Assembly (NCBI GenBank): GCA_015295805.1
Contig: DVEF01000047.1
Location: 1 to 53,663 of the forward strand
Reading direction: 5' to 3'
Source: Geminocystis sp. M7585_C2015_104
GTDB lineage: Bacteria > Cyanobacteriota > Cyanobacteriia > Cyanobacteriales > Cyanobacteriaceae
Length of the DNA: 53,663 nt
Below, in pieces: positions 1 to 53,663 of the stretch. The first letter of the stretch is position 1; every line of letters starts with the position of its first letter. Under the pieces are notes generated by a model. It searched no databases, was not told where the DNA came from, and saw nothing but the letters and a program-made list of their open reading frames with translations. Position numbers and translations under genes: made by a program.

Positions 1-45
<45 letters not shown>

Positions 46-141
46 TGATAACACCCTGCTTTCTTTGGTTTCCTCTGGCTAGAACTATTTTTTTGTCGAG
101 GTTCTGTGGCAGTCAGCTCTCCGCTTGACCGCACGTTTTTT

Positions 142-170
142 ATTCTAACCCATCCTTCCCGGTTTGTCAA
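142..170 (-). promoter_or_regulatory. Predicted sigma70-type promoter of the rRNA operon
   Basis: On the minus strand a perfect -35 hexamer TTGACA (165-170) is separated by exactly 17 bases from TAGAAT (142-147), a near-consensus -10. It points toward the 16S gene and would start transcription near position 135, giving a leader of roughly 90 bases. It is the only near-consensus promoter I see between the TPR gene and 16S. The function is inferred from position and consensus. Confidence 0.8.
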
Positions 171-187
171 GGTCGGGGGGAAGATTG

Positions 188-820
188 TTATTTGGTCTCA
201 TTGGGTCGTTGGTGGAGGTGGAGGTGGACTCTGGCGAGATACCACATGTAATTTTCTATTTTGCAGTCTAGGGCTCGGCTTATATGATTGTTGGCTCCAA
301 CCTCGTCCTGATGGACAAACTGGTAAAGTCCAGCATAGAGGTACCGGAAGAACAGGTTTTTCTTGTCTTCGTCATTGGTGTGGTTTAGTAGGGTTTTCAC
401 GTCGGTCATTCCCGCATATACCTGGTATATCTGGCGCATAAATGCACGAGAATCTCTTTTAATGGCGGGGAGATATTTTCTTGCCTCCTCTGCTCCCTCC
501 AGTTTGGCCATAGAAAGGTATATCCACAGGCTATCCTCTATGTTTTGTCGGCTGACAGTATGCACTAGTTCGAACTGCCTATAGGCTTTGGCATATTTTC
601 CCAAATAGTAATAGGTCAATCCCCTTTGCCAGAGATATGGTGTTATCTGTGGATTAAGTTCCTCTGCTTTGTTAAAATCCCTGAGTGACTCCTTCAGCAG
701 TGCCAGTTTGAAATGGATCATCCCCCTTTGGATGTAAAGACGAGGGGAGAAGGGGAACATTTTTAATTTTTTGTTACAGAGGTTTAATTCTTTCACCAAA
801 GTACTATCATCTACGGTCAT
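188..820 (-). CDS. Tetratricopeptide-repeat (TPR) protein
   Basis: A 210-residue protein with no signal peptide, made of helical TPR units. Residues about 26-60 carry the pattern of a TPR (RLYIQRGMIHFKLALLKESL, then an Asn-Pro turn), and a second unit follows at about 62-95 (LWQRGLTYYYLGKYAKAYRQ). The rest is helical and weaker. TPR proteins are protein-binding scaffolds; no catalytic motif is visible and I cannot name a partner. The gene sits immediately upstream of the 16S gene on the same strand, with its stop only about 20 bases before the rRNA promoter -35. Read-through into the rRNA operon is possible but not needed. ATG start at 820. Confidence 0.75.
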   Translation of the reverse strand: MTVDDSTLVKELNLCNKKLKMFPFSPRLYIQRGMIHFKLALLKESLRDFNKAEELNPQITPYLWQRGLTYYYLGKYAKAYRQFELVHTVSRQNIEDSLWIYLSMAKLEGAEEARKYLPAIKRDSRAFMRQIYQVYAGMTDVKTLLNHTNDEDKKNLFFRYLYAGLYQFVHQDEVGANNHISRALDCKIENYMWYLARVHLHLHQRPNETK

Positions 821-1061
821 AAGGTGGCAAAAATCCTAGTTCTCCTACCTAATTTCTCCCGGCATCGGTGGATTTTTGAGCCCAGCCATCCCTGCAAAAG
901 AAACTTGTACCATTTCGGCCATTCAATCTTAACTAGTTAAATGGTAACAGAACATAAGAGAACTTTTTGTGACAATTGACCACAATAGTTATATGATTAG
1001 AACAAATTTCTAATTTTATTTTGGGAAAAAAATTTGGTGTGAGAGGAGCCGGTATAGGAAA

Positions 1062-2477
1062 ATGTCAGAATTGAACTTGAAAGATGCGCCATTCCACTTT
1101 ATTGGCATTGGTGGGATAGGCATGTCCGCCCTAGCCTATGTTCTCGCAAAGAGAGGACTTAGAGTTTCAGGGTCCGACCTGCGGGCCAGTCATATTACTT
1201 ATCGACTACAAGAGCTTGGGGTTACCATATTTACAGAACAGAGTGGTGCCAATTTTGAAAAATTAGATAATAACTTCCCCGGCTTGCGTCCACAGGTAAT
1301 TTGTTCAACGGCAATTGGACGGCAAAATTCAGAATTCCTGGCTGCGAAGAAAAGAGGTTATCCCATCTTCCATCGAGCTGACGTCTTAGCGGCCTTAATG
1401 AAAGGTTATTGTAGTATAGCCGTAGCAGGAACTCACGGCAAAACCACCACTAGTAGCCTAATCTCTTACATAGTCTGGGATGCAGGGTTGGACCCTACAG
1501 TGATCATTGGCGGCGAAGTCTCCGCCTGGGAGGGCAATGCTCGTCTCGGCAATGGAAATTACTTGGTGGCCGAAGCTGACGAGTCAGACGGTTCTCTGGT
1601 TAAATACTCCCCCCACATTGGAGTCATAACTAATATAGAGTGGGATCACCCTGACCACTACCAGTCCATAGAGCAGTTGGTGGACATATTTCAAAAGTTC
1701 GCCCGCCAGTGCAAAACAGTAATCGCCTGTGTAGACTGCCCCGTCGTCGCTGAATCCATCCAAGCAGATATCACCTACAGTATAAGACCTGATTCAGGTG
1801 CCGACTACACCGCTACGAATATAGTGCACAGTCCCTTTGGCAGTCAAGCAGAGATTTGGGAAAATGGCAGTCTTTTGGGCAGTATTTCTCTCCTTTTGTC
1901 TGGAAGCCACAACATCAGCAACTCCCTGGCAGCCATCGCCGTTGCGAGAAAGTTGGGTCTAGATTTTCCCACAATCGCTAGGGCTTTGGCCAAATTTGAA
2001 GGAGCTAAAAGACGATTTGAATACAGAGGTAACTACCGAGGCGCTACTCTCATCGACGACTATGCCCATCACCCCTCGGAAATAAGATGTACTATATCTG
2101 CAGCACGTTCTAGATTACCTCAGTATGAGGCAGAAAGAATTGTGGCTGTATTCCAGCCCCACCGATACACCCGCACTGCAGTCTTCCTAGAAGAATTCGC
2201 CTCCAGTTTCCAACAAGCAGATGTACTGGTGCTCACTGACATATACAGTGCTGGTGAGGCGCCCATAGAGGGAGTCACTGGGGAAAAATTGGCAGATTGC
2301 GCCCGAAAATACCACCCGCGAGTATACTACCACCCCCAACTGTCCAATCTGAAAGATTTCCTCTCCGATTTTTTACAAAAGGGCGACTTGGTTTTGTTTA
2401 TGGGAGCTGGTAATCTGAATCAGATTATCCCTAATCTCCTTAGCCTGGATGAAAAATCCCTCCCACAAGCGGCTTGA
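1062..2477 (+). CDS. murC: UDP-N-acetylmuramate--L-alanine ligase
   Basis: MurC adds L-Ala to UDP-MurNAc in the cytoplasm, the first peptide step of peptidoglycan synthesis, using ATP. The 471-residue protein is of family length. It opens with the N-terminal nucleotide-binding motif FIGIGGIGMSALA (residues 12-24), has the Mur ligase P-loop AGTHGKTTT at 122-130, and continues through the central and C-terminal Mur ligase domains (DDYAHHPSE, and QPHRYTR near the C-terminal third). The ATG at 1062 is preceded by AGGA; a longer GGTGTGAGAGGAG purine tract lies further up in the leader. It is followed by murB after about 115 bases in the same direction, the common murC-murB pairing. Confidence 0.97.
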   Translation: MSELNLKDAPFHFIGIGGIGMSALAYVLAKRGLRVSGSDLRASHITYRLQELGVTIFTEQSGANFEKLDNNFPGLRPQVICSTAIGRQNSEFLAAKKRGYPIFHRADVLAALMKGYCSIAVAGTHGKTTTSSLISYIVWDAGLDPTVIIGGEVSAWEGNARLGNGNYLVAEADESDGSLVKYSPHIGVITNIEWDHPDHYQSIEQLVDIFQKFARQCKTVIACVDCPVVAESIQADITYSIRPDSGADYTATNIVHSPFGSQAEIWENGSLLGSISLLLSGSHNISNSLAAIAVARKLGLDFPTIARALAKFEGAKRRFEYRGNYRGATLIDDYAHHPSEIRCTISAARSRLPQYEAERIVAVFQPHRYTRTAVFLEEFASSFQQADVLVLTDIYSAGEAPIEGVTGEKLADCARKYHPRVYYHPQLSNLKDFLSDFLQKGDLVLFMGAGNLNQIIPNLLSLDEKSLPQAA

Positions 2478-2592
2478 ACACCCCTTTTCACCCCCCCCCG
2501 TTCAACTAATATTAGTTCCGTCAGCATTCCAGGCAATAAGGCAACAAAATAGAACAAATTTCGTCTCCTGAGTGTTATTTTGGGCAAAAAAA

Positions 2593-3528
2593 ATGATTGT
2601 TTCTCTTAGTTACGATTCCTCTGCCACATCCTCTATTTGTCTTAAGGGAACCAGCTGTGTTATACACCAGAATGTCCCCCTGTCGCAATATACAACCTAC
2701 AGAGTTGGCGGCAAAGCCAGATGGTATGCTGAACCAAAATGTTGGCAGGATGTGGAAGCCCTTTTCCAATGGGTGGAAAAACAACAAATCCCATTTGTGG
2801 CATTGGGCGCCGGTTCTAACCTCCTAGTAAGTGACAATGGGTTTGAAGGACTGGTGATAAGTACCCGTCATCTCAGGGGATGTTCAATAGATGAAGAGAA
2901 ACGGATAATAACAGTAGACGCCGGCTACCCATTGCCCAAATTAGCCTGGAAGATGGCCAAAAAAGGATGGTTGGGACTACAATGGGCCGTGGGCATACCT
3001 GGTACCATCGGTGGCGCCGTGGTTATGAACGCCGGTGCCCATCAGTGCTCTATTTCAGATATTTTGATAAATACTACAGTAGCGTCCCCCAATGGTAAAA
3101 TTGAAACCATCCCAGCCTCACAACTAGACTACTCCTACCGCCACTCCCGACTCCAACAGGAATCCTGTTTGGTATTACAGGCCACGTTGGCCCTGAAACC
3201 GGGAATGGGCAGGGAAGAAGTGATGGAATTAACTAGCAAGAACTTCAGGATGAGGAGGGAAACTCAACCATACGACAAACCTAGCTGTGGCAGTGTATTC
3301 CGCAACCCTAAACCCTACGCGGCAGGCTGGCTAATCGAAAAAACCGGCCTGAAGGGGTATCAGATTGGTGGCGCCATGGTATCACACCAGCATGCTAATT
3401 TTATTCTCAATATGGGCAACGCCACCGCCAGAAACATCTTTGACTTGATCAGGTATGTACAGGAAAGAGTAGAAGCCACTTGGTCAATCCTCCTACAGCC
3501 TGAAGTTAAATTCTTAGGACAATTCTAA
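2593..3528 (+). CDS. murB: UDP-N-acetylenolpyruvoylglucosamine reductase
   Basis: MurB reduces UDP-GlcNAc-enolpyruvate to UDP-MurNAc with NADPH and FAD, the step just before MurC. The sequence shows the FAD-domain opening YTTYRVGGKARW, the loop ALGAGSNLLVSD, IPGTIGGAVVMNAGAH, and the catalytic-Ser motif SCGSVFRNP, ending in a short C-terminal domain as in type II MurB. I place the start at the ATG at 2593 (311 residues). A GTG at 2572 in the same frame would add seven residues that are not family-like. No good Shine-Dalgarno precedes either start. Co-directional with murC. Confidence 0.95.
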   Translation: MIVSLSYDSSATSSICLKGTSCVIHQNVPLSQYTTYRVGGKARWYAEPKCWQDVEALFQWVEKQQIPFVALGAGSNLLVSDNGFEGLVISTRHLRGCSIDEEKRIITVDAGYPLPKLAWKMAKKGWLGLQWAVGIPGTIGGAVVMNAGAHQCSISDILINTTVASPNGKIETIPASQLDYSYRHSRLQQESCLVLQATLALKPGMGREEVMELTSKNFRMRRETQPYDKPSCGSVFRNPKPYAAGWLIEKTGLKGYQIGGAMVSHQHANFILNMGNATARNIFDLIRYVQERVEATWSILLQPEVKFLGQF

Positions 3529-3724
3529 CATGACTGCCCGTTTATCCCTCCATTTCCCCCCCCTCCCGAGAATTTGAGTCCAGAGGTTAATACTACTCCA
3601 TAAACTAAACCATTCCCCCCAGAGAAGTCTTAAGATGGAGATGAGGGGGTAAGGAGCAAATTAGGGTATCATAGGGCGACAATGAAAACTCTCATCCTGT
3701 CATGACCTTCGTGTGAGGAGTAAC

Positions 3725-5107
3725 ATGTCGTACAACAAGGGCCCTGGAAAGAAACATGAGAAGTTCAGTTGGCGATGGGTATTACTAGGACTTGCCTTTG
3801 GCGGCATTGCAGTAGGATCGGCAAGTTTGGGGGCCCTGTTGGCTCTGTCTTTGTCTCATACCCCCCTGTCTCAAAGAAAACTTACACCGGCTGAGGCGGC
3901 AGTCTTCAATCAGGAAGAAACTATTAGTTTTGATAGTCTTAATCTCCCCAAACTGAGTCGTCCTGTAAATATACTTGTGTTAGGCATTAAAGTACTAACC
4001 TCGGATCTGCCGGAAAAACCCCCATCTCTGGGCTATCACGCCCTGGTTAATTCTTTTGAAGGGCTGTCAGACAGTATGTTACTGGTGCGCTTTGACCCAG
4101 AAGAGGACTCTGTAACTGTCCTGTCAATACCACGAGATACAAAAGTAATAATACCAGGAAGGGGGATGGCAAAAATCAATGAGGCCAACGCCATAGGAGG
4201 ACCAGCAAAAGCCGCAGAAACAGTGAGTTTGCTATTGGATAACGTGCCCATTGACCGTTATGTGAGAATTAATATTCAAGGGGTGGAAAAGTTAATTGAC
4301 GCCCTGGGGGGAATTACCATAGACGTACCCCAAGACATGAAATATACCGATCATAGTCAACACCTGTACATTGATCTGAAGAAGGGAAAACAACACCTAG
4401 ACGGGAAAAAGGCAATTGATTTTCTCCGTTTCCGCCACGATGCCTATGGGGATATTGGCAGAGTACAACGGCAACAAAGTTTCATGCGGGCCCTGATTGA
4501 ACAAACCCTAAACCCGAAAACCATTCTCAGAATGCCGGAAATCCTCAAGATTATTAGGGCTCATATAGATACTAACCTCACCACTAACGAGTTGATTGCC
4601 CTGGCAGCCTTTGCTGCTCAAAGGAACAGAGCTGATATTAAAATGCTCCTATTGCCAGGGGATTTCAACAGCCCCAGGGGAGGAGAATTAAGTTACTGGC
4701 TGCCAAATTATAGTAAAATCCGGGAGATCATGGCCTTCCATTTTGGACAGGACTCTGGCTACTATGCCAACTACAGGGATGTGGAACCCCGTAGGATTAG
4801 AATCGCTGTACAATGTGCCGAAGAAAACCGAGAGTATGCCCAACAATTAGTCCAGTTTTTACAAGAAAATGGCTATAGGAGGAGTTATTTGAGTAGCAGT
4901 TGGCTTCCTGAAACCCCCTCCAAAACCCGAATTATTGCCCAACAGGGGGATAGCTATGCCGCAGCTAAACTTAGGGCTGATATTGGGATAGGGGAAGTAG
5001 TAGTAGAAAGTACAGGCGTACTTAATTCCGACGTTACCATTCAGGTGGGGGGAGACTGGCAAAACTTCTCATCCCCCACCAACCAGCTTCAAAGTATCTC
5101 CTATTAG
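3725..5107 (+). CDS. LytR-CpsA-Psr (LCP) family glycopolymer ligase
   Basis: LCP enzymes transfer lipid-linked glycopolymers onto the cell wall at the outer face of the membrane. After a basic cytoplasmic tail there is one membrane helix (about residues 20-45), then the LCP domain: NILVLGIK, the Asp/Arg-rich [12 protein letters not shown] and SIPRDTKV (Arg pair that binds pyrophosphate), and [21 protein letters not shown] LytR C-terminal domain fills the last about 110 residues. ATG at 3725 is chosen (460 residues) because GAGGAG lies five bases upstream; the frame could also open at GTG 3713. It follows murCB, fitting a wall role. Its stop interlocks with the tsaD stop on the other strand. 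Confidence 0.9.
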
Positions 5108-6156
5108 TCGGCTGTCACGTATAACCGATTTATGTCTTCCAGTCTCATTCTAGATGAGACCCCTAAACTAAGGGGGGACACTTCCCGACGCAAAAAATGC
5201 TCCTCGGCGGCACAGGCAATCATAGCAGCATTGTCGGTACAGTACTTCAGGGGAGGAAAAAATACCCGAAACTGATACTCCCTGGCAGCCTCCGTTAGGG
5301 CTTTTCTTAAACCACTATTGGCCGCAACCCCTCCCCCCACGGCAATGGTGTTTAATTGCAAATCCAAACAGGCTTGGATAGTTCTTTTGGTCAGAGTTTG
5401 AGCCACAGTATACTGGAAACTGGCACATAGGTCGGCAATGGGTATTTCCCCTCCCTCCCCCTTCAAACGTTCCACCAAACGCAACATAGCCGTCTTTAGG
5501 CCGCTGAAACTGGTGTCATAGGGGTGATAACCCTGATTGTTGGGTAAAGAGATTTTCCCCTCCGGCAACTTGAAAGCAAAAGGATTCCCCTGTTGCGCCA
5601 TTTTGTCAATAATAGGACCACCGGGATAGGGTAGGTCTAGTATCCTTGCCACCTTGTCAAAGGCCTCCCCTACTGCATCATCCCTCGTACTACCAATGGT
5701 ATTGTAAATCCCTTCCTCAATTACATGTATAATACTGGTATGACCCCCCGAAACCAGAAGACATAGAAAGGGTGGTTTTAAAGAAGGCTCGCTGAGATAA
5801 GACGCGTAAATATGTCCCTCTAGGTGATGAATGCCAAGAAAAGGCTTATTATGAACCATAGCCAGTGTTTTTGCCGCCGTAGTCCCCACAATCAACGAGC
5901 CTACTAAACCAGGGGCCACAGTGGCAGCAACGGCATCTATCTCATCCCAACCTACCCCTGCCTGTGACATGGCCTCCTCCAAACAGAAGTTAATCGTCTC
6001 CAGGTGGCGTCTAGAGGCCAATTCTGGTACAACCCCACCAAACTCCTCGTGTAAGTCTATTTGAGAGGCCACCACATTGGCCAAAACATTACGATTTGTA
6101 ACAATCGCCACCCCCGTCTCATCACAACTGCTTTCTATGGCTAAAATGATAGGCAT
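5104..6156 (-). CDS. tsaD: tRNA N6-adenosine threonylcarbamoyltransferase
   Basis: TsaD (Gcp/YgjD/Kae1) transfers the threonylcarbamoyl group from TC-AMP to A37 of ANN-decoding tRNAs, with TsaB and TsaE. The 350-residue length is typical. Visible motifs are the N-terminal [14 protein letters not shown], the metal-binding HLEGH (His111 and His115), the ATPase-fold loop LVSGGHTS, and DNAAMIACA near the C-terminus. ATG at 6156. It lies divergent from psaF and ends four bases inside the LCP gene end. The TC-AMP synthase tsaC is also in this window (13392-13976). Confidence 0.96.
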
Positions 6157-6272
6157 TATCCTCTCAATTTGTTTAAAAATAATAAGTTTTCTTTCTATTA
6201 CTTTACTCTACTTCCTAATCAGAGTAAAATCCCATTGAGAGTCTACCACAATTACCCTATATCATCCCGTTT

Positions 6273-6779
6273 ATGAAAAAAGCACTTGGTTTCCTACTGG
6301 CTTTTGTAATATCCCTGGGTCTGTGGTGCAATTTCGCACCCGCCGCTAAGGCAGATTTGTCTCATCTAACACCCTGTAGTGAGTCTCCCGCCTTCCAAGC
6401 CAAGTCAAAGAACTTCCTGGATACTACAGCTGATCCCAATTCCGGTGAAAATCGCGCCGCCCGTTACAGCCAAGCCTTGTGTGGCGAAGAGGGTTATCCC
6501 CACCTGATAGTGGATGGCAGACTTAGCCATGCCGGCGACTTTGCTATCCCTAGTCTTCTCTTCCTCTATATTGCCGGTTGGATTGGTTGGGCTGGAAGGG
6601 CTTACCTAATCGCCATCAGAGGGGAAAAAGAGCCAGAAATGAAGGAAATTATCATCGATGTGCCCCTGGCACTCAGTAAAATGTTATTTGGTTTCCTCTG
6701 GCCCTTACAGGCTATAGCTGAATTCACCACCGGAAAGTTGGTTGTCAAGGATGAAGAAATTTCTGTTTCCCCCCGCTAG
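6273..6779 (+). CDS. psaF: Photosystem I reaction centre subunit III
   Basis: PsaF is the lumen-facing PSI subunit near the plastocyanin/cytochrome c6 docking side. The 168-residue precursor has a typical signal sequence ([18 protein letters not shown]) with probable cleavage after AKA, before DLSHLTPC. A conserved lumenal domain follows, with two Cys in the usual positions (TPC and ALCGEEG), then the membrane part ([20 protein letters not shown]). It is followed after 41 bases by psaJ, the standard psaF-psaJ operon. Adjacency to tsaD (gcp) is also seen in other cyanobacteria. Confidence 0.97.
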
Positions 6780-6820
6780 TTTTATTTAGTTTTTTGGTAT
6801 TTTAAGTAGGAGAAAAAGGT

Positions 6821-6949
6821 ATGAAAGATCTCACCACTTTCCTCTCTACCGCCCCCGTATTGCTCACCGCTTTGATGGTTTTTACCGCAGGTTTGCTAAT
6901 AGAAATTAATCGCTTCTATCCGGACCTTCTTTTTCACCCTCTAAAATAG
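6821..6949 (+). CDS. psaJ: Photosystem I reaction centre subunit IX
   Basis: A 42-residue single-helix membrane protein beginning [14 protein letters not shown] and ending [11 protein letters not shown], which matches PsaJ in length and in its conserved N-terminal and C-terminal stretches. PsaJ packs against PsaF at the PSI periphery. The ATG at 6821 is preceded by AGGAG eleven bases upstream. It is the second gene of psaFJ and is followed by a rho-independent terminator. Confidence 0.95.
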
Positions 6950-6982
6950 TTCAAAGGAGGTTTTTCGCCTGAGTTTCCCCAT

Positions 6983-7019
6983 TACGGTGGCCTTCTGCTC
7001 CGGCCGCCGTACTTTTTTT
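6983..7019 (+). terminator. Rho-independent terminator of psaFJ
   Basis: TACGGTGGCC (6983-6992) pairs with GGCCGCCGTA (7002-7011) with one G-T wobble, across a nine-base loop, and is followed by CTTTTTTTG. It begins 33 bases after the psaJ stop. Confidence 0.85.
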
Positions 7020-7250
7020 GTCAATATCCCTCTGGGGGCCGTATGCTGTGAGTTATTTCGCCCACTTTCCTGCTATTGCGGCCTATTTCTCTACAATTCA
7101 TAAACAGAATAATTTAAATAATAATCAGTTTAAATTATTACATTCTCTGTAATTATGCGAGGAGTTAAAAATGGTTAAAAATAGAAGGTAATAGGGAGAT
7201 ATAAACAATATAAAATACTAAAAAAGCTATGAAAAAAAAAGACAAGACAA
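7020..7250. other. AT-rich intergenic region between psaJ and menC
   Basis: No credible ORF on either strand. The region lies downstream of two convergent genes (psaJ and menC), so a regulatory role for either is unlikely. Its only clear structure is the inverted repeat at 7108-7139. Confidence 0.6.
7108..7139. repeat. 11-bp perfect inverted repeat, AT-only stem
   Basis: AATAATTTAAA (7108-7118) is perfectly complementary to TTTAAATTATT (7129-7139), with a ten-base spacer. It lies between convergent genes. With no T-run beyond it and an all-AT stem it would be a weak terminator. No known function. Confidence 0.5.
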
Positions 7251-8363
7251 CTATAAGGAAAAAGTCTGCTGTGAGACGACAAAATGAGAAAAACAGTCCC
7301 AGTCAATTTCCACACCAATGCCAACCCCCTGAGGCACATCAATACTAGAATCCTCGGAATTCAAAACAAAGGGTTGTGTTATAATGTCCTGGGAAAAGTA
7401 GCGACTGGAAGCAGAAATATCAGCGGGAAAAACAAAATTGGGCAGACTGGCTATATGTAAATTAACCGCCCTACCTATACCTGATTCTAGCATTCCGCCA
7501 CACCAAAGTTTTACCCCAGCCTCCTGACAAAGACGGTGAATGGCTAAGGCATTAGTTATGCCTCCCACCCGCGATACCTTGAGATTAATCGCCTTTGCCG
7601 CTTGCAAAAGGATTGCTATCCTGGTATCATGAACCGAGTTTATACTCTCATCTAAACAGACAGGGGTATTTATTAGGGATTGTAATTTGGCATGGTCTAA
7701 AATATCATCATGGGCAAAGGGTTGCTCAATCATCAGCAAATTAAGGTCCTCTAGTGCCAAGAATAAGTTAATATCCTCTAGGGTGAAGGCAGAATTGGCA
7801 TCAGCCATCAACAGTAAATCAGGATAGTGATTGCGAATTGTCTGGAGAGGGGAAAGACAAAACTCGGGGGAAACTTTCAGTTTTACCCGTCGATAACCCA
7901 TCGACAAATAAAACTCCACCATCTCTAACAGTCTACTCAAACTCTTCTGAAGGGAAATGCTAACCCCCACGGGTATTTTCAGTCTTTCACCCCCCAAGAG
8001 TTTGTAAAGGGGAAGATTCTGACTTTTGGCAAATAAATCCCACAGGGCACATTCTACACAAGCCTTGGCCATATTGTGCCCACGAATGTTACCCCAAGAG
8101 GCAAAACAGTGGGAGGGGAAAGTTAAATTTTTACCTAAAATCTGGGGAATAAGAAAGTCAGTGAGAATATGAGAAGCAGTCTTCAGGGTTTCGTAAGTAT
8201 AACAGGGAATGGGAAAAACTGGGCATTCCCCCCAGCCGATTAAACCTTCGCTTTTTACTGCCACAATCAAACAGTCATGGGTTTTGAATTCCCCATTGCT
8301 AAATTTGAAGGGGGAAAGAAAAGGCAAAGACAAATGATAAAGAGTAATTTGTTCAATTATCAT
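7251..8363 (-). CDS. menC: o-Succinylbenzoate synthase (enolase superfamily, NSAR/MenC type)
   Basis: A 370-residue enolase-superfamily enzyme. The acid/base pair is KLK (Lys161, Lys163); the metal ligands are Asp188 (MADANSAF), Glu213 (MIEQPF) and Asp238 (CLDESI); and the opposite catalytic Lys262 lies in INLKVSRVGG. This arrangement, together with WGECPVFP and ALWDLFAKSQ, matches the MenC / N-succinylamino-acid racemase group. In a cyanobacterium the expected role is dehydration of SHCHC to o-succinylbenzoate in phylloquinone synthesis, for the PSI A1 cofactor. Racemase or promiscuous activity cannot be excluded from sequence. No other men gene is nearby. It is divergent from lepB, with about 90 bases between. 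Confidence 0.85.
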   Translation of the reverse strand: MIIEQITLYHLSLPFLSPFKFSNGEFKTHDCLIVAVKSEGLIGWGECPVFPIPCYTYETLKTASHILTDFLIPQILGKNLTFPSHCFASWGNIRGHNMAKACVECALWDLFAKSQNLPLYKLLGGERLKIPVGVSISLQKSLSRLLEMVEFYLSMGYRRVKLKVSPEFCLSPLQTIRNHYPDLLLMADANSAFTLEDINLFLALEDLNLLMIEQPFAHDDILDHAKLQSLINTPVCLDESINSVHDTRIAILLQAAKAINLKVSRVGGITNALAIHRLCQEAGVKLWCGGMLESGIGRAVNLHIASLPNFVFPADISASSRYFSQDIITQPFVLNSEDSSIDVPQGVGIGVEIDWDCFSHFVVSQQTFSL

Positions 8364-8455
8364 ATTCTTCCGCTGGCGTTATTATGAGTGTACTCTAGGT
8401 AAATGTCAGTTTAAGCTAAACTAAGTAGCAAAGGATAAGCATCAATAGAGAAACT

Positions 8456-9103
8456 ATGAGTAGGGATTGTTTTCAGCCACAGAGTGGGGGGAATCTGGAA
8501 AAACAAAAACAAACGGGTGGAGAAAATTTGCTGGTGGAAATCGCCAAAACCTTGGCAATGGCAGTAGTTTTATCTGTGGGGATTAGGACGTTTGTAGCCG
8601 AGGCACGCTACATCCCCTCCTCCTCCATGGAGCCTACTCTCCAAATCAATGATAGGCTCATAATAGAAAAGATAAGTTATCGCTTTAGCAAACCGCAGCG
8701 GGGTGATGTGATAGTCTTCAATGCCACCCCAGCATTGGAGGCACAGAATTTTCGCGAGGCTTTTATTAAGAGGATTATAGGTTTGCCAGGGGATACGGTG
8801 GAAGTAAAAAATGGACAAGTGATAGTCAACGGGAAAGTCCTAAGAGAATTTTACATAAAAGAGCCCCCCAATTATGAATATGGACCTGTAAAAGTGCCAG
8901 AGAATGAATACCTAGTTTTGGGAGACAATCGTAATAACAGCTATGACTCCCATTATTGGGGATTTGTACCAGAAGACAAAATCATCGGGAGGGCAATCAT
9001 CCGTTTTTGGCCACCCCAAAGAATTGGTATGATAGATGAACACCCAGTATTCGCAGAAACAGGAAAACCCGCCACTGAAAATTCCCCCTCCAACCAAAAA
9101 TAA
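8456..9103 (+). CDS. lepB: Signal peptidase I
   Basis: A membrane-anchored serine protease that cleaves Sec and Tat signal peptides. The 215-residue protein has one N-terminal membrane helix (about residues 26-46), the catalytic Ser57 in PSSSMEPTL, the general base Lys105 in FIKRIIGLPGD, and the box GDNRNNSYDSHYWG. Cyanobacteria usually have two paralogues for the thylakoid and plasma membranes; sequence alone does not say which this is. Its stop lies one base from the stop of the convergent sensor kinase. Confidence 0.96.
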   Translation: MSRDCFQPQSGGNLEKQKQTGGENLLVEIAKTLAMAVVLSVGIRTFVAEARYIPSSSMEPTLQINDRLIIEKISYRFSKPQRGDVIVFNATPALEAQNFREAFIKRIIGLPGDTVEVKNGQVIVNGKVLREFYIKEPPNYEYGPVKVPENEYLVLGDNRNNSYDSHYWGFVPEDKIIGRAIIRFWPPQRIGMIDEHPVFAETGKPATENSPSNQK

Positions 9104-9104
9104 A

Positions 9105-12100
9105 CTAACCGGTGGAGGGATAAAAAGAAATGTGAAAGGAGACGCCTTGATTGGGATAACTGATAACCTCAATAGAGGCGTCTAATTGTTGACATAATAG
9201 TCTAACTAGACGCAACCCCAGAGAATCACTTTCTTCCCAGTTAAAATCGGGTGGGAAACCAACACCATTGTCACTGACTTTTAAAAGGATTTCCCCTGTA
9301 TCTTCCACCCCCAAACTTATTCTCACCTCCCCCTCTCTATTATCGGGAAAGGCATGTTTAAAAGCGTTAGTAACTAATTCGTTGACAAGCAAACCGGCAG
9401 GAATGGCTGTTTGTATGTTTAGACGGCACTGTTGAATATCGGTTAGTAGAGTAATTTTGGGGTGGTTTGTCTGACTAGCTTTGTGGTGAAGAGGAAAAGT
9501 CGAAGGGGAAGTGGGGTGGTGGGTATAAGAGAGAGAAAGATTAGAAACTAAACGGTGGAGGTATTGGGCGAAATCAATTTCCGAAAGATCCTCTGACTGA
9601 TACAATTGTTCATGAATAATGGCCATGGTCTGAATACGATTCTGACTGTCTTCAAATAGACTTTTTACCTTCTCGTCTTTCACATATTTGGCTTGAAGGT
9701 TGAGCAGACTCGAGATAACATAGAGATTGTTTTTTACCCGGTGGTGAATCTCTTTGAGGAGTATTTCCTTTTCCCGAAGAGATTTAAAAAGTCTTTCCTC
9801 GGCAGCATGTCTCTCAGTGACGTCAGTGACGATACCATCTACACTCACCACTTCGCCATTTTGAGCGTAAACTATATAAGCCCGTTGTCTCAGCCAGCGA
9901 TAATCACCGTCGGGCAACTGGATCTTGTATTCTATTTCCCAGGTTTTATCCTTTCCCCTCTCCACCCCCGAATGACAACAATCCATAATCTCTTGCCAGG
10001 TTTGTTGTACTTCCGGTTTATGTTCTGGTACTATACAGTCAAACAAAAGTTCATGGTTGGCAAGTATCTTTTGGGGGGGATAACCATAAACCCTTTCACA
10101 GGCGGGATTGATATAACGTAGACGCAAAGAAGGTAAAGAGAATGACCATACCACATCCTGTAGAGAGTTTAGTATACTGTTGAGACGGGCTTCACTTCTT
10201 TGGAGGGATTCTTCCGCTTTTTTCCTATCACTAATGTCGTTAATTACAGCGATAAAATAGGAAGGCTCAACGGCCACCCACACTATGGACATGGTAAGAT
10301 TAACCCAGAGGTAACAGTTGTCTTTTTCTCCTTGTTTGCATCTGCGACACTTAATTCGGATTTCTCTCTCAAAGGTGATTTTACTGCCACAAAGAAGACT
10401 AGACAAGTCGACGAGGGTAGGGGGAACGTCTTCGGGGTGGATGAGGGAAGTAAAATCAAAATTAAGCAAATCCCCCCGGTTATAGCCTAGCATTTTTACC
10501 AGTTTATCATTGACCAGGACAAATTTCCCCTCTAAACTGATTTGGGCAATACCTACCGCCGCCTGATGGAAAATACTACGGAATCTCTCCTCACTTAGTC
10601 TACACCGAAACTGAGCTAATTTTACCTCTTCTATGTCCTGTCCACAAGCAATAAGACCAGTATTAGCACCATTTCCATCAGTGAAGGGATTAATATTCCA
10701 TACTATCGTCCTTTCTCCCCCATCCGCCAGCAATACTTTTGTCTCCACATTCCTTTGGATTTTTCCTGTGGAAATGGCAGCCGCAAAAATCTGTTTTAGA
10801 CTATTCTGATTGCTGGATGGGATGAGTAAAGAGAAATAGTCTTCCCCCATAACACAATCCCTTTTCCAGCCAAATATCCTCTCTGCCTCCTCATTCCACT
10901 CAACTATGCGATACTCCTGATTTAGTACTATAACGATTATCCCTGCTGTTTGCACAAAGGCTCTTAACCTATTCGCTGTTCTCTGTAACTCTCTTGTTCT
11001 CTGTTGTACTATATCCTCCAATTCCCGATTTAAATCCCTGAGTTGAGCCTCATTTTGTTTTATTTGAGTAACATCTCGCGCCACAGCATAAATGATGCCA
11101 TCCTCATGGAAAAGGCATCTCCAGGCAAGCCAACGGTAATCCCCATCCTTAGTCAGCCAACGGTTTTCAAAGCCAATACTACTAAAACCCTGATTTATTT
11201 TAACTAACTGTTGCCTAGTAGTCTCAATATCCTCGGGGTGAATAAAGGATAATATATTCTTCTGGTTAAATTCTGATGCAGGATAACCGAGAGTTTTAAC
11301 TAGACTCCAATTGACTCGTTTAAAGGAACCATCCATCCCCATGACACAAAATATATCTGGGGAAAGACTAAAGAAACAATCCAACTGTCTTTGGCTTTTA
11401 ATTTTCTCAATGGCGGTGGCTAAAACATTAGCAAACGTTTGGAGAAAATCTAGTTCCTCAGGGTTGAATTTGCGGGGTTTTTGACTATAAACTCCCAAAA
11501 CTCCATAATAGTTATCTTTTTCGCCCATTGGTACAGTGGCCGCACTAACAATTTTGCTATTATGTAGTAGGGGACAAGGACTAAAACGGGTTTCTACAAG
11601 TAAATCCTCGGTAACTACTGGTTGCATAACCTGGAGAGTGTATCCCGGCAACCAGCGGGGTGATTTACTGATTTGTGCTTTCCCTAGCCACTCTGGTTTC
11701 CATCCCTTTCCCGCCTTGAGGAGAAAACAAGCCTGATTGCTTTGCAACTGGTGGATAGCGATGAATTCTACTTTCAACGTCTCACCCACTATTCCCACTG
11801 CAGTGTCTAGTAGTTTTTGTATGTCAGTTTCAACTAGGGCAGTTTTGGCTAATTGGACAATAGCAGTCTGATATCTAGCGATTTCCTTCGTTTTTTGGGC
11901 ATATTCTCCCTGTTGCAGGGCGATGGCCAATTGATACGCCAATTGTTGCAGTAAATTTAATTCTTCCTCTTGCCAATGACGTGGTTTTTTACAATTTTGG
12001 GCGGCAAGTAGTCCCCAGAGACTTTCATGGAATATAATGGGCACTACTAGATTGGCTTGTACTTGTAAACTTAAAAGTAAATCCCGATAGCAAGGAGAAA

Positions 12101-13268
12101 GATTTGCCTGGAAGATGTCATCCACTGCTTGAATTCTGCCACCAAGATAGGGCTGGGTGAAATCCTTGACAAAACAGTGATCTCGTACTACCCTGCCTTT
12201 AATGGAGGTTATCCCCTCTTTGACAGACTCGGCAACCACTATCCCATCCCCTTCTGGGTGGAGTTGGTAGACTATTACCCGGTCACAGTCCAAAAAGTTT
12301 CTAATTTCTGTTACAGTATTGTCCAATAGGGTGTCTAGGTTTAGGGTTTGGCGAATGCGCTGACTTATTTGTGACAGTAACTTCTCCCGTTCAAATTGTC
12401 TTTTTTCTAGTCCAAAGGCAGTCTTAAGACGGATAATTGTCTGCTGTTGTTGTTGCAAAAACTGGTACTGCCAGGAGGGGGACAAAATCTTTATTATACT
12501 AGCATGATTTACGAGACAAAATTGTGGGCAAATGTCACCGTTGCGGCTTCTTGCCTCCTCCAGATTGCGGGTAATCAGCAAATAGGGATAATTGTCTAAG
12601 ATTTCCAGCACAGAAGTAATTTTTTCATTGTCGGATACACAGGGAAAATTTTCGGCCGGTAGTTCAACAATGGTTTTATTTTGCCAGTTATCATATGATA
12701 AAAGTCTGAGGAAAGAATAGGGGGTGAACACCCTATAATTCTGGCTTTTTTCTTCCAGTAAGAAACCGGCAACTTTTGGCTTTTCCTCCAGCTGGCGAAT
12801 GAGAGATAATATATTAGACTCGGGGGGCAATAATTTCAGGTTGGCTTCAAAAATTTCTAACACCGAAACATGGGAATAAAAGGAATTTCCTCTAAGGAAA
12901 CCGCAAAGGCTTTTTGCAGTGATAATCCCCTGAAATTTTCCCTGATGCCAACAACCGTAAACAGGCGTCTTGTTTGTATAGATACTGTGTGCGATGGCAA
13001 AGATGTCGGCTGAGTCATTAATACAGACAGAGGGGAAGTCTTGACAAAAATCCCCCGCACAGAGAGAATGGAAACTGTGGCCATCATGGAGTTGTTTTAA
13101 GACAACAGGGGGGGAAATGTAACCCAGGGGGTGGCAGTCATTAAATACAATCAGAATGTCACAACCACTGGCTAGTTTCCTTACAACATCCATTAGGGGT
13201 GTTTCCGGGGGGATATAGACAGGGTTAGAGTCAACAACTTTGGCTGGTGGCAAAGACTGGTAACACAT
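9105..13268 (-). CDS. Multidomain sensor histidine kinase with a DXCF-type cyanobacteriochrome GAF domain
   Basis: A 1387-residue soluble kinase. Domains in order: CBS-like pair (about 10-265), GAF1 (about 295-455), GAF2 (about 465-622), four PAS/PAC segments (about 625-735, 765-880, 893-1012, 1025-1155), a HisKA_2 dimerisation domain with EIHHRVKNNL (His1175/1176), and a HATPase (NELVTNAFKHAF, DNGVGFP) to the end. GAF1 looks like a bilin-binding cyanobacteriochrome. It has DHCF (Asp363, Cys365), the DXCF signature, and a canonical Cys393 in LSPCYRDLL, 28 residues later, followed by QANLVVPI. Two-Cys DXCF domains usually make blue/green or similar photoswitches with phycoviolobilin. GAF2 lacks these Cys motifs. 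No response regulator is adjacent, so the partner is unknown. ATG at 13268. Confidence 0.9.
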   Translation of the reverse strand: MCYQSLPPAKVVDSNPVYIPPETPLMDVVRKLASGCDILIVFNDCHPLGYISPPVVLKQLHDGHSFHSLCAGDFCQDFPSVCINDSADIFAIAHSIYTNKTPVYGCWHQGKFQGIITAKSLCGFLRGNSFYSHVSVLEIFEANLKLLPPESNILSLIRQLEEKPKVAGFLLEEKSQNYRVFTPYSFLRLLSYDNWQNKTIVELPAENFPCVSDNEKITSVLEILDNYPYLLITRNLEEARSRNGDICPQFCLVNHASIIKILSPSWQYQFLQQQQQTIIRLKTAFGLEKRQFEREKLLSQISQRIRQTLNLDTLLDNTVTEIRNFLDCDRVIVYQLHPEGDGIVVAESVKEGITSIKGRVVRDHCFVKDFTQPYLGGRIQAVDDIFQANLSPCYRDLLLSLQVQANLVVPIIFHESLWGLLAAQNCKKPRHWQEEELNLLQQLAYQLAIALQQGEYAQKTKEIARYQTAIVQLAKTALVETDIQKLLDTAVGIVGETLKVEFIAIHQLQSNQACFLLKAGKGWKPEWLGKAQISKSPRWLPGYTLQVMQPVVTEDLLVETRFSPCPLLHNSKIVSAATVPMGEKDNYYGVLGVYSQKPRKFNPEELDFLQTFANVLATAIEKIKSQRQLDCFFSLSPDIFCVMGMDGSFKRVNWSLVKTLGYPASEFNQKNILSFIHPEDIETTRQQLVKINQGFSSIGFENRWLTKDGDYRWLAWRCLFHEDGIIYAVARDVTQIKQNEAQLRDLNRELEDIVQQRTRELQRTANRLRAFVQTAGIIVIVLNQEYRIVEWNEEAERIFGWKRDCVMGEDYFSLLIPSSNQNSLKQIFAAAISTGKIQRNVETKVLLADGGERTIVWNINPFTDGNGANTGLIACGQDIEEVKLAQFRCRLSEERFRSIFHQAAVGIAQISLEGKFVLVNDKLVKMLGYNRGDLLNFDFTSLIHPEDVPPTLVDLSSLLCGSKITFEREIRIKCRRCKQGEKDNCYLWVNLTMSIVWVAVEPSYFIAVINDISDRKKAEESLQRSEARLNSILNSLQDVVWSFSLPSLRLRYINPACERVYGYPPQKILANHELLFDCIVPEHKPEVQQTWQEIMDCCHSGVERGKDKTWEIEYKIQLPDGDYRWLRQRAYIVYAQNGEVVSVDGIVTDVTERHAAEERLFKSLREKEILLKEIHHRVKNNLYVISSLLNLQAKYVKDEKVKSLFEDSQNRIQTMAIIHEQLYQSEDLSEIDFAQYLHRLVSNLSLSYTHHPTSPSTFPLHHKASQTNHPKITLLTDIQQCRLNIQTAIPAGLLVNELVTNAFKHAFPDNREGEVRISLGVEDTGEILLKVSDNGVGFPPDFNWEESDSLGLRLVRLLCQQLDASIEVISYPNQGVSFHISFYPSTG

Positions 13269-13391
13269 GTCAGTCAGGGGGGTCCAATCAATTGGATATA
13301 CTAACCCTGACTTTAGTTTAGTACTTTAAACAGTTGCCTCCACAATTATTTTTCTTGCCTGTTGTCCTAACCTCAACTATAGGCTACCACT

Positions 13392-13976
13392 TCAAAGATC
13401 CTTTTCTATGACTATTTGTCCCTGTCTTAAAACTTGCCACCCTGTTTCTGTCCATTTTATCACAGTAGAGGCAATACCGGAAGAGGGGGGATTATCGGTG
13501 TCTAAAACGTAGACGCTGGGGAATTTCTCAGAAATAGCCTTCATGGAAGTCAATGGGGCTTCTCCCGATATGTTAGCACTAGTGGTAGCTAGTGGTCCTG
13601 TTTGTTTTAGAATTTCTAAGGCTACCTGACAGTTGGGGATACGAATGCCAATAGTCTCAGGATTGAGGGGATTCATGGTAGGGGGGATTTTGTCAGAAGC
13701 AGGCAATACCATAGTCAGGGCGCCGGGGAGGTATTTATAGGCTATAATCTTCCATATTCTCACCTCTTCATCACTACCCTTGACGTAATCCCACATCTCA
13801 TCTACACTGCTAGTCATTAAAACAAGGGGTTTTTCGTAACTCCTTTGTTTCAGCTGAAAGATTAAATCACTGTTAGCTGGTTTTACTGCTAAAGCTGGGA
13901 TGGTGTCGGTGGGAAAACTAACCACATTCCCAGCTATAGCTTTTTCCACCAGGGTTTCCAAATTCACTAACACCAT
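13392..13976 (-). CDS. tsaC: L-threonylcarbamoyladenylate synthase (Sua5/YrdC/TsaC family)
   Basis: The enzyme makes threonylcarbamoyl-AMP from Thr, bicarbonate and ATP, the substrate of TsaD for tRNA t6A37. The YrdC fold is shown by VVSFPTDTIPALA, LKQRSYEKPLVLM, PGALTMVLPAS, GIRIPNCQ and TTSANISGEAP. I choose the ATG at 13976 (194 residues); an in-frame TTG at 13988 would add four residues. It lacks the C-terminal Sua5 domain, so it is the short TsaC type. Confidence 0.92.
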   Translation of the reverse strand: MVLVNLETLVEKAIAGNVVSFPTDTIPALAVKPANSDLIFQLKQRSYEKPLVLMTSSVDEMWDYVKGSDEEVRIWKIIAYKYLPGALTMVLPASDKIPPTMNPLNPETIGIRIPNCQVALEILKQTGPLATTSANISGEAPLTSMKAISEKFPSVYVLDTDNPPSSGIASTVIKWTETGWQVLRQGQIVIEKDL

Positions 13977-14135
13977 GATGACAGTCAACTTTCTTTTGCC
14001 TATATACTATACAGGAGACATCATCTTAATAGCCACAAACAACTGTTTTCTCTACCCCCACCGTTTCCCTAGGTTTATCAGTTATCCCAGTCTACCCATG
14101 TCTTTGTTTCACCTCTGCCAGGGATACTAGCCACC

Positions 14136-14993
14136 TCATGAATTTGTCTCACCTTCCCTAAAGAGGGTATCAGTTACCTTGGCTACCTCACACATTGGTT
14201 TTACATCGTGGACTCGGATTATGTCAACTCCCTGAATTATTGCATAACTACATACCGCAGCAGTGCCCCATACTCTCTTTTTTGGGTCTTCTTGTTGTAA
14301 AATTTTCCCGATAAAACTCTTACGAGAGGGGCCTATTAGTAATGGAAAACCTAGCTGCTTAAATTCTGTAATTTTTCTTATAATCTCTAAATTCTGAGAA
14401 TAATCTTTGGCAAATCCGAGACCTGGATCGAGGATAATATGTTCTTTTTTGATTCCATGTTTAATCGCCTGAGAAATTCTGTCCAAAAGGAAATCCTTTA
14501 TTTCTCCTATTAAATCCCGGTAATCAGTAAGAGATTGCATGGTCTGGGGGGTGCCACGAATATGCATTAAAATTATGGGCACACCCAGAGAGGCAGCAGT
14601 GGGCAACATTTGTGGGTCATAAGTAGCACCAGAGATGTCATTGATAATATCAGCACCGGCCTGAATGGCTTTCTCTGCTACAATGGCACGGGTGGTATCA
14701 ATGGAGATGGGAATGTCGGTGTGTTGACGCAAAGAGGAGATGACGGGGATAACGCGACTCAACTCCTCCTCTAGCGGTATTGTAGTGGCGCCAGGACGGG
14801 TAGACTGTCCACCAATATCAATAATATCAGCTCCTTCCCTCTCCATTTCCAGGGCATGGGCAATGGCATCATCAAGGTTGTAATACTCCCCACCATCACT
14901 GAAACTATCAGGGGTGACGTTTAAAATGCCCATTATGTAGGTGCGTTTGCCCCACTCAAAGACTCTGTTTCTAATTCTAAGGAACTGAAGCAT
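14136..14993 (-). CDS. folP: Dihydropteroate synthase
   Basis: FolP condenses p-aminobenzoate with dihydropterin pyrophosphate in folate synthesis. The 285-residue protein has the family signatures IMGILNVTPDSFSDGG (pterin site), GADIIDIGGQSTRPGA, SIDTTRAIVAEKAI, IINDISG and LLIGPSRKSFIG. I chose the ATG at 14993. The frame extends up to a TTG at 15086, but that adds 31 atypical residues and would overlap tpiA by 32 bases. GGGGAG directly abuts the ATG, so the ribosome-binding site does not settle the question. It is downstream of tpiA on the same strand and probably co-transcribed. folK lies about 6 kb away on the same strand. Confidence 0.93.
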   Translation of the reverse strand: MLQFLRIRNRVFEWGKRTYIMGILNVTPDSFSDGGEYYNLDDAIAHALEMEREGADIIDIGGQSTRPGATTIPLEEELSRVIPVISSLRQHTDIPISIDTTRAIVAEKAIQAGADIINDISGATYDPQMLPTAASLGVPIILMHIRGTPQTMQSLTDYRDLIGEIKDFLLDRISQAIKHGIKKEHIILDPGLGFAKDYSQNLEIIRKITEFKQLGFPLLIGPSRKSFIGKILQQEDPKKRVWGTAAVCSYAIIQGVDIIRVHDVKPMCEVAKVTDTLFREGETNS

Positions 14994-15054
14994 CTCCCCG
15001 TAGGTAGTCTTTTCTGCCAGTGGCTGGAGTTTCCCGAAAAGGGGGGCTAGGGAA

Positions 15055-15786
15055 TTAGAGAGGCTGGTAGTTGACAATACGGGCAAAACTGTCAGGATTT
15101 AAACTGGCTCCACCCACCAACACCCCATCGATTTCTGGTTGTGCCATGAGTTCATCAATGTTGTTGGCATTGACGGAGCCCCCGTACTGGATTGTAACAT
15201 TTTTATTGCTCAATAGGGAGCGAATAAAGGCAATTACCCGGTTGGCTTCCTTGGCTTCACAGGTGTCGCCAGTGCCAATGGCCCAAATGGGCTCATAGGC
15301 TATAACTAGATTATCCTGGGAGACATTCACCAAGTCCTTCTCTATTTGCCTGGCAATAACAGCCTCTGTTTCGCCCGCCTCCCGTTGTGCTTTGCTTTCT
15401 CCCACGCAGAGAATGGGGGTGATGCCGTGTTTTTGAGCTGCCAACAAACGACCATTTACAGTTTCATCCGTCTCCCCAAAATACTGACGACGCTCACTGT
15501 GTCCTACAATGACATACAGTACGTTGAACTCCTGTAACATAGGCGCGGAAATTTCCCCCGTAAACGCCCCCTGATCGGCCCAATGAACGTTTTGCGCCCC
15601 CAATTTTACCCTTGTGCCATGGAGACTCTTACACATGAAACTCAACGCAGTGAAGGGCACACATAATACAATCTCTCTGTCTTCTGGTGTGTTTTCCAAA
15701 TGGGGGAGAAAACTCTTCAAGAATTCCGCAGACTCCATCTGCGTCTTGTGCATCTTCCAGTTGCCTGCAATTACTATCCTTCTCAC
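15055..15786 (-). CDS. tpiA: Triosephosphate isomerase
   Basis: TpiA interconverts dihydroxyacetone phosphate and glyceraldehyde 3-phosphate for glycolysis and the Calvin cycle. At 243 residues it is of normal length. The substrate and catalytic residues are visible: Asn9 and Lys11 (AGNWKMHK), His96 (VIVGHSERR) and Glu165 ([11 protein letters not shown]), with the phosphate loop [11 protein letters not shown]. The start codon is GTG at 15786, with AGGGA about six bases upstream. First gene of a likely tpiA-folP unit, divergent from cpcBA. Confidence 0.97.
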
Positions 15787-15889
15787 TTTGCTTCCCTAAT
15801 TAATCCCAAATTACCCTAATACTACAAACCCTTTAGTTGCAACTCCTCTATTTTAGAGTCTCTTGGTCTTCTACACAAGTCTCAGCCTA

Positions 15890-15907
15890 ATGTTAAGTAA
15901 TGTTAAG
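15890..15907 (+). repeat. Direct repeat ATGTTAAG x2, 10-bp period
   Basis: ATGTTAAG occurs at 15890-15897 and again at 15900-15907. The octamer, two-base gap, octamer layout is that of an HLR1 element bound by the OmpR-type regulator RpaB, although the half-site core is TTAAG rather than the consensus TTACA. Candidate operator for cpcBA; binding is inferred only. Confidence 0.5.
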
Positions 15908-15922
15908 AAAAATGAGAAAAAT

Positions 15923-15938
15923 CTTAACAAGATGTAAT
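15923..15938 (-). repeat. HLR1-like half-site pair on the minus strand
   Basis: Read on the minus strand, ATTACA (15938-15933) and GTTAAG (15928-15923) start exactly 10 bases apart. The first half keeps the TTACA core of the RpaB box, the second is TTAAG. It lies just downstream of the direct repeat at 15890-15907 and opposes it. Confidence 0.4.
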
Positions 15939-16007
15939 AAAAAAAAGTGCCAGAAGGAGTTATAAATTTATCTGGAGCTGCTCCGAGAGGAAGAAAAATC
16001 TCCGAAG

Positions 16008-16023
16008 GTTAAGATTTATTAAG
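16008..16023 (+). repeat. Third TTAAG pair upstream of cpcB, 10-bp period
   Basis: GTTAAG (16008-16013) and ATTAAG (16018-16023) start 10 bases apart, on the plus strand. This repeats the pattern seen at 15890-15907 and may lie within the transcribed leader. Confidence 0.4.
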
Positions 16024-16140
16024 AAATCCTAACAAAGTATTGGGATTAGACCCAAAATAAGAGAAACTAACCTAGGAGAGGGACTCCAATCGGAGTGTCC
16101 GAGAAAAAAAGTCTGACAGGAAAGAGGAGAGGAAGTAGAC

Positions 16141-16659
16141 ATGTACGACGCATTTACAAGAGCAATAGCGCAAGCAGACGCCCGCGGTGAATTCCTAACC
16201 ACCGCTCAACTGGATGCCCTAACCCAATTCGTAAAAGACAGCAACAAGAGAATGGACGTGGTAAACCGCATTACTAGCAATGCCTCTGCCATTGTAACTA
16301 ATGCGGCACGCTCCCTGTTTGCTGAACAACCCCAGTTGATCGCCCCCGGTGGCAACGCCTATACCAGCCGCCGTATGGCCGCCTGTCTCCGTGACATGGA
16401 AATCATCTTGCGTTACATCACCTATGCCATCTTCGCCGGTGATGCCAGCGTGTTAGAAGATCGTTGCCTCAACGGGTTGCGCGAAACCTACCAAGCTTTG
16501 GGAGTGCCCGGGGCTTCCGTAGCAGTAGGCATCCAGAAAATGAAAGATGCTGCCATTGCTATTGCTAATGATCCCAATAATATCACCCTGGGTGACTGCA
16601 GTGCCCTGATGGCCGAGGTGGCTAGCTACTTCGATCGCGCTGCCGCCGCAGTAGCCTAG
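16141..16659 (+). CDS. cpcB: C-phycocyanin beta subunit
   Basis: A 172-residue phycobiliprotein of the phycobilisome rod. Two phycocyanobilin attachment cysteines are present: Cys82 (MAACLRDME) and Cys153 (LGDCSAL). Asn72 in PGGNAYT is the usual methyl-asparagine site. These positions and the sequence [18 protein letters not shown] identify phycocyanin beta rather than allophycocyanin, phycoerythrin or phycoerythrocyanin. cpcA follows after 88 bases. Normally very highly expressed, in keeping with the rich ribosome-binding site. Confidence 0.98.
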
Positions 16660-16747
16660 TAAGGCAATAATAAAATCCCTGGTTGACAACACTGTTAGTT
16701 CCTCTTGAGTTAACAAAGTAAACCATAAATAGGAGAAAGAAGGTAAC

Positions 16748-17236
16748 ATGAAAACCCCATTGACTGAAGCCATCGCCGCAGCAGATTCTCAAGGCCGTTT
16801 CCTCAGCAGCACCGAAATCCAAGCTGCTTTTGGTCGTTTCCGTCAAGCTACCGCCGGTTTGCAAGCCGCCAGGGTGTTGACTGAAAATGCTCAGCGTCTC
16901 ATCGAAGGCGCAGCCAATGCAGTATATGCTAAATTCCCCTATACTACCACCACCCCTGGCCCCCAATACGCTTCCACCCCCACCGGCAGGGCTAAATGTG
17001 CTCGTGACATCGGTTACTACCTACGTATGATTACTTATTGCTTAGTAGCCGGTGGCACTGGGCCTATGGATGAATACCTGATTGCTGGGTTAGACGAAAT
17101 TAACCGCAGCTTTGAATTGTCTCCCAGCTGGTATATAGAAGCCCTAAAATACATCAAAGCCAACCACGGCTTGACTGGAGATGCCGCCGTAGAGGCCAAC
17201 TCCTACATCGACTACGCTATCAACGCTCTCAGCTAG
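16748..17236 (+). CDS. cpcA: C-phycocyanin alpha subunit
   Basis: A 162-residue alpha subunit that pairs with CpcB in rod hexamers. It carries the single phycocyanobilin Cys84 in [13 protein letters not shown] and starts [18 protein letters not shown], both diagnostic. A good ribosome-binding site (AGGAGAAAGAAGG) precedes the ATG. The linker and lyase genes often found next (cpcC, cpcD, cpcE, cpcF) are not present downstream; the next genes are a JAMM protease and hemJ. Confidence 0.98.
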
Positions 17237-17328
17237 TCTGTCTCATTCTGGCTGCTTTATCTTTTGCCGTCATTTCCTCCCCTTGTAACCCCTGTGTTAA
17301 AACAAGGTTAAAAAGATAAAACAGGTGT

Positions 17329-17396
17329 TATTGCCTGAGAAAATTAGCGAATACAATCTTATTAGGGATTGTGTTTGTTAGTTTTTTCAGGCAATA
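17329..17396 (+). terminator. Long stem-loop at the end of cpcBA, probable terminator
   Basis: TATTGCCTGA (17329-17338) is the exact complement of TCAGGCAATA (17387-17396). Inside, GAAAA opposes TTTTT and ATACAATC (17351-17358) opposes GATTGTGT (17367-17374), so almost the whole 68 bases can fold into one imperfect hairpin. It is followed by CCGTTTTATTTT. It also covers the upstream GTG that could extend the next gene, which supports the later start of that gene. A mobile-element relic is another reading. Confidence 0.6.
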
Positions 17397-17415
17397 CCGT
17401 TTTATTTTGGGGTTT

Positions 17416-17865
17416 ATGTGGATTAGTGGCAACAATCTGGCAGTAATCAAAGAAGAGGCATTAAAAAGCTATCCCCATGAATGTTGTGGTTTATTGTTGG
17501 GGGTGATAGAGGGAGAGAAAGACAAAAGGGTGATAAAAGTAGTGCCCACAAAAAACGACTGGGAAAATCAACGTCATCATTTTAACCGTTTTCAGGGAAC
17601 TTTATTTGACAGTTTTGCCATTAACCCCCTTACCTTCCTCAGGATTCAAAAAAAGGCAAGACAAAAAGGCTTACAGATAGTGGGGGTATACCATTCCCAT
17701 CCTTGCCATCCTGCTATCCCCTCCGAGTTTGACCGTGCCGTAGCTTGGCCTGTATACTCCTATGTTATCGTTTCCGTGGAAAAAGGGCAGGTGAAAGATT
17801 TGACCAGTTGGTGTTTGAATGAAAAGGGTATTTTCCTGGAGGAGGAGATTTTTGTGGATTCTTAA
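17416..17865 (+). CDS. M67 family (JAMM/MPN+) metallopeptidase
   Basis: A 149-residue single-domain JAMM protease. The zinc site is complete: Glu22 (PHECCGLLLG), His93 and His95 (VYHSHPCHP), Ser103 and Asp106 (SEFD). Stand-alone bacterial JAMM proteins (Mec+/CysM-linked and related) remove C-terminal extensions from ubiquitin-like sulfur carriers, but no such carrier gene is adjacent and the substrate here is unknown. I choose the ATG at 17416; the GTG at 17371 lies inside the cpcBA hairpin and would add 15 atypical residues. hemJ follows after about 40 bases. Confidence 0.85.
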   Translation: MWISGNNLAVIKEEALKSYPHECCGLLLGVIEGEKDKRVIKVVPTKNDWENQRHHFNRFQGTLFDSFAINPLTFLRIQKKARQKGLQIVGVYHSHPCHPAIPSEFDRAVAWPVYSYVIVSVEKGQVKDLTSWCLNEKGIFLEEEIFVDS

Positions 17866-17908
17866 CAGGTTACAATTGAGGGAATTAGAGAGTTACTGTA
17901 TATAGCCT

Positions 17909-18475
17909 ATGGCTTACTACTGGTTTAAGGCCTTCCACATCATTGGTGTTGTTGTCTGGTTTGCTGGTTTGTTTTATCTAGTGCGTCTGTTTGTCTACCA
18001 TGCCGAAGCCGAAGAAAAACCTGAGCCTGCTAAATCTATTCTCAAAAAACAATATGAGTTGATGGAGAAACGGTTATATAACATCATTACCACCCCGGGA
18101 ATGATTCTTACTGTCTCCATGGCTATAGGATTGATTACAACTGAACCACAAGTTTTAAGGGCAGGATGGTTACACGTCAAATTGGCTTTTGTTGCCCTTC
18201 TCCTAATTTATCATTTCTGGTGTGGTAGAATCATGAAACAGTTGGAAAAGGGGGAAAACACCTGGAGTGGCCAAAAATTCCGCGCCTTTAATGAGGCCCC
18301 CACAGTATTATTGATTGTAATTGTACTGTTGGCCATCTTCAAAAACAGTTTACCCCTCGACATAACCACCTGGTTAGTGGTGGCTTTAGTCATCCTTATG
18401 GCGGCCAGTATTCAATTTTATGCTAGAATCCGTCGTCAAAACGAGGCAAAACTAACCCAGTCTCTCAGTGAGTAG
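17909..18475 (+). CDS. hemJ: Protoporphyrinogen IX oxidase HemJ
   Basis: HemJ is the membrane protoporphyrinogen oxidase of most cyanobacteria, giving protoporphyrin IX for heme, bilins and chlorophyll. The 188-residue protein starts with the conserved WFKAFHIIGVVVWFAGLFYL (heme-ligand His in FHIIG). It has about four to five membrane helices and the conserved RLYNIITTPGM. Its place after cpcBA puts a tetrapyrrole step next to the bilin-carrying subunits, though co-transcription past the cpcBA hairpin is uncertain. Confidence 0.93.
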   Translation: MAYYWFKAFHIIGVVVWFAGLFYLVRLFVYHAEAEEKPEPAKSILKKQYELMEKRLYNIITTPGMILTVSMAIGLITTEPQVLRAGWLHVKLAFVALLLIYHFWCGRIMKQLEKGENTWSGQKFRAFNEAPTVLLIVIVLLAIFKNSLPLDITTWLVVALVILMAASIQFYARIRRQNEAKLTQSLSE

Positions 18476-18806
18476 GGGGGTTTCCAGTTAGAATTTAAAC
18501 TACGTTTTACTCTCATGGTCTGCCGGCTATTTTTCCCCTTTTGAGGAAGAATTGAGTAAGATAACAACCAGTTGACTATTCTTCCTGGTTGGGAAAATTG
18601 CCCCGAAATTAACACCATTGCCCCGGAAAAAACAATTTGTTTGCCAATTTTACCCTCACAGAGGCAACTTTCCTCCCTATCTCTGAGATTTTTAACTTGC
18701 TACCAATTATTATAAAATGGTTTTCCCCTGGAGTAGTCATTCCTTTGTCTACTCTTTTTTTCTGGCTATAATAGAAGAATAGACTGAGAAAAAAGGAGGT
18801 GGGTAA
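18476..18806 (+). promoter_or_regulatory. Intergenic region with predicted promoter of the CHAD gene
   Basis: No gene is visible in these 331 bases. Near its end, TTGTCT (18745-18750) and TATAAT (18767-18772) are separated by 16 bases, a good sigma70-type promoter pointing to the CHAD gene. A strong AAAGGAGGTG ribosome-binding site lies just before its ATG. The rest shows no structure I can interpret. Confidence 0.65.
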
Positions 18807-19808
18807 ATGTCTTATGATGTCTCTATAGAAAATCCACGCACCATGGCTGATTATGCCTACATTGGTATAGCTAAACATGCCAAAAAAATTTTCAAATATG
18901 AGACAAGAATACTAGAAGAAAATGACCCAGAAAATCTCCACCAAATTCGGGTGGGAATGAGGAGACTAAGAAGTGTCTTAGCTAGCTTCTCCTCTGTATT
19001 GAAGTTGCCCGGCATCATCACTGATAAAAGAATAGGGAGGATCGCCAGAATCCTCGGCAGGGAAAGAGACGCCGATATTATAGAAATCAATTTGGAAACC
19101 AAGTACAAACCCAAATTAAGCCAGGAAGAATGGGCAAAATTTGAGGAGATTAATGAGAAGCATCTGGAAAAAAACGGCAAACAATTCCCCAGTAGCCGTG
19201 AAATACTAAAAGGGGATGACTATCAGGAATTCAAAGAAGCATTACAAGACTGGCTAAAAAATCCCCAGTTTCGGGGATTGGCAAGGGTAAAAATAGAAAA
19301 ACTGTTGCCCAGCATACTACTGCCACAAATAGGAAACTTCTGTCTGGAATCCGCCTGGATAGTAGGCGCTACCATAGACGAAAATGGTGAGGTTACTGTT
19401 GTAGACAACCTCACAGAAGAGGAAATTGAAACCATCATTGACAAGAAAGGAGAAGACTTACATAATCTCAGAAAAGAGGCTAAAAAGGTTCGTTATCAGC
19501 TAGAATTGTTCCAAGACTTTTATCCCCCTGAGTATCAGGATTATATTAACTTCGCCAAAGAAATCCAGACTGTGTTAGGGAATGTTCAGGACAACATTTG
19601 TCTGCTAAACTATCTGAACAATTTGACGGAGAAATGGCAACGAAAACTGCCAGGATTACAGCAATTAATCAGAGAATCCCAAAAAGAAGAATGGCAGAAA
19701 TGGCAACAGCTACAAAGACGATTCTTTGAAACCAACTGTCTTTTCAATCTCAGACAAATTATCAATCAACCGTCCCACCCACAAACCAACGGGGATGAGA
19801 TAGAATAA
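18807..19808 (+). CDS. CHAD domain-containing protein
   Basis: A 333-residue protein made of a CHAD domain, a helical bundle rich in conserved His and basic residues that in other bacteria binds polyphosphate. The signature is LHQIRVGMRRLRSVLASF at about residues 46-63, followed by a second basic helical half (DLHNLRKEAKKVRYQLELF, about 212-230). No signal peptide or CYTH domain is present. Predicted to sit on polyphosphate granules; that role is inferred from the family. The promoter and ribosome-binding site upstream are both strong. Confidence 0.88.
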   Translation: MSYDVSIENPRTMADYAYIGIAKHAKKIFKYETRILEENDPENLHQIRVGMRRLRSVLASFSSVLKLPGIITDKRIGRIARILGRERDADIIEINLETKYKPKLSQEEWAKFEEINEKHLEKNGKQFPSSREILKGDDYQEFKEALQDWLKNPQFRGLARVKIEKLLPSILLPQIGNFCLESAWIVGATIDENGEVTVVDNLTEEEIETIIDKKGEDLHNLRKEAKKVRYQLELFQDFYPPEYQDYINFAKEIQTVLGNVQDNICLLNYLNNLTEKWQRKLPGLQQLIRESQKEEWQKWQQLQRRFFETNCLFNLRQIINQPSHPQTNGDEIE

Positions 19809-19910
19809 AAGACAATCCCTCGCCATGCCACTGTTGACAGCCTGGGGGGGAGGAGATACCATGGTCCACAAACACAAAAACCCCAAAGGCTGTCAGAAGA
19901 AGACGAGTCT

Positions 19911-21422
19911 GTGAAAACGGAAATAGTAATTATCGGCAGTGGTATCGGCGGGTTGTGCTGTGGCGCAATCCTAGCCAAATACGGTTATGATGTGGTAGTA
20001 TGTGAAAGTCATAACCTCCCCGGCGGTTGCGCCCACGCCTTCACCTACAAGGGTTTTAAATTCGAGGCTGGCCCTTCTCTTTATTCGGGACTATCCTATT
20101 CTCCCTCCCCTAATCCCCTTCGTCAAGTGTTAGATATGATAGGGGAGGATATAGAATGGAAAAATTACAAAAGTTGGGGATGTTGGTTGCCAGAGGGATA
20201 CTTTGAAGTAGCAGTAGGAGAAGAATCTTTTTACCGTCTGCTACTGGATTTGAGGGGAAAGGAGGCTGCCAATCAGTGGCGGGTGTTGCAGAAAATAATG
20301 AAACCCCTGTCAGATGCGGCAACTAGTATCCCCGTAAAAGCCTTCCGTTATGACATGGGAGTAGTTATAACTCTTCTTCCCTACCTGCCATCCCTGCTAC
20401 CCCATGTTTTCTTTGCCAACAAGCTGACGGCCAGTTTTGGGACTATCATGGATGAGGTAGTCTCCGACGAGTTTATCCGCAACTGGCTAAACCTTCTCTG
20501 TTTTATGTTATCAGGATTGCCCGCCCACGGCACCAGTGCGGCAGAAATGGCTTTTATGTTTGCTGACTGGTATCGCCCAAATGTCACCCTCGACTACCCC
20601 GCCGGTGGCAGTGAGGCTATAGTTAACGCCTTGGTGAGGGGTATCAAGAAATTTGGCGGCAAACTGCTACTATCCTGTCATGTAAAAGCAGTCTTAGTAG
20701 AAAACAATAGGGCAATAGGTGTAAGACTTGCCAACGGGGAAATAATTTCTGCAAGCAAAGCCGTGGTTTCAAACGCATCTATTTGGGATACCCTTTCATT
20801 AATTCCAGAAGAAGTATTGCCACCAAAAATCCGCCAAAAATGGCTTTCCACCCCCGCTAACCGCAGTTTTATGCATCTTCATCTGGGAATAGACGGTAAA
20901 GACATCCCCACAGACTTACCCTGTCACCACCTGGTTGTTAACCACTGGCAGATTACCGCCGAACAAAATGTAGTTGCAGTGTCAATCCCAACACTACTGG
21001 ATTCCTCCCTCGCACCCCCGGGCAGTCATAGCATACACGCCTACACGCCGGCTACAGAGCCTTATCAGTTATGGGAAAATCTAACCCCCAACACCCCAGA
21101 ATACGAGGAGATGAAGGAAAAAAGGGCATTGGTGATGTGGCAGGCTTTAGAGAGATTTATTCCAGACATAAGAGAAAGATGTAGGGTAAGGCTAATTGGC
21201 ACACCTTTAACCCATAGTCGTTATCTTAGACGATACCGGGGCACCTATGGCCCTGCCTGGGATGCCAGTAAGGGTTTCTTCCCACCATCTACTACCCCCA
21301 TCCCCAATTTTTACTTGTGTGGTGATTCCACCTTCCCGGGAATAGGAGTGCCCGCAGTGGCTGCCAGTGGTATGATTACAGCTAATACTATCGCCAGTGT
21401 TTGGCAACATTTGTCAGGCTAG
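19911..21422 (+). CDS. FAD-dependent oxidoreductase of the phytoene desaturase / carotenoid isomerase family
   Basis: A 503-residue flavoprotein with an N-terminal Rossmann motif (IVIIGSGIGGLCCGAILA) and the second FAD motif at the C-terminus (NFYLCGDSTFPGIGVPA). ESHNLPGGCAHAFTYKGFKFEAG is the region that places it with the CrtI/CrtH/retinol-saturase-like group. The substrate cannot be read from sequence; CrtH-type prolycopene isomerase or a related carotenoid enzyme is plausible, but this may be one of the uncharacterised paralogues. The start is GTG at 19911 with only a weak ribosome-binding site (AGAAGACGAG). The end overlaps folK by nine bases, convergently. Confidence 0.82.
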   Translation: MKTEIVIIGSGIGGLCCGAILAKYGYDVVVCESHNLPGGCAHAFTYKGFKFEAGPSLYSGLSYSPSPNPLRQVLDMIGEDIEWKNYKSWGCWLPEGYFEVAVGEESFYRLLLDLRGKEAANQWRVLQKIMKPLSDAATSIPVKAFRYDMGVVITLLPYLPSLLPHVFFANKLTASFGTIMDEVVSDEFIRNWLNLLCFMLSGLPAHGTSAAEMAFMFADWYRPNVTLDYPAGGSEAIVNALVRGIKKFGGKLLLSCHVKAVLVENNRAIGVRLANGEIISASKAVVSNASIWDTLSLIPEEVLPPKIRQKWLSTPANRSFMHLHLGIDGKDIPTDLPCHHLVVNHWQITAEQNVVAVSIPTLLDSSLAPPGSHSIHAYTPATEPYQLWENLTPNTPEYEEMKEKRALVMWQALERFIPDIRERCRVRLIGTPLTHSRYLRRYRGTYGPAWDASKGFFPPSTTPIPNFYLCGDSTFPGIGVPAVAASGMITANTIASVWQHLSG

Positions 21423-21884
21423 TCTAGCCAATAACTCCTCCACTGTAATTTTAGTAACAGGATCTCGCCAATGGGGGGCAATTTCTACTAGGGGGATTAA
21501 TACAAAACTCCTCTCTCTCATCCTGGGGTGGGGGATTTGTAACCGGGGGGTATCTAATACTAATTCCCCATAGAAGATTATATCCAGGTCCAAAGTCCTG
21601 GCCCCCCATCTCTCTTTCCTTACCCTGCCAAACCGCCTCTCGATGGTCAAAAGGGTATCTAAAAGTTGTTGGGGGGTTAGAGTGGTTTCTATTATAGCAC
21701 AACCGTTGAGATAATCCGGCTGTGGGGGGCCGATGGGTTTGGTTTCTAGCCAGCGGGAATGGCAAATTACTCTTATTCCCTCCGTTTGGTTAAGGATAGC
21801 CAATGCCTGATTGAGAGTCTTTTCCCTATCCCCCAAATTGCTTCCAAGGGCGATCACCGCCTGGGTCGAACCATTTTCGGTCAT
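21414..21884 (-). CDS. folK: 2-Amino-4-hydroxy-6-hydroxymethyldihydropteridine diphosphokinase
   Basis: FolK pyrophosphorylates the pterin alcohol, giving the substrate of FolP. The 156-residue protein has the family motifs ALGSNLGDREKTL, DYLNGCAIIETTL, GARTLDLDIIFYG (magnesium-binding Asp pair) and IPHPRMRERSFVL. ATG at 21884. It overlaps the end of the convergent oxidoreductase by nine bases. Confidence 0.96.
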   Translation of the reverse strand: MTENGSTQAVIALGSNLGDREKTLNQALAILNQTEGIRVICHSRWLETKPIGPPQPDYLNGCAIIETTLTPQQLLDTLLTIERRFGRVRKERWGARTLDLDIIFYGELVLDTPRLQIPHPRMRERSFVLIPLVEIAPHWRDPVTKITVEELLARLA

Positions 21885-21946
21885 AATATACTATTAACCA
21901 CTCTCGGCCAATGGTATATGTTTAAAGTGGTATATGTTTAAATTGT

Positions 21947-22693
21947 ATGAATGAGCCAACAAGAAAGCAAATCGCTGTGGAGTCAGATTCCTATCTCAAC
22001 CCCCTAGACGAATTGGAAAGGGAGAAGACGTCTCCCCCTGACCCGGAACTTATGTTACAATGGCTCCACAGTGATAATAAACAGGAGCAAATTCTCGCTG
22101 CCAGAGCCTTTTGTGAAATTGTTGAGCCCCGTGCTATTCCCACTCTTATTCAATTTTTACACAACAGTTGTCCTCTTTTGCGGGTGGCTGCTGCTTATGC
22201 CTTAGGCAGAAATACTCATCCCTCTGTGGTAGAGCCTCTAATTCACACCCTCTACAACGACTGGAATGGGTATGTGCGTAAGGGGGTGGTTTGGGCTTTA
22301 GGTAACAGTGGCGATTCCCGCGCCTTCCAACCCCTCCTTCACGCTTTGAAGACTGATATAGGCGCAGTAAGATTGTGGGCTGCCAGCAGTTTGGCCAACA
22401 TTGCTAGACTAGACTATGATAATACTGTTACTGCCATTCCCGCTTTGATCCGCACCCTCCGACAGGATGAGATTCCGGCGGTGAGGAGTAATGCCGCCTG
22501 GGCGTTGGGCAAACTGTGTCGTGAATTGCCCTATAACGTAGTCTATGCCACTGCCATCGATGCCTTGATTGAAGCCTTGGTGGAAGACGAGGATTTGGGA
22601 GTTAAGGAGGATGCCAAAACTGCCTTGTTAAAGTTGGGCGACTCTCGGGGTTTACAGATGATTGAAGAGTTGGAATTGGAGGGGTTAATATAG
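21947..22693 (+). CDS. HEAT-repeat protein (phycobilin lyase-like / IaiH-like)
   Basis: A 248-residue all-helical protein with five or so HEAT/PBS-lyase repeats from about residue 50 (ILAARAFCEIVEPRAIPTL, VAAAYALGRNTHPSVVEPL, KGVVWALGNSGDSRAFQPL, LWAASSLANIA, SNAAWALGKL). Relatives include CpcE-type bilin lyase subunits, NblB and the Fe-S-linked IaiH. The last is closest in size and in being a single-gene HEAT protein, but I cannot assign it. It heads a tight set of same-strand genes; the next begins two bases after its stop. Confidence 0.8.
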   Translation: MNEPTRKQIAVESDSYLNPLDELEREKTSPPDPELMLQWLHSDNKQEQILAARAFCEIVEPRAIPTLIQFLHNSCPLLRVAAAYALGRNTHPSVVEPLIHTLYNDWNGYVRKGVVWALGNSGDSRAFQPLLHALKTDIGAVRLWAASSLANIARLDYDNTVTAIPALIRTLRQDEIPAVRSNAAWALGKLCRELPYNVVYATAIDALIEALVEDEDLGVKEDAKTALLKLGDSRGLQMIEELELEGLI

Positions 22694-22695
22694 CA

Positions 22696-23442
22696 GTGAG
22701 TTTTCTCCACACAATCCCTCTTTCTCCTAATCTTATTTCCCCACTTGAGCCTCCTCAATTGTCCAGTGATGATGTGTTGATTTTTTTCCTCGATACCTCT
22801 GTTTGCTTTCATTTAATCCCAGAATTCCTCCGTTTTCTCCCAAGGGAGGAAATTGAACAGGCACAGGCTAGACGGGATTACTTAAAATTCAGATATATCA
22901 TAAACAGGGCTATTTTACGTCTAATTCTTAGCAACTATTTGAATCTTCCCCCCCGGCAGATAACTTTGTTTTATAATACCAAGGGGAAGCCGGACTTAAC
23001 GCCGGGGATAAACAGCCAGGGCATTAGGTTTAACATTTCCCACAAGCATGATTATACTATTTATGCTCTCAGCCTAAATCCTGTGGGTATAGATTTGGAA
23101 AAAATAGAGGAAAAAAGAAGGGCATTGGCAATAGCCAAAAGGTTTTTTACTAGCCACGAGTATGAGTATTTAAGAAAGTTAAACTCTCAGGACACCATTA
23201 TAGAATTTTTTCGTCTCTGGACGGCAAAGGAGGCATATCTAAAGGCAATAGGCGAGGGAATATCCGGCGGCTTGAGAAGGATAGATTTAGCAAAAAATAA
23301 CCAGCCCAATTGGCAAATATATAATGCTTTTATCAAAGGGAATTATTTGGTATCAGTTGCCATAAAAAAAAAAAAAGACAATTACAAATTTCAATGGATA
23401 GAGGTATCTGGTAGAATGCTATCATACCTGTTGAACATGTGA
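22696..23442 (+). CDS. 4'-Phosphopantetheinyl transferase (Sfp/HetI type)
   Basis: The enzyme transfers the phosphopantetheine arm of CoA to carrier proteins; cyanobacteria commonly use one Sfp-type enzyme for fatty-acid and secondary-metabolite carriers. The 248-residue, two-lobe protein has FNISHKHDY, the magnesium site GIDLE (Asp133) and RLWTAKEAYLKAIGEG (Glu179). Start GTG at 22696. Near the 3' end is a run of 13 adenines (23364-23376) that encodes four lysines and is prone to slippage. The frame stays open through it to a normal C-terminus. Confidence 0.92.
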   Translation: MSFLHTIPLSPNLISPLEPPQLSSDDVLIFFLDTSVCFHLIPEFLRFLPREEIEQAQARRDYLKFRYIINRAILRLILSNYLNLPPRQITLFYNTKGKPDLTPGINSQGIRFNISHKHDYTIYALSLNPVGIDLEKIEEKRRALAIAKRFFTSHEYEYLRKLNSQDTIIEFFRLWTAKEAYLKAIGEGISGGLRRIDLAKNNQPNWQIYNAFIKGNYLVSVAIKKKKDNYKFQWIEVSGRMLSYLLNM

Positions 23443-23456
23443 GGGAAATAACTGCA

Positions 23457-23741
23457 ATGGCAAGGGCGATTTGGAAAGGGGTGGTAATTGCAGAAAGCGA
23501 AAACTGTCAGATAGTAGAAGGAAATTACTACTTCCCACCAGACAGTATCAAGTGGGAATACTTCATCCCCAGTGATACTCAAACCGTTTGCAGTTGGAAG
23601 GGAGTAGCAAACTATTACACCATAACAGTCAACGGGGAAGAAAACAAAGATGCCGCCTGGTATTATCCCAATCCCAAAGAAAGGGCACAACACATTAAAA
23701 ACTATATTGCCTTTTGGCGGGGTGTTGTGATTGAAAAATAG
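23457..23741 (+). CDS. DUF427 domain-containing protein
   Basis: A 94-residue single-domain protein of the DUF427 family (ARAIWKGVVIAESENCQIVEG, then SVKGVANYYTI-like and AAWYYPNP motifs seen here as WKGVANYYTITV and AAWYYPNPKERA). The fold is a small beta barrel of unknown biochemical role. I use the ATG at 23457; a GTG at 23439 would overlap the PPTase gene. Third gene of the HEAT-PPTase-DUF427-DUF58 run. Confidence 0.85.
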   Translation: MARAIWKGVVIAESENCQIVEGNYYFPPDSIKWEYFIPSDTQTVCSWKGVANYYTITVNGEENKDAAWYYPNPKERAQHIKNYIAFWRGVVIEK

Positions 23742-23751
23742 GCGATAGGGG

Positions 23752-24873
23752 ATGGCAAGGAGACTTAATATAATTAGATGGCTAGAATACAATTGGGCAA
23801 CACCGGCTTATGGGGGATGGGTATTAATTGGCATAGCCTTGAGTTTTTTTGGCGCCGCCACTAATACCATGGCAGGGTGGTTATATGTATTGAGTGGCAC
23901 TATTTTTGCCCTTTTGGGGTTAAACATGGTGGATGCCGGTAAAAATCTCAAGGGTATTATCATAAAACGTCTACCAATTTACCCCGTCCATGCTGGCAAT
24001 GATTTGACTATTATCCTCTCTGTTGGCAATGCCACCGGGAAACTGAAAATCCTTATCCAAATCCAAGACGAAATACCAGCCTTCCTGGGAAAGCCTGTCA
24101 TACACAATTTGGAATCTTTGCCACCACGTCAAGAAATCCAGTTAGCCGCCTATATCCCCACGGAGAAAAGAGGAGTGTATCACTGGGAATATATTATCTT
24201 GAAAACTGCTGCCCCCTTTGGTTTATTCTATGCCAGTCGTTTGTGTAAAATCCCCGCCAAGGCTACAGTTTATCCCCAAATCCTTCCTCTCCAATCTTGT
24301 CCCCTTATTGAGGATATAGGCAATGAGGAGTTGAAGCAACAAGAAAGTCGCCCAATTTATTATAGCGCCACGGAGGGGGTTACTAAAACTATAAGGCCTT
24401 ACCGTTATGGCGATGCCTTCCGTTTGATTCATTGGCGCACTAGTGCCCGTATGGGAGAATTAAAGGTGAGAGAATTGGAAACCACTACCAGTGGCAGGGA
24501 AATCATTATATGTCTTGACAACTCTGGAAAGTGGGAGGAGGATGATTTCGAGAAGGCGGTAATTGCCGTAGCTTCCTTATATTGTTATTCCCTCCGTAGA
24601 CAACTAAATGTAAGAGTTTGGTTGGCAGACATGGGTTTAATTCATGGTATCACAACGGTGATGGAAACCCTGGCTGCCGTCAAGTCTGGGGTGAATATGA
24701 CAGCCAGCATCCCAGAATTGCCAGTTATTTGGGTTTCTTGTCATAGTGAGAAATTGAATAGTCTAATGCCTGGCAGTCGTTGTTTTCTGTTTACTAAACC
24801 CCCTTTTCCTTATCCTGGGATTGTTTACAACAGGGAAGAAAGTTTGCTTAAACAATTACAACAGCCCATTTGA
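23752..24873 (+). CDS. DUF58 domain-containing membrane protein
   Basis: A 373-residue protein with two membrane helices at about 20-65 (WVLIGIALSFFGAAT, LYVLSGTIFALLGLNM), then a beta-rich periplasmic-type segment. The DUF58 signature RPYRYGDAFRLIHWRTSARMG lies near residues 220-240, and a vWA-like end has IIICLDNSG. DUF58 proteins often work with MoxR ATPases and transglutaminase-like proteins, but neither is next to it here. ATG at 23752, ten bases after the DUF427 stop. Confidence 0.85.
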   Translation: MARRLNIIRWLEYNWATPAYGGWVLIGIALSFFGAATNTMAGWLYVLSGTIFALLGLNMVDAGKNLKGIIIKRLPIYPVHAGNDLTIILSVGNATGKLKILIQIQDEIPAFLGKPVIHNLESLPPRQEIQLAAYIPTEKRGVYHWEYIILKTAAPFGLFYASRLCKIPAKATVYPQILPLQSCPLIEDIGNEELKQQESRPIYYSATEGVTKTIRPYRYGDAFRLIHWRTSARMGELKVRELETTTSGREIIICLDNSGKWEEDDFEKAVIAVASLYCYSLRRQLNVRVWLADMGLIHGITTVMETLAAVKSGVNMTASIPELPVIWVSCHSEKLNSLMPGSRCFLFTKPPFPYPGIVYNREESLLKQLQQPI

Positions 24874-24964
24874 TTGTTAGAATAACCCTTTTTCCCCAGA
24901 CAGTCAAACACTGCCACACAGTCTACTAGCCCTTTGGCTACTGCTACCAGTACTGATGCCAGTA

Positions 24965-26104
24965 CTATACAACAAAATACTCCCTTTTGCTTTGAGAATC
25001 CTTTTTTATTTCTATCTGAAACTGGAAATTCTCCGCCGCCTTAAATCTTTGAATGGCGATACAGTTGTCTCTTTCTCTGGCTTGGATGTTTTTTAAAATT
25101 TTCCCGGAATTAGACAGCAGAATCAACTGGATGGAGGCAGGCAGATAGGGGTTTCCTCCCCCGGGATACAATTCCACTTTAACTGTAAATTTATCTCCCT
25201 TTTCCTTGCTTACTTCTAAACACAAAAACAGTTTACAATTGTCTATTTCTACCTGTTTACACCTCACGACGTCTTTAGGAAAACTCCGGGTGGCAGTGGC
25301 AAATATACCCAGTTTTTCGGGGGAATGCCAGGATTCGGGAAATACATTTTTCAACCATTGGCTTATGACAGTTACAGGAGTTATCTCGGTTTGACGGCCG
25401 GTTCTAACCTGGGCTATTCTTATAAGGTAGTCGGCATTTTCCAGTAGATGCGCCCATACTTTAAAAGGCAATTCCAACCTAGGGTTTTTGGTTGGATTTG
25501 CCAATCTTCGGATTAGATTTTCTGCTTGAACAGCCTCTAGTGATGGGATAGATTCAACCGCTTCTCTTGTGATTTCATGTTGACAAAATTCTAAAGATGC
25601 CCCTAGGATGCCAATGGAAAATAGTTCATTTTTTGACAGAATATACTCCCTATACTCGTGGGATAGAGAGGCCTTTTGTTTAATATTTTTATGAGTAGTA
25701 AAGCCTATGACTCTCACCCACTGTTCGTCCGGATTGACTTCGGCAATGATATAATAGTCCCCCAACCAGCTGGGAATGTCTACCCACTCCTGGGGTATGT
25801 ATACTTCCTCATCGTCGAGGATTTCTGTAGGCAGGAGAATTAGTCTTCTGAAGCCAATATCTACGGCTGTGCCATTTAATAACACCCAGATAGATTCTAA
25901 AACCTCCATGGGGACAGTCTGAGGGGTGAGGGAATAGTCTTGTCTCAAGTAGTCGCAAAAGGTTTCTAACAGGAGGCTGTTGAGATAAACTTGCCATCTG
26001 CTGAGGGAGTCGGGTATATATTCACTCTCCTGCCAGGCCTTTTCTTGCAGCTGGGAGGGAATTTCAAGATATAATTGTTGGGGGTCAGGGATTAGGGCTG
26101 ACAC
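24965..26104 (-). CDS. DUF1822 family protein
   Basis: A 379-residue soluble protein of a family largely confined to cyanobacteria. The family pattern is visible in the N-terminal SRWQVYLNSLLLETFCDYLRQ, GFRRLILLPTEILD, IPQEWVDIPSWLGDYYIIAEV and the C-terminal beta sandwich (ELYPGGGNPYLPASIQLILL). Function unknown. The start codon is GTG at 26104. It stands alone on this strand, downstream of recN by about 120 bases. Confidence 0.8.
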   Translation of the reverse strand: MSALIPDPQQLYLEIPSQLQEKAWQESEYIPDSLSRWQVYLNSLLLETFCDYLRQDYSLTPQTVPMEVLESIWVLLNGTAVDIGFRRLILLPTEILDDEEVYIPQEWVDIPSWLGDYYIIAEVNPDEQWVRVIGFTTHKNIKQKASLSHEYREYILSKNELFSIGILGASLEFCQHEITREAVESIPSLEAVQAENLIRRLANPTKNPRLELPFKVWAHLLENADYLIRIAQVRTGRQTEITPVTVISQWLKNVFPESWHSPEKLGIFATATRSFPKDVVRCKQVEIDNCKLFLCLEVSKEKGDKFTVKVELYPGGGNPYLPASIQLILLSNSGKILKNIQARERDNCIAIQRFKAAENFQFQIEIKKDSQSKREYFVV

Positions 26105-26224
26105 TTCAATGGCTCCGTTATTCAGTCTATAGCTTTCTCTTACAGCTTTTTAAATAGAAAAGCCTTTGTCAAGGAATGCGGGATATTTAGGGGTGTGAGG
26201 ATATACAATTATGAGGATTTATGA

Positions 26225-27964
26225 TTATGGACTGGGGTTTGTTTTTCTGCGCGCCGCCGTGGCGAGGAGGGAATCGGCAAAAGCCATAGCTTCCTGTGCG
26301 GAATTTCCCCCTGTCAATTCTGCCAGTTCCCGCTTGCGAGGTTCTTCATGTTCTAATCGTGTTACAAGCACCACAGTACGAATTTCCTGGGTGTGGGGAG
26401 ATTGAGTCAGCTGTTTTTCCACGCGGAAGTGGTAGTCAGCCATGGCAGCTACTAGAGGCTGGTGGGTGACACACAAAACTTGGTGATGACGACTGAGTTG
26501 ATGAAGTTTGTCTGCAATAGCTTGGGCTATTTTACCAGAAACGCCGGTATCGATTTCATCAAAGATAAGGGTTTTGGGGTAGGGGTAGCCGTGAGACTGG
26601 GAAAAACAGGATTTCAATGCCAATAAAAAACGACTCATTTCCCCGCCAGAGGCAATAGCGGCGAGGGGTTGTAAAGCTTCTCCGGGATTGGGGCTAAAAT
26701 AGAATTCCACCTCGTCGGCGCCAGTGTTATTGGGATGGCTGGGGGTGATTCTACACTGAAATTGTACTCTTGCCATACCTAAAGGTTTTAATTGTTCAAT
26801 TAGCTGTCTTTCCAATTTCCTGGCTGCTTCTTGTCTCATAATACTCAGCTGACGACACCTTTGTTGCAACTGTGCCTCTGCCGCCTGGTATTCTTTTTCC
26901 AAGTCTTCCACAGACTGACTATCATCCCTCAAAACCTTTAATTCCTGCTGTAGTTTATTGTAGTAATCAATTACTTCTGCCAGAGAGGTGCCATATTTGC
27001 GACAAATCCGCCTTAATAGTCTTATTCTTTCTTCTACTTCCTCCAGACGCTCGGGATTGGCTTCTAGGGATTCGGCATAACTGTAAAGCTGATGTGCGGC
27101 TTCTGTAACCTGATTGAGGGCAGATTCTATCATTTCTAGGATACTAGCCAATTGTTTGTCATAGTTAACCATGTGGGTGAGAATTTTTTGGGCTTGGCTG
27201 AGAGTGTCTGCTGCTGCCTGAACTTGCTCACAATCGCTTTGATATAGTAGCTGATAGGCTTGATAGGCCAATTGTTGTAATTCCACCACGTGGGTGAGGC
27301 GTGCACTTTCTGTCTCTAATTGAGTCAACTCGTCGGGGGATTGTAACTGAGCACTAGCCAATTCTCTGATTTGATGGCCAATTAAATCCAAACGTTGTAG
27401 TCTTTCCCTTTCCCACTGCCTATGGGATTGTAGTCTTGCCAATGCTTCTTGTCTTTTGGCAAAAGCCTCAGATACCAGTTGCCTTTGAATTAACAACTCC
27501 TCGCCACCGTAGTTATCCAATAAATCCCGTTGACTGGCGGCGGAGAACAATTGCTCGGTTTCCCCCTGGGCGGTAAACTCTAACAGAAGGCCCCGCAGTT
27601 GATGGAGAAGATTCTTATTTACCAGGATACCATTAAGACGACAACGGGAGCGGAAGTTATCCTTGCCGGCAATCAACTCCCGACTACAGACTAGGGTATC
27701 ATCCTCAAGACAGTCTATTTCCTGGGATTGCAACCAAGATTGTAACTGGGGGTTGAGGGAGAAGGTAGCCTCGATAACGGCTTTGTTGGCGCCGCTGCGA
27801 ATCATCCGCTGATGGGCCTTTCCCCCCAACACCACATCAATAGCCTCCAGGATAATAGATTTGCCGGCACCTGTTTCCCCCGTCAAGACATTCAATCCCC
27901 GTCCCAATTCTAACTCCAAGTGTTCCACCAGGGCGAAATTGTCAATGCGTATTGCTATTAACAT
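26225..27964 (-). CDS. recN: DNA repair protein RecN
   Basis: An SMC-like ATPase used in repair of double-strand breaks. The 579-residue protein has Walker A (GETGAGKS at 29-36), a long central coiled coil, the ABC signature SGGEMSRFLLALK and Walker B TLIFDEIDTGVSG, followed by the D-loop and switch His (CVTHQPLVAAMAD). Length and layout are normal. Divergent from secG. Confidence 0.96.
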   Translation of the reverse strand: MLIAIRIDNFALVEHLELELGRGLNVLTGETGAGKSIILEAIDVVLGGKAHQRMIRSGANKAVIEATFSLNPQLQSWLQSQEIDCLEDDTLVCSRELIAGKDNFRSRCRLNGILVNKNLLHQLRGLLLEFTAQGETEQLFSAASQRDLLDNYGGEELLIQRQLVSEAFAKRQEALARLQSHRQWERERLQRLDLIGHQIRELASAQLQSPDELTQLETESARLTHVVELQQLAYQAYQLLYQSDCEQVQAAADTLSQAQKILTHMVNYDKQLASILEMIESALNQVTEAAHQLYSYAESLEANPERLEEVEERIRLLRRICRKYGTSLAEVIDYYNKLQQELKVLRDDSQSVEDLEKEYQAAEAQLQQRCRQLSIMRQEAARKLERQLIEQLKPLGMARVQFQCRITPSHPNNTGADEVEFYFSPNPGEALQPLAAIASGGEMSRFLLALKSCFSQSHGYPYPKTLIFDEIDTGVSGKIAQAIADKLHQLSRHHQVLCVTHQPLVAAMADYHFRVEKQLTQSPHTQEIRTVVLVTRLEHEEPRKRELAELTGGNSAQEAMAFADSLLATAARRKTNPSP

Positions 27965-28093
27965 TGTGCGTGTGGTGATAGCCCCTTGCTTTTGCTACTC
28001 CATGTTATACTATCAGTTGGTTATAGTGGCCACTAGTCACTGTTTTTAGGGTACTGATTTTCGACATATCAACTATACCAACCCATTGAACCA

Positions 28094-28324
28094 ATGACAG
28101 TTTATCAGATAGTACATGCCATTTGGTTAATATCAGCAGTTTTTCTGATAATCCTGGTCTTGTTACACTCCCCCAAGGGGGATGGGATTGGGGGGATAGG
28201 CGGACAGGCGCAACTGTTTACCAGTGCGAAGACTGCCGAAGCGGCCCTCAACCGTGTTACTTGGATTCTTGGTACTACTTTCGTCTTGATGACGGTAGTA
28301 TTAAGTGCTGGCTGGGTGAAATAG
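28094..28324 (+). CDS. secG: Preprotein translocase subunit SecG
   Basis: A 76-residue protein with two membrane helices (about 6-25 and 52-72) joined by a Gly-rich loop with GGIGGQAQLFTSAKTAEAAL, typical of SecG. It is the accessory subunit of SecYEG. ATG at 28094. Confidence 0.93.
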   Translation: MTVYQIVHAIWLISAVFLIILVLLHSPKGDGIGGIGGQAQLFTSAKTAEAALNRVTWILGTTFVLMTVVLSAGWVK

Positions 28325-28363
28325 GCAAAAAGGGGCAGGAAGGGGGCACATCCCCCCTGTGGT

Positions 28364-28870
28364 TTATGGACAGCCCAGGGATTGACGGGTGCTAGCGCCC
28401 GTGACGGGATTAATGCCCTTCGCCCGTTTACATAGCTGGATGACCTGATCTTTGTCTAATATGGCCATAGTAAAGTCGGCACCGTCCACTTTAGCATCCT
28501 TGAAGGTGGTGCGCTTCATGATGGCCTCCCGCAGTATGGCATTTGTTAGGTCGGCCCCGTCAAAACTGGTAACATAAGTTAATATATTGCTCATGTCGGC
28601 GCCATGGAAATTGGCCTCCTCGGCCACTACGCCGTTAAAAACGGCACCCCGCAGGTCACTATTACTGAAATTGGCCTTTATTAGTTTTACTTTGGTAAAA
28701 TCCGCCGATTGGAGATTACGGGAAGAGAAATCTTCCCCACTCAAATCCCTACTTTCAAAGGTGGAGGTGACTGCGGAGGAACTTGCCGCTAAAACAAATT
28801 TGGGACTAATTGTCATTATCAGGGACACCATTAGGAGTATAACACCAAGACGGCCTACTAGTTTCCTCAT
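28364..28870 (-). CDS. Exported pentapeptide-repeat protein
   Basis: A 168-residue protein starting MRKLVGRLGVILLMVSLIMT, a signal peptide with likely cleavage after VLAA. About a dozen pentapeptide repeats of the A(D/N)LxX type follow (LSGEDFSSRNLQSADF, ANFSNSDLRGAVF, ANFHGADMSN, ADLTNAILREA), forming a right-handed beta helix. Similar small proteins reside in the thylakoid lumen of cyanobacteria. Their role is not established. I use the ATG at 28870, because the longer frame reaching 29002 would overlap ahcY and hide the signal peptide. Confidence 0.85.
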   Translation of the reverse strand: MRKLVGRLGVILLMVSLIMTISPKFVLAASSSAVTSTFESRDLSGEDFSSRNLQSADFTKVKLIKANFSNSDLRGAVFNGVVAEEANFHGADMSNILTYVTSFDGADLTNAILREAIMKRTTFKDAKVDGADFTMAILDKDQVIQLCKRAKGINPVTGASTRQSLGCP

Positions 28871-28895
28871 AGGTGGACTTGTAACCGTTAAAACT

Positions 28896-30179
<1,284 letters not shown>

Positions 30180-30394
30180 TTAATTCTCAACAAAAGTTTA
30201 CATTCCCCATCATACCCGATTCTGGTGCGTAATTATGTTAATTGTCTAGAGGTTGGCCCATTACCCACCAATTCATGGTCTTTTATCCCCTATTGTCCAT
30301 TGGCCATTTTTCCTTGCCAATCAACCCAACCTATAGAAAAAAGCATTGTTAGACTAATATTAGAAGAGAAGCCCACAAGTCCCTGTCTGTTGTC

Positions 30395-33300
30395 ATGAAT
30401 CCACTCAATCGAGCCCATCAACAGTTGTTAGATGAAGCCCCCGAACTTTTGCAAGAAATAGAAAATAAACTAATAGGCTTACAAGCCCATGGGGCAAACC
30501 AGTCAGAAGATTTACTCCAAGCAATTCAATCCCTGAAACAAAAACTGGCCAATGGGAGTTTAATTCATTTTACCAGGGCGGTACACCGACTGGAAAATCT
30601 GTTGAAAAAATTGTTTTGCAAGAACATTACAATAGACACTCCCTTAGAGGGGTTGTTGTTAGAGGCGTTCGATTGTATAGCCATTCCCCTAAGGGAAAAC
30701 CTCAAGTCAGGCAAGCTCCCCCCACCGTCTCAAACAGTAGATGGGAAAATAGAAGAAATCTGGAGACAACTAGAGGCCAAGTTGGAAGAAGGGGAAAATA
30801 ACAATGGTTCTCATTTTGATGGAGCCAGTTCCGATACAGACATAGTAGCAGAATTGTTTAGGGGGGATGTGGCTCGAATAATTGACAACCTGAGGGGATT
30901 AGTGGCGCAAGAGGAGGGAGACAGTTACCAGAAAAGACAACAGTTACTCCACTGGTTAGACAGCCTGGAAAGCATTGCACAGCTGACGGAATTGCCGGGC
31001 TTTTCTTTGATTGTCTCTATAGCAAAAGGGGCACTGGAAAAAAACCCCCACCAGGTTGCTACCATTACCTCCCTCCTGATAGAGGATTTGGAAAAGAGTC
31101 TAACGGCAGTGTTGGCGGGAGACAGACGACAGGGAGGTGCGCCTTCTAGTCGTCTTTTGGCCTTGAATGAGTCAGAAACACCCGAAAATACACAACCGTT
31201 AGAGAAAGGGGGAAGGGGAACGGAAAGGGAGTCTTACATGTCAGACACGGTTAGCATAGACGAGCCGATGTATGAACTGTTCATGGCAGAAGTGCCGGAA
31301 TTACTGGATACTATTGAACACGGCCTACTTTCTCTGAAAACAGAAAAGACTACTGCCCGTGTCAACGAAATCATGAGGGCAGCCCATTCCCTCAAGGGAG
31401 GGGCAGCAAGTGTCGGCTTACACGGCATAAAAGACTTGGCACACCGTCTGGAGGATTATGTCAAGGCCCTTTTCAGTGAACAAGTAGTATTTGATGACGA
31501 ACTAGAATCCCTCTTCCTGTCTGCCTTTGATTGTCTCAAAAATGCCCTTTTGGAACAACAGTCCACTGGCAAATACTCCCACCGATGGCAGGAGGAAGCA
31601 GAGACTGTCTGGGCACAACTGGAAGCCAAATTGGGAAGTGTGGAAGACATCCCAGACTTTATCCCCTCCTCTAGTGATTTGGGAGTAGACATGGTTAAGT
31701 CTCTCTTTGAGGTGGAGGTACACCAGATTATTCAACAACTACAAGAGCATCTAGAAAATACCCCTACCTCCGAACTCCCTGTGGTTGTATCCCCCATCCT
31801 GGATGTCCTCATGGGCCTGGGTGAATTGGGCAATGAGGAGAAGTTAAAGAACATTGTCAATAAGACGAGGGAGGATATTGCGAATGATAATCAAAAGGCG
31901 GGAGAAGCCATAAGCCAACTAATAGGAGAGTTGATAAGTCTGAGAGAAAAACACATTGGTGGAAAAGCCCCAACAGAGGAAACCACCGACTGGCAGGATT
32001 TGACTGAAGAGGTAAACAACAGTTTAGAGGAGATAGAGGAAACTGGAGACATAACTGGAAGTATGGAAGAACAAACCCCCGACTTTTTATCCCTGTTAGG
32101 GGATTCCCAAGAGTCTTCATCCGCCCCATCCAGTCAACAGTCTCAACAGGAGGAATTGCAGGCTCAGTCCTATCAATTTTTCCTGGAAGAAGCACCAGAA
32201 TTAATTGCCCTTATTGACAATAATCTGGAAAGGGTATTCCAAAGCCGCAATATAAATGAAATCAACGAAGTAGCCAGGGCAGCCCATTCTCTTAAGGGGG
32301 GTGCGCGCACTGCAGGGTTGGAAGACTTGGCCACCATTGCCTTGAGGGTGGAAAAAAGTCTAAAGGCCCTATTCAATGAGAATATACCCCTGGACGAGAA
32401 AATGCAAGCCTACCTGCGGGAGATTTATCACCTACTGCGGGAGGCAGTCTTGGCTAGGGTAGAGGGCAGAGATTTTGACGAAAAAACAGCAGCAGAGGTA
32501 GTTAACAGCAAGTGGGCAGAATTTGAGAGGGAATACGGCGAGGAAATAGCTAAGGCAGAAGAATATTTGCCCTCATCTAGCGATTTGGGGGTGGATATAG
32601 CCTCTTCTCTGTTTGAAATTGACGTGCCCCAAGGGATTGCCACCCTACAGACGGCCTTAGAAACCGAAGATGACGCCACCCTGATAAATACAGTCACCAG
32701 CCAACTGGAGGTATTCACCGGTTTTGGGGAAATGTTGGGCCTCCCCGGCTTTGTCTCCATCTGTCAGACGGCACAACAGGCTTTGCAACAATATCCCCAG
32801 AGGGTGAGAGAAATAACCTCCACCTTGATAGAAAACCTACAACAGGCACAGGCGCAAGTATTGGCCGGTGATCGCACTAGGGGAGGAGAGGTGAGTGCCT
32901 CCCTACGGGCATTCTTGTCCACCCCAGCTTCGCCTACTGTCGAAATAGACGAAAAACCAGTAGATACCAACGATCCAGCCTATGGTTTCTTTGTAGAAGA
33001 GGCGCCGGAATTGCTACAAATCATCGAAAGTGGCCTACTCACCCTCCGGGAGGAAAGAAATACGGCCAAAATACACGAGATGATGCGCGCCGCCCACTCC
33101 ATAAAAGGGGGTGCAGCCAGTGTGGGGTTAGAAGCCATCAAAACCATCGCCCACCAACTGGAAGACATCTTTAAAGTCCTTTACAATCCAGAAGTAGCCA
33201 TAGATACCGAATTAGAAACCTGGCTTTTGGAAGGGTATGACTGTCTGGCTAATGCCCTCAACACTCAAATAGAAACAGGACAATATAACCCACAGGAAGC

Positions 33301-36300
33301 ACTGGCCAGGGCGGAACAGGTCTGGGCTAAAATCAAAACTAAATTGGGGTTATATCTGGAGAGGGCAGACGATTACATACCCTCCTCTAGTGACTTGGGC
33401 ATAGACATGGTGAGATCCATGTTCGAGGTAGATGTAGCCCAAGAGTTAGACCGTCTAAAAGCCGTAACCGCCAACCCCGCTGGCTTACCCCTGGCAGGGG
33501 AATTAAGGGCCACTTTGGAGGTATTTGCAGGATTCGGGGAAATGCTCAACCTCCCCGGCTTCGCCGAAATTGCCCATCTGGGTTTGAAAGCCGTCGAACT
33601 ACAACCAGACCAGGTAATCAACATAATAAATGTAGTAGTTCGAGATGTAGAAAAAGCAAGAGAGGCAGTACTAAAGGGCGACCGCAAACAGGGAGGCCAA
33701 CCGAGTGAAGAATTAAAACGTCTGGCAGAGGGCAAAAGCCTGGTGGAAGCAGAGGAAATTCCTGAGACTAGTGGGGATGAAGTACTTGGCGAGGTTTTGG
33801 CCACCCCTGAGGAGATTTTCCCACCCATATACAGAGAAACCCAAACTGTCGCTAATCCTCTGTCTGAGGTTCATCTTTCTACAATAGAAATACAGAACCT
33901 GGAAAAATTGGACCAAGGTATCCCAGAAGAAGGAGAGGAAGAAAACCTGCCAGAGCTGGAGGAACTCCTCTCCGCTACCATAGAGGTGGACAAAAGTGAA
34001 ACCATCCCCTCCATCAGTGAAATACTGGCACCCCCCTCAGAAGAAGAGGAGAAAACAGAGGAAATCTCTCCACAACCTCCGGAAGAATTGTCGGAAGAAG
34101 TGCCTTCTCTAGAAGAAGTCTTCGGTGACATATCTGAAATAATTAAGGCACCAGAAGAAACCCCCCCAGAAGAAACAAAAGCACCAGCCCAACCCACCAT
34201 TCCCGAAAGTCATAAGGAGGAGGTAATTATCCTATCGGAGGCGGAAAGAGAAGCCCTTTTGCGGGCGGAGGGGGTAGAAGAAACTGTTGAATCCATCACC
34301 AGAATCTATGAAAAACTACCCCCCGTGAGTGATATTGCCCAAATTTCTCCCAAAAAGGATGATTCTTCTTCCAAAAAGCCTATTGGGGAAGAAAAAATAC
34401 AGGAAACAAAAACAGCGCCCCCCACTCCTAAAACCAATTTAACCATACGGGTGGACCTGGAACGCCTAGAAAGGATGAATAACCTCATTGGCGAATTGTC
34501 CATCACCCGTAACAGTTTATCCCTGCAAAACGAGAAACTACAAAGTGCCCTCAGAGAATTACTCTCCCGCTTTTCCCAATTCCAACAGACGGCAAATGCG
34601 CTAAGGGATTTGTCCGACAGAATGTTAGTCTCCCCCTCCAGATTTACCCCCGGGAAGGGTCGTCGCCCAACAGAGGCTTTAAACCTCTCTAGCGAGGAAG
34701 GGGAAGACACCAACCTAACTGCCGCCTTTGACGTGTTGGAAATGGATCGCTATGACGATCTTTATAGCGTAACTCAGGCACTCCTGGAACAAATAATCCA
34801 GTTAGAAGAGGCGGTGGAGGACATTGCCCTATATGCCTCCCAATCCGGACAAACCGTAGACAGTCAGAAACAGATGCTCAACCGCCTGCGGGATGAGTTG
34901 ATGTGGGCCAGAATGCTTCCCCTGGGAGAAATCCTCAACCGCTTTCCCCGTGTTTTGCGAGATTTGTCTGTTAAATACAACAAAAAGGTCAATCTTAAAC
35001 TTAGTGGGACTAATGTACTGGTAGATAAAGCTGCCCTAGAGAAATTATATGACCCCCTGGTGCACCTGATCCGCAACGCCTTCGACCATGGCATAGAAAC
35101 CCCAGAATTACGCAGACAAAGAGGGAAACCCGAGGTGGGCACCATTGAAGTTAAAGCATACCATCAGGGTAATCAGACCATCATTGAGGTAAGGGATGAC
35201 GGCGGTGGAATAAATCTGGCCAAGGTGGGACAAAAAGCCGTAGAAAAAGGTCTTCTTACCCCTGAACAGTTGGCAGTTATAAGCAAAGAAAACCTACTGG
35301 ACTTGATTTTTGAGCCCGGTTTCTCTACCGCCCCCAGTGTCACCGAAATTTCCGGGCGTGGTGTGGGTTTAGATATTGTTCGTTCTCAACTGCGCTCTCT
35401 TAAAGGTACAATCACCGTAGACTCAGAAGAAGGAAAAGGTACTACCTTCACCCTCAGACTTCCCCTCACTCTCACCATCGACAAACTGCTAGTACTATCC
35501 GCCGCTAATCTCCTATATGCAGTGCCTTCTGATAACATTTTTGAAATCCTAGTACCTGAAAATCATCAACTAAAAGTCTCTGCCAACCAGCGCTGGCTCC
35601 ACTATGAAAACCGTGTCATCCCCCTCTACTCCCTCGCCGAACTACTCCACTACAACTGCTACTTGCCTCCCACGAATGTAACCCAGAGTGTGGAAATACT
35701 CCCCACTCCCCCAGAATGGAATAAGCCGCTACTATTGATAGGACTGGGGCAGGAGTTGTTTGCTATCGAGGTGGAGCACCTGGTGAGCGAACAAGAATTA
35801 GTGGTCAAGCCCTTTGGCACTGCTATTACTGCCCCCAAATATACCTACGGTTGTACTATATTAGGTGATGGAACCCTCATTCCCGTCATCAACCCCGTTA
35901 TTCTCATCTCTCAGCAACTCCAACTCAACCAGCCTACCACTCCAATCCCCATCAGGAGAGAAAGAGAGGAAATCCCAGCCCCCTTTTCCACCCCCGTCCA
36001 CCGCAACGGCCATACTACTAGCACTGCCACTGTTGCCAAGCCCTTCCAGATAGAGACTATACTTGTAGTAGATGATAGCGCAGCCATGAGGAGGACTTTG
36101 GCTCTGTCCCTAGAAAAGGCGGGGTATCGGGTGGTACAAGCTAAAGACGGAAAGGATGCCTTAGAGCAACTGTTAAAAGGCTTGAATGTTAATTTGATTA
36201 TCTGTGACATTGAAATGCCCAACATGAATGGTTTTGAATTCCTCAGTCAAAGAAGACGTCATCCCGAGTTGAGTAGAATCCCCGTAGCTATGTTAACCTC

Positions 36301-36421
36301 TCGCAGTAACGAAAAACACCGTCAATTGGCCACCCATCTTGGCGCCAATGCCTACTTCACTAAACCTTATATTGAACAGAAATTCCTTGAGTCTATCCGC
36401 AACCTCTTAGCACAAAAGTAA
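30395..36421 (+). CDS. CheA-like hybrid histidine kinase with four Hpt-type modules and a C-terminal receiver
   Basis: A 2008-residue chemotaxis-type kinase like those controlling type IV pilus motility in cyanobacteria (PilL/TaxAY class). Three near-identical modules each carry an Hpt domain with RAAHS(L/I)KGGA: His331, His631 and His901. An N-terminal module keeps His64 but has RAVHRLENLLKKL instead of the KGG motif, so it looks degenerate. An acidic Pro/Glu-rich linker (about 1120-1340) leads to the CheA dimerisation helices (RLERMNNLIGELSITRNSL), the HATPase (HLIRNAFDHGIE), a CheW-like domain, and a receiver domain from about 1887 with phospho-acceptor Asp1938 (LIICDIEMPNMNG). No cheW, cheY or receptor gene is adjacent. 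Confidence 0.93.
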   Translation: MNPLNRAHQQLLDEAPELLQEIENKLIGLQAHGANQSEDLLQAIQSLKQKLANGSLIHFTRAVHRLENLLKKLFCKNITIDTPLEGLLLEAFDCIAIPLRENLKSGKLPPPSQTVDGKIEEIWRQLEAKLEEGENNNGSHFDGASSDTDIVAELFRGDVARIIDNLRGLVAQEEGDSYQKRQQLLHWLDSLESIAQLTELPGFSLIVSIAKGALEKNPHQVATITSLLIEDLEKSLTAVLAGDRRQGGAPSSRLLALNESETPENTQPLEKGGRGTERESYMSDTVSIDEPMYELFMAEVPELLDTIEHGLLSLKTEKTTARVNEIMRAAHSLKGGAASVGLHGIKDLAHRLEDYVKALFSEQVVFDDELESLFLSAFDCLKNALLEQQSTGKYSHRWQEEAETVWAQLEAKLGSVEDIPDFIPSSSDLGVDMVKSLFEVEVHQIIQQLQEHLENTPTSELPVVVSPILDVLMGLGELGNEEKLKNIVNKTREDIANDNQKAGEAISQLIGELISLREKHIGGKAPTEETTDWQDLTEEVNNSLEEIEETGDITGSMEEQTPDFLSLLGDSQESSSAPSSQQSQQEELQAQSYQFFLEEAPELIALIDNNLERVFQSRNINEINEVARAAHSLKGGARTAGLEDLATIALRVEKSLKALFNENIPLDEKMQAYLREIYHLLREAVLARVEGRDFDEKTAAEVVNSKWAEFEREYGEEIAKAEEYLPSSSDLGVDIASSLFEIDVPQGIATLQTALETEDDATLINTVTSQLEVFTGFGEMLGLPGFVSICQTAQQALQQYPQRVREITSTLIENLQQAQAQVLAGDRTRGGEVSASLRAFLSTPASPTVEIDEKPVDTNDPAYGFFVEEAPELLQIIESGLLTLREERNTAKIHEMMRAAHSIKGGAASVGLEAIKTIAHQLEDIFKVLYNPEVAIDTELETWLLEGYDCLANALNTQIETGQYNPQEALARAEQVWAKIKTKLGLYLERADDYIPSSSDLGIDMVRSMFEVDVAQELDRLKAVTANPAGLPLAGELRATLEVFAGFGEMLNLPGFAEIAHLGLKAVELQPDQVINIINVVVRDVEKAREAVLKGDRKQGGQPSEELKRLAEGKSLVEAEEIPETSGDEVLGEVLATPEEIFPPIYRETQTVANPLSEVHLSTIEIQNLEKLDQGIPEEGEEENLPELEELLSATIEVDKSETIPSISEILAPPSEEEEKTEEISPQPPEELSEEVPSLEEVFGDISEIIKAPEETPPEETKAPAQPTIPESHKEEVIILSEAEREALLRAEGVEETVESITRIYEKLPPVSDIAQISPKKDDSSSKKPIGEEKIQETKTAPPTPKTNLTIRVDLERLERMNNLIGELSITRNSLSLQNEKLQSALRELLSRFSQFQQTANALRDLSDRMLVSPSRFTPGKGRRPTEALNLSSEEGEDTNLTAAFDVLEMDRYDDLYSVTQALLEQIIQLEEAVEDIALYASQSGQTVDSQKQMLNRLRDELMWARMLPLGEILNRFPRVLRDLSVKYNKKVNLKLSGTNVLVDKAALEKLYDPLVHLIRNAFDHGIETPELRRQRGKPEVGTIEVKAYHQGNQTIIEVRDDGGGINLAKVGQKAVEKGLLTPEQLAVISKENLLDLIFEPGFSTAPSVTEISGRGVGLDIVRSQLRSLKGTITVDSEEGKGTTFTLRLPLTLTIDKLLVLSAANLLYAVPSDNIFEILVPENHQLKVSANQRWLHYENRVIPLYSLAELLHYNCYLPPTNVTQSVEILPTPPEWNKPLLLIGLGQELFAIEVEHLVSEQELVVKPFGTAITAPKYTYGCTILGDGTLIPVINPVILISQQLQLNQPTTPIPIRREREEIPAPFSTPVHRNGHTTSTATVAKPFQIETILVVDDSAAMRRTLALSLEKAGYRVVQAKDGKDALEQLLKGLNVNLIICDIEMPNMNGFEFLSQRRRHPELSRIPVAMLTSRSNEKHRQLATHLGANAYFTKPYIEQKFLESIRNLLAQK

Positions 36422-36469
36422 CATGGCCCATGTTATCCTCGTCAGTAGTTCTTTTGAATACCACAAACC

Positions 36470-37807
36470 ATGAACCACTACTCCCGGGAATTAGTACAAA
36501 AACAGTATGACACCATCCCCTATCCCAACATACCCATTGAAAACTCTCCAAAGGATGATTACAATGCCCTATTCATCCACAATCTGGTAACCCCTTATTA
36601 CCTTTACCGTCAAAAGGTGGCCGACACCACTGACAAACTCATTCTGGATGTGGGGTGTGGCAGTGGTTTTACCACTCTAATACTAGCTTTAGCCAATCCC
36701 AATGCCCGGATTGTTGCCATAGACTTGTCAGCCGAGTCTCTAAAATTCGCGGAAAAACGGTTAAAATTCCATGGTTTTGAGAATGTAGAATACCATCAAA
36801 TGCCCCTGGAAGAAATTGCCAGTCTTGGTCAGCATTACGATTATATAAACTGCAACGATGTCCTCTATCTTTGTGAAAGTCCCACTGAAGCCCTAAAGAG
36901 TCTGCAATCGGTTTTAAAACCAGAAGGAATTATCAGGGGCAATTTTCATAGTTATTATCAGAGATTTTACATTTACTTGGCGCAGGAATTATGCCGTTGT
37001 TTAGGGTTGCTAGAAGACAATCCGGGAGATTTTGAGATAGGTGTAGTAGCCGAGACGTTTCAAAACCTAAGACCCGAGGTAATTCTAAGACGAAGTGCTA
37101 GCATGGGACTGGAGAATAAGGACTTAGATTTGAGTGATATTGGTGTCAAGCAACGAGTATTGAATAATATTCTACTTCAAGGTGACAAAGGCTATAACAT
37201 CCCCCAGGTATTTGAGATGCTGAGGGAGGCTAAACTTGAATTTCTCAGCATGACTAATTGGCGGCATTGGGAAGTAAGAGACTTGTTTCAAGACAAGAAT
37301 AAAATCCCCACCACCTGGGAATTTGTGTTGGAAAATGCCACTGAAGAGGAGAGACTACATCTTTTTGAACTGTTACACCCCAGCCACCGACTTATTGATT
37401 TCTGGTGCGTAAATCGAGACAGCATTTCACCTATAAAACCTCTGTCTGAGTGGGACGACAATGACTGGGAAAGGGCCAGAATTCACCTACATCCCCAGCT
37501 AAAAGCCCCCAAAGTTAGAGAGGATTTGCTAGAGACAATAAAGAAACAACAACCATGGGAAATTAGCAAATATATCACCCAGCCAGCAGCGGCCCCCGTG
37601 TACATCTCCCACAACCAAGCAGCGGCTTTGCTGCCCCTTTTCAGTCAGCATCTTTCCTTTTCAGACATGGTAGAATACTGGCTAAAAATTCAACCCATAA
37701 ACCTCATTACTGGAGAGACAAAGACTAGGAAAGAGGCTCGGGAGGAAGTGAAAATATTGCTGAAAGAATTGGAAACATTCCTCTATGTATTAGTAGAAAA
37801 AATCTGA
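36470..37807 (+). CDS. Class I SAM-dependent methyltransferase with C-terminal extension
   Basis: A 445-residue protein. The Rossmann methyltransferase core has motif I LDVGCGSGFTTL, motif II VAIDLSAESLKFAEKRL and motif IV-like YDYINCNDVLYLCESP, within about residues 40-170. The remaining roughly 270 residues (WRHWEVRDLFQD, HRLIDFWCVNRDSISP) form a second region found with this core in cyanobacterial proteins of unknown substrate. It begins about 50 bases after the CheA gene and may be co-transcribed with it. The substrate is unknown. Confidence 0.8.
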   Translation: MNHYSRELVQKQYDTIPYPNIPIENSPKDDYNALFIHNLVTPYYLYRQKVADTTDKLILDVGCGSGFTTLILALANPNARIVAIDLSAESLKFAEKRLKFHGFENVEYHQMPLEEIASLGQHYDYINCNDVLYLCESPTEALKSLQSVLKPEGIIRGNFHSYYQRFYIYLAQELCRCLGLLEDNPGDFEIGVVAETFQNLRPEVILRRSASMGLENKDLDLSDIGVKQRVLNNILLQGDKGYNIPQVFEMLREAKLEFLSMTNWRHWEVRDLFQDKNKIPTTWEFVLENATEEERLHLFELLHPSHRLIDFWCVNRDSISPIKPLSEWDDNDWERARIHLHPQLKAPKVREDLLETIKKQQPWEISKYITQPAAAPVYISHNQAAALLPLFSQHLSFSDMVEYWLKIQPINLITGETKTRKEAREEVKILLKELETFLYVLVEKI

Positions 37808-37899
37808 CATATAACAAGGTGAAATAACTGGAAAATGAGAAGAAAATCTATTACAATGGGATATGATTTTTTGAACATAAAACCCCTAAGAAAAAAAAA

Positions 37900-38952
37900 A
37901 TGAACCCAGATGAACAACTGTCCAGTTACGACTACTATTTGCCTCCGGAATTGATTGCCCAAAACCCCGTCACCCCAAGAGATCATTCCCGTCTTCTAGT
38001 AGTGTATCCTGGAGGCAATATCGGCCACCATCGCTTCTATGAGTTACCACAGTTTCTCTCCCCCGGAGACTTGTTAGTGTTAAATGACACAAAAGTTATA
38101 CCAGCGAGATTATATGGCAAAAAAGCCACTGGGGCACAGGTGGAAGTATTATTAGTGGAAGAGAAAGGAAATAACTGTTGGTTGGCGTTGGTAAAACCGG
38201 GTAAACGTTTCTCCGTAGGGAGTGAGATTTTTTTTACAGACGACAGGGAGGAGATAGTATTCAAAGCTACCGTTTTAGACAAAGACGAGGCTACTGGTGG
38301 GAGAATTCTCCACTTTGAGTGGCAAGGGGATGATTCATTTTGGAATTTGCTAGAAAAAGTGGGCAAAATACCATTCCCCCCCTACGTAACTGACACCACC
38401 GCCTCCCCCCAACAGTATCAAACTATCTATGCCCAAAAAGAGGGAGCAATTGCCGCCCCTACAGCTGGACTACACTTTACCGAGAGACTATTCCGGCAAT
38501 TGCAGGAAAAAGGGATAAATATAACCCAAGTTACCCTCCATGTGGGGATAGGCACATTTCGGCCAGTGGAGGTAGAAAACATCCGTCAACACCAGATGCA
38601 TCAAGAGTGGATTGAGGTGGGGGAAGAAGCCGTTGCTGCCATTAAAGAAACCAAAGCCAAGGGTAATCGTGTAGTTGCTGTTGGTACAACTGTAGTCAGG
38701 ACTTTAGAAGGAGTTTGTAAGGAATGTGGCCAATTAAAACCCTTTCAAGGCAAAACTGATTTATTTATTTATCCCGGCTACCAATTCCAAGTAATTGACA
38801 GTTTAATTACTAATTTTCACCTACCAAAATCCAGTCTACTGATGTTAGTTAGTGCCCTCATTGGCAGAGAAAGATTGTTGGCTATTTACCAGGAGGCTAT
38901 CAAAGAGAGATATCGTTTTTATTCCTTTGGCGACGCCATGCTAATTCTCTAA
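37900..38952 (+). CDS. queA: S-adenosylmethionine:tRNA ribosyltransferase-isomerase
   Basis: QueA transfers the ribosyl part of SAM to preQ1 at tRNA position 34, forming epoxyqueuosine. The 350-residue protein shows [68 protein letters not shown] and [16 protein letters not shown], all family signatures. ATG at 37900 after an A-rich leader. Confidence 0.97.
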
Positions 38953-39122
38953 AAGGGGTGGCCAGTTGTTTTTACTATGCTGACTACAGTTGCCCTCTCT
39001 CATTTTATCTGCTTACAATGGAAACTGCTTTATGAATGAATAGTAAAATTTACCGGCATTTTCTAGGCAGTAAAACAACTTATTAAGGGAGAAAACGAGT
39101 ACAAGTAGACGAAAAAAACAAT

Positions 39123-39159
39123 GAAAAAGAAAAAGGACGACTCCCAAAGGGAATCGCCC
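39123..39159 (-). terminator. Rho-independent terminator of petBD
   Basis: On the minus strand GGGCGATTCCC (39159-39149) pairs with GGGAGTCGTCC (39145-39135) through two G-T wobbles, across a three-base TTT loop, and is followed by TTTTTCTTTTT. It starts 20 bases after the petD stop. Confidence 0.88.
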
Positions 39160-39178
39160 TGATAATAACAAAGGGCCG

Positions 39179-39667
39179 CTAGAATAGGCCCAATGTCAGG
39201 GATTTGTCAAGAGGGAAAACAGCACCAGCACCTAACCAGAGGGTTACCAGGACGCCAAAGAGAAAAACTGTCATGGCAACAGGGCGACGGAAGGGGTTTT
39301 GGAATTTGTTAACACTCTCGATGAAGGGCACCAACATCAACCCCAGGGGAATCGCCGCCTGACAGGCAATGCCCAAGAGCTTATTAGGAATGATTCGCAA
39401 AATCTGGAAGACAGGGTATAAATACCACTCAGGAAGGATTTCCAATGGGGTAGCAAAGGGATCAGCCGGTTCACCTACCATAGCTGGATCCATTACTGCC
39501 AAGCCCACAATCAGTCCTAGGGTCCCCAACATGCAAATGGGGAACATATATAGTATATCGTTAGGCCAGGCAATTTCCCCATAGTAGTTGTGACCCATAT
39601 TTTTGGCCAATTTGGCCCTTAATTTTGGGTCAGACAAATCTGGTTTTTTATACAGCTTGCTGGACAT
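39179..39667 (-). CDS. petD: Cytochrome b6f complex subunit IV
   Basis: A 162-residue subunit IV, the C-terminal half counterpart of cytochrome b. It starts [20 protein letters not shown], has three membrane helices, and carries the quinol-site motif [14 protein letters not shown]. All expected segments are present ([14 protein letters not shown]-like N-terminal stretch seen as [20 protein letters not shown]). It follows petB after about 54 bases on the same strand. Intact, in contrast to petB. Confidence 0.97.
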
Positions 39668-39721
39668 AGACTCGATTGTCTCCTTGTTTTTTAAGCCAGG
39701 CTTGTATTAGGAGTATTCTCA

Positions 39722-40390
39722 TTATAAGGGACCAGAGATCCCCTGTTTCCGGATAAGAATGAAGTGCAACAACATGAAAACGGCCATCAACCAGGGCAGT
39801 ACAAAGGTGTGGATGGTATAGAAACGAGTGAGGGTAGCCTGTCCTACACTAGCCCCACCTCTCAACAACTCCACCAACTGGTCACCTACCACCGGTATAG
39901 CGGCGGGCACCCCTGATACGATTTTAACCGCCCAGTAGCCTACCTGATCCTATGGCAGGGAGTACCCTGTTACACCAAAGGATACAGTAATAACGGCCAT
40001 AATTACCCCCACAATCCAAGTCAACTCGCGGGGTTTTTTGAAACCGCCAGTCAAATATACTCGGAATACGTGGAGGATGAGCATCAACACCATCATGCTA
40101 GCAGACCAACGATGGATGGAGCGAATCAGCCACCCAAACTTCACCTCTGTCATAATATACTGGATAGAGCTAAAGGCCTCCGCCACCGTTGGTTTGTAAT
40201 AGAATGTCAGGGCAAAACCCGTGGCAAATTGGATGAGGAAGCAAGTTAGAGTGATACCCCCCAGACAGTAAAAAATGTTCACATGGGGGGGCACATACTT
40301 GCTGGCGATGTCGTCGGATATGGCGTCCAAATCTACCCTTTCGTTAAACCACTTGTATATGGGTGAGTCTGTTACCTGCTTTGTAAACAT
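39722..40390 (-). pseudogene. petB: Cytochrome b6 with an in-frame amber codon at Trp147
   Basis: Over 669 bases the frame matches cytochrome b6 from [10 protein letters not shown] to [10 protein letters not shown] at the family's 222 residues, with no indel. Codon 147 reads TAG (39950-39952) where the conserved sequence GYSLPWDQVGYW requires TGG; this is a single G-to-A change on the coding strand. The first 146 residues hold Cys42 (NIFYCLGG, heme c attachment) and heme ligands His93 and His107. The second ligands His194 and His209 lie after the stop, so a truncated product could not hold the b hemes. petB should be essential for photosynthetic electron flow, so the change may be a sequence error, a real lesion, or read-through. 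TAG is also used as a normal stop in this window (petD, psaJ). Confidence 0.93.
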
Positions 40391-40410
40391 TAATCCTACG
40401 CCCGTAAATT

Positions 40411-40435
40411 GTTAAATCTCGTTAAGAATCTTTAA
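40411..40435. repeat. Three (G/T)TTAA units at a 10-bp period upstream of petB
   Basis: GTTAA (40411), GTTAA (40421) and TTTAA (40431) begin exactly ten bases apart on the plus strand, 21-45 bases before the petB start on the opposite strand. The period and core resemble the repeats upstream of cpcB and the RpaB-bound HLR1 element. The core differs from the TTACA consensus and the site may lie within the petB leader. Confidence 0.4.
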
Positions 40436-40717
40436 GGGAAGAGAGCCAAGATAGTCTCTCCTCCTAGTCGAGGTTGCCGCAATTTGCCGTTGAGGGAGCG
40501 TTTCTTATCCTCCTCCCCCAAACTGCTAAATAAAATTTAACATATCTTCAAGGTTTTCGGCTACTCTTGTTGGCTCAACTTTTCCCTCGCCAATAAACCC
40601 GCCAAAAAGTCAGTCACCCCGTCATGTAAAGACAACCACCTGAGTTAATCACCCTAGACAGTCAACAGCCAAGCCCACACCCTCCGGGGGAGTTGGATTT
40701 GGGGGGAAGGGGTATAA

Positions 40718-40740
40718 TTAAAAACACTAAAAGTCAGTGT
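40718..40740 (-). terminator. Rho-independent terminator of rpsU
   Basis: On the minus strand ACACT (40740-40736) pairs with AGTGT (40728-40724) across a seven-base loop and is followed by TTTTAA. It lies about 27 bases after the rpsU stop. The stem is short, so strength is uncertain. Confidence 0.55.
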
Positions 40741-40766
40741 CAAAACTGAGGGGATTGGCCTAGGAT

Positions 40767-40943
40767 TTAGCGAAAACGTTTTTTACGACGAGCAAGGGCT
40801 TTCCGTTTTCTCTTTTCGATAGGTGTCTCGTAGTGGCGTAAACGTTTGATGTCTGCAAAGATACCTGCTTTGGATACTTGTCTTTTGAAGCGACGTAATG
40901 CTGACTCTATACTTTCGTTTTGTCCCACTATCACTTGGGTCAT
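40767..40943 (-). CDS. rpsU: 30S ribosomal protein S21
   Basis: A 58-residue basic protein, [20 protein letters not shown] at the start and a Lys/Arg-rich end ([14 protein letters not shown]), as in bS21, which helps initiation on the 30S subunit. The ATG at 40943 has a strong GGGAGG ribosome-binding site upstream. The frame extends further up but those residues are not part of the family. Confidence 0.95.
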
Positions 40944-41122
40944 GCAATATCCTCCCTCTTTGATTACTCTTTTATTCTGATTGTATCCCAACTAGTATAT
41001 TCTATCACAATATTCGCAATCTGAAGGACTTGGCAGGGGAGGGGACGGAAAACCCATGGAAATGAATAGGGAGTGTAGGAAATAATATTATATGGGAAAC
41101 TTAACAGTTGAGATTGGCTGGT

Positions 41123-42274
41123 GTGAATAGGAGAAACAAGGAACAAAAGTGGGGTTGGTGGTTTTTATTGCCCATTTATCCCTACCAACAACGTCCTACT
41201 ATAAGACAGGAGATTGTTAAAAACCAGATTTGGACTTTTGAGCAACCCCATGGCCTTCTTTATGCCATAGTGCCCATCCGCATGACGGTGATTAGACTGG
41301 AAAAAGGGGGGTTACTTGTATATTGCCCCGTCGCACCTACCCAGGAATGTATCAGCCTGCTGAAGGAATTAGAATCGGCTCATGGCAAGGTGAAGTATAT
41401 AATTCATTCTACCAGCTCCGGTTTAGAACACAAGGTATTTGTGGGTCCTTTTGCCCGTCACTTTTCTGAGGCACAGGTATGGTGTGTGCCCAAACAGTGG
41501 AGTTTCCCCCTAAACTTACCCTTATCCTGGTTAGGTTTTCCAGGCAATCGCACCCACTTCTTGCCGGCAGACTGGCGTCAGTTTCCCCTTGCTGAGGAAG
41601 TTCAATATGCTATTGTTCAGATTCCCCTGCCCAAGGGTTTTTTTGTAGAGTTAGCCCTATTACATAAACCCTCTCAAACCCTTTTACTCACCGACACAGT
41701 GGTTAAAATTCCCCACCATCCCCCAGCCATCCTACAGGTGGATCCTTTCCCCCTTCTCTTCCATGGCAGAGAAAACGCTTTCCAGCCACCTGTGGACACC
41801 CCCGAAAACAGAATCAAGGGCTGGCAAAGGATATGTCTATTTGCCCTTTATTTCCGCCCCACCATGGTGGAAACCCTTCCTTGGCCACAAGTCTTCAAAA
41901 ATGCCCTAAAAGCTCCCAATCGCAGTCGGAAGAACTATTTTGGCCTCTACCCCTTCCACTGGTTACCACAATGGCAACAGTCCTTTGAGGCCATTGCCAA
42001 CTTGGAAACACCCCTAGTACCCCCCATTGTTCGCTATCTCATACTACCACAAGACCCTGTTGCCGTCAAGGGATGGGTGTCTGAAATTTCTAATTGGGAC
42101 TTTAAGCAAATTATCCCTGCCCATTTTGCCGCCCCTATTCCAGCCAATGGTCATCAATTCCGCAAGGCTTTTTCCTTCCTAGAAGACTCCTGTTGTTACC
42201 CCAGCGGCAATGAACAAATCCTTCGGCGCGACTCTGCCTTTATTCGGCAATTGAGGGCAATTGTGTTACCGTAA
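41123..42274 (+). CDS. DUF4336 domain-containing protein
   Basis: A protein of about 383 residues matching cyanobacterial DUF4336 proteins: WWFLLPIYPYQQRPTIRQEI near the start, then GLLYAIVPIRMTVIRLEKGG, then a metallo-beta-lactamase-like layout (KYIIHSTSSGLEHKVFVGPF, LLLTDTVVKI). Its His/Asp pattern is incomplete, so I would not call it an active hydrolase. A membrane role is not evident. The start is uncertain: GTG at 41123 is used, with TTG at 41108 as the alternative, and neither has a clear ribosome-binding site. Confidence 0.75.
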   Translation: MNRRNKEQKWGWWFLLPIYPYQQRPTIRQEIVKNQIWTFEQPHGLLYAIVPIRMTVIRLEKGGLLVYCPVAPTQECISLLKELESAHGKVKYIIHSTSSGLEHKVFVGPFARHFSEAQVWCVPKQWSFPLNLPLSWLGFPGNRTHFLPADWRQFPLAEEVQYAIVQIPLPKGFFVELALLHKPSQTLLLTDTVVKIPHHPPAILQVDPFPLLFHGRENAFQPPVDTPENRIKGWQRICLFALYFRPTMVETLPWPQVFKNALKAPNRSRKNYFGLYPFHWLPQWQQSFEAIANLETPLVPPIVRYLILPQDPVAVKGWVSEISNWDFKQIIPAHFAAPIPANGHQFRKAFSFLEDSCCYPSGNEQILRRDSAFIRQLRAIVLP

Positions 42275-42380
42275 CTGTCACTGCCATAATCCTGTTCAAA
42301 CTCTGATACAATAGGGTGTCAACTGTCTCCGTACACCCTTACCTGTCCATCACCTCACTAGCAAGAGAGTAGAGTCATTG

Positions 42381-43298
42381 ATGCCCAAAATCGGCGTAAT
42401 ATACAATGATCTTAAACCCATAGCCTGTGAAACCGCCCAGCAACTAAAACAACAGCTGTCTGCCCGGGGGTATGAGGTGCACTTGACCACAGGATTCGCT
42501 GGTATTCTGGGATACTCCCGTCCAGGTCGTCCTGTATGCTACACTCCCATAGAAGAGATCGCCCCAGAAGCCTTTGACGAAAACATGAAATTTGCCATCG
42601 TGCTGGGAGGTGATGGTACTGTCTTATCCGCCTCGAGGGTAGTAGCCCCCCACAATATCCCCATTCTAACCGTGAACACCGGTCATTTGGGCTTCCTCAC
42701 GGAAATCTACCTCAATCAGCTTCCCAAAGCCATAGAGGCACTCCTGGCAGAGGATTATGAGATTGAAAGACGATCCATGATGAAGGTTCAAGTTATCCGG
42801 GATGGCGGTGTTATTTGGGAAGCTCTATCTTTGAACGAGATGGTAATACATAGGGAGCCCTTGACGAGTATGTGTCATTTTGAGATTGCCATAGGCAGAC
42901 ACGCCCCGGTAGACATAGCGGCGGATGGTATTATTTTATCAACCCCTACTGGCTCTACTGCCTATTCTCTTAGTGCTGGCGGTCCGGTTGTAACACCGGA
43001 TGTTCCTGTATTTCAACTGGCCCCCATTTGCCCCCATTCCCTGGCTTCCCGAGCCCTTGTCTTCTCTAATTTAGAGCCAGTTACCATATATCCGGCCACC
43101 CCTAATCAAATGGTCATGGTGGTGGATGGCAATGCCGGCTGTCATATCCTACCAGATGACCGGGTGAAAATAGTACGTGCCCCCTACGAGACTCAGTTCA
43201 TCCGCCTACAACCCCCTGAGTTCTTCCGTATTCTCCGGGAGAAACTCGGCTGGGGATTGCCTCATATAGCTAAACCTACTGCCGTAGAATTGCCGTAG
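42381..43298 (+). CDS. nadK: NAD kinase
   Basis: Phosphorylates NAD to NADP. The 305-residue protein has the phosphate-binding GGDGT loop ([12 protein letters not shown]), the NE/D motif [11 protein letters not shown] and the conserved [17 protein letters not shown] at 42381 is used; an in-frame TTG lies directly before it. Cyanobacteria usually carry two NAD kinases, and this cannot be told apart here. tldD begins seven bases after the stop. Confidence 0.95.
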
Positions 43299-43305
43299 TG
43301 TATTT

Positions 43306-44739
43306 ATGTTGGAATTGAAAAGGATTTTAGAAAACCTGAAAACCTCCGCCGATTGGGTGGGTTTGAGATATGTTTCGGAAACCAGTCATGTCCGTGTTTT
43401 CAGGGATGCCAAGCCCCAGGTTAATCATCGTCGTCTAAGTGAGGGGGTAATGGTGGAGGCAAGTGTGAATGGTCATATTGGCTATTGTGCCACCAATCAG
43501 TTAACTCATGAGGGGATACAAGCAGCTGTGGAAATAGCCGAAAAACAGGCTAGAATAGCTGGTCAGTGGGCAATATTCTCCTTTAATCCCCATATTATTC
43601 GTCCACCCGTTATCGGCAAGTATCAGTCTCCTGTAGTGGAATCTGCCCTTACCATTTCCCCCGGCGAGTTAAATGACTTGCTAATCCAAATCTGTCACCA
43701 TCTCAAGGTTTCCGATAAGGTGGTTGTGACTACTGCTACGGCGGAAATCAGCGAGGTGCGTTATCATTTTGTCAGTAGCAATGGGGCAGACATTCAACAA
43801 ATCTTTTCCCTTGTCGCCACTGACTATGCCGCCACTGCCCAGGATGGTAATATAGTCCAAAAGAGAAGTGATAACGGTTATCTAGCCAGATGCTATCAGG
43901 CTGGCAAGGAGGTTTTTAATGCCTCCACCCTTCTTTCCCGAGTGCGACAAATTGGTGAGGAGGCTGTAGAATTGCTTTTCGCCGAAGACTGTCCTAATGT
44001 CACCACCACTCTTGTACTTGCCCCTGATCAGATGATGTTACAAATTCATGAAAGTGTAGGGCATCCCCTAGAAATTGACCGTATCTTGGGTGATGAACGG
44101 AATTATGCCGGAGGAAGTTTTGTGAAGTTATCGGATTTTGGTACACTGGTTTATGGTTCCCCTTTAATGAATGTTACTTTTGACCCTACAGTGAGGGGAG
44201 AGATTGCCAGTTATGCCTTCGATGATGCTGGCATTAGGGCGGAGAAACAGTATTTGATCAAAGATGGGATTCTTTTGCGGGGGTTGGGGGGTATTGAGAG
44301 TCAAATTAGAGCAAAAATTCCGGGAGTAGCAAATTTTCGGGCCTGTTCGTGGAATCGTCCCCCCATAGACCGTATGGCTAATTTAAACTTAGAGTCGGGT
44401 AATAGTAGCTTTAACGACATTATTAGTTCAATAGAATTTGGGGTGTACATGAAATCAAACAGATCATGGTCTATTGATGATTACCGTCACAAATTCCAAT
44501 TTGGTTGTGAGTATGCCAAGCTTATAGAAAACGGCAAGATAACTAAGACTTTGCGCAACCCCAATTATCGTGGCACCACCCTACAATTCTGGCACAATCT
44601 TATAGCAGTGGGAGACGATTCTACTCGTGAGATTTATGGTAGTCCTTTTTGCGGCAAAGGTGAACCCAACCAGGCCATTAGGGTGGGACATGCTTCTCCG
44701 GTTTGTGCCTTCAAAGACATTGAGGTGTTTAGCAGTTGA
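43306..44739 (+). CDS. tldD: TldD-family metalloprotease
   Basis: A 477-residue protease subunit. The metal site HESVGH (His248, His253) lies in QIHESVGHPLEIDRILGDE, and the C-terminal Cys-containing region is intact. TldD forms a heterodimer with PmbA (TldE) that degrades unfolded peptides or matures small peptides; no tldE is adjacent. It starts seven bases after nadK and is probably co-transcribed with it. Confidence 0.92.
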   Translation: MLELKRILENLKTSADWVGLRYVSETSHVRVFRDAKPQVNHRRLSEGVMVEASVNGHIGYCATNQLTHEGIQAAVEIAEKQARIAGQWAIFSFNPHIIRPPVIGKYQSPVVESALTISPGELNDLLIQICHHLKVSDKVVVTTATAEISEVRYHFVSSNGADIQQIFSLVATDYAATAQDGNIVQKRSDNGYLARCYQAGKEVFNASTLLSRVRQIGEEAVELLFAEDCPNVTTTLVLAPDQMMLQIHESVGHPLEIDRILGDERNYAGGSFVKLSDFGTLVYGSPLMNVTFDPTVRGEIASYAFDDAGIRAEKQYLIKDGILLRGLGGIESQIRAKIPGVANFRACSWNRPPIDRMANLNLESGNSSFNDIISSIEFGVYMKSNRSWSIDDYRHKFQFGCEYAKLIENGKITKTLRNPNYRGTTLQFWHNLIAVGDDSTREIYGSPFCGKGEPNQAIRVGHASPVCAFKDIEVFSS

Positions 44740-44849
44740 CCACTTCTTTTAAAACGTTTAATATTACCCTCCAACTGTCTGTCAGTCTAACTGTAGTTGT
44801 CCAGTGAAATCTATTTTCTTTCTTTTTAGGATTTTTTAGTGGTCATGTA

Positions 44850-46670
44850 TTAGCATTTTTCCTGTCTAAAATAGTTATAAATGGCGGTGGCTAATTGAGG
44901 ACCTATTCCAGACACCTCTTGTAACTGTTTGACACTTGCTTGGCGGATATTCTCTATAGAGTTAAAATGGGATAGCAACATTTTTTTTCTCACTTCACCC
45001 AGCCCGGGTATTTCATCCAAAACTGATTTATAACTGGCCTTTAGTCGCTTGTGACGATGAAAAGTTATAGCAAAACGGTGGGTTTCATCCCGGATTTGCC
45101 TTAACAATTTTACTCCAATTTGTTCCTTGTTGGTTTGCAGGGGAAGAGGGTTACCGGGGACAAATATTTCTTCCCTCTTCTTCGCCAGACTAATGACTTT
45201 TATCTTGGGCAACAAACCCATTTCTTCTAATACCAGACAAGCAGATGAAAGTTGACCTTTTCCTCCGTCTATCATGACCAAGTCAGGGAGGTTTTCCTCC
45301 TTAGAAAAGCGTCTTTTTATCACTTCCCTTATGGCGAGGAAATCATCAGAGTGGCCAGGCTTTATATCGGGACTTTGGATATTGTAATGACGATAGTATT
45401 GTTTAGCGGGCAACCCATCAATAAAAACCACCCTCGAGGCAACAACATTTGTGCCTTGGATATGGGATATATCATAGCCTTCAATCCGTCTGGGGGGGGT
45501 AGGTAATCCCAGTATTTTTGCCAAGTCTTCCAAGGCAGAAATAGGATTTTGGTGTAACTTCTGGCTTTTTTCCAATTCCCTCTGTGCATTCTTAGCAACC
45601 AAGGTAATCAAATCCGCCTTTTGGTGTCTTTTTGGTATAGTAATTGTGACCTTTTTACCCTTCTTCTCTCTCAACCATTTGCTGAATATTTCCTTATCTT
45701 TTAGGGGGAACTGGATGAGTATCTCCGAGGGAATTTCTGCGGGTTCAATTTGGTGATAATATTGTTCCAGTACCCTTTGTAAAATCTCCCCCTTGTCGTC
45801 ATTACAACCATTGTCGGTAAAAAAAATAAGTCTACCAATCAAATTGCCACTTCTAATCTGGAATAGCTGAATACAACTCCGATTTTCGTCTTGAGCGATG
45901 GCCACTGCATCACGAGAGATATTATCATCAGGAAGGGCAACTTTTTGAGTTTGACTAGAGTCGAACAGATGCTGTACAGTCTTTATTTGATCCCGGTATC
46001 TGGCTGCCTTTTCAAACTCCAATTTTTCAGCCGCAATTTTCATTTCCTGCTGCAGTTTTTCGAGCAATTCGTCCACACGCCCTTGGAAAATTAGAGACAC
46101 CTTCTTGACGGTTTCCAGGTATTCTTCCGGAGTGATTAGATTTTGACAAACTCCCGGACATTTACCTAGGTCGTAGTTGAGACAAGGGCGATTTTTGTAC
46201 AGAGGCTGTTTTCGCTGTCTAAGGGGAAAAATATTTTTGATGATTTCTAGGGTTTTCTTCAGACCATTAACATCAACATAAGGGCCATAATAACGGTCTA
46301 ATTTAGAAATTTTACCCCGTTTCCTGGTGATAAAAATACGGGGATATTTTTCAGAGAAAGAGATGCAAACATAAGGATATCTTTTGTCGTCTTTTAGCAA
46401 GACATTAAAACGAGGTTGATGCTTTTTTATAAGATTAGCCTCTAAAACTAAAGCCTCAGTTTCGTTGTCAGTCACTATATACTCAATGTCTCTTACCAGG
46501 GAAACCATCAAGGAGATTCTAGGGGGGTGTTTTGCCGACTCATTGAAATAGGAATTGACTCTTTTCCTCAGATTCTTAGCCTTACCAATGTAGATAACAT
46601 TCCCAGCCTCATCTTTCATCAAATAAACCCCAGACTCCTCGGGCAAATTCACCAACAAATCAGCCAACAT
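44850..46670 (-). CDS. uvrC: UvrABC system protein C
   Basis: The dual-incision nuclease of nucleotide-excision repair. The 606-residue protein has the GIY-YIG domain at the N-terminus (SGVYLMKDEAGNVIYIGKAK), a Cys cluster after about 150 residues (CLNYDLGKCPGVCQ), the UvrB-binding UVR domain (EKAARYRDQIKTVQ), the RNase H-like C-terminal nuclease (GYDISHIQGTN, DLVMIDGGKGQLS) and a double HhH motif at the end (IPGLGEVRKKML, VSGIGPQLATAI). ATG at 46670. Confidence 0.96.
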   Translation of the reverse strand: MLADLLVNLPEESGVYLMKDEAGNVIYIGKAKNLRKRVNSYFNESAKHPPRISLMVSLVRDIEYIVTDNETEALVLEANLIKKHQPRFNVLLKDDKRYPYVCISFSEKYPRIFITRKRGKISKLDRYYGPYVDVNGLKKTLEIIKNIFPLRQRKQPLYKNRPCLNYDLGKCPGVCQNLITPEEYLETVKKVSLIFQGRVDELLEKLQQEMKIAAEKLEFEKAARYRDQIKTVQHLFDSSQTQKVALPDDNISRDAVAIAQDENRSCIQLFQIRSGNLIGRLIFFTDNGCNDDKGEILQRVLEQYYHQIEPAEIPSEILIQFPLKDKEIFSKWLREKKGKKVTITIPKRHQKADLITLVAKNAQRELEKSQKLHQNPISALEDLAKILGLPTPPRRIEGYDISHIQGTNVVASRVVFIDGLPAKQYYRHYNIQSPDIKPGHSDDFLAIREVIKRRFSKEENLPDLVMIDGGKGQLSSACLVLEEMGLLPKIKVISLAKKREEIFVPGNPLPLQTNKEQIGVKLLRQIRDETHRFAITFHRHKRLKASYKSVLDEIPGLGEVRKKMLLSHFNSIENIRQASVKQLQEVSGIGPQLATAIYNYFRQEKC

Positions 46671-46768
46671 TCACTGCTTAATACTTCAATATGTTTATAA
46701 CTTCAAGTAAAACAAAATTCTGGTGACAAAAAAGGCCAATTTTATTCTATCCTATCGTGAAAAGTAGC

Positions 46769-46792
46769 GAAAAAAAATGCCCCCTGGGGGGA
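46769..46792 (-). terminator. Possible terminator after the secreted-protein gene
   Basis: On the minus strand TCCCCCCAGGGGGC is followed by ATTTTTTTT. The G/C stem of four to five pairs has a tiny loop, about 70 bases after the stop of the gene at 46859. The loop geometry is poor, so this is tentative. Confidence 0.4.
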
Positions 46793-46858
46793 CAATGGGG
46801 GAATATCAACAAAATGTTACAATTTAAAATGCCCCCGGAGGGTTGTTAGAGCCAATAG

Positions 46859-47422
46859 TCAGGGAGAATAGATAGACTTCCAGGCACGAACAGTGGCACT
46901 GCCAATGTAAAAATCAGTGGTGTCACCATCGGCCCAAACCAGTCGCACCCGCAGCTTCTCATCGGGGAGACTAACCAAAGCCCGTGCCAACTCCTCACTA
47001 ACTGCGCCCCCCTGGTACTCATATATCTTGCCGCCGATGGCAAAGAGAATTTTCTCAGGACTTTTTCTGTTTTGGATATACTTGTACACTGGTTCTATAT
47101 CCCAATAGACTTCTTCTTTCCATTGGTTATCCCGTTTGACCCTACGGGTGCGTTGGACTTGACGATAGTATTCTAACTGTCTTTCTGTCCAGAAGTAGCT
47201 AAGACGGATACCCTGTTTTGACCAACTGCTGACTATAGCGTAGCCTTCGCCAAAGTCTTTGTCATAGACGATTTTACCATCGAAGGGGTCTTCCACTACT
47301 TTTGACCAGGGCACTGGGGAGTCTTGGTGTACGGGGGAGGGGGGGATGGTGGCATTGACAGGGTTAGTGATAGTTACTAGGAGAAAGCCAAAAATAGAGG
47401 CGATGCCGGTATTGACTCTCAT
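46859..47422 (-). CDS. Secreted protein of unknown function
   Basis: A 187-residue protein with an N-terminal signal peptide (MRVNTGIASIFGFLLVTITN, likely cut after NPVNA). The mature part has no motif I recognise. It contains Trp/Tyr-rich stretches (RLSYFWTERQLEYYRQVQR, WDIEPVYKYIQNRKSP) and a beta-strand end (RVRLVWADGDTTDFYIGSATV). The start lies three bases after the stop of the upstream nuclease gene, so the two are probably one transcript. Function unknown. Confidence 0.7.
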   Translation of the reverse strand: MRVNTGIASIFGFLLVTITNPVNATIPPSPVHQDSPVPWSKVVEDPFDGKIVYDKDFGEGYAIVSSWSKQGIRLSYFWTERQLEYYRQVQRTRRVKRDNQWKEEVYWDIEPVYKYIQNRKSPEKILFAIGGKIYEYQGGAVSEELARALVSLPDEKLRVRLVWADGDTTDFYIGSATVRAWKSIYSP

Positions 47423-47425
47423 AGT

Positions 47426-48931
47426 CTATTTGGGGGACACTATTGTATAAACATTAAAGCCGCCACGGTTGCCACGAAGGTCATTTTCTAGGGTGGATGC
47501 ATCGAGGGAGGTAATTGTTCCAGTGGCATTATAGATAAAACAAACCAGGGTTTTTAGATTGGGGTATTCTCGATAGCTTTCAAAATCTTCGGCCAGTTGA
47601 CGAACTATTCCTGCCCTTGTAGTATTCCCCCTGGGGTATTTAATTTCCACAAGAATTCCATGAGAAGGGATAGCAAAGTCAACACGACTATTTCTCCCGG
47701 CATGATTGGATATATCCACTTCCCTTCTTACATCATTGAAAAATAATATTAGGAGAATATGAAATAATTTTTGGACATCCCTCTCCTCTTGAAGGGAGAA
47801 ATTATAATTACTAGTAAACCCCTCGGCAATAGCCGGAAATCTTCTGCACAGGTTTATTATACTATCAACAGCAGAATCATGGGTTAGTTTAGCAGGACAT
47901 TGCAGCAATTGAATTTCCTGTTTAAGGGCCCTTATAATTCCCTCTAATTCTTGTTTTAATTGAGTGAAGAAAGAATTCTGGAATGCCTCAATACAGGACA
48001 ATAACTCTTGTGTGGAATCCTGGATATTACTGTGGACAATTTCCCGTAATTGCTGTTGTAATTGAGTGGGGAGAGAGTTTTGAAAAGCTTCAATGGGTGG
48101 CAAAAATTGATTGGATATGACTTCTTGGAGCTGATTTTGTATCCGGGGAGGGAGGTAATTTTGGATAATCCCTTCTAATTCCTGTTGCAGTTGATTGGGT
48201 AGACATTCTTCCAGGAGACTGAACCTGTGGTATAATTGGTTTAACAAGTGTTGTATATTAGAGATGGTTTCTGTTAATTGTCCAATACTTTCAGACAAGT
48301 TTTGTTGGAGATTAGGGATGGAATTTTCTGGGGAATTCAGGTGAGATAACAACTTATTCAGTGAGGGCTGAATATTGGCGTTAAACTCCTCAATTCTGCG
48401 GGAAATAATTTCAACATCCTTTTTTATAATTGTACTAATAAATTCTTCCAAGCCTCCGATTCTTTGTAAAAACTGAACCTCCTGCCTTATAATGGTGTTG
48501 ATGCCCTCTTGTATCCCTTCAATTTTGGCAAAACCGGATTGTAGCTGATGGTTGAGACTGTTTTGGAGTTGCCGGTGGGTATCTTTCAATTCCTGGATGT
48601 TATCTCTCATGGGGGTTAGAGAAGAGCTAATGTTGTCTTTGAGATTTTCTTCTATAGGGGATATAAGGGGTGGTAGTTGTCTGTTTAATTCTTTTAATTC
48701 CGATATTGACTGAGAGACTTCCGACACCCGCTGGGAAAGAGTTTGAGCACGACGCCGTAAGGAGTAGTATCCCCCAGCCATTCCGGCCGTCAAGCCTCCC
48801 AGGGCAACACTGTTATTCTGAACACCAACCCCCACAACTCCACCAACTATGCCGGCAACCAGTAAAACCCCCCCCAGCCGCGAAAACATTGCCCGTATCA
48901 TGGATGCCTCGCTAGTCACTAATGGGCTCAT
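47426..48931 (-). CDS. Membrane-anchored coiled-coil protein with C-terminal PD-(D/E)XK nuclease-like domain
   Basis: A 501-residue protein I cannot match to a named system. Residues about 18-58 form one or two Gly-rich membrane helices (GGVLLVAGIVGGVVGVGV; ALGGLTAGMAGGYYSL). From 65 to about 345 is a long coiled coil, in which the unit IEAFQNS..TQL.Q.L..I recurs near 280-297 and 314-332, with a related unit at 244-256. From about 350 a compact domain follows with a PD-(D/E)XK core: Asp418 (RVDFAI), then Glu429 and Lys431 (LVEIKY), with Gln445 after them. Conserved residues suggest an active nuclease. An N-terminal membrane anchor plus cytoplasmic nuclease is a layout seen in some defence effectors; that role is inference. 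Confidence 0.8.
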   Translation of the reverse strand: MSPLVTSEASMIRAMFSRLGGVLLVAGIVGGVVGVGVQNNSVALGGLTAGMAGGYYSLRRRAQTLSQRVSEVSQSISELKELNRQLPPLISPIEENLKDNISSSLTPMRDNIQELKDTHRQLQNSLNHQLQSGFAKIEGIQEGINTIIRQEVQFLQRIGGLEEFISTIIKKDVEIISRRIEEFNANIQPSLNKLLSHLNSPENSIPNLQQNLSESIGQLTETISNIQHLLNQLYHRFSLLEECLPNQLQQELEGIIQNYLPPRIQNQLQEVISNQFLPPIEAFQNSLPTQLQQQLREIVHSNIQDSTQELLSCIEAFQNSFFTQLKQELEGIIRALKQEIQLLQCPAKLTHDSAVDSIINLCRRFPAIAEGFTSNYNFSLQEERDVQKLFHILLILFFNDVRREVDISNHAGRNSRVDFAIPSHGILVEIKYPRGNTTRAGIVRQLAEDFESYREYPNLKTLVCFIYNATGTITSLDASTLENDLRGNRGGFNVYTIVSPK

Positions 48932-50323
48932 TATAACATATCATGTTTCCCTCTCGACTACAAAGGTGAAGGCGCATCTCACACGGATAGTTTTCTGACG
49001 ACTGACAGTGGGCGCTATATAATTCCACTGTTAACCTTTATTTTGTATAATTTTTAATTGACAAAATTTATACAGATACCGGAGATTTAGAAAGGGCGAT
49101 TGCTATTTTCCCTTAACAGGGAAACGCAAGAGATAACTAGGTGGAAAAAACACTGCGCCCCCCAACTTGTGGCACCCCTGCGAATCGTTGCTCTAATAAT
49201 TTTGGCCGATTAACATTTAGGGGTTAGGATGTAGGGGGTAGGGAGAAAAGAGTCAAACAAAGAAGTTCAGAAGGGATTTTATCCCAATACAGAACAGGAT
49301 TCACATTTGTTAATAAAGTAAACAAAACGGCCAACCTAGTCCGAAAAAGAAAGCGATTTAGGGATTTTTACAGGGCGTACATTGGCGAATTTTAGATTTA
49401 TTTTAATCCGAAAAATCCAAGCTATTAGGTAAAATGAAAGACAGGTATCAGGAAAATAATAATAATTATTTAAGGTTAATTTTCCCCTAGAAAGTGTTAA
49501 ATTATTGATAAGGTTTAGTGGCAGAAAAGCATTTGATAGAATGGGAGCTAGGGGATTAAATATCGTACTAAATGAAAATAAGGGGGGACAAATTAATCAT
49601 AAAAAGGATTGGGGGCTGTGGTAAAAAATTGTAAAAGTGGACAATCAACCAGGTGCCGGGGAAGAAAGTGAAAGTATTACCCTGTAGTGCCTGGGTAGGA
49701 TGAGAAGACTTGGTATACCAGGACAAGGAATTATAGAATATAGTGATATCAGAACAGTTATAACAGGGAAAATACATATTTTTGTATAAATAGCAAAACT
49801 ATTAAATATGGCAATATAAAAATCGAAAAGGCGTTATAAATAGGATAAATTAATCATAAATAACAGCAATTTTCGCCAATTTAAACTCACCATGATCGCA
49901 AATAATTAAAGAACCATAGTAATCTACAAGCCGCAATGCTTCGTCAGATTCCCGTATTTTATTTTATGTCTATCCTATACCATTGAGGGGATTTATCTAC
50001 CAACAATAATATAAAAAACTATTAAAACTGGGGCCTATGGGTAACGGCCAGAAGCAATATTCCTATGTTCTACATTTTATTTTACCCTTTCTGGTTTTTA
50101 GAAAAATAACCTCCGGCATATCATCTGCCTCTATATGTTTGTACCCCAACCCGAAGGGACACATTCTTGAATTGCTTTTAAGAAAAGAAAAAGTTTACAC
50201 CCCTTTAACAGAACATATCTTCTTATGTTATTCCCAGGAGTGATGGGAAACGTCTGGCGGAAATTGAACAGTTTTTGTCAAGGTTGTGCTCCGGAGGGCT
50301 TGTATTTCAGAGTGTTCCAAAAA
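48932..50323. other. Gene-free region, AT-rich with short repeats
   Basis: About 1.39 kb without any ORF that looks real; the 60-70 codon frames in it show no family-like composition. Visible structure: the 14-mer AAATTAATCATAAA at 49590-49603 and again near 49847, a perfect ten-base palindrome TGGTATACCA at 49711-49720, and several AT-rich blocks. I found no DnaA-box cluster and no sRNA I could name. It could hold an uncharacterised RNA, a decayed gene or regulatory sequence for the nuclease gene, whose start lies at its left edge. Confidence 0.55.
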
Positions 50324-50394
50324 GCCTTTGACGGGGATTGAACCCGTGACCTCACCCTTACCAAGGGTGTGCTCTACCACTGAGCTACAAAGGC
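50324..50394 (-). tRNA. tRNA-Thr (anticodon GGU)
   Basis: The minus strand folds into a complete cloverleaf: acceptor GCCTTTG with CAAAGGC, D stem GCTC with GAGC, anticodon stem CACCC with GGGTG around the loop TTGGTAA (anticodon GGT), and T arm ACGGG-TTCAATC-CCCGT. It has 71 bases, and the CCA end is not encoded. Confidence 0.96.
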
Positions 50395-50427
50395 GGGATG
50401 TGGTTCCTTGTGGCAAACACCTATGAC

Positions 50428-50456
50428 ATTATAGCAAAAAAATTAAGAAAAGACAA
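50428..50456 (-). promoter_or_regulatory. Predicted promoter of tRNA-Thr
   Basis: On the minus strand TTGTCT (50451-50456) and TATAAT (50428-50433) are separated by exactly 17 bases, pointing at the tRNA. The -35 lies within the last codons of lipB. Transcription would start near 50421, giving a leader of about 27 bases. Confidence 0.75.
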
Positions 50457-51102
50457 GTGGGTATTGGGGATTGAAGAGAGACAGGAAAATAGGAATAAGT
50501 TGTTGTTTTGCCTGGGAGATGGAAGCAGTGGGGCAGTAATTGCTAAGACGGGTGACTTTTTTGTCTTTGATGCCACAGGGGATAATAAAGTCAAAGCCGG
50601 ACAAGTCACAGTTGATGTTGACGGCGAAACCGTGCATTGTTATCCAGCGTTTGACTTTAATGCCAATAGCGGCTATTTTCTCATCCCCTACCCAGACGCC
50701 TGTTAAACCTGGGATTCTTCTGCCGCTGATGCCATATTTGGCCAACAGTTGGATCACCACCTCTTCTAGTTGTCGGAGGTACCAATGTAGGTCTTGCTTG
50801 TACATACGTAAATCCAGGATAGGGTAGCATACTAGTTGTCCTGGACAGTGGTAGGTCACCTCGCCGCCTCTTTCCACGCGGTAGACTTTCCCTGGGAGGG
50901 AGTGTGGGGGGAAAAGGAGGTTCTCCAGACTGGCACCTCTCCCCAGGGTGTAGACGGGGGGGTGTTCGGCGAGAAGGAGGGTATCGGGGTATTGCGGGTT
51001 TTGGAGTTTAGCCTGGACTAGTTGTTTTTGGTATTGCCAGGCTTCTTCATAGGGGATTAATTGTAAATCCTCTACTTGTATTTTCCTTTTTCCTTCCCTC
51101 AT
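50443..51102 (-). CDS. lipB: Octanoyl-[acyl-carrier-protein]:protein octanoyltransferase
   Basis: LipB moves octanoate from ACP to the lipoyl domains of 2-oxoacid dehydrogenases and glycine cleavage H protein. The 219-residue protein has the family motif RGGEVTYHCPGQLVCYPILDL, GLTGVWVGDEKIAAIGIKV (catalytic Lys in IGIKVKRWITMHG) and FDFIIPCGI (catalytic Cys). It follows infB with about 12 bases between and shares its strand, so it may be co-transcribed. The tRNA-Thr promoter lies in its 3' end. Confidence 0.95.
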   Translation of the reverse strand: MREGKRKIQVEDLQLIPYEEAWQYQKQLVQAKLQNPQYPDTLLLAEHPPVYTLGRGASLENLLFPPHSLPGKVYRVERGGEVTYHCPGQLVCYPILDLRMYKQDLHWYLRQLEEVVIQLLAKYGISGRRIPGLTGVWVGDEKIAAIGIKVKRWITMHGFAVNINCDLSGFDFIIPCGIKDKKVTRLSNYCPTASISQAKQQLIPIFLSLFNPQYPLVFS

Positions 51103-51114
51103 GGTTTGGGGGGT

Positions 51115-53663
51115 TTATTGGGAGAGGGTGCGACGTTTGAACACCATTTCGTAGACTTCAATGATGTCTCCCACTTGCCACTGATGGAATTTGTCTACAC
51201 TAATACCGCATTCAAAACCGGCCGCCACCTCCTTCACGTCATCTTTGAAACGACGCAGGGAGTCTAGGGTGCCTTTGTATATTTCTTGGCCGTTGCGTAT
51301 TACTCTCAGGTTACGGTTGCGTACCACCTTTCCTTCAAGCACATAACAACCGGCCACCGCCCCCTTGCTTACCGGGAATACGGCTCTTACTTCGGCTTTT
51401 CCGAGGAACTGCTCTACCTCCTCGGGCTCTAGCAGCCCCTCCATTGCCGCTTGAATATCATCTTTTAGCCTATAAATTATGTTGTATTGCCTTATGTCTA
51501 CATGATAACGTTCAGCGGCCTCTCTAGCGCCGGGGGCCAGGGTGGTGTTGAAGCCAATTATGACGGCGCCACTGGCGGCTGCCAAATCCACGTCGGTTTC
51601 GGTAATTTCGCCGGCTGCTGAGAGAAGTACTCGTATTTGTACCTCTTCTTGGGGCAGAGTCTTCAACTCTTGTAAAATAGCCTCTACTGAGCCCTGCACG
51701 TCGGCTTTGAGGATGAGATTGAGTTCTTTTAGTTCTCCTTTTTGAGCCTTGGCCGAGAGGGTGCTCAAACTTACCCGACGGGAGGCTTGGAGCTGTAGAC
51801 GGTAGTCTCTCTTCTCCTCGGCTCGTTTTTCTGCAACGGTTCTTGCCTCTTTTTCATTAAGATATACCTCAAACTCGTCACCGGCTTCAGGCAACTCGTT
51901 GAAACCCAACACCTCTACGGGGAAGGAAGGACCTGCGGCTTCCACTTTCTGGCCGCGATCGTTCATCATAGCCCTGATTTTGCCCCAGGTAGCGCCAGCC
52001 ACTACTATGTCTCCCACCCTGAGAGTACCGTTTTGTACCAGTAGGGTAGCCACATTGCCACGGGTGCGATCCAAGTGAGCTTCCAGTACTGTTCCTTTGG
52101 CAGGGCGTTCAGGGTTGGCATATAGTTCTTCCACCTCTGCCACTAAGAGAAGCATTTCCAGAAGAGTATCTAGGTTTTCCCCTGTCAGGGCGCTCACGGG
52201 CACCATTACCGTATCGCCACCCCATTCTTCGGGCACTAGTCCCAATTCTGCCAATTCTTGTTTTACCCTTTCTGGGTTAGCTCCAGGCTTATCTATCTTG
52301 TTGATGGCCACCACAATGGGTACTCCGGCGGCTTTGGCGTGACTTATAGCCTCTTTTGTTTGCGGCCTAACCCCGTCATCTGCGGCCACTACCAGTACGG
52401 CAATATCTGTCACTTTTGCCCCTCTTGCCCTCATGGCGGTGAAGGCCTCGTGCCCTGGGGTATCTAGGAACACTATTTGTTCTATCTTTCCTTCATGTTC
52501 TACGTCCACATAGTACGCGCCTATATGTTGTGTAATACCCCCCGCCTCTGTCTGAGCTACTTTTGTCTTACGGATAGCGTCCAAGAGGGTGGTCTTGCCA
52601 TGGTCTACGTGTCCCATGATGGTGACAACAGGGGGACGTTTCTGGAGATTATCCAAATCCGCCTCGGTTAGCATTTCTGTCTTGGTGGCGGTGGGTTTTT
52701 CCTCTTCTTCGGTTATTACTTCAACTCCTAACTCTGAGGCCACCATCTTGGCGGTTTCCAAATCAAGGGTTTGGGTAATGGTTACTGCTATGCCCTTGTA
52801 GAAGAGTTTGGTAATGATTTCCGTGGGGGGTACTTTTAGCATTTCCGCCAATTCGGCACAAGTGGGGGGGCGGTTAAGGACGATGAATTCTGGTGGTTTT
52901 TCTTCTTCCTCTTTAGCCTTCTTCTCTACCTTGGCCTCTGGTTTTTCCTTTTTGGCCCCAGTGGGCTTCTTGGCAGTGGTGGCCTTTGCCTTGTCTTTTT
53001 CGGCCTCCTTGGGCGGTTTAGGTGGACGTGCCAGGGCCAGACTGAGGACGGGACTTTCCTCCTCCTCCTCTTCAAACAGTTCTTCTAGTTCTTCCTCCTC
53101 CTCCTCGTCCAGGAAGAGTGCACGACGTTTTTTGCCTTTTTTCGCTTCTTTGCGGACTATTAATTCTTCTTCGTCCTCATCTCTTGTTCTTTCTGGGCCT
53201 TTCTTTTGTTTAGGCTTGCGGACTTTGGGTTTCTCCAATAGTAGCTCTTCTGCCGCTTCTAATTCTTCTTCTTCCCCTTTAGCCTTTGTTTCTGGGACTT
53301 CCCCTTCGACGGGAGGAGTTACTGGCCTTTGTGGTGGTTTTTTGAGGGTGGGTTTTGGTGCTAGTTTAGGCTTTTGTTCCCCTTCTTTCTCCTCTGTGCC
53401 TTTAGTGGTGGCTGGGGCTACCACTTGTGTAGTAGTTTTTTCCTCCTTGAGGGGAGGTTTTTCGCCGGGTTTGCCTCGACGGGGGGGTGTGGGGGCCCCT
53501 TTATCTCTCCTTAGATTACCCGGTTTAGACTTTTGTTTTTTGGCCTCTTCGGTTTCTTCTGGGGCGGCAGTAGTTTTCTTTTCTTCCACTGCGGGGGGAT
53601 AGTTGGGTTTTTTGAGGGCTGGGGGTGATTTCAGGACTGGTTTTTGGGGGGTTGCGGGGGGGG
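51115..53663 (-). CDS. infB: Translation initiation factor IF-2, 5' end outside the window
   Basis: IF-2 brings fMet-tRNA to the 30S subunit. The frame is open to the right edge with no stop, so the N-terminus is missing. The last 849 or so codons are present. The N-terminal part is low-complexity, acidic and Lys/Pro-rich (poly-Glu runs such as [18 protein letters not shown]). Then come IF2_N ([20 protein letters not shown]), the G domain with G1 [16 protein letters not shown]3 DTPGHEAF and G4 NKID, and C-terminal domains II to IV ([23 protein letters not shown]). A possible internal start at GTG 53589 is not needed. Confidence 0.96.

Follow-up and report, generated by a model that had tools for sequence, protein, structure and literature searches.

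Cytochrome b6, encoded by petB, is represented by the NCBIfam family NF002990 and by the 222-residue PDB chain 7r0w_I. Four histidines of the protein (93, 107, 194, and 209), which we take to be the heme ligands, are situated in helices B and D, and a protein that lacks helix D, and His194 and His209 along with it, should leave no b6f complex. Photosynthetic growth requires this complex, and the essentiality of petB is general knowledge. Stop-like single-base artefacts or minority alleles are known to occur in draft genomes. As for changes made at the mRNA level, A-to-I editing by TadA occurs in bacteria, with UACG as the motif (PMC12214031), and editing of UAG stop codons has been reported for filamentous fungi (PMC11156358). 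The excerpted part of PMC12735163 contains no statement of petB essentiality.

The petB locus and its internal TAG

In the window, which is the whole stretch of 53,663 nucleotides analysed from Geminocystis sp. M7585_C2015_104, petB is located on the minus strand at 39722..40390 and consists of 222 codons plus a terminal TAA. Translation of this segment gave a frame with zero indels and one internal TAG, at codon 147 (39950..39952, minus strand; CTA on the plus strand). When the TAG was read as tryptophan, the product matched NF002990 with 380.9 bits (cut-off 325) over residues 9-222, which is nearly the full length, and aligned over its whole length with 7r0w_I; all four histidines were found in the read-through frame. 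The locus is therefore like cytochrome b6 in its length of 222 and its end-to-end alignment, but differs from it by the TAG, which interrupts the reading frame. Only His93 and His107 precede the TAG, and His194 and His209 lie after it. The preliminary description of a petB that is full length save for a TAG at Trp147, with His194 and His209 beyond the stop, was thus borne out by the alignment.

The search for petB was extended to the whole assembly (2,821,766 bases in 108 contigs, with a completeness of 96.9% and a contamination of 0.02%), and the single match was the TAG-bearing locus. Hence, the TAG is present in the assembled sequence and no second petB copy is assembled; the second intact copy that had been proposed as a possibility was not found in these 108 contigs.

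The other photosynthesis genes were also considered. In the window, petD, which encodes subunit IV (39179..39667, minus strand), cpcB, and cpcA are intact. The petA gene is present, with a Rieske gene 747 bases away on the same contig, and neither has an internal stop. Genes of the psbA/psbD type are present without internal stops, two of the five matches being partial, and genes of the psaA/psaB type, also without internal stops, are located on another contig, one match being cut at a contig start. The preliminary description had counted psa genes together with petD and cpc as intact; this held for petD and cpc in the window, whereas no psa gene was seen among the 22 window ORF proteins scanned. 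With the rest of the photosynthesis genes that were sought in place, the cell should need cytochrome b6, in line with the earlier expectation that it still depends on petB.

Conservation of petB on both sides of the TAG

To place the TAG among its relatives, 88 petB loci were aligned, namely the M7585_C2015_104 locus, that of the congener (one other genome of the genus, and the sole one compared), 80 loci from a contig collection (the best 80 of 577 relatives), and six from the genome search. Codon 147 encoded tryptophan in 87 of the 88 loci, the sole exception being the M7585_C2015_104 locus, and none of the other 87, of which 80 are the best 80 of 577 relatives, contained a stop within petB. 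The codon was TGG in the congener and in all seven outgroup loci examined (L113-L117, L003, and L004), so that the consensus base at plus-strand position 39951 is T where the lineage has C. Across the phylum, petB matches were obtained in 202 of 386 genomes. Among the matches listed, a stop occurred only in M7585_C2015_104 and in one other genome, G350, in which the TAA stands directly upstream of the gene's own start; the two petB matches of genome G302 were overlapping, stop-free contig-end pieces on two contigs. Virus-borne copies were sought as well and rejected. In the viral contig collection, three stretches fitted a pattern and none encoded a relative, and the one match in the phage collection, at 38.4% identity, belonged to a Helicobacter phage record.

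The congener PetB is the same at the other 221 residues. At the DNA level, 599 of the 669 petB positions agreed between the two genomes and 70 differed; 69 of the differences were synonymous, 48 of them upstream of codon 147 and 21 downstream, and the remaining one created the TAG. This last change is a transition, from G:C to A:T, and transitions made up 57 of the 70 differences. The part after the stop, codons 148-222 with the terminal TAA (39722..39949, minus strand), thus carried 21 synonymous and 0 non-synonymous differences. When the changes were polarised by the majority of the seven outgroup loci, at least 8 of the 21 were assigned to the M7585_C2015_104 lineage and 9 to the congener, and 4 were undecided. 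The post-stop part holds 54 synonymous and 171 non-synonymous sites. Given 8 synonymous changes, approximately 25 amino-acid changes would be expected in an unconstrained sequence (a rough estimate), compared to 0 observed. The post-stop codons show no sign of relaxed selection, and petB apart from the TAG is intact and strongly constrained. Therefore, the stop, if real, is young, or the downstream part is still translated.

Interrupted genes elsewhere in the genome

ORFs of 100 aa or longer in 450,498 bases of the congener were matched against 453,663 bases of M7585_C2015_104. A match required an identity of 60% or more and a coverage of no less than one half, and weaker ORFs were dropped. 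Under this definition, 168 congener ORFs (62,278 codons) were matched and 14 were flagged as interrupted. In eight of them, the stops were solely upstream of the likely start, the less certain case being a Mo-nitrogenase C-terminal domain gene (residues 83-153) with TGA at positions 20 and 32; in another two, the stops were solely in the final residues. One flagged ORF with a single TAG was rejected as a broken gene and taken as a non-coding frame, since it had no Pfam match and its differences fell mostly at codon position 2. The remaining three were petB, a heavy-metal P-type ATPase gene, and a glycosyltransferase-TPR gene. The ATPase gene (L138, C79:26241-28540) contains many frameshifting indels and is an ordinary decayed pseudogene, the congener copy being intact with 774 aa. 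The glycosyltransferase-TPR gene (L139, C79:42272-43520) carries a net insertion of 22 bases with a shift of frame, and its congener copy is intact.

In the reverse comparison, 174 M7585_C2015_104 ORFs (61,954 codons) led to five flagged in the congener, with no convincing broken gene among them. Within the set of 168 congener ORFs, no identifiable gene except petB owes its interruption to a single base alone. The two genes truly broken by indels indicate that real loss mutations happen in the M7585_C2015_104 genome; a single event of the petB type, in itself, cannot distinguish a consensus error from a mutation. A codon-usage scan for interrupted genes proved too weak and was replaced by the congener comparison: petB ranked 15th of 770 scored stops, and many of the stops ranked above it resembled neighbouring genes. 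The word CCATGG was considered as a mutation hot spot and dismissed, as its 334 occurrences were not clearly fewer than the 349 expected.

The origin of the TAG and other features of the window

In 149 reciprocal-best ortholog pairs with matching C-terminal ends, TAG ends 53 M7585_C2015_104 genes, and in 20 of these 53 the congener has TAA or TGA at the corresponding position. The petD gene is among the 20, ending with TAG here and with TAA in the congener. Release factor 1 (RF1) is intact, with GGQ present. TAG is an ordinary stop in M7585_C2015_104, not a sense codon, and genome-wide TAG recoding, already doubted in the preliminary description, was rejected because TAG still terminates these genes. 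No tRNA with anticodon CUA, which had been put forward as a thing to look for, was present among the 35 tRNAs listed (Infernal, with anticodons by ARAGORN), and the tryptophan tRNA has the anticodon CCA. The same list lacks at least the tRNAs for Asp, Ile, Leu(UAA), and Ala(UGC); the tRNA set is thus incomplete, and a suppressor in the unassembled DNA is conceivable.

A real and fixed T at this base would mean that an essential photosynthesis gene has to be translated across a stop codon, and we know of no cyanobacterial case of this kind. Decoding of the TAG as an amino acid, whether by amber read-through, by an unassembled suppressor tRNA, or by A-to-I editing that turns UAG into UIG and has it read as Trp, would account for the undiminished constraint past the stop in a genome with no second petB, and the incomplete tRNA list leaves room for a suppressor. 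Bacterial A-to-I mRNA editing and fungal UAG-stop editing, as PMC12214031 and PMC11156358 describe them, lend it some precedent, and an inosine at the A of the TAG would restore tryptophan. However, the petB site is UAGG, without the UACG motif of TadA, and the congener has TGG there, as do the outgroups. The three lowest-energy folds place the target A within a paired stem, and none of them points to a consistently unusual RNA structure around the TAG (z of 0.17, -2.13, and -0.14). With the 53 TAG ends, the intact RF1, and 0 of 35 tRNAs carrying CUA set against it as well, we regard decoding of a fixed TAG as very improbable. The narrower proposal, in which recoding would be confined to codon 147 of the petB mRNA (by UIG editing or programmed read-through), with b6 synthesis being conditional and TAG elsewhere remaining a stop, is very improbable too. 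In a split cytochrome b6, the 146-codon frame would supply helices A-C and a separate start past the stop would supply helix D, and there is a GTG at codon 161 that is open to the normal end; nevertheless, by eye no clearly spaced ribosome-binding site precedes this GTG, 13 residues past the stop would be lost, and a petB stop occurs in none of the other aligned loci, so that we give this arrangement next to no weight.

A real and very recent nonsense mutation, carried by most of the sequenced DNA, is unlikely, though second in probability among the readings. It might be tolerated temporarily, by wild-type chromosome copies in polyploid cells or by cells that were non-photosynthetic when sampled. 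The undecayed petB is what a very young stop predicts, a G:C to A:T transition is of the common kind, and the genome has other real pseudogenes. On the other hand, every other photosynthesis gene sought is present, a truncation at codon 147 should, as general knowledge has it, leave no functional complex, and a second allele was not assembled. The loss of b6 would fit ill with the kept photosynthesis genes and the undecayed petB, and an error or an unrepresentative allele would explain the TAG by known processes. We therefore think it probable (about 0.68) that the TAG is a consensus base error in a fragmented draft, or else a base that came from an unrepresentative, very recent allele carried by a minority of molecules. 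Against an error count the clean look of the rest of petB and of comparable neighbouring genes, and the fact that two other genes really are indel-broken. The locus resembles the single-base artefacts of draft genomes in that one base is concerned, no other decay is seen, the gene is essential, and the assembly is fragmented. If the error or unrepresentative-allele reading is right, the gene would be a normal cyanobacterial petB, with T instead of the lineage C at a single assembled base (plus-strand 39951), and the living cells would have TGG at codon 147 and produce cytochrome b6 at full length. The preliminary description had listed three readings and chosen none; consensus error is now in front, together with a nonsense allele that is very recent or confined to a minority, and one-site suppression or editing keeps a small share. 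An accident of sequencing or assembly, or else a mutation of very recent date, is most likely, and new biology is unlikely. The petB case illustrates that one base of a draft assembly can imitate the loss of an essential gene, and that a close relative and the substitution pattern help to narrow the possibilities for a lone stop codon.

Two further genes of the window were recorded. At 47426-48931 on the minus strand, a 501-aa protein is encoded, the C-terminal part of which matches the DpnII-MboI restriction endonuclease domain; its identity to the congener copy is only 64%, whereas the median for 170 ortholog pairs is 90%. At 30395-36421 on the plus strand, the window encodes a CheA-like hybrid kinase of 2008 aa in which Hpt, HATPase, CheW, and receiver domains are combined.
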